Source of the DNA: Eubacteriales Family XIII. Incertae Sedis bacterium
GTDB taxonomy: Bacteria > Bacillota > Clostridia > Peptostreptococcales > Anaerovoracaceae
Assembly: GCA_031290775.1 (NCBI GenBank)
Contig: JAITMX010000172.1
Coordinates: 1-33,657, forward strand
Direction: 5' to 3'
Length of the DNA: 33,657 nt
The translations under genes and the position numbers were made by a program. The notes beneath the pieces are model-generated. The model saw only the letters and a program-made list of their open reading frames with translations, was not told the DNA's origin and did not search any database. Shown one piece after another: positions 1 through 33,657 of the stretch. Each line of letters begins with the position of its first letter. Within the stretch, counting starts at the first letter, position 1.

Positions 1-858
1 GAAACGACGGAACGCTTCCGCCCGCGCATCGCGGCTTTCCTCAACCTCACGCCGGACCACATGGATCGCCACAAATCGATGGAAAACTACGCCGCCGCCA
101 AGGCAAAGGTCTTCGCAAACCAAGGGGCAGGCGACGTTTTGGTCTACAACGCGGACGATGAACGGGTAGCCGCGCTCGCGGAAAAAGCGCTGTCAAAAAA
201 AATCCCGTTCAGCCGCCAAAAAACGTTTGCGACAGGGGCCTTTGCGCAAGGCGGGCAAATCGTCTTTGCGGACGCGGGAAAAACCGTTTTCGTGATCGGC
301 GCGGACGAGCTGCGCATCCCCGGTGCGCACAATCTTGAAAACGCGCTCGCTGCAGTGGCCATCGCCTTTGCCGCAGGCATCGATCCCGCAGTCACGGCCG
401 AGACTCTGGGGCTGTTTAAGGGCGTCGAGCACCGGCTCGAGATCGTCGCGACAATCGGAGGGGTGCGTTTTGTGAACGATTCAAAGGGCACAAACCCCGA
501 CGCCGCGATCAAAGCGGTTGAGGCAATCGGGAGGGACATCATCCTCATCGCGGGCGGCTACGACAAAAATGCCGATTTTACGGATTACATCCGCGCGGCG
601 AAGGGCCGGGTGCGGCAGCTTCTGCTGCTCGGCGCGACTGCGGAAAAGATCAAAGCCTGCGCTGAAGCCGAGGGCTTGACGGAAATCACAATGGCGGGCG
701 GCATGGGCGAGGCTGTCAGGCTCGGCTTTGAACTCGCGAGGCCGGGCGACACGGTTCTGCTTTCCCCCGCTTGCGCGAGCTGGGATATGTACAGCTGCTT
801 TGAGGAACGCGGCGCGCATTTCAAAGAAAAGGTCTGTGAATTGAGGGAGTGGAAATGA
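1..858 (+). CDS. murD: UDP-N-acetylmuramoylalanine--D-glutamate ligase, C-terminal portion (5' truncated by window edge)
   Basis: Frame is open from base 1 (ETTERFRPRIAAFLNLTPDHMDRHKSMENYAAAK...), matching the Mur ligase motif NLTPDHLDRH; also GVEHRLE, NDSKGTNPDA and LSPACASWD(M)Y motifs typical of MurD. Confidence 0.95.
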   Translation, partial: ETTERFRPRIAAFLNLTPDHMDRHKSMENYAAAKAKVFANQGAGDVLVYNADDERVAALAEKALSKKIPFSRQKTFATGAFAQGGQIVFADAGKTVFVIGADELRIPGAHNLENALAAVAIAFAAGIDPAVTAETLGLFKGVEHRLEIVATIGGVRFVNDSKGTNPDAAIKAVEAIGRDIILIAGGYDKNADFTDYIRAAKGRVRQLLLLGATAEKIKACAEAEGLTEITMAGGMGEAVRLGFELARPGDTVLLSPACASWDMYSCFEERGAHFKEKVCELREWK

Positions 859-2000
859 CCAAAGCACGCGGCAAAATCGACGCGTTGATTCTGCTGATGG
901 TCGTGATTCTCGTCATTTTTGGCGTCGTGATGGTATTCAGCGCGAGTTTTTACAGCACGATCAGCGCAAATGAAGGCCCGTATTACTATCTGTCGCTTGC
1001 GGTGCGCTATGCTGTGGTGGGTTTTATCCTGATGATCATCGCGTCTTTTGTCCCTTACAGGATTTATATGAAATTCGCGCCGGCCATCGTGGCCTTGTCG
1101 CTGTTTTTGCTGCTCATCCTTTATACGCCGCTCGGCCACGAGGCTGGTGGCGCGACACGCTGGATCAAGATCGGCAGCCTGACTTTCATGCCCGGCGAGT
1201 GGGCGAAATTTGCCGTTATCGTCGGCGTGGCTTGGTATTACACGAAATATGCGGATCGGGCCAAGAGCTTTTTGCATGGATTTTTGCCGGTGGCCGTCGG
1301 GGCGGCCGTCTATTTCTATCTAATCGAGGAAGAGCCGAATTTGTCCACGGCGCTGATCATCGTGCTCACGGCGCTGGTGATGATGTTCATCGCGGGTGTG
1401 CGCATTGCCTATCTCGCCGGCATTGCCGCCTTAGGCTTTGCGGGGATTTTTTACATGATTCAATCGGCGCAGGGCGAACACCTTACACGCATCACAAACT
1501 TTTGGGATCCGTTTTCCGATGCGCAGGGCGATTTTTACCAAACAGTGCAGGGGCTTCTCGCACTCGGTTCGGGCGGGCTGACGGGCGTTGGGCTCGGCAA
1601 CAGCGTCGAAAAGGCGCTGTGGCTGCCGGAGGCGCAAAATGATTTCATCTTTGCGATCATCGGGGAGGAGACCGGTTTTATCGGTTGCATCCTCGTGCTC
1701 GTCGCGTATATCATCCTCATCTGGCGGTGCATGCTCATCGCGATGCGCAGCAAGGATCGTTTTGCCGTGCTGACGGGTGGCGGCATTTCGATCCTTTTTG
1801 CGCTTCAGGTCATTTTGAACATCGGCGTCGTCACAGCGTCATTGCCGCCGACAGGCGTCATCCTGCCGTTTATCAGCTATGGCGGCAATGCGATCATCCT
1901 GTTTATGTTCCTCATGGGAATCATGCTCAATATCTCCCGCGGGGACGCTTCGGAGGCCCCCGGGCGGCGCAGTCGCCCGCGCCAGGAGAGTGCGGGATGA
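855..2000 (+). CDS. ftsW: SEDS-family peptidoglycan glycosyltransferase FtsW/SpoVE
   Basis: Multi-TM protein with SEDS motifs (GHEAGGATRWIKIGSLTFMPGEWAKFAVI, PEAQNDFIFAIIGEETGFIG, LPPTGVILPFISYGG). ATG at 855 chosen inside the 849 ORF. Confidence 0.95.
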   Translation: MTKARGKIDALILLMVVILVIFGVVMVFSASFYSTISANEGPYYYLSLAVRYAVVGFILMIIASFVPYRIYMKFAPAIVALSLFLLLILYTPLGHEAGGATRWIKIGSLTFMPGEWAKFAVIVGVAWYYTKYADRAKSFLHGFLPVAVGAAVYFYLIEEEPNLSTALIIVLTALVMMFIAGVRIAYLAGIAALGFAGIFYMIQSAQGEHLTRITNFWDPFSDAQGDFYQTVQGLLALGSGGLTGVGLGNSVEKALWLPEAQNDFIFAIIGEETGFIGCILVLVAYIILIWRCMLIAMRSKDRFAVLTGGGISILFALQVILNIGVVTASLPPTGVILPFISYGGNAIILFMFLMGIMLNISRGDASEAPGRRSRPRQESAG

Positions 2001-3100
2001 GGGCGCTGATCGCGAGCAGCGCGACGGGCGGCCATATCTATCCGGCTCTGGCGATCGCGGAGGGGATCAAAAAACGCGATCCGGGCGCGGCGGTTCTTTT
2101 TGTCGGCGCAAAATGGGAGATTGGAAAAGAACTCGTAGAACGCGCCGGCTATGAGCAGGTTTTCATCGACGCGCGCGGTTTTGACCGCAAAAATCCGCTG
2201 AACAATATCGCGGCGCTGTGCGCCTTGGCACGTTCGTCGGGCGAGATCAAAAAGATACTGCGCGGGTTTCGGCCCGATGCCGTCATTGGGACAGGCGGCC
2301 ATGTCGCCGGCCCCGTGATCCGCCTCGCGCGGCGGGCAGGCATACGCACGTTTATCCAGGAGCAAAACGTCATCCCCGGCATGGCAAACAAGCTTGCGGA
2401 AAAATACGCCGACCGGGTCTTCATCGGGTTTGAGGCGGCGGCGGCACATTTCAAAGAGAAGGGCAAATTGATCGTGAGCGGCAACCCCGTGCGCGCCGCT
2501 TTTGCGGAAGCGGCGGCGGAGCGGGACAGGCTGCGGGAAAAATACGGCGTGGCGGCCAGCGACGTTTGCGTGCTGATTTTCGGCGGCAGCCAAGGCGCCG
2601 ACGCGATCAACGACGCAGCCGTGGACGCGATAGGGCGGCTCGGCGGCATGCCGGGTTTCCGTTTCTTCTTCATCACGGGCCCGCAGCTCTATGGGCAAAT
2701 CAGAAAGACGCTCACGGAACGCTTTTCCGAAGACCCGGCGGGCCTTGCCGTCATGGGCTATGCGGACGCGATCTATGAACTCTACGCGGCGGCCGATCTC
2801 ATCGTGTCGCGCGCGGGGGCGCTGACCGTGACGGAAATCGCGGCGAGCGGCAAAGCGTCAATCCTTGTCCCTTCCCCGAATGTGACAAACAACCATCAGT
2901 ATTACAACGCGAAAGCGCTTGCGGACGCGGGCGCTGCCGTGATCCTCTCCGAAGGCGAAATACGGGGCGGCGGGCTCGCTTCGGAAATAGAGCGCCTCGC
3001 GGAGGATCCCGAAACATCGGACGCGATGGGCAGGGCGGCGCACGGGCTTGCAAAACCCGATGCGGTGAAAGCGATCGTCGATGAGATATTCGGAAACTGA
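1997..3100 (+). CDS. murG: UDP-N-acetylglucosamine--N-acetylmuramyl-(pentapeptide) pyrophosphoryl-undecaprenol GlcNAc transferase
   Basis: MRALIASSATGGHIYPALAIAEGI, GTGGHVAGPVIRLARR, EQNVIPGMANKLA, GGSQGADAIND, SRAGALTVTEIAASGKASILVPSPNVTNNHQ. ATG at 1997 overlaps the ftsW stop (ATGA). Confidence 0.96.
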   Translation: MRALIASSATGGHIYPALAIAEGIKKRDPGAAVLFVGAKWEIGKELVERAGYEQVFIDARGFDRKNPLNNIAALCALARSSGEIKKILRGFRPDAVIGTGGHVAGPVIRLARRAGIRTFIQEQNVIPGMANKLAEKYADRVFIGFEAAAAHFKEKGKLIVSGNPVRAAFAEAAAERDRLREKYGVAASDVCVLIFGGSQGADAINDAAVDAIGRLGGMPGFRFFFITGPQLYGQIRKTLTERFSEDPAGLAVMGYADAIYELYAAADLIVSRAGALTVTEIAASGKASILVPSPNVTNNHQYYNAKALADAGAAVILSEGEIRGGGLASEIERLAEDPETSDAMGRAAHGLAKPDAVKAIVDEIFGN

Positions 3101-3833
3101 ACGGAAAAAGCGCGGCAAGCGCAAAAAGAAACATTATTTCCTGAATGTTTCTATCGCGATACTTGTGATACTCGGGCTGTGGTTTCTCGGGTTCCGGTCG
3201 GGCGTTTTCGATATTCACAGGCTTGATGTGCAAAACAATGTGCATTATACGGCGGCACAGGCGGCCGAGCTGACAGGGGTCAGTATCGGCGACAACATTT
3301 TCAGGACGCGCGTTTCCGAGGTTGAAGAGAGGCTTGAAAAAGATCCGTATATTCGCTCGGCGGAAGTCGAGTGGGACCTGCCCGACGGGCTGGCGATTGT
3401 GCTCGAGGAGAGGACGGAAAATATACTCATCGAGTATGCGGAAGGTTATATAATCCTCGATTTTGACGGCGAGATCCTGAGGTTGACGCAGGAAGCGCCC
3501 ATCCTGCCTATCATTGTAGGCCTCACGCCGATCGGGCCCGCGCCGGGAACGCCGATGAAAGCCGAAGAGGCGGGGCAGCTCAAGCCGGGGCTCGATTTTT
3601 TCAAATTTGCATCGGAACACGATTTTTATATCAAGAAACTCGATCTCGGCAGCGTGATTCCAAGAGCTTATGTATTTGACCGCTTGGTCATCGAAGGCGA
3701 TCTGGGAAATATCGAAAAAGGCATGAACGAGATCAAGCGCGTGATTGCCGACTTGGATTCAAAGGGCATCGAGCGCGGGACGCTCAGTGTTGGCGGCAAC
3801 GGAACCTGCTCGTTCACACCGGAACTGCGCTGA
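3081..3833 (+). CDS. ftsQ: Cell division protein FtsQ/DivIB (POTRA domain)
   Basis: Short basic cytoplasmic N-terminus, single TM, POTRA-like start FDIHRLDVQNNVHYTAAQAAELTGVSIGDNIF; position between murG and ftsZ. Confidence 0.9.
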   Translation: MRYSETERKKRGKRKKKHYFLNVSIAILVILGLWFLGFRSGVFDIHRLDVQNNVHYTAAQAAELTGVSIGDNIFRTRVSEVEERLEKDPYIRSAEVEWDLPDGLAIVLEERTENILIEYAEGYIILDFDGEILRLTQEAPILPIIVGLTPIGPAPGTPMKAEEAGQLKPGLDFFKFASEHDFYIKKLDLGSVIPRAYVFDRLVIEGDLGNIEKGMNEIKRVIADLDSKGIERGTLSVGGNGTCSFTPELR

Positions 3834-3889
3834 AAGGGGCGCGGCATTGCGGCATTGCGAAAATTTTTTCAGTGTCGATTTTTTTTCGG

Positions 3890-3918
3890 TTTAAATACAA
3901 ATATCCGTATGGTATACT
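3890..3918 (+). promoter_or_regulatory. Putative vegetative promoter for ftsZ
   Basis: TTTAAA (3890-3895), 17-bp spacer, TATACT (3913-3918), upstream of AAGGAGGAAC SD and ATG 3951. Confidence 0.5.
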
Positions 3919-3950
3919 ATTCGGAGATATTGCTCAAGGAGGAACAAAAA

Positions 3951-5141
3951 ATGGCGCATGAAGGTATCTTGTTCGAAACAGCCGATTCAGCGATCGCGAA
4001 CATCATCGTGATCGGTGTCGGCGGCGGCGGTGGCAACGCGGTGAATCGCATGATCGAGTGCGGGATCCGAGGCGTAGAATATGTCGCGGTCAATACGGAT
4101 AAGCAGGATCTGGAACAAAAATCCAACGCTGAAGTCAAGCTTCAAATCGGGGCCAAGGCCACGGGCGGGCTTGGCGCGGGTGGCAATCCCGAGGTCGGGC
4201 TTTTGGCCGCCGAAGAAAACCAACAGGAAATCGAAAACGCGATACGCGGCGCCGATATGCTTTTCATCACGGCGGGCATGGGCGGCGGCACGGGGACGGG
4301 CGCGGCGCCGGTCGTGGCGAAGATTGCGAAAGAGCTCGGTGTCCTCACGATCGCGATCGTGACGAAGCCTTTCAGTTTTGAAGCGAAAAAGCGAAAGGCC
4401 TATGCGGAGCAAGGCATCGAATATCTGAAAGATTACGTAGACTCGCTCGTCGTAATCCCCAATGACAAGCTGCTTTTGCTCAGCGATCAAAATACAAAGA
4501 TGATCGAGGCGCTGAATGTCGCAAACGAAGTGCTGAAGGACGGCGTACAGGGCATCACGGAAATCATCACAGGCGCGGGTTTCATCAACGTGGACTTTGC
4601 GGATGTCAAATCGGTCATGTCCAGGCAGGGCGTGGCTCATATGGGTATCGGACGGGGCCAGGGCGAAGGCCGTGTCAAAGAAGCGGTCAAGACCGCGATC
4701 AACAGCCCACTGCTCGATACGACCGTTGCGGGCGCAAAGCATATCCTGCTGCGCATTGCGGGCGATGAAAACCTCGGCATGCTCGAATTCAGCGAGGCAG
4801 CCGACATGATAGAACAGGAAGCGGATGGCGAGGCGGATGTCCGGATTGGCATGTCCATTGACAATTCGCTCGGCGACGAGATCGTGATTACGGTCATCGC
4901 GACGGGCTTTTCCGATCTCGATGCGCCTGATTTTCCTGCCAAGGCCGATGCGGGGTTTCGGCCTCCTACGGGTGTACAGACGACCGGATTTGATGCCGGT
5001 TACAATAGCCAGGGCGGTGACGATGCCGATTACGGCGAATATGAGCCCGCGCCTGCGTCGGGTCAGGAAAGCCTCCTTAGCGACGATGCCGAGGGCAGCG
5101 GCAATGATTTTGCGATCCCGGGATTTTTGCGCGGAGGGTGA
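3951..5141 (+). CDS. ftsZ: Cell division protein FtsZ
   Basis: [20 protein letters not shown], tubulin signature [13 protein letters not shown]-terminal conserved peptide AIPGFLRGG; strong SD aaggaggaac before ATG 3951. Confidence 0.98.
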
Positions 5142-5162
5142 TCGACAGACAGTCGATAAGCG

Positions 5163-6182
5163 ATGAAAGAGATCAGGACACAAGATGCCGTAGGGCATAT
5201 CATTTCGCATGACATCACGCGGATTATTCCGGGCGGGGCAAAGGACGTCGCGTTTCAAAAGGGGCATATCGTCCGGGAAGAGGACATCCCTGAGCTTTTG
5301 AAAATCGGCAAGGCGCATCTTTTCGTCTGGGAAAATGACGGCACGATGCTGCATGAAAACGACGCGGCGCAGGCGCTCGCGGATATCGTTTGCGGCGACG
5401 GTTTTGTGCGCGGCGATGTCAAGGAAGGCAAGATCGAAATTTTTGCGGGCCGGAGCGGGATTCTGCGCGTCGACAAGGAAAAGCTCGCGGCGCTGAACGC
5501 TTTCGATGAAATCATGGTTGCGACGCGCCACGATTTGTCGCCTGTGCGCGCCGGGGACAAGCTCGCCGGCACCCGTATCATCCCGCTCGCAATCTCAAAA
5601 GACAAGATGGAGGAAGCCGGCCGGTCGGCCGGAGAAGGTGCGATCCTTTCCGTTCTTCCCTATATACCGAGACGTACCGCGATCATCACGACCGGCAGCG
5701 AGGTCTTTGAGGGGCTCGTAGAGGACGGGTTCACGCCGGTAGTGCGCAAAAAACTTGCAGACTACGAAACAGAAGACATCGGCCATCTCACAGTGCCCGA
5801 CAATCCCGAGATGGCGACGAACGCGATTTTGCGCATGGTAGGCAAAGGCGCGGATGTGGTCTTCGTCACGGGCGGCATGAGCGTCGACCCTGACGACCGT
5901 ACGCCGCTCGCGATCAAGAATACGGGCGCCGATGTCGTTTCGTACGGCGCGCCGGTTTTGCCCGGGGCGATGTTTCTCGTCGCCTATCTTGGCGATACCG
6001 CCATCCTCGGCCTGCCGGGCTGCGTCATGCACTCAAAGCGCACGATACTCGATATCGTGCTGCCGCGCGTCATGGCGGGGCTGCGTATCACGAAGCGGGA
6101 TATCAACGACCTTGCGCCGGGCGGGCTGTGCCTCAGCTGTGAGGTTTGCATTTTCCCCGCGTGCGGGTTTGGCGCTCTGTGA
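5163..6182 (+). CDS. Molybdopterin-binding (MoeA/MogA-like) protein with Cys-rich C-terminal tail
   Basis: MoCF-binding-like motifs ITTGSEVFEG, VVFVTGGMSVDPDDRTPLAIKNTGADVVSYGAPVLPGAMFLVAYLGDTAILGLPG; tail GGLCLSCEVCIFPACGFGAL; adjacent to modABC. Confidence 0.85.
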   Translation: MKEIRTQDAVGHIISHDITRIIPGGAKDVAFQKGHIVREEDIPELLKIGKAHLFVWENDGTMLHENDAAQALADIVCGDGFVRGDVKEGKIEIFAGRSGILRVDKEKLAALNAFDEIMVATRHDLSPVRAGDKLAGTRIIPLAISKDKMEEAGRSAGEGAILSVLPYIPRRTAIITTGSEVFEGLVEDGFTPVVRKKLADYETEDIGHLTVPDNPEMATNAILRMVGKGADVVFVTGGMSVDPDDRTPLAIKNTGADVVSYGAPVLPGAMFLVAYLGDTAILGLPGCVMHSKRTILDIVLPRVMAGLRITKRDINDLAPGGLCLSCEVCIFPACGFGAL

Positions 6183-6250
6183 CACGCGGAAAGCAAGGCA
6201 AAAATCATTCGGGCTCCACTCTGAAAATTACAATATAAAAACAATGGGGG

Positions 6251-6272
6251 GTATGTTGTTTGAACAACATAC
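6251..6272. promoter_or_regulatory. Palindrome GTATGTTGTT-TG-AACAACATAC followed by T5 (operator or intrinsic terminator)
   Basis: Perfect 10-bp inverted arms in the gap between the MoeA-like gene and modA, followed by CTTTTTCG-type T tract. Confidence 0.6.
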
Positions 6273-6364
6273 TTTTTCGTTGATTTGTGATAGTCTCATA
6301 TATTGTGCGCCTTATGCGCAAATGGCAAAAGCAAAAGAATGAAGCAAAGAAGAAGGAGAACGAC

Positions 6365-7225
6365 ATGAAGAAACAGAAATTATTTGCAATCGTATTGACG
6401 CTCATCATGGCGGCGGCACTGCTCGCCGGTTGCGGCAGCAAAGAAGCGCCCGCGCCGGAGCCCCCGGCCGCAGACGGCGCCTCACAGGAAGCACCCGCGC
6501 CTGAGCCGGAACCCGAACCGGGTCTGACGGGCGCGTTCATGATCGCTGCGGCGGCAAGCCTGCAAAACGCGCTCGACGGCGACCTGATTCCGCTGTTCAA
6601 CCAAGCCAATCCGGATGTCGCCATAACCGGGACATATGATTCATCGGGCAAGCTCCAGACACAGATCGAGGAAGGCCTCGACGCGCAGATCTTTTTCTCG
6701 GCGGCAACGAAGCAGATGACCGCGCTTGCCGAGGGCGGCTTTATCGACAGCTCTTCTGTCGTGAACCTGCTCGAAAACGAAGTCGTGCTCATTACGGGCA
6801 CGGATACCGAGACGAAGGTCACGGGCTTCGAGAACATCACGGACGCAGAGGGCATCGCGATCGGCGATCCGGCGAGCGTCCCGGCGGGCCAGTACGCGCA
6901 GGAAATCCTGACGAGCCTTGGCTCTTGGGACGCGGTCAACGCGAAGGCCAGCCTCGGCACGAACGTGACAGAGGTCCTCACTTGGGTCGCCGAAGGCAGC
7001 GCTGAAGTCGGCGTCGTCTATCGGACCGACGCGGCGAGCATGGCCGACAAGGTCAAAGTGATCGCGTCCGCGCCCGAAGGGAGTCTTCAGACGCCGGTTG
7101 TCTACCCGGTCGGGCTGAGCTCGGACCTCGGCGACAAAGCGGAAGCGGCACGGGCTTTCATCGAATTTTTGCGGAGCCCCGAAGCGCTTGCGGTGTTTGA
7201 GAAATATGGCTTTAAGCCGCTGTAG
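6365..7225 (+). CDS. modA: Molybdate ABC transporter substrate-binding lipoprotein
   Basis: Lipobox LLAGCGS; AAASLQNALDGDLIPLFNQANPDVAITGTYDSSGKLQTQIEEGLDAQIFFSA typical of ModA; SD gaaggagaacgac before ATG 6365. Confidence 0.93.
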   Translation: MKKQKLFAIVLTLIMAAALLAGCGSKEAPAPEPPAADGASQEAPAPEPEPEPGLTGAFMIAAAASLQNALDGDLIPLFNQANPDVAITGTYDSSGKLQTQIEEGLDAQIFFSAATKQMTALAEGGFIDSSSVVNLLENEVVLITGTDTETKVTGFENITDAEGIAIGDPASVPAGQYAQEILTSLGSWDAVNAKASLGTNVTEVLTWVAEGSAEVGVVYRTDAASMADKVKVIASAPEGSLQTPVVYPVGLSSDLGDKAEAARAFIEFLRSPEALAVFEKYGFKPL

Positions 7226-7282
7226 CGGCACTTCCGTGCCGGGTGGCGGGGAGCTTCGCGGCTTTGTGATATACTTGCTTGG

Positions 7283-7966
7283 ATGGTTATTACACCGATC
7301 CTGATATCGCTGAAAACGGCGTCAGTGGCGATCCTGTTCACCTTTGTGATCGGGACGCTGCTGGCGTACGCAATCAATCGCGCGAAGAATGAGCAGGCCA
7401 AGGCAATCGCGGACGCGATCCTGACACTTCCTCTTGTGCTTCCGCCGACAGTCGCGGGGTTTTTCATGCTCTACATCTTCGGCGTGCACAGGCCGCTCGG
7501 CAGCCTGCTCGCGGGGCTTGGCATCAAGCTTGTCTTTAGTTGGCAGGCGACCGTGCTCGCGGCGGTGATTATCTCGCTTCCGCTCATGTACCGCTCCGCG
7601 CGCGCCGCGTTCGATCAGGTTGACCCGATTTATCTCGAGGCCGCCCGCACGATCGGGCTTGCGGAATCAAAAATAGCATACAAAATCCTATTCCCCCTTG
7701 CCGCCCCCGGCCTCACCTCGGGCGGCATCCTTTCGTTTTCGAGGGGGCTTGGCGAGTTTGGCGCGACGGCGATGATCGCGGGCAACATCGCGGGCGTTTC
7801 CCGCACGATGCCGCTTGCCATCTACTCGGCCGTCGTGGGAGGCCGCGATGAGGAGGCATACGGCTACGTGCTTATCCTCGTGATCGTTTCTTTCCTGTTC
7901 GTCTGGGGCATCAGCATCATCACGGAGGCCCGGTCGGGCAGATACCGGCTGAAAACGCGCACATGA
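7283..7966 (+). CDS. modB: Molybdate ABC transporter permease
   Basis: ModB-like sequence LPLVLPPTVAGFFMLYIFG..., EAARTIGLAESKIAYKILFPLAAPGLTSGGILSFSRGLGEFGATAMIAGNI (EAA loop). Confidence 0.93.
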   Translation: MVITPILISLKTASVAILFTFVIGTLLAYAINRAKNEQAKAIADAILTLPLVLPPTVAGFFMLYIFGVHRPLGSLLAGLGIKLVFSWQATVLAAVIISLPLMYRSARAAFDQVDPIYLEAARTIGLAESKIAYKILFPLAAPGLTSGGILSFSRGLGEFGATAMIAGNIAGVSRTMPLAIYSAVVGGRDEEAYGYVLILVIVSFLFVWGISIITEARSGRYRLKTRT

Positions 7967-9045
7967 GCTTGCGGGTGGATATCCGGAAAAAGTACAAGGG
8001 CTTTGCGCTCGATGCGGCATTCACGTCGGATGACGGGACGCTGGCGTTGCTCGGCGCGTCGGGCAGCGGAAAGAGCATGACGCTCAAATGCATCGCGGGC
8101 CTGATCTCGCCCGACGAAGGCCTCATCACGCACGATGGGCGGACGCTGTTTGACAGCGCGGCGAAGATCGATCTGCGCCCACAGGAACGAAGCGTTGGCT
8201 ATCTCTTTCAAAACTACGCGCTCTTTCCGAATATGACCGTACGGGAAAATATCACGATTGCGTATCGAGGCAAGGCGGACTGTGCCGCGGCGGATGTGGC
8301 GGCGCTGCTTGCGCGTTATGGGCTGGCAGAGCTTGCGGGCCGCTATCCCGTGCAGCTTTCGGGCGGCCAACAGCAGCGCGTGGCGTTGGCGCGCATTTTT
8401 GCCTGCCGGCCGCGGGCCCTGCTGCTTGACGAGCCGTTTTCGGCCTTGGACACCTTTCTGCGCGAAAACATGCAGGCTGAGCTCAAACGTATCATCCGGG
8501 ATTACAGCGGCACCGTCGTGCTTGTCACCCACAGCCGAGATGAGGCATACAAAATCGCAGATCGGCTCGTTATCCTCGACGGCGGCGGGCCTGTGGCAGC
8601 GGGCCCCGTGAGGGAGGTCTTTGCGCGCCCCGGCAACATCCGCGCCGCGCGCATCACAGGCTGCAAAAATATTTCCGCGATCGAAAAGACCGGCGAGCGC
8701 CGTTTTTTCGCAAAGGACTGGGGCATCGAGCTGACAGCCGCAGGGCCTGTTTCGGAAACCCACACACACGCGGGGATTCGCGCCCATGATTTCAAGCCGG
8801 CGCTTTCGGCATATCCGGCGGAGCCCGGCGAGCCGGCCGGGCCTGCGCGCCAAGAGGCGGAAAGTATCAATGCGTTTGCGATAGAGATTGCCGATGAGAT
8901 CGACGGTATGTTTGAAAAAGACATCATCTTCAAAACCGCTGCGGGCGCGGGCGAAATATGGTGGATCGTAGACAGAAATACGGATACCAAAGACATCCGT
9001 GCGCTTTCCATAGCGCCCGAATCCATTCTGTTGCTCGAAGCATAG
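7963..9045 (+). CDS. modC: Molybdate ABC transporter ATP-binding protein
   Basis: Walker A GASGSGKS, signature LSGGQQQRVALARI, Walker B LLLDEPFSALD; overlaps modB stop by 4 nt. Confidence 0.93.
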   Translation: MSLRVDIRKKYKGFALDAAFTSDDGTLALLGASGSGKSMTLKCIAGLISPDEGLITHDGRTLFDSAAKIDLRPQERSVGYLFQNYALFPNMTVRENITIAYRGKADCAAADVAALLARYGLAELAGRYPVQLSGGQQQRVALARIFACRPRALLLDEPFSALDTFLRENMQAELKRIIRDYSGTVVLVTHSRDEAYKIADRLVILDGGGPVAAGPVREVFARPGNIRAARITGCKNISAIEKTGERRFFAKDWGIELTAAGPVSETHTHAGIRAHDFKPALSAYPAEPGEPAGPARQEAESINAFAIEIADEIDGMFEKDIIFKTAAGAGEIWWIVDRNTDTKDIRALSIAPESILLLEA

Positions 9046-9053
9046 ATTCTGTT

Positions 9054-10892
9054 TTATGCCCTGGTTATTTTGATGTGCTTGCGGATCGTTTCGGCGACCT
9101 GGTCAGGGTCGAGCGGCTTGGAGATATGCGCGTTCATACCGGCCCTTTTTGCTTTCTCGATGTCTTCACGGAACACATTTGCCGTCATGGCGATGATCGG
9201 GATGCCGGCGGCGCGCGGCAATCCGCTTGCACGGATTTGCCGCGTCGCTTCGTAACCGTCCATCACGGGCATCTGGATATCCATGAAGACCGCGTCGTAT
9301 TTTTCCGGGTTCGCAAGGAACGCCTCGACGCCTTCCTTGCCGTTATCCGCCATTTCAACGTTTGCGCCCATCTGCCCGAACATATTTTCGGCAATCATCT
9401 GGTTGATGTCGTTGTCTTCGACGAGCAGGAACAGTTTGCCTCTGCAATCCGGCCTGGTCTTGCTGCCCTTGTCTGTAATCAGCGTGCCGAGGGCGGTGTG
9501 TTCGCCGTCGTTTGCAGCGTTTTGCGACGCGTCCGCCCGGATATCAAAGATAAAGCTGCTGCCCTTCCCCGGCGTGCTTTCGACACGGATCGTGCCGTCC
9601 ATCAGCTCAACGAGCAGTTTTGAAATGGTCAGGCCAAGGCCCGTGCCGCCGTATTTGCGCATCGTGCTGCCATCTTCCTGCTCAAAAGGCTCGAAGAGCT
9701 TTTGGATGTTTTCCGGCGCAATCCCGATCCCTGTATCCCGTACGGAAAACTCGAGCCGCAAATGCTCCTGGCCTTGCCCGATCATTTTCGCGGACAAGGT
9801 GATGACGCCCTCCTCAGGCGTGAATTTCACCGCGTTTCCGAGCAGATTCATGAAAATCTGCGTCAGGTGCGTGCTGTCGCCCATGATGTATTGAGGCACG
9901 GCGCCGTCGATCTCAAATTTCAGATCGATATGCTTGCTCTCCGTCTGCGGCGCGATCATCGTATGGACGCCCGACAGCAGCTGCTGCAAATCGACATCGA
10001 TGTTTTCAAGCGCCATATGGCCGGCCTCGATTTTGGATATATCGAGAATATTGTTGATGAGCGAGAGCATATAGGACGAGCTTGATATGATGTTTTCGTT
10101 GTACGCGTGTATCTCGTCGATATCCCTCGAATCCCGGCCCATGCGCGAGAGGCCGATGATGGCGTTCATCGGCGTGCGTATTTCGTGGCTCATGCGCGAC
10201 AGGAAGTCGGTTTTCGCCATCGATGCCGCAAAGTACTCAGCGGCGCGCCTGCGCATGATGAAGATCAAGAGGATGCTGACCAGGATGACGGCTGCGAGCA
10301 GGACGACGAGCGCAACACTGATTCTCTGGTTTTGCCGGGTCACGCTGACCATGACATCGTCCCCGATATCCACGCAGGCGACCGCGTAAAGCTCCCCGTC
10401 GTTGTTGTACATCGGCGCGTAGGCCGACATGAGGCCCTCCCAGACGCCCGCGTAGTTGCCCATGACCGTGCTGACCGCCTCGCCGGCAAAGGTATGCATG
10501 ATATAGCCGTCCGGCTCCGTGACTTCGCCGACTTCGACGGGAAACTCGATGTCGTTGTCGGCAATATAGGTGTAGTCGTCGCCGGCCATACGCATATAAT
10601 AGGCAAATACGACGTCGTTGTACTCCGCAAATTCAAAGAGTTTTTCGCGCACCGCCGCGTAAGTCGCCGATTCGGCGTCCGCAGGCGTTCTGAGTTGGTC
10701 CAATTCTTCTTCCGTCACGAGCGCCGCGAGCGATTTTGCCGTCTGGATGAGGCGGTCGGAAACGTTTTCCTGCAGCATTTGGGTGTATTGGTTCATATAG
10801 ACGCGCGAAAACGCCGCCGTGAGAAACACGCCCGCCACAAGGACGATAAAAACAATGAATAGGACTCTCTCTTTTTCGATACTGGTTTTCAT
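9054..10892 (-). CDS. Membrane hybrid histidine kinase (Cache-like extracellular domain, HisKA, HATPase, REC)
   Basis: TM-bounded N-terminal region, H-box [20 protein letters not shown] boxes, REC domain [10 protein letters not shown]...[17 protein letters not shown]. Start set at [10 protein letters not shown] (10892). Confidence 0.93.
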
Positions 10893-10941
10893 CAAGCCAT
10901 CACCCGTCGCCATCCCCTCAACCACTACAATACAATGAATG

Positions 10942-12375
10942 CTATTCCACAATATTTTTCAGCACGATTGTTTTGACGCGCGTCATTTCCTCAAAGGTGC
11001 TCATGACGCCCTCCGTCCCGATGCCGCTGTATTTCCGGCCTCCGAAGGGCATCTCAAAGGAGCGGAAAAAGCTCGCGCCGTTGATGACGGCCGCGCCGGC
11101 TTCCATGCGGGAAGCGACTTTCCAGGCGCGCTTGAAATCCTGCGAGAACACGCAGCTTGAGAGGCCAAACACCGAGCTGTTCGCGATCTCGATCGCCTCC
11201 TCGTCCGTTCCGAACCCGATGATTGGGACGACCGGCGCGAAAATCTCCATGTCCTTTGCGACGTCCGCGTCTTTCGGGACGTCCGCAATGACCGTCGGGT
11301 CGTAATACGCGCCCCTGCGTTTGCCGCCGATCAGGATTTTCCCGCCTTGTTCGACTGTTTTGGCGACCTGCCCTTCGGTCTTGATTGCGGCGTTCTCGCT
11401 GATGAGGCAGGCAATTTGCGTGTCCTCCTCTGCGGGGTCGCCGTATTTGCGGGCTTTGATTTTTTCGATAACTTTTTGCGTGAAGGCCTCTTTGACGGCG
11501 TTTTGCACGATGAAGCGCTTGCTTGCGCAGCAGACCTGGCCCGTGTTGTACATCCTGCCCCAGATGAGCTCTTCCGCCGCGAGGTCTATATCGGCATCGT
11601 CAAGGACGATGAACGCGTCATTGCCCCCAAGCTCAAGGGCGCAGGGGATGAGGTTTTCGGCAGCGGCTTTCGCCGTTTCGATGCCGACCTCCGTGCTGCC
11701 TGTCAGCGTGATGAGGCCGATACGGCGGTCCTTGGCGATCTCCGCCTTGACCTTGCCGGGCGCCGTCACGCACCCGATAACGCCGGCCGGGACGCCGGCT
11801 TCCGCCAGCATGCCCGAAAGCCTGAGCAGTGTCAGTGGATTGTCCGACGAGGGCAAAACGATGGCCGCGTTGCCCATCATAAGCGCCGGCGCGACTTTTT
11901 GGTCAAAGAGGTCGCAGGGGAAATTGAACGGGATGATGCAGGCAACGACGCCTACGGGCTCGCGTGTGACGAGCTGCACGTTGTTTTGCTGCCCGGCCTC
12001 CGTCCCCGCCGGGATGATGCTGTCATAAAAATGCTTGGCGTGCTCGATAAAGCCCGAAAACCCGATGCGCACGTTGCCGATCTCCGCCCTGGCCTCGGCG
12101 ATCGGCTTGCCGTTTTCGGCGGACAGCGTCCGGGCGAGGCTTTCTTTGTTTTCGTCTACGATATCCAAAAAGCGGTATAGGATATTCGCGCGCTCGAAAA
12201 TGGGCACGCGCGCCCAGCTTTTCTGCGCAATGACGGCCGCGTCTACAGCGGCCCGTATGTCTTCCGGCGTCCCTTTCGGCACAGCTTCAATCACCTTGCC
12301 GGTCGCCGGGTTGGCCACGTCAAAGCGCTCTCCCGAAACGCTGTCCGTGAATTTTCCGTTTATAAGCATTTGCAT
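10942..12375 (-). CDS. NAD(P)-dependent aldehyde dehydrogenase (ALDH superfamily), copy 1
   Basis: [31 protein letters not shown], catalytic [25 protein letters not shown] 12375 has SD AAGGGAGGG. Confidence 0.93.
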
Positions 12376-12420
12376 AGTATTTCCCTCCCTTAGTGCTTCG
12401 CCGCATAGGCAACCTATGGG

Positions 12421-12587
12421 GCTCAGGCAGTGCTTGAAAATAACCTTTGCATTTGGCTTGTCTTTTTTCCGCCTGACTGCGTTCCAAAGCCTCGCTGTAC
12501 TACCAGTACAGCTACGTTTTGCGCCTTGCCAGCCGAAAAAAATCCTGCGCCAAATTTGCAAAGTTTATTTCCAAGCACTGCCTCAGG
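12421..12587. repeat. Long imperfect inverted repeat / MITE-like palindromic element
   Basis: CTCAGGCAGTGCTTGAAAATAACCTTTGC-ATTTGGC pairs with GCCAAATTTGCAAAGTTTATTTCCAAGCACTGCCTCAGG; apex GCTGTACT-ACC-AGTACAGC at 12494-12512. Confidence 0.8.
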
Positions 12588-13776
12588 CGCCGAGCGCCGT
12601 AAAACTCAGCATCAGCCCGCCCGTCGTATTGTTTCCGTCGTCTTCATAGCCGTATTCGCCAAAGGTGAACTCGACAATGAAAGGGATGTCCCCGGCAGCC
12701 GCCTTGATGCCTGCGGCGACTTCTTCGATGCGGCCCCCGATTCCCGCGCGCCTGCCGCCGCAGTGGACAAGGTGCAGCGCCGCCGGCTTCCGCCCGTGTT
12801 TTTCGATCAGCAGCGAAACGGTTTCATAGGCTGAACGGATGAGGTCGTCAACCGAGGCGTCCATCATGATGACCGTCGTTTTCTCGGCGAGGTTTGCGCC
12901 GATGGCCATCGAGAGGTCGGCGCCCCCGTTCATCGGGTGGCGTATCGCGGTGAGCTCGCCGAGCCGGTCTTTCACGCCGAGCGGGTTTGTGATCGTCGTC
13001 ACGAGCAGATTGCCGCCAAGGAGCGGGTCGAGCTCCGTAAAGCCACGCCATTCCGCGTATTTTTTGATGGCCGGGACGCCGTCGATTTCCACGAGCTCGC
13101 GATTCCCCCGTACTTTCGTGATTACGCCGTAATGTTCTGTTTCCGCGTAAGCGCCCGTAAAGAGATTTGTAAAGGCGCCCGGCGCGCTGTCCCAGAAAAA
13201 GGCGACCGCGACGCCTTCCGCCGCGACCATGCCGCCTGTGAACAGCGACCACTCGCCGGCAATCGTGTTGTCCGCCGCGCTGCCGCCAAAGAGGGGCGCG
13301 CGCCCGATCACGTCCTCAATGCCTTTCAGGAAAAATTCTTCCTCGCCGGGGTTTGCGGCCATATAGAAAAAGTCGGGCGCTTCGATCTTGCCGTCCGTCG
13401 GCTTGCCTGCGGCCGCAAGCGCCGCCTTCGCGACCTTGGCGCCGACAGCCCGCGCGTCCGCGCCGTCCTTTGGGCTTCCCGCGACGCCGACCGTCAGGCC
13501 GCCGCCCGCAAGGCAAAGCACGCCGACAAAACCGTTGTCGGATGAGATGTAGCCCTTTGGCGTAATCACGCCAGTGAAAGAGGTGTTGCCGACGAGCGGC
13601 ACACCCGGCAGCTCGCTTGCCACCGATTCCAGCAGCAAGCCCTGATCGTACTGGACCCCGCTGTAAACGAAGGCGAGTTTGATATCGCCCAGCCCTTGTT
13701 TTGCCGCCGCGGCCGCTTCGGCGCCCGCGCGCGAGACATCGGGATGAGTGCTTGATCCAACATTTGCATTATACAT
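12583..13776 (-). CDS. FIST N- and C-terminal domain signal-sensing protein
   Basis: FIST-like features: LAFVYSGVQYDQGLLLESVASELPGVPLVGNTSFTGVIT, FGGSAADNT, AVAFFWDSAPGAFTNLFTG, LHLVHCGGRRAGIGGRIEEVAAGI, FTFGEYGY. Confidence 0.8.
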   Translation of the reverse strand: MYNANVGSSTHPDVSRAGAEAAAAAKQGLGDIKLAFVYSGVQYDQGLLLESVASELPGVPLVGNTSFTGVITPKGYISSDNGFVGVLCLAGGGLTVGVAGSPKDGADARAVGAKVAKAALAAAGKPTDGKIEAPDFFYMAANPGEEEFFLKGIEDVIGRAPLFGGSAADNTIAGEWSLFTGGMVAAEGVAVAFFWDSAPGAFTNLFTGAYAETEHYGVITKVRGNRELVEIDGVPAIKKYAEWRGFTELDPLLGGNLLVTTITNPLGVKDRLGELTAIRHPMNGGADLSMAIGANLAEKTTVIMMDASVDDLIRSAYETVSLLIEKHGRKPAALHLVHCGGRRAGIGGRIEEVAAGIKAAAGDIPFIVEFTFGEYGYEDDGNNTTGGLMLSFTALGA

Positions 13777-13889
13777 GGTGTACTCCTTTCATGTTCCCCC
13801 AAACACAGTATTGCGTTTTGCTTGATAAGATATTCTATCATATGGCGGGCCGGGTGGGCACGATGTTTTTTGCAATCAGCATAGTTCCA

Positions 13890-14750
13890 TCATAGTTTTG
13901 TGTTGTCGACGAGGCGTGTGTCCCCGATATAAACGGCAAGCGCAATCAGGTTGCCGGCGCGTACGGAGGGGGCGGTTTCAAAAGTGAGCGGATCGACGAT
14001 TCCGACATAATCTATCCGTGCGCGCGGTTCGGCCTCAAGGATAGAGCGTATATGCGAGGCCAATACGCCCGGATCGGCCTCGCCGGATTCAAAGATGGCC
14101 TTTCCCTCGTTCAGTGCGCGAAAGAGGCAGCGCGCGGAGATGCGTTCATCTGCGCCGAGCCTCGCGTTCCTTGAGCTCATCGCAAGCCCGTCCGCTTCGC
14201 GTACGGTAGGGCAGCCGATGATTTCCACATTCAGGCAAAGCTCGGATGCCATCTTCTTGACGATGGCAAGCTGCTGCGCGTCTTTTTCGCCGAAGTAGGC
14301 GCGGTCCGGCGCACAGATGCCGAAAAGTTTTGTGACGACGGTCAGTACGCCGCGAAAATGGGAAGGGCGCGAGGCGCCGCAAAGCCTGTCCGAAATGCCC
14401 GTCATATCGACAAATGTCGAAAAGCCCTCCGGGTACATCTCTCTCTCGCCCGGCGCAAAAATGGCATCCGCGCCCGCCCCGAAAGCCGCCCGTGCGTCGG
14501 CATCGAGCGTTGCGGGGTAACGCGCAAGGTCGCCCGGGTCGTCAAATTGCATGGGATTGGCAAATACGCTGACGATCGCCTTGCCATTTTCCGCGCGCGC
14601 GCGCCGTACGAGGCTCAGATGGCCCGCGTGAAGCGCGCCCATCGTCGGGACGAGGCCGATGCTCTCCCCGCGCAGACGGGCGGCTCTTGCATAGGTTTGC
14701 ATATCGGAAACCGTGCGGATTATTATTTGGTCTTTGTTTTCCTTTGTCAT
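13890..14750 (-). CDS. panC: Pantothenate synthetase
   Basis: GLVPTMGALHAGHLSLVRRARAEN, VSVFANPMQFDDPGDLARYP, FRGVLTVVTKLFGICAPDRAYFGEKDAQQLAIV, MSSRNARL. Confidence 0.96.
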   Translation of the reverse strand: MTKENKDQIIIRTVSDMQTYARAARLRGESIGLVPTMGALHAGHLSLVRRARAENGKAIVSVFANPMQFDDPGDLARYPATLDADARAAFGAGADAIFAPGEREMYPEGFSTFVDMTGISDRLCGASRPSHFRGVLTVVTKLFGICAPDRAYFGEKDAQQLAIVKKMASELCLNVEIIGCPTVREADGLAMSSRNARLGADERISARCLFRALNEGKAIFESGEADPGVLASHIRSILEAEPRARIDYVGIVDPLTFETAPSVRAGNLIALAVYIGDTRLVDNTKL

Positions 14751-15640
14751 TTCAGCAGTGTTTTCATTTCCGAATAATCGCGGCTTGGGTTTTTCTTTTG
14801 CGCCGCCTCCGCCAGTATGCGCGAAAGCAGCAGGTAACTCTCTCGCTCGTCGCCCGAAAGCGCCTCAAGGTGGCGGGCAGCCGTCGCCGCGTCGGCGCGC
14901 TCGACCGGGCCCGTGAGTGCAAGGACGGGCCCGAGCGCCGCGATGTTTTCCGCGTTTTCGAGAAAGAGTGCGCGCCACGCGCTCTCAGCAAAGGCGTCGT
15001 CCAGACCGCAGGCTTTGAAAGTTTTCGTACCCGCGTATGCGAGCGCGCAGACGAGATTGCTGACCATGACGGACGCCGCGTGATAAAGCGTTTTTTGCGC
15101 CGCGTCGATTTCGCGGAAAGGGTTGCCGAGCGCGGAGAGCAACTCGCCCGCGAAGTGCGCGAAAGGTTCGTCGCCCTCCGTCGTAAAGAAAGCGCCGTCC
15201 AATTTTTTGTAAGCGCTTGTCCGGTCGTATATGGCCGCGAGCGGGTGGATTGATCCGAAAAAAATGTTGGCATCAAGGGGGCGGGGGCCAAATACCCGGG
15301 CGCCCAAACTGCCGCTGCAATGCCCGATGCAAAGGGGTCTGCCCCGCCTTGCCTGTCTATCCAGGAGTTCGTCGGACATCTGCCGCCAAGCCTCCGCAAT
15401 CGCGCCGTCCGGGACGGTCAGCAGCAAGAGGTCGCTTTCCGCCGCAAGCCCGGCCGCAGAGCCGTACGCCCGCCCGCCCGCAAACGCCGCAGCCTCACAT
15501 GCCGAGGCTTTGTCGCGGCTCACGTAGCCGGCCACTTCAAAGCCGCTTTTTGCGCAGCCCCGGTTGCCGCGCTCCGTGATATGGCGTCCAAAACCATACC
15601 CTACTTTTCCCGCTCCGATGAAGCCGATCTTCGCTGTCAT
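14747..15640 (-). CDS. Rossmann-fold / DUF2520 protein, candidate PanG-type ketopantoate reductase
   Basis: [18 protein letters not shown] Rossmann motif; [10 protein letters not shown]...[33 protein letters not shown] typical of DUF2520; overlaps panC start by 4 nt. Confidence 0.78.
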
Positions 15641-17295
15641 GAAAAATACTTCCTGAGCTCGCAGATCACCTGCTCGTACATGATGGGTTTCCCTATGTGC
15701 CCGTTCATGCCGGCGGCGATGCAGTTTTCGATATCTTCGCGAAACACGTTTGCAGTCATCGCAACGATCGGTATGCTTGCCGCATTCATCGCTTCGGATG
15801 CCCGGATCAGCCGTGTCGCTTCAAGCCCGTCCATTTCGGGCATTTGCATATCCATGAAAATCAAATCATATTTCCCGGGATCCCCTTTGAAAAGCTCGAC
15901 AGCCTGAACGCCGTTTTCTGCGGATTCGACGGCCACATTTGTGGACTCGAGCAGGGAGACGAGGATTTCGCGGTTGATGTCGACATCCTCGGCGAGCAGG
16001 ATCGTACGCCCCGAAAAATCGCTTTCTTCGGGGCTCTCCGCCTCCGATGCCCCAGCCTCGTATCCCAGTTCCATCGTAATCGAAAATGTGGAGCCCTTGC
16101 CGGGCTCGGAGACGACTTCGATATCGCCGCCCATCATTTCCGCAATGCGTTTTGCAATCGCGAGCCCCAGCCCTGTGCCGCCGTATTTGCGGGTGGCGCT
16201 GCTTTCGGCTTGCTCGAAAGCGCGAAACAGGCGGGTGCGCTGTTCATTCGCGATGCCGATCCCGGTATCCGTCACGCAGATGCGGATGGCGCAGCGGCCG
16301 TTTTCGAGATGTTCGAGGCTTGCATCCAATGCGACCCGGCCCTTCTCGGGTGTGAATTTCACAGCATTGTCAAGGATGATGGTGACAACCTGCGCAATGC
16401 GTTGTGCATCGCCGACGAGGGTTTTCGGGATGCGTTCGTCCACGGCCCACGAAAGCTGATGGCGCTTTTCGTCGGCGCGGAAAGCAAAGTCGTCGATCAC
16501 GCGCATGACGAGCGCTTCAAAGTCAAACGCCGCCGGGGAAATCTCAAGGCTATCGGCCTCCAGCTTTGACATATCAAGAATATTGTTGATCACGCCGAGT
16601 AGATGCCGCGACGCGTCATCGATCTTTTTGAAAGCATAGTCTTTTTTTTCGATGTCTGCCGTCGCCTTGCCGATGGCAGACATACCGATGATCGCGTTCA
16701 TCGGCGTACGCATCTCGTGGCTCATATTGGACAAAAATTCGCTTTTGGCGCGGTTTGCCCGCTCCGCCTGTTCGCGCGCTTCTTCAAGATCCGTGACATC
16801 GTGAAAAATGATGATCGTCCCGGCGGCATTTTGTCCCTCGTCTGTCATCGGGGTAATGTGGACAATGTATTCGCGCGAGCTGAGGTTTTCATCAAGCCGC
16901 ACGAAAGTTTCAAAGCGAAACGGCTCACCCGTCTCAGCCGATTCGTCGTGCAGTATAATCAGGTTTTTGACCCAGTCCTGCCCATTATACTTTACAAATA
17001 CTTCGGCTAACGGTTTTCCGATCGCATCTGCGGCATTCAAGACGCCGAATGTTGTCAAAAGGATGTCTGTGCTGTACGCAACGCGGCCATTTTTGTCGAG
17101 TAGCAAGATGCCGTTCGGGCTGTTTGCGAGCAGCAGTTTCAGATAGCGGTCACGTTCCCGTTGCGCAAGCATACGCGCAGCAAGCTGGTTTGCTTTTGCG
17201 TTCGCGATGGCCCGCTCCTGCACGATCGTCTTCTCAAGATGATTGATCTGCCGTTCGAGGCGCAGTATAGTGTTTTTGTATTGTTGATCTTCCAT
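15637..17295 (-). CDS. Soluble PAS-containing hybrid histidine kinase (PAS, HisKA, HATPase, REC)
   Basis: N-terminal coiled coil, PAS ([23 protein letters not shown]), H-box [45 protein letters not shown]...[12 protein letters not shown]. Confidence 0.93.
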
Positions 17296-17370
17296 AAATA
17301 TCTATTTTATCATACCCATACGGCAAACGATATGGGCGCATGGCATGGCACGTTTTGGATAGTTGTTACT

Positions 17371-17496
17371 TTGTAACTGCTCAGACACCATGCAATTGCC
17401 CGTCATTGCGAGGGAGCGCAGCGACCGCGGCAATCCATTATCCACTGGATTGCTTCGCTTCGCTCGCAATGACGGTTAGTGTCTGAACTGTTGCAA
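17371..17496. repeat. MITE-like element copy A: 18-bp imperfect TIRs around a 74-bp palindromic core (17401-17474)
   Basis: Core CGTCATTGCGAGGGAGCGCAGCGACCGCGGCAATCCATTATCCACTGGATTGCTTCGCTTCGCTCGCAATGACG; TIRs TTGTAACTGCTCAGACAC / GTGTCTGAACTGTTGCAA (15/18). Core repeated at 33561-33634. Confidence 0.88.
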
Positions 17497-17513
17497 GCGG
17501 TGCGCGTATTCGG

Positions 17514-18116
17514 TTATTTCGAATCCAAAACGATTGCGTCAAAAGGGCATATTTTCACGCATTTGCGGCAACCGATGCACACGGCCGAAATGCGCATCTT
17601 TCCATCCGGCGCCAGTATCGCGCCGACGGGGCAGATTTTCACGCACATCCGGCAACTCCTGCAGTGAGGCTCGTCGATTATTGCCTTGTGTCCACCCCCC
17701 GTGTGCCTGTCTGGATGCAGGCCCCGATCCACTGCGTGGTGTTTTTGCGCGGCGGAAAACAGTACGGGCGGCGTTTCTTTCGGCGCCGTCCACGCACAGG
17801 CGCCGCTTGCCTCTGTCCGCAGGCGCAGGCCCTTTTCGCGGTCTACGCGCAAGATTGCGAAGCCGAGCTCTTCGCCGGTCGCGGCATCCTCGACACGGCC
17901 CCAGCGCTCCTCGACCAGCCAATCGGTGACGTATTGGTCAAAGCCGACCTGGCGGATCCAGCGGCCCCCGTCAAGCAGGTAGTATTTGGCTTCGTTTGCC
18001 TCTTTTGACGCCACGGCGCGGAAAATATTTTCGCCGCCGTATTCGTGCGGTGTTTCGGAAAAAAAGCCGGTGCGGATTTTGTACGCCTTGGTGTCCATCA
18101 TCTTTGTATCCATCAT
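17514..18116 (-). CDS. Protein with C-terminal 2x[4Fe-4S] ferredoxin domain
   Basis: CRSCRMCVKICPVGAI and CIGCRKCVKICPFDAI. ATG 18116 overlaps the upstream stop as TGATG. Confidence 0.88.
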   Translation of the reverse strand: MMDTKMMDTKAYKIRTGFFSETPHEYGGENIFRAVASKEANEAKYYLLDGGRWIRQVGFDQYVTDWLVEERWGRVEDAATGEELGFAILRVDREKGLRLRTEASGACAWTAPKETPPVLFSAAQKHHAVDRGLHPDRHTGGGHKAIIDEPHCRSCRMCVKICPVGAILAPDGKMRISAVCIGCRKCVKICPFDAIVLDSK

Positions 18117-19066
18117 CAATCAGCCGCGAGGTTCCTGTCCGCGAAACGCTCCTTCCATTTGCCCGCCGGGCAATAGATGAGGCATTTGTCGCATTTCCAT
18201 TTGGGATAATGGTCGAGGCCTTCCCAGTGGTTGACGGGCTTTTTCGCGAATGCCTCTGCCAGGCTTGCGTCCGTAGGCTCTTCATGTTCGACCGAATCAA
18301 TATAATCTTCTATGCCCCCGTATTCTTTGCGGAGCGCGCACGCCGCGACGATACAGCGGTTTAGGCGCACATCGGCCGCTTTGCGAAGCACGCCGCCCGC
18401 GCCGAGCGTCCGGCTTTGCCCTGTGTCAGGGCCCGGTATCGCGTTCACGGGGCAGCGCCCCACGCAGATGAGGCAGGACTCGCCGCCGCAAATCGGCGCG
18501 CCGCCCCTCGGCGCGTCAAATTCAAGCGGCATCGATGTGATGACCGCCCCGAAATGCACGCGCGGGCCGTACTCCTCGGTCAGCAGCCTTCCGCTCCAGC
18601 CGTAGTCGCCCAAGCCCGCGGCGAAAGCCGCGCGCTCGATGTTGAAAGGCAGACCGACCTTGAAAGGCGCCGCGAAAGCGGGGACGGGCACGGACAGCGG
18701 GACGCCGGCCTGCATCGGCCCTGAGGGCAGCGGGCAGGCGACGTATCCGTAGCTGCGCTCGATATGCTGGGCGAGGTCGAAAGTCCGGAAGAGCATCGCC
18801 GCGTTCGGCGCGAGGTCTGCGCTATAGGCGCTGTAAATTGCCCTGGCGGGGAGGCTCCCGTCTTCAAAATACCGGAAAGCGGCCTGTGTGCCGCCGTCAG
18901 GAACACGGTAGGCGTACACGATTGCCGAGCGCGCCCCCGGCAGGATGTCCGATGGCCGATGGCCTTCCGGCTCGTCTTCAAGCAGCCCCGCGTCACAGAC
19001 GCCGGCCAGATCCATGTCGAGGTCTTCGAGGATGAATTTTTTGATTTTCGCGGTTTCGTTTGTCAT
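18116..19066 (-). CDS. Epoxyqueuosine-reductase-like 4Fe-4S double-cluster protein (copy 2)
   Basis: EGHRPSDILPGARSAIVYAYRVP, CGGESCLICVGRCPVNAI, KWKCDKCLIYCPAGKWKERF. Confidence 0.8.
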   Translation of the reverse strand: MTNETAKIKKFILEDLDMDLAGVCDAGLLEDEPEGHRPSDILPGARSAIVYAYRVPDGGTQAAFRYFEDGSLPARAIYSAYSADLAPNAAMLFRTFDLAQHIERSYGYVACPLPSGPMQAGVPLSVPVPAFAAPFKVGLPFNIERAAFAAGLGDYGWSGRLLTEEYGPRVHFGAVITSMPLEFDAPRGGAPICGGESCLICVGRCPVNAIPGPDTGQSRTLGAGGVLRKAADVRLNRCIVAACALRKEYGGIEDYIDSVEHEEPTDASLAEAFAKKPVNHWEGLDHYPKWKCDKCLIYCPAGKWKERFADRNLAAD

Positions 19067-19085
19067 GTCGTTTTGCCTCTGCTCA

Positions 19086-20024
19086 TCAGTCTTTGATATA
19101 TTTGCGGGTGTCTATCTTTGAAAGCCCGGTGTCAAAGAAGCGCTCTTTCCAATTGCCCGCCGGGCAGTACATCATGCAATAGCCGCACTTCCAGCTTGTC
19201 GCGTGCATGAAAAAATTGTTATTCATATGGGTATAGTAAAATGCCTGCAAACCGTCGGCTTCCGTATGGATCGGATGGGGGTTTGCGAAGACGTCGTAAA
19301 GGTCGCGCCCCGAATCGTTGAATTCGGCAAACATGCCTGACGTCGCCATTTTGCAGCGATTGCCGTCAAACATCGAATATTCGCATGGCTTCCCCCCTAC
19401 GTCAAAGCTCCTTGCGCGTTTCGGGTCGTATTTTCCGATTGCGTTTGTCGGGCACATGGCCGCGCACACGCCGCACTTCACGGGGTCGCAAAGCGGCGGG
19501 CCGTCGTAAAGCGGGTCGGATTCCAGCTCCGCCGTCGTGAGAATCACGCAAAACCGGTTGCGCGTGCCAAATTCGGGCGTCATCGCGAGGCCGTGCCAGC
19601 CAAATTCCGCAATGCCGGCCGCGACGGCGCTATGCCGGAGGCTCATCGTCTTTGCGCCGTGCGTCGGACCTGCGGGGATCGGCGCGCAGGCTTCCCCCGT
19701 GAGCCGCTCCACAAAGCGCGCAATGCGCATGGCCGCAAACAGCAGCGTATAGTTTGCCGCGCCGGTATAGCCGTAGGCCGGATAGATGCCGTGCAGGTGC
19801 AGGCGCCTGTCCTCAAGCATGCGGTAGACCGCCTGCACCGCGCCGTCGGGGAGCCTGATCGCGCAGACGATCGCCGATTTGCAGCCCGGCAGGAAATCCG
19901 TCGGATGATAGCCCTCGGGCGCACCGTTAAAGCGCTCTATGCCCGCCACGCCGATTTTGTCGATCTTGGCGTGCGCGAGCGCAAAATCTTTGATCTGCTG
20001 TTTGGTTTCAGATGGATGTATCAT
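19086..20024 (-). CDS. Epoxyqueuosine-reductase-like 4Fe-4S double-cluster protein (copy 1)
   Basis: EGYHPTDFLPGCKSAIVCAIRLP, CDPVKCGVCAAMCPTNAI, SWKCGYCMMYCPAGNWKERF; paralog of the 18116-19066 gene; overlaps the aldehyde dehydrogenase stop by 17 nt. Confidence 0.8.
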   Translation of the reverse strand: MIHPSETKQQIKDFALAHAKIDKIGVAGIERFNGAPEGYHPTDFLPGCKSAIVCAIRLPDGAVQAVYRMLEDRRLHLHGIYPAYGYTGAANYTLLFAAMRIARFVERLTGEACAPIPAGPTHGAKTMSLRHSAVAAGIAEFGWHGLAMTPEFGTRNRFCVILTTAELESDPLYDGPPLCDPVKCGVCAAMCPTNAIGKYDPKRARSFDVGGKPCEYSMFDGNRCKMATSGMFAEFNDSGRDLYDVFANPHPIHTEADGLQAFYYTHMNNNFFMHATSWKCGYCMMYCPAGNWKERFFDTGLSKIDTRKYIKD

Positions 20025-21513
20025 AAAAGCCTTTCATCACGATCGTCTTTGTACGCGTCATTTCGGACAGCGTGGTGAAGCCTTCGTTTCCGAGGCCGCT
20101 CATCTTGTACCCGCCGAAAGGCTGCATCGCGTTGCGGTACATCGTCGTGCCGTTGATGACCATGCAGCCGGTTTCGGCGCGCCTCGCGATGTCCATGCCT
20201 TTTTTCCAGTCCGCCGTATAGACGCAGCCCGAAAGCCCGTAGATGCCGGAATTTGCAATTTCGAGCGCCTCTTCGGCTGTGTCAAATCCGATAATCGGGA
20301 TAACAGGCCCGAATATTTCAAGATCCTTTGCGACATCCATCTCTTTTGTCACGTCCACGAGTACGGTCGGCTCATAGAAAGCGCCGTTGCGGCCCCCGCC
20401 CAAAAGCACCTTTGCGCCTTGCGAGACCGTCAGCGCCACCTGGCTTTCGACCTTCTTCGCGGCGGTTTCGTTGATGAGGCAGCCCATCATGACGTTTGGG
20501 CTGTCCGCCGCCGCGTCGCTGCCGAGCAGTTTTTCCAGTGTCCCCTCAAGATCCGGCTCAAAGCCCATTTTGACGCCGCGCATATGCCCGAGCACGAGCC
20601 CTGTGAATTTTTCTTTGACGGGGTTTTGGACGAGGAAGCGTTTGGGCGCGATGCAGACCTGCCCCGCCGTCGCCATGCGCGTGAAGACGCCTTCGGCGGC
20701 GGCCTGCTCTATGTTTGCGTCTTCGAGCACGATGAACGCGTCATTGCCGCCGAGCTCGAGCGCGACGTGCGCCAGCCGCTTTGCGCCTTTCTGCGCGATT
20801 TCAAGGCCGACTTCCGTACTGCCTGTCATCGCGATTGCGTCGACGCCCGGATGCTCGACGAGCCAACTGCCTACGGTGGCGCCGCTGCCCGTCAGAATCT
20901 GGAACGCGTCGCCAGGCATCCCCGCTTCAATCAAGAGCTCGCTCATGCGGAGCGCGCCGAGCGGGTTGTCGGACGGCAGCTTGCCGATGAAAGCGTTGCC
21001 TGCGGCGAGCGCGGGCGCGGCTTTGTAAGCGAGCAAAAGCATGGGCGCGTTGAAAGGCACGATGCCGGCAACAGTCCCGATGGGCTCCTGTACCACCATG
21101 ATCATGTCGTCTTTTGTGCGCGCGTCGTGCCCGGGCTCCGTGCCCGGCACGAGGAGCTTGCCGTCGAGCCGCCGCGCCTGTTCAAAATAACCGCGAAATA
21201 TCGGTACCGTCTGATTGTACTCAAACAGCGAAACGAACGGCGATTTGCCTTGCTCCTTTGCGAGCAGCAACATGATTTCGCGCTTGTTGGTTTCGAGCAA
21301 TTCCAGGAAACGGTTCAAAACCGTTTCTTTTTCGAGCAGGGATTTTGCGCCCCATTCTTTTTGCCCGTTTCGCGCACGGCGTACAGCCTCATTGACATCT
21401 TCTTGCGAAGCCGCAGGGACAGTGTCAATGAATTCCCCGGTCGCCGGGTTGACGACATCGATTGTCTTGCCATCTGACGCGTCGCGTTTTTCGCCGCCGA
21501 TGAGCATTTTCAT
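20008..21513 (-). CDS. NAD(P)-dependent aldehyde dehydrogenase, copy 2
   Basis: [35 protein letters not shown], catalytic GQVCIAPKR, MQPFGGYKMSGLGNEG; SD gaggagggg before ATG 21513. Confidence 0.93.
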   Translation of the reverse strand: MKMLIGGEKRDASDGKTIDVVNPATGEFIDTVPAASQEDVNEAVRRARNGQKEWGAKSLLEKETVLNRFLELLETNKREIMLLLAKEQGKSPFVSLFEYNQTVPIFRGYFEQARRLDGKLLVPGTEPGHDARTKDDMIMVVQEPIGTVAGIVPFNAPMLLLAYKAAPALAAGNAFIGKLPSDNPLGALRMSELLIEAGMPGDAFQILTGSGATVGSWLVEHPGVDAIAMTGSTEVGLEIAQKGAKRLAHVALELGGNDAFIVLEDANIEQAAAEGVFTRMATAGQVCIAPKRFLVQNPVKEKFTGLVLGHMRGVKMGFEPDLEGTLEKLLGSDAAADSPNVMMGCLINETAAKKVESQVALTVSQGAKVLLGGGRNGAFYEPTVLVDVTKEMDVAKDLEIFGPVIPIIGFDTAEEALEIANSGIYGLSGCVYTADWKKGMDIARRAETGCMVINGTTMYRNAMQPFGGYKMSGLGNEGFTTLSEMTRTKTIVMKGFYDTSI

Positions 21514-21638
21514 CGCGAAACCCCTCCTCTCCGGGATATGCCGTGCCGCAGTTGATGCCTACGCTAAGAGCAACAATATCACACGCATAAATAAAAAACA
21601 AGATATCCGAAACCTCTTTGTCTCTGTTATAATTGTTT

Positions 21639-21654
21639 CGTCATGCGTATGACG
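21639..21654. promoter_or_regulatory. Palindrome CGTCAT-GCGT-ATGACG in the divergent aldehyde dehydrogenase / ABC transporter intergenic region
   Basis: Perfect 6-bp arms with a 4-nt centre, just downstream of a TATAAT box (21628-21633, + strand). Confidence 0.5.
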
Positions 21655-21750
21655 TTAAAGTTATTTCCCAAAATATCAGCAATAAAATATACTGACAATG
21701 TGCTTGCTTGGCCTGCATGATTCCGAGAGGGAAGAGAGTATATCAAAACT

Positions 21751-23259
21751 ATGGAGAGATACGTAGAGTTTGAACACATCGACAAGCGTTTTGTCGGTGT
21801 GCATGCTTTACAGGACATCAGTTTTCGGGCGAACGGCGGCGAGGTTCTTGCGCTGCTCGGCGAAAACGGCGCGGGGAAAAGCACGCTCCTGAAAATCATG
21901 AGCGGGGCCCAATACCCGGACAGCGGAAAGACGGTCCTGAACGGCAAGGAGATTGTTTTTCATACAACGCAGGACGCGATCAACGCGGGCGTCAGCATCA
22001 TTTACCAAGAGCGCCAGCTCATCCGGGATTTGACGGTCACGGAAAATGTCTTCATGGACTTCCTGCCGCGCAAACGTTTTGGGATCGTCGATTTTGCGAA
22101 AGCGCACGCGGAAACGCAAAAGATTATTGACGAATTTGGCATACCCATCCGATCGGCGGATCTTGTGGGGGCGCTTTCCGTCGCGCACCAGCAAATGGTG
22201 GAAATCATGAAGGCCTACCGCCGAAACAGCCAGGTGATTGCCTTCGACGAGCCGACAGCCAGCCTTGCGGACGCGGAGATCGAGGTGCTTTTCGGCGTCA
22301 TCGAGCGATTGCGTTCTGAGGGCAAGGTCATACTTTACGTTTCGCATCGCCTGAAAGAGCTCTTTCAGATTACGGACCGCATCGTCATCTTGAAAGACGG
22401 AAAATTTGTCAGGGCGCTTGAGACAAAAGACGCGACGGAGTCCGAGCTGATCCGACTGATGGTCGGGAGGGACCTCGGCGATATTTACAACAATCTGGAC
22501 CGAAACGCGGAAAAGGGCGAAGTCGTTTTGGATGTCCGCCACCTTGTCAGCAAAAAAGTGCGCGATGTCAGTTTTCAATTGCGCAAAGGCGAGGTCTTGG
22601 GGTTTTCGGGCTTGGTGGGCGCCGGGCGCTCCGAAATCATGCGCGCGATTTTCGGGGCGGACCCGATCGAAAGCGGTGAAATATTCGTCGAGGGCAAGCC
22701 TGTCAACATCAAATCCCCCCGCGACGCGATCAATTCCGGTATCGGGCTCTGCCCCGAAGACCGCAAGGAAGAGGGTTTGGTGCTGGAACGCACGATCCGG
22801 GAAAACACGACAATCCCGATTTTGAAAATGATATCGGACCACGGGATTATCAACACCGCCAGGGAGCGCGGCATCGCAAAAGGGTCGATTGACGACTACA
22901 ACATCAAGACGCATTCCATGGAAAAGATCGTCATTGAATTGTCGGGCGGCAACCAGCAAAAAGTCATTCTCGGGCGGTGGATGTCCGCCAAGCTCAAAGT
23001 CCTGATTTTGGACGAGCCGACAAAAGGTATCGACGTGGGCGCAAAATCCGAAATCTATCAGATGGTGTGCAATCTTGCAAAACAGGGGCTCGGCATCATT
23101 TTTATTTCTTCCGAATTGCCCGAGGTGCTCAACATCAGCGACCATATCGTTGTAATTGCGGGCGGAAAGATATCGGGGATATTGGCGCGCGGGGAGGCGA
23201 CTGAAGAAAAGGTATTGGCTTTGGCCATGCGTGAACATACAAGGGAAGAAAGGAACTGA
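21751..23259 (+). CDS. Sugar-type ABC transporter, tandem ATP-binding protein (RbsA/MglA-like)
   Basis: Two NBDs: [23 protein letters not shown] and [57 protein letters not shown]. Confidence 0.94.
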
Positions 23260-23266
23260 TTTCATA

Positions 23267-24283
23267 ATGGAAATAAAACGTGTCCGGCTGAACGCCGGCA
23301 AGCTCCTCGCCAACAACGATATCGTGATGTTGATCGTGCTGATTGCCATCATCATAGTGTTCACTTTGATCAACCCCAACTTCCTTTCGTTCAAAAATAT
23401 GATGAATATTTTTTACGCGGCGTCGATCATCGGCTTGCTTGCGATCGGCATGACGTACTTGATGATCGCGGGGCATATCGACTTGTCCTGCGGCACGGTG
23501 GCGGGCTTGTCCGGCGTCATCATCTCGGTGCTGCTGCGGGACACGGATATTTCCGCGTGGCCCGTCGCCTTTTTCATCACCTTGGCCATCGCGCTCGGCG
23601 TCGGCCTCGCGAACGCTGTGCTTGTCAACGTTTTCGAGTTGCAGCCTTTTATCGCGACGCTCGCCATGTCGTCGGTTTGCACGGGGGCATCGTATCTGCT
23701 CAGCAGCGGCCGCGCCGTGCTGATATCCAACCAGAGCCTGATGCACATCGGATCGGGCCGCGTTTTCGGCGTCCCGATCACCGTCATCATATTGGTCATT
23801 TTCTTTATCGTCTTTGGGTATATCCTGGCGCGGACGGTATTTGGGCGGAGCGTCTATATGATCGGCGGCAATGTGACTGCCGCGAAGCTTGCGGGCCTGA
23901 ATCCGAAAAGGCTGGCGATGTCTTGCTATTTAATGAGCGCGGGGATCGCGGCGCTCGCGGGCGTCCTGCTGACGGCGCGTATGCACTCGGCGATGCCGGG
24001 TGCTGGCAGCGGCGGGGAATTTGACGCGATCACGGCAGCCGTGCTCGGCGGCGTCGCGTTCACGGGCGGCCGCGGCAACTTGGTGGGGTGTTTCATCGGC
24101 TTGATTATCATCCAGGCTTTTGCAAACGGCCTGACGGTGCTTGGCGTCAACTCGTTCTGGCAGGTCGTGGCAAAAGGGATACTGCTGATTGCCGCGCTGG
24201 TCTTTGACTATATACGGCGGCGGGGCCTCAGCAAAAGCCTCGAAGAAGAGGCGATGCGCCATCTCGACGACGAGACCGCATAA
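23267..24283 (+). CDS. Sugar-type ABC transporter permease (RbsC-like)
   Basis: Multi-TM; LAIGMTYLMIAGHIDLSCGTVAGLSGVI, GGNVTAAKLAGLNPKRL, GGEFDAITAAVLGGVAFTGGRGNLVG typical of RbsC-type permeases. Confidence 0.93.
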   Translation: MEIKRVRLNAGKLLANNDIVMLIVLIAIIIVFTLINPNFLSFKNMMNIFYAASIIGLLAIGMTYLMIAGHIDLSCGTVAGLSGVIISVLLRDTDISAWPVAFFITLAIALGVGLANAVLVNVFELQPFIATLAMSSVCTGASYLLSSGRAVLISNQSLMHIGSGRVFGVPITVIILVIFFIVFGYILARTVFGRSVYMIGGNVTAAKLAGLNPKRLAMSCYLMSAGIAALAGVLLTARMHSAMPGAGSGGEFDAITAAVLGGVAFTGGRGNLVGCFIGLIIIQAFANGLTVLGVNSFWQVVAKGILLIAALVFDYIRRRGLSKSLEEEAMRHLDDETA

Positions 24284-24380
24284 GGCGAAGCCGTGGCCCG
24301 CCCGGCGAGGCCGCTGCCATTTCGATTGATTTTTACGCGCAATGCGTGGAAATACTGGAGTTGAGAAAGGAGACTATGCA

Positions 24381-25529
24381 ATGAAAAAAAGAATGTTGGC
24401 AATCCTGCTGTGCCTGGCGATGGTATTCGTGCTGGCGGCTTGCGGCAGCAAGGGCGATGCCCCGGAGGCGGGCGGCAGCGGGGGGGAGGCCCCGGCAGCC
24501 ACGGCTCCGGCGGATAGCGGCGGCGCGGGCGACGAAGAGCTGCAAATCGCCTACTTTGGCGGCGGCATGCAGGCTACGTGGCTGCAAAACATCCTCAAAG
24601 CGCTGACGGAGTTGGGCGCGGAGCATGGCTACAAAGTGATCAACGCGGACGCGGAATGGGACGGCGACAAAATGCTTTCCCAGATCGACCAGTTGATGGA
24701 CCAAGTCGACGGCGCTTCGATTTTCCTTGTCGATGCCGGCCTCGGCCCGGCCGTTGCGGAAAAGTTTGCCGCCTCCGGCAAGCCGCTTGCGTTTGAGACG
24801 ATGCCTGTCATGGACGCGGACGGCAAGTTTGCAGCCCCCGGCGTGCTTTCCGACGTGGTGGCGATGGGGCGTATCCCCGCGGAGTGGACAATCGACAAGA
24901 TCGAGGACATCGGTTTTGACCCGACGGATTTCTCCAAGGTGGGATTGATGCTGGGCACAAACGGTATCTTTGCCCCGACCGACGACCGTGCGCAGGAGTA
25001 CAAGAGGGTCTTTACGGAAGCGTTCCCCAATTTCCCGCAGGAAAACATCTTTACCTGTGACGTATCAGCGGATCCAAACCGTCCGGATGACACGGAAGGC
25101 TCCTACAATATGGCGATGACGATCTTTACGGCAAATCCGCAGATCGACGAGTGGCTGGTCTACGCGTCAGTTGACGACTACGCGGTGGGTATCGCCCGCG
25201 CGATCGAATCCAACGATCTGCAGTCGAAGGCGAAGCTCATCTCTTGCGGCGGCGAGCGCGCCATGCCCGAATGGATCGACAATCCGGCTGTCAACGAATA
25301 CTGGATCGCGGAGCTTTATTTCAACGCCATGCAGTATGCGCGTTATGTCGATGAGGCGCTCATGCAAATGATCCGGGAAGGGAAAGCGCCAAACGAGGTG
25401 CTGACCGATTTCATTGCCCCGGGCGAGGAGTATGGCGTCGCGTTTATCGCGGGCGATATGGTCACGCCAAACGGCGAATACGACACCGTGAAATACACGG
25501 ATTTCCCGGATTATCTGCCGGGATATTAA
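24381..25529 (+). CDS. Sugar-type ABC transporter substrate-binding lipoprotein
   Basis: Lipobox VLAACGS, low-complexity Gly/Ala/Pro linker, type I periplasmic binding fold-like sequence; SD gaaaggagac before ATG 24381. Confidence 0.88.
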   Translation: MKKRMLAILLCLAMVFVLAACGSKGDAPEAGGSGGEAPAATAPADSGGAGDEELQIAYFGGGMQATWLQNILKALTELGAEHGYKVINADAEWDGDKMLSQIDQLMDQVDGASIFLVDAGLGPAVAEKFAASGKPLAFETMPVMDADGKFAAPGVLSDVVAMGRIPAEWTIDKIEDIGFDPTDFSKVGLMLGTNGIFAPTDDRAQEYKRVFTEAFPNFPQENIFTCDVSADPNRPDDTEGSYNMAMTIFTANPQIDEWLVYASVDDYAVGIARAIESNDLQSKAKLISCGGERAMPEWIDNPAVNEYWIAELYFNAMQYARYVDEALMQMIREGKAPNEVLTDFIAPGEEYGVAFIAGDMVTPNGEYDTVKYTDFPDYLPGY

Positions 25530-25553
25530 ACGCGAATCAATCATTCCATAAAC

Positions 25554-25586
25554 AGGGCCGGCTCGTCACGTAGACGGGCCGGCCCT
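25554..25586. terminator. Strong GC hairpin between convergent genes, probable terminator
   Basis: AGGGCCGGCTCGT / ACGGGCCGGCCCT (13 bp, one wobble); weak T tract. Confidence 0.6.
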
Positions 25587-25624
25587 ATGTTTGGCGCTCG
25601 CAGGGCTTTTTTTATGAGTACGGT

Positions 25625-25774
25625 TTAGAGCACGACGTAGCTCATGATGAAGCTGAAAAACTCCGCGTCAAGGTCGTCCGAAATCGGCCGAAAGCGCTCT
25701 GCAATCTCGGGGTCAAGCTCAGGATGCCGCGCGAGGTAGTCGTCAAAGTCCATCAAATAATCTTTTTCTATCAT
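25625..25774 (-). CDS. 49-aa acidic small protein of unknown function
   Basis: MIEKDYLMDFDDYLARHPELDPEIAERFRPISDDLDAEFFSFIMSYVVL; SD GGGAGGTG upstream of ATG 25774; 22 nt after the URO-D-like gene. Confidence 0.6.
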   Translation of the reverse strand: MIEKDYLMDFDDYLARHPELDPEIAERFRPISDDLDAEFFSFIMSYVVL

Positions 25775-25796
25775 TATATATGCACCTCCCGTTTGC

Positions 25797-26954
25797 TCAA
25801 TAGTACGCTTCATCGCGCACCCACTCCAGGACAGCCTGCAGCTTGCCGATATCGATGCTCTTGATATCCATGATGCTCTTGTTGAATGTGAAATAGAAAT
25901 GCCCGCTCTTCATGCAGGTATCGCAGAGCCGTTTGGCCTCGTCGATACAGTCCTCTTTGCTGCGCGTGAGCGTGATCATCGGGTCGTAGAAGCCGCCGAA
26001 TACATGGTTCTTTCCGAATTTTTCCGTAAACGCGGCCGGATCGCCGTCGTCGACCCATCCGATGACGGAGGAAGGCAGTGTTTCAAGATAATCGAGATAG
26101 CGCGTCCAGTTGTTTTCGATAAACATGGAGCTGCGCACGCCCAATTTTTCCGCATCCAATACCACCTGTTTCAGCGACGGCCAATAGAGCCTGTCAAAAC
26201 TCTTTTGGTTGAGATACGGGGCAAAATGCAGCGGGATGAAACAGTAGCGGCCATCCTTTGCCTCGCCGGGCGCGGCAAGCCGCACCATATATGGCACGAG
26301 GGCATTGACGGCGGCCTCGACTTTGTCCGGGCAGCGGAAAATATCTCCCATGACCCCATTCATGCCGCGCAGCTGGTCGCCGATGAAATCAAAGGGGGCG
26401 ACCGTCGTCGGGCCCGCGATCGTGCCCGACGCGTAGCCAAAGCGTTCAATCATGCGCACATAGATTGCCGTATGGTCTGCAAGCTGCCTTTTGTACTCGC
26501 TGAACGCCTTTGCCAAAGTGATGCTGTTCGCGATCGGGTCGCCGCCCAGCTCCGAGCACACGCGCGGCACATATTTTTCGAGGATCGTCTTGTACGGCGA
26601 CGCCGTAAACTCGCCGTACTCCTCCGCATCCATGAATTCAAAGCCCGAATACTGGACGGCCCCGTTCGACCCGAGCAACCAATTTTTTGAGCCGAGGATG
26701 TCGTAGACGGGCGGATACCTGAGATTGACGGAAGGCAGCGAGTCCGAGTAGAATGTCTCGCATATCTTCATATGCGCTTTTTCCGCAAGCGGGAGATCGT
26801 AATGGCAGTCGAGCAAGCGCGAATCAGTCAGCCCGACTGCGGCTTCCAATGTGAAAAGCGTAAATACGGGCACTCGTTTCGGCGTTTTCAAAGCCAACAA
26901 ATCGCTGCGGTTTCGATCCCTCTCATCAAACAGGGCCAATGTCTTTTCATCCAA
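25797..26954 (-). CDS. Uroporphyrinogen-decarboxylase-like (URO-D superfamily) protein, probable methyltransferase
   Basis: KRVPVFTLFTLEAAVG, IAGPTTVAPFDFIGDQLRGMNGVMGDIFRCPDKVEAAV, FIPLHFAPYLNQKSFDRLYWPSLKQVV; TTG start at 26954 with SD GAGGTG. Confidence 0.8.
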   Translation of the reverse strand: MDEKTLALFDERDRNRSDLLALKTPKRVPVFTLFTLEAAVGLTDSRLLDCHYDLPLAEKAHMKICETFYSDSLPSVNLRYPPVYDILGSKNWLLGSNGAVQYSGFEFMDAEEYGEFTASPYKTILEKYVPRVCSELGGDPIANSITLAKAFSEYKRQLADHTAIYVRMIERFGYASGTIAGPTTVAPFDFIGDQLRGMNGVMGDIFRCPDKVEAAVNALVPYMVRLAAPGEAKDGRYCFIPLHFAPYLNQKSFDRLYWPSLKQVVLDAEKLGVRSSMFIENNWTRYLDYLETLPSSVIGWVDDGDPAAFTEKFGKNHVFGGFYDPMITLTRSKEDCIDEAKRLCDTCMKSGHFYFTFNKSIMDIKSIDIGKLQAVLEWVRDEAYY

Positions 26955-26986
26955 TATGAATCACCTCTTTCCTTGCGTGGCAAGCA

Positions 26987-28249
26987 TTATGCTTGCGCCT
27001 GCTTCGCTTTGGCAATCGCTGCCTGCTGCTTGGAATACAGATTTGTGCGCTTGACGATGGTTTCAAAATCTTTCAGCGTCGTAAAGCGCGGGTATTCGCA
27101 GATTCCGGCCGGCGTGTTGATTTGGAGGGCAAGCTGCGTGATCGGATGGTCGAGAATCTTTTGCAGAGGCTCGCCGTCATTATAGCCCCATTCCTCAAAA
27201 GACATATCCTTTGCGATATGCAGATCGCTGTTGAGCTCGACGACCCAGTCGATGAAGTATTGCACGTCAAACTCTTCGGCGCTCACGTTTTCTTTTGTCA
27301 GGGCGTTGTAGGCCTGCAGGTAGAGCTCTTTCGCGGCGAGCCCGTTGTACTCGATGACGGCCGGCGTCACCATGGCGCAAGCGTCGCCGTGCGGCAAGTG
27401 GAAAGGGGCTTCGCCGATCGGGTGCGTGAGCACGTGGATTTGGCCGATGCCGGACTGTCCGAGCGAAAAGCCCGCGTACATGCAAGCGAGGCTCATCTTG
27501 TTTGCGTTCGCCTTGTCGGACGGATTTGAGACAAAGCCGCGGATGCATTCGCCGATGAGCTCAAGCGCCCGCAGGGAGTGCGTCTTTGTGAAGTCGTTTG
27601 CGTTGCGGTTTGTCAGGGACTCAAGCGCGTGCGTGAACGCGTCCATGCTTGTGGCGGCCGCGACGGAAAACGGCAGGCCCGCGAGCAGATCCGGGTCCAT
27701 GAGCGAATAGCCGGGCAGGATGCTGTCATGCGCGACGACGAGCTTGATGTCGTTTTCGTCGCTGATGACGGCATTGACGCAGACATCCGCGCCGGTTCCG
27801 GCCGTCGTGGGGATTGCGATGAGCGCGGGCATTTTGTGGCCAAATTTTTGGTCGCGCGTGATTTTGTCGATCGTGAAGTCCATGACCTTGTGGTCGGACA
27901 GGCCTACGATGACGACGCCCTTGGCCGTGTCGATCGTGCTGCCGCCGCCGACCGCGACGACGACGTCCGCGCCGCCAAACTCCCTATAGGCCGGGATGGC
28001 CTCTTGTTCGATCGTCAGCACTTCGGGATTGGGCCGCACATTTGTGAAAACGATATACTCGGCGCCGGCCTTCTTGATCGAGTCTTCGATTGGTTTGGCG
28101 ACCCCGGTTTTGTACAGGACGGGGTCTGTGATGAGCATGACGCGTTTCCAGCCTTCTTGCTCCAAAATCTCGGGCAGCTTGCCTGACGCGCCGGTGCCTT
28201 GGTACAAATGCTGTCTGATTCCGAAATCCATCATTTCAATTTTTGGCAT
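26987..28249 (-). CDS. Iron-containing (group III) alcohol dehydrogenase
   Basis: GGGSTIDTAKG, AIPTTAGTGADV, metal-ligand motifs DAFTHALES and THPIGEAPFHLPHGDACA; SD gagaggtgac. Confidence 0.94.
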   Translation of the reverse strand: MPKIEMMDFGIRQHLYQGTGASGKLPEILEQEGWKRVMLITDPVLYKTGVAKPIEDSIKKAGAEYIVFTNVRPNPEVLTIEQEAIPAYREFGGADVVVAVGGGSTIDTAKGVVIVGLSDHKVMDFTIDKITRDQKFGHKMPALIAIPTTAGTGADVCVNAVISDENDIKLVVAHDSILPGYSLMDPDLLAGLPFSVAAATSMDAFTHALESLTNRNANDFTKTHSLRALELIGECIRGFVSNPSDKANANKMSLACMYAGFSLGQSGIGQIHVLTHPIGEAPFHLPHGDACAMVTPAVIEYNGLAAKELYLQAYNALTKENVSAEEFDVQYFIDWVVELNSDLHIAKDMSFEEWGYNDGEPLQKILDHPITQLALQINTPAGICEYPRFTTLKDFETIVKRTNLYSKQQAAIAKAKQAQA

Positions 28250-28267
28250 TTTGTCACCTCTCGTTAT

Positions 28268-29791
28268 TTAGTCTTCTTCGCGATGGCCGACTTTTTCGAT
28301 TGTGTCAGGATCCTGCAGATACAGGATCGCGCCTTGTTCGACCAAGACCTTTTGAAGCTCCTCGTGGTCGTTTTCGAGATCGCGCGGCGTCTTGCCTGTC
28401 TTGGCGCAGATTGCCGCCGCCACGCCGGCCGCCTGGCCGGTGACCATCGTCTGTTGGATGTAGCGCAGGTAAACGGCGCTGTCGGCCGAGACATGCTTGC
28501 CCGCCGCGAGCAGGTTTTCGACCTTTTGCGGCACGAGGATGCGGTAGGGCAGGTCATAGGAACCATGGTGATGCGGCCATTTTTCGAGCGTCTTGCCGCT
28601 CTTGATCACATTCAGCGTGTCCATGCTCGCGACGTGCTGGCTGTCCGCGATGAAGTTGCTCTTGCCGATGACGTCCGGATGCAGCCGCGCCTCGATGACG
28701 TCTTCGCGCCTGAAAGTATAGTCGCCCACGATCCGGGGGCCTTCGCGCAGGCGCAATTCGGTCGCGACTTTCGTGATGTAGGAGTTTTCAAATCCCGGCA
28801 CATAATTTTTGAAGAAACGCCACGCGATTTTGTTTTGGCGCCGGCACTCGCGGATTGCGTGCGTGATATGCCACGCGCTCGTTGGGGGGCAGTCGCTGAC
28901 CTGCGAGCTGTGCTGCAGGTGCGCGACGATATGCGCGCCTTCCTTTGGCGTGAAAAAGACGCCCGCCCCCGAGTGGGGGTGCCAGTCGCCGTTTTCAAGC
29001 GCCGCGTCGCGGAGCTCGTAAAAGCCAACAATCTCGCCGACCTGCTTGATATCGGTCAGGTTTGCGTAAAATTCGCGAATCCGTTCCTTTGTGTTGCCGA
29101 CCGAATCGTTTTGGATCTCGCGCCAACTGAATTGCTTTGGATTGTGGCGCACATACATCAGGAAGCGGTCCCAGTCGACGCCGTCGACGGAAAACGCGAG
29201 CGAATGGGGCGGGAAGCCCTCCTCGTCGAGCATGACGGTCTCTACGCCGGCTTTGGCCGACAGATAGGCTTCGCCCGTGCAGTCGATGACGACTTTGCCG
29301 CGGATTTCCACGCGGCCGTCCGCATTCTCGACGACGACGCCTTTGATCGTGTCGCCGTCCATGACCGCATCCACCACGAGCGTGTCAAGCAGCAGATCGA
29401 CATTTTCCTCGTCCATCATGTCAAAGACAAGCTGCGTCCACCAGTCGGGGTCAACGTAAGCAAAAGTGTAGCCGGAATTGGCGCGCACTTCGGGGAGATA
29501 GTGCGGAAGCGCGTGCCCGGTTTCAAAAAGTTTGCGGTAGGTTTCCCAGGCAAAGCCGCCTACGTCGCGCTGCCCGCGCGAATTGCGCAGGAAAGCGTAG
29601 CAAAACCCGGCCGGGCCGCTGACGGAAAACTGCCCGCCGAGGCAGCCTGTCCGCTCGATCAAAAGCACTTTGGCGCCCGCGCGCGCGGCCGCGATCGCCG
29701 CCGGTATGCCCGAGGTGCCGCCGCCCGCGACGATGACGTCGTACAGCCGCCCGTAATCGCCGTAATCTTCTTTTCTGCCTACAACTCCCAT
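28268..29791 (-). CDS. FAD-dependent oxidoreductase (FAD_oxidored-type)
   Basis: N-terminal DVIVAGGGTSGIPAAIAAARAGAKVLLIERTGCLGGQFSVSG; C-terminal NLLAAGKHVSADSAVYLRYIQQTMVTGQAAGVAAAI; SD aaaggag before ATG 29791. Confidence 0.9.
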   Translation of the reverse strand: MGVVGRKEDYGDYGRLYDVIVAGGGTSGIPAAIAAARAGAKVLLIERTGCLGGQFSVSGPAGFCYAFLRNSRGQRDVGGFAWETYRKLFETGHALPHYLPEVRANSGYTFAYVDPDWWTQLVFDMMDEENVDLLLDTLVVDAVMDGDTIKGVVVENADGRVEIRGKVVIDCTGEAYLSAKAGVETVMLDEEGFPPHSLAFSVDGVDWDRFLMYVRHNPKQFSWREIQNDSVGNTKERIREFYANLTDIKQVGEIVGFYELRDAALENGDWHPHSGAGVFFTPKEGAHIVAHLQHSSQVSDCPPTSAWHITHAIRECRRQNKIAWRFFKNYVPGFENSYITKVATELRLREGPRIVGDYTFRREDVIEARLHPDVIGKSNFIADSQHVASMDTLNVIKSGKTLEKWPHHHGSYDLPYRILVPQKVENLLAAGKHVSADSAVYLRYIQQTMVTGQAAGVAAAICAKTGKTPRDLENDHEELQKVLVEQGAILYLQDPDTIEKVGHREED

Positions 29792-29886
29792 TGAAAAAAC
29801 TCCTTTCTTGTGCGCTTTTCGCGCCGGCGATCCGATAAAAACAGACAAGCGCTTTTGAAAAAAACGCCTGCCCTTTCCGTTGAAAC

Positions 29887-31593
29887 TTATTTGGCCTTAA
29901 AATCTTCGATGCTCTTTGCAATCGTCCCATCCGCAAGCGCGACCGGCTCCACGATGCCTTCGCTGTGCAGCGCCCACGGCAGGATGACGCCGGAGTGCCC
30001 GCCGCGGCCGCCGATCGTGACAATCTCGACATCCTTGGGGAAACGCGTGACCGGCATCGGGTGCTTGTTGGCAAAGCTCGCCGGGCGCACGGGCACGAGG
30101 CCGCGATCCCGCACCATCGGCACCTGATGGTAGACATAGGTGTGGATGTGCTCCTGGATCATTTCTTTCGTATAGCCGGCTTTCTTGAGCATCATCGCGT
30201 GGTCGGGCGTGAGGCAGATGACCATCGGGCCCGGCATATACGCGTTGTTGCTTCCGAGCGTCGTGCAGCAGGCCGTAATCGTGTCGAGCAAGTCATAGCC
30301 GTCGAGCGACAGGAAGTCGATGATGTCATGGAGCGGCTCGGCTTTGAGGACGTAGACCGTCGTCGTGCCCTTGTCGAAATGGTCTTCGTTGATCATATTC
30401 CACTGGGCGAGATCGGGCTCCTCCGCGAAGCAGAATGTGAACTCCGCCTGGCTCGCGATGCAGTCGAGGTCGCAGATGCCGGGGACGCTGCGGAAGACGT
30501 TCATGATGATGAGGTTGAGCGCGCGCCCGATCGTGGCGTTTTGCGGCCAGCCCGGGCCTTGGCAGCCCTGTTTGCCCGAGATGCCGATCTCCTGCGCGAT
30601 CGGGCCGGAGACGATGACGAGCGTGCCGCCCGGGTGTGAGGTCGTGACGCTCTGGTTGAGATTGTAGAGTTTGTTGTTCATCGCTTTGCACGCGGCGATG
30701 ATGATGGGCATGGCGTTGGGCTTGCAGCCTGCCATGACCGCCGCGATGGCCGCGTCCTTCACGGTGACTTCTTTGCCCGACGGCCCCGATGGGTTGCAGA
30801 GCCTGTAGCCTTCCGGGAAAGGCGCATAGGCCAGCATCTTTTCATAACGCGCGCGCGTCGGCGGGATGATGGGCAGCCCGTCGCTGATGTGCTCGGCGTT
30901 GAAGTAGTCGCAGACTTCCTCAAGATAGGCGCCCGGCTCAAGCAGCGCGCTTTCGTCGGCCTCGAGGACAAAAGGCAGCAGCCCGTCCTCCCGCGGCGGC
31001 ACTTTGTCCATCTTGAAGTCGATGTGCGCGAGCTTCGCAAGCGCGTCGCCGTTTGACGTCAGGGAGCCGATGATGTAATCCCACTGTTTGTCGACTTCGG
31101 CGGCGACTTCAAAGGCCGTGCTCGCCTGATAGACATCGAGCGAGCAGAGGCAGAGCTGGCCCGCGCGGTAGACGCCGACGCCCTCCGTGATGCCCGATCC
31201 GGGAGGGGCCGTCATATAGACGGCGGGGACTCCGAGCTTTTCGAGCTCGATCGTGAGGACGGTCGTGGACGAGGACGTGCCCATATCGCCAAAGGCCGTG
31301 ATTGCCGCGACGGGCTCTTCCTTGGCCAGCATGGCCGCGTAGTCCGCCAGCATTTTGGCGTCTTTGCCGCGCACCGTTTCCGTGTACTCGACCCAGTTTG
31401 TGGCGCCGATCTCGGCGAGGCGCTCCTTGATGCGGTCAAAGACCGTCATGTAATTGACAAAGCCCAGCTTCGTGTTGTTGTAAAACAGGATTTTGCCTTT
31501 TTTCAATTCGTCTAATGAGGGACGGTGCGCCAGCGTAATCGTCTGGCGATCTTGGATACCGCGCGGATCCAGCAGAGCATTGAGTTTTGCCAT
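29887..31593 (-). CDS. UGSC-like N-terminal domain fused to a UGSC-associated C-terminal domain
   Basis: N-terminal ILFYNNTKLGF...AAITAFGDMGTSSSTTVLTIELEKLGVPAVYMTAPPG resembles the (C/U)GSC family core; C-terminal SDGLPIIPPT...AVMAGCKPNAMPIIIAACKAM...GGTLVIVSGPIAQEIGISGKQGCQGPGWPQNATIGRALNLIIMNV...FTFCFAEE. SD aggag before ATG 31593. Confidence 0.72.
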   Translation of the reverse strand: MAKLNALLDPRGIQDRQTITLAHRPSLDELKKGKILFYNNTKLGFVNYMTVFDRIKERLAEIGATNWVEYTETVRGKDAKMLADYAAMLAKEEPVAAITAFGDMGTSSSTTVLTIELEKLGVPAVYMTAPPGSGITEGVGVYRAGQLCLCSLDVYQASTAFEVAAEVDKQWDYIIGSLTSNGDALAKLAHIDFKMDKVPPREDGLLPFVLEADESALLEPGAYLEEVCDYFNAEHISDGLPIIPPTRARYEKMLAYAPFPEGYRLCNPSGPSGKEVTVKDAAIAAVMAGCKPNAMPIIIAACKAMNNKLYNLNQSVTTSHPGGTLVIVSGPIAQEIGISGKQGCQGPGWPQNATIGRALNLIIMNVFRSVPGICDLDCIASQAEFTFCFAEEPDLAQWNMINEDHFDKGTTTVYVLKAEPLHDIIDFLSLDGYDLLDTITACCTTLGSNNAYMPGPMVICLTPDHAMMLKKAGYTKEMIQEHIHTYVYHQVPMVRDRGLVPVRPASFANKHPMPVTRFPKDVEIVTIGGRGGHSGVILPWALHSEGIVEPVALADGTIAKSIEDFKAK

Positions 31594-31672
31594 ATTCAAC
31601 TTCTCCTTCTTTCGCTCAACCATATTTTGCGCACTTTGAAACCGCGCACAGACTATAAACATATATAATGCC

Positions 31673-31701
31673 ATTTTCGTGAACACGGGCCAAACTGTCA
31701 A
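31673..31701 (-). promoter_or_regulatory. Putative promoter of the UGSC-fusion gene
   Basis: On the minus strand: TTGACA (31701-31696), 17-bp spacer, GAAAAT (31678-31673); flanked by TGCCATT / AATGGCA. Confidence 0.5.
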
Positions 31702-31783
31702 TGGCAATCGGGGATTTGTCATTTTTAAGCGATTGACATTCGATTGACACTTGCCGCCCGCAAGCCGATAAGGGGGGCGGCCG

Positions 31784-33280
31784 TCACGCGTCAAGCAGGA
31801 GCTGCACTTGCTGCCGGATATATTCCTTGTTTTTCAAAAGCGGCGGGATTCCGTTCCAAACGGATTTGATGTGCTCCATGACAGCGACCACAAAAATCAT
31901 TTCGCGCAGGACGAGGACAAAAGGGCGTTCCGATTTTGTGCCGATGAACTGCACGCCCGTGTTTTCCTGCGCCATGACAAGGATGTCTTCAAACGCGTCC
32001 GTCTCCCCCCCGCCGATCATTCCGGTTTCGATCGTGTCGATATCAAGCATCAGGCCAAACGTTTCGCGGATGACCTCGCGGTAGACCTCGTTGCTGACGG
32101 AGATTCTGCGCCCGATCAGGTAGGTCAGGATGTGCAATTCGACCTCATCCTGGGAAAGGCTCTGTTTGAGCGCCCGGAGGTTGAAGATGTACCGGTTGCG
32201 GGTGCTGATGCTGATCCGCGAAAAGCGGGCGTACATTTCGCGGTATTTGGCGATCTCGTCTGCGGCGAGCCCGTTTTGCATGAGGATGCTGCCGGTGAGC
32301 CCGTCCGACATCGGGACATAGAGCAGGGCCGGCCCATGGAAGTAGCGCGTGTTGCGCATGGAGATCATGCCGGAAAACTCGTTGAGGTATTGCTTGCCGG
32401 AGTCGACATAGTACCGCTTGAATACCGGCCGTGCGCGGTTGAGGTTTTCCTGGATGATTTTTTCGATGTTGGACAAGACGTGCCGGTCGTTTGTGATCCA
32501 TGTGTCGAGCCGTTTTGTATAGGTCCGCGATGACGCGCCGATCAGCGCAAGATGCCCGGGTATCAATATGTACGTATAGACGACGGGGTCGTCGACATAG
32601 TTGGGTATGAAATAATCGACCGTGTGGCCGGTCAGATGGATGGGGAGCCATTTGATGAAAGATTTGGCCATTTCCTCGTAGCTTCGGTTGACGGGGTGGA
32701 CGATCTTGACGATATGCCCGGTCTTTGCGACGATGCGCATATATTTCTCCGACCAAGTCTCCGAGAAGGCTTCGTCTTCGTAAAACCACGCGCCGTCCTC
32801 GGCGGAAAAAGAGATGAGCTCGAGCGACTCCGTTTGCCGCAGGGCGTAGTCGTTGAAGAAATCGATCGCCGCCCTGCGCCCGCTGTTTTTGCGGAAGTGG
32901 TAGGAGATTGCGACATCTACGTCGGGGTTGTTTTCCAGTGGGGCAAAAATATCGTCCCGGCTGCCCGCGTCTGTATCCGCAAGCCATTTTTTCAAGTATA
33001 CGGCGATCTCCGCTTCGGGCGCGCCGGCAATCTCTTTGTAATACGCGGAGAGGAGTTTTTTGATTTTTGAAAAATTGTCCGGCCGGCCGATCGAGAGAAA
33101 ATAATCCGCGATCTTCTCGGCCGAAGCGGAGCCGGCCTTGAGCGCGCGTTTGCCGTTGCGCCATTTGCTGATCAGCGCCTCGTCTACATGAATGATCTTG
33201 GACAAATCTTTCCCTGAAACCTCAAAGGCTTTCAGAAGCAGATCCAGCCGCCCGCGGGCATTCCATTCCTTGTCGTTCAT
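31784..33280 (-). CDS. Large HTH (Cro/C1-type-like) regulator with uncharacterised C-terminal region of about 430 aa
   Basis: N-terminal GRLDLLLKAFEVSGKDLSKIIHVDEALISKWRNGKRALK matches an XRE-like HTH; the rest has no domain I recognise. Confidence 0.75.
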   Translation of the reverse strand: MNDKEWNARGRLDLLLKAFEVSGKDLSKIIHVDEALISKWRNGKRALKAGSASAEKIADYFLSIGRPDNFSKIKKLLSAYYKEIAGAPEAEIAVYLKKWLADTDAGSRDDIFAPLENNPDVDVAISYHFRKNSGRRAAIDFFNDYALRQTESLELISFSAEDGAWFYEDEAFSETWSEKYMRIVAKTGHIVKIVHPVNRSYEEMAKSFIKWLPIHLTGHTVDYFIPNYVDDPVVYTYILIPGHLALIGASSRTYTKRLDTWITNDRHVLSNIEKIIQENLNRARPVFKRYYVDSGKQYLNEFSGMISMRNTRYFHGPALLYVPMSDGLTGSILMQNGLAADEIAKYREMYARFSRISISTRNRYIFNLRALKQSLSQDEVELHILTYLIGRRISVSNEVYREVIRETFGLMLDIDTIETGMIGGGETDAFEDILVMAQENTGVQFIGTKSERPFVLVLREMIFVVAVMEHIKSVWNGIPPLLKNKEYIRQQVQLLLDA

Positions 33281-33286
33281 GAAACG

Positions 33287-33316
33287 ATTGTACCATTATC
33301 AAAATGGCACTGTCAA
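33287..33316 (-). promoter_or_regulatory. Near-consensus sigma-70/A promoter abutting the regulator ATG
   Basis: Minus strand: TTGACA-(18 bp)-TACAAT with TGG extended -10; first base after the -7..-1 interval is the A of ATG 33280. Confidence 0.8.
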
Positions 33317-33366
33317 AATACGAGTCAAAAAATACGAGCCGTCAGAACCGTCGGGTCGGACAGGAC

Positions 33367-33540
33367 AAACGCATCAATTTTTATCCGATGTTGTTGTACC
33401 TGTTGTCATTCCGGGCTTGACCCGGAATCCAGATGATTTAGATGTCACCAAAAGTGATTAGAAACTGGATTCCGGCTCGTAGGCCGGAATGACTGTATTA
33501 TCAATCGATTTTCTTATACTGCCAATAAATTGATGCGTTT
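33367..33540. repeat. MITE-like element with 14-bp perfect TIRs and an internal GTCATTCCGG...CCGGAATGAC palindrome
   Basis: AAACGCATCAATTT (33367-33380) and AAATTGATGCGTTT (33527-33540); inner arms 33405-33432 and 33465-33493. Confidence 0.8.
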
Positions 33541-33641
33541 GTAACTGTTCAGACTTGCCTCGTCATTGCGAGCGAAGCGAAGCAATCCAGTGGATAATGG
33601 ATTGCCGCGGTCGCTACGCTCCCTCGCAATGACGGGCAATT
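33537..33641. repeat. MITE-like element copy B (inverted orientation relative to copy A; may run to the window edge)
   Basis: 74-bp core 33561-33634 is the reverse complement of 17401-17474 with one mismatch; preceded by TTTGTAACTGTTCAGAC resembling copy A's TIR. Confidence 0.88.
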
Positions 33642-33657
33642 GGCTTGCAATAGCACG

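Follow-up and report, generated by a model that had tools for sequence, protein, structure and literature searches.

A putative Cro/CI-like regulator gene with a predicted leaderless mRNA, one likely case of a class of AUG-only leaderless genes in Clostridia

The mRNA of a putative Cro/CI-like regulator gene from a 2.3 Mb Clostridia assembly of 211 contigs is very likely leaderless and would be one example of an AUG-only leaderless class that is found across the lineage. The gene is located in the window, by which we mean the whole stretch of 33,657 nucleotides that was analyzed. A housekeeping sigma-factor promoter consisting of TTGACA, an 18-bp spacer with TG and TACAAT would drive it, and transcription is predicted to start on the A of the regulator ATG or no more than 1-2 nt away. 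Because of this start point the mRNA would lack a leader, and the ribosome would initiate directly on the 5'-terminal AUG without a Shine-Dalgarno (SD) sequence. Leaderless mRNAs are translated by a 70S or IF2-dependent mechanism, which would then also apply to the regulator mRNA. Dyads in two promoters, that of the regulator gene itself and that of the neighboring UGSC/oxidoreductase genes, are probable binding sites of the regulator protein. The predicted promoter, its spacing, the absence of an SD, the membership in the class and the start position are all supported by sequence statistics.

Direct reading of the minus strand from 33316 to 33278 gives TTGACA, 18 bp ending in TGG, TACAAT, 6 nt and ATG, exactly the order of -35 element, spacer, extended -10 element, CGTTTC and start codon that the initial annotation had described. 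The individual elements are as follows:

31784 to 33280, minus strand: ORF of the 498-aa regulator with an N-terminal Cro/CI-like HTH (weak match) and the predicted leaderless start ATG at 33280-33278
33311 to 33316, minus strand: -35 element TTGACA, 6/6 match
33293 to 33310, minus strand: 18-bp spacer with TGG at its end (extended -10 TG at 33295-33294), from sequence reading and promoter scan
33287 to 33292, minus strand: -10 element TACAAT, 5/6 match to TATAAT; TACAAT is also found 6 nt before the start of other genes of the genome
33281 to 33286, minus strand: 6-nt discriminator CGTTTC, placing +1 on the A of the ATG with a pyrimidine at -1, at the spacing where the genome-wide peak lies

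With 11/12 matches plus the TG, this promoter is the best among five promoter-like sites reported by the scanner for the final 5.7 kb of the window, where shuffles led us to expect 2.4. An SD was looked for 5' of the ATG at 33280 and none was found, in agreement with the initial annotation. An in-frame stop five codons upstream makes an earlier start impossible, and further in-frame codons resembling a start do not appear until TTG at codon 26 and TTG at codon 96, inside or beyond the HTH. Since the alignment to the closest relative (L114, 50% identity) begins at residue 3, the ATG at 33280 is very probably the true start. No base pairing is predicted for the initial 21 nt of the mRNA, and an Rfam search of the window returned zero RNA elements, so no known structured leader or riboswitch is involved.

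Statistics on the host genome were obtained from 873 kb of the assembly (57% GC), using simple long ORFs as gene calls without a trained gene finder, and the distance of 6 nt was set by the earlier finding before counting. For 68 strong sigma-70-like sites, the next ORF start was an ATG exactly 6 nt past the -10 box in six cases, compared to 0-2 ATGs at any other distance. A -10 box was located exactly 6 bp 5' of 33 candidate ATG starts versus approximately 7 at other distances, and neither GTG nor TTG starts showed an excess at 6 nt (3 and 4, respectively). Using the loose definition TANNNT, we counted 43 boxes at 6 nt versus 13.9 (P 3e-10). Relative to the 658 called genes, the surplus of 29 corresponds to about 4%. 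Several -10 definitions were tried, of which the stricter ones all peak at 6 nt, and with the loosest ones (NANNNT, TNNNNT) a peak at this distance was not resolved. Two independent marks point the same way: the ATGs at 6 nt rarely follow an SD (4/33 versus 167/313, P 4e-6) and mostly have a pyrimidine at -1 (29/33 versus 159/313 elsewhere, P 3e-5), both as expected if the A is the transcription start. Plain A+T-richness as the cause of the 6-nt signal was ruled out by the GTG/TTG control and by an N10 spacing control.

Among the 33 ATGs, roughly a fifth of which are expected by chance and fewer if a perfect -35 is also demanded, are those of RuvC, Obg, MurB, MiaB, alanine racemase and an iron-dependent repressor, as well as those of LacI and LysR regulators, a sigma-54 activator and transporters. 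Several of them lie at the expected N-termini (Obg, RuvC, MurB, MiaB and the iron-dependent repressor), with Obg beginning at its textbook N-terminus, MFVDKATIVIKSGKGGDGAV. A few matches far inside an ORF, such as the one in 9054-10589 of the window, are probably background. Dozens of genes of the host, housekeeping genes among them, appear to be leaderless like the regulator, and the initial proposal that +1 falls on the A of its start codon is well supported by these genome-wide and the following comparative statistics.

For ruvC, three genomes of the own genus (the host genome G000 as well as G001 and G002) have a TTGACA and, downstream of it, a -10 box at exactly 6 nt from the ATG, and so do G201 (g77) and G371 and G372 (g110). 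The tail between the ATG and the conserved ILG(I/V)DPG of RuvC varies in length across orthologues; therefore the 6-bp spacing tracks the start codon and not the protein. The ruvC box at 6 nt is absent from G003 of the same genus and from several other genera, and G370 has only a 4/6 match. For obg, the box is found at 6 nt in G000 and G003, at 5 nt in G201 and at 9 nt in G001, and an SD is present in most other genera. Together, the ruvC and obg patterns indicate that a gene can differ in its predicted leaderless state between genomes even of the same genus. Over the -35 element of leaderless ruvC we also observed GAACAAATGTTTGACA or a similar sequence in L278, L279, L281, L282, L289 and L290, an element which we take to resemble a Firmicutes LexA box.

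Counting TGNTAYAMT-N6-ATG against an N10 control, which was picked after inspection of the spacing profile of G000, resulted in 103:18 for the own genus, where the share of G000 is favored because 17 -10 patterns had been tried on this genome before TGNTAYAMT was picked. The other genomes are not affected by this choice, and without G000 the ratio is 76:15. In 46 genomes from other families of the order and class we obtained 611:777. Inside the family, the counts were 86:18 for g71, 107:25 for g110, 155:61 for six other high genomes and 40:68 for eleven low genomes, groups that were chosen after the N6 counts were seen, so that the ratios carry a selection bias and tell us no more than that the genera are different. 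Judged by these motif counts, the leaderless signature is about fivefold enriched in the own genus and in some related genera and not enriched in the sampled genomes of other families. The pattern is also enriched in G378, a 0.9 Mb genome of the same class outside the family of the window, with 13 occurrences at N6 and 2 at N10.

Of 351 genomes from the bacterial family, 51 contain a relative of the regulator, as do 35 of the 391 genomes in the class sample; none was found in the same-genus genomes G001-G003 or in named genomes. In the profile search, the HTH of the regulator matched HTH_26 with an E-value of 0.17, below the cut-off, and at E 0.01 HTH_3 matches six and HTH_26 two of 20 family members. 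A profile search of solved structures likewise gave only weak HTH matches, and the large C-terminal part matched no characterized fold. Starts were compared for the window gene and 29 homologues with clear starts, excluding ambiguous ones such as L015, which has no evident SD. An SD-like match was scored in 26 of the 29, some matches comprising only four bases, and in the remaining three the script had set the start too early, with actual starts preceded by GGAGGG (L125) or GAGGTG (L130 and L143). A -10 box at 6 nt was found in 0 of the 29 homologues. L114 is not leaderless either, as its start lies just after an aminopeptidase gene; a weak GGTG overlaps the end of this upstream gene, to which L114 looks translationally coupled. 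The promoter is therefore not conserved between the regulator gene and L114, and leaderlessness is not a trait of the protein family.

The surroundings of the regulator gene contain the following neighboring genes, repeat element and candidate operators:

28268 to 29791, minus strand: FAD-dependent oxidoreductase (PF12831), SD-led (GAAAGGAG)
29887 to 31593, minus strand: UGSC-like protein (PF24696), SD-led (AAGGAG at 31608-31603, 9 nt to the ATG) in contrast to the leaderless regulator
31671 to 31706, minus strand: half-sites TGCCATT-N24-AATGG(CA) lying over the promoter that is predicted for the downstream gene (TTGACA at 31701-31696)
33293 to 33309, minus strand: imperfect dyad TGCCATT-TTGAT-AATGG, a candidate operator between the -35 and -10 elements of the regulator promoter
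33365 to 33542, no strand assigned: MITE-like element carrying perfect terminal inverted repeats of 16 bp, ending 48 bp upstream of the regulator -35

The UGSC-like protein of about 568 aa greatly exceeds the UGSC (seleno)protein model in length and scores below its NCBIfam cut-off; its gene adjoins those of the FAD oxidoreductase and an Fe-ADH. For part of the MITE-like element, a 93% copy is present at another place in the genome, and a second repeat upstream of the regulator promoter (about 33539-33655) occurs at approximately 40 places in the genome, often at contig ends.

Taken alone, the dyad in the promoter spacer is at chance level, since a 5-bp dyad is present in 17% of 36-bp genomic stretches. 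The dyads of the window account for three of nine genome matches (both strands) to TGCCATT-N0-30-AATGG, and the recurrence of TGCCATT/AATGG at both promoters is a suggestive operator hint only, because the search word came from the locus itself. Approximately 40-60 bp upstream of their start, many homologues have a dyad, for example TTTCTGGCACGAATCGTGCCAGAAA or CGGTCTGACAGGAATCCTGTCAAACCG, which suggests autoregulation in the regulator family and makes autoregulation of the window regulator plausible. A recurrent dyad near TGNCAYGAWTCRTGNCA precedes the homologues L120, L126, L130, L131, L133, L135 and L155, and a dyad of this kind is likely to be the family operator. Elsewhere, an ApbE-like gene (L077:11455-12516) and a sigma-54 activator gene (L112:1057-3120) are leaderless candidates with TTGACAATGGCA at the -35. 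This sequence has AATGGCA in common with the window half-site, and both genes are possible regulon members.

A different origin of the regulator mRNA was considered as well. It might be part of a longer transcript from an upstream promoter, with the ATG used by SD-independent (unstructured or S1-type) initiation and the close promoter being secondary or inactive. A second promoter-like site, TTGGCA-17-GATAAT at 33525-33497, read-through that may come from beyond the contig end at 33657, and the 50% orthologue, which follows another gene with which it probably shares a transcript, would fit such an arrangement. However, the upstream site lies inside a repeat element and reaches only a 10/12 match without TG, whereas no site in the region scores higher than the close promoter, to which the genome-wide leaderless class lends credibility, so we regard the longer transcript as rather unlikely. 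We give still less weight, and consider it very unlikely, that the promoter match is a functionless chance occurrence with the true promoter elsewhere. Although about 7 of the 33 matches at 6 nt are background, a perfect -35, an extended -10, a pyrimidine at -1 and an absent SD are all combined at the regulator, and sites this strong were observed six times at 6 nt versus 0-2 times at other distances. Translation from a downstream codon of an mRNA with a short leader is the least probable of these readings and hardly to be expected. The in-frame TTG at codon 26 does have GAGG and an AGGGA-like sequence upstream, but starting there would delete the first helices of the HTH, the orthologue can be aligned from residue 3, and apart from this TTG there is no start-like codon before codon 96.

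The preferred reading, a leaderless regulator mRNA within a larger class, is compatible with an additional purpose, namely leaderlessness as a dedicated device that holds an autorepressor low, as in lambda cI or Rhodobacter AcuR. In favor of this, the regulator is predicted to be leaderless while the genes that follow are SD-led, half-sites occur at both the regulator and the downstream promoters, and the acuR-acuI-dddL precedent combines a similar layout with low acuR translation (PMC3017554). Nevertheless, many housekeeping genes of the host are leaderless too, and we consider a dedicated device doubtful. The lambda cI-like self-limiting device put forward in the initial annotation was not supported as such, as Obg, RuvC, MurB, MiaB, alanine racemase and transporters share the architecture and the regulator homologues with a clear start almost all have an SD-like sequence. 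Because of these homologues, leaderlessness does not qualify as a regulator-specific device. Nothing in the analysis indicates that it limits the regulator level, and a use like that in lambda cI is possible.

The likeness to lambda cI mRNA from PRM would consist of an HTH regulator, an mRNA predicted to start at the AUG and a possible operator at the promoter. Unlike cI, the window regulator has a large C-terminal part of unknown kind and leadered homologues, and its gene belongs to a bacterium in which leaderless initiation at housekeeping genes is predicted to be common. In our assessment AcuR is the closer published parallel: in the acuR-acuI-dddL operon of Rhodobacter sphaeroides, the acuR mRNA was experimentally mapped to start at the AUG (PMC3017554), and in both cases a regulator gene heads a metabolic cluster with SD-led genes next. 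In contrast, AcuR belongs to the TetR family, whereas the window regulator is putatively Cro/CI-like with a predicted start, and the gene following it has its own predicted promoter.

On the level of whole genomes, TA-led or leaderless genes were described for 56 of 209 Firmicutes genomes with an average of 4.2% and up to 16.6% of genes (Zheng et al. 2011, PMC3160421). Our estimate of about 4% is close to this average and thus nothing unusual among Firmicutes that have leaderless genes; features of this kind are already known. The TA-led genes likewise have a TANNNT -10 box about 12 bp before the start codon and no SD, but the host class differs from them in being AUG-only, in its sharp 6-nt spacing and in its enrichment in part of one family only. 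Start-site mapping in Clostridia revealed the same class of transcript but reported it as rare, with 2-3% (PMC9045289), 4%, usually with a second upstream start (PMC5171806), or 15 leaderless genes (PMC7438776).

Taken together, we consider it fairly probable that within one Clostridia family a small number of related genera replaced SD-led by AUG-only leaderless initiation at some of their genes, the core genes ruvC and obg among them. The prediction of gene starts in assemblies of this kind is affected, as a start lacking an SD is easily misplaced. Leaderless genes at core functions beside orthologues that keep their SD allow a within-family comparison of start-signal change. If the shift holds true, the SD state still present in orthologues of other genera of the family would provide a natural series for the evolution of leaderless initiation.
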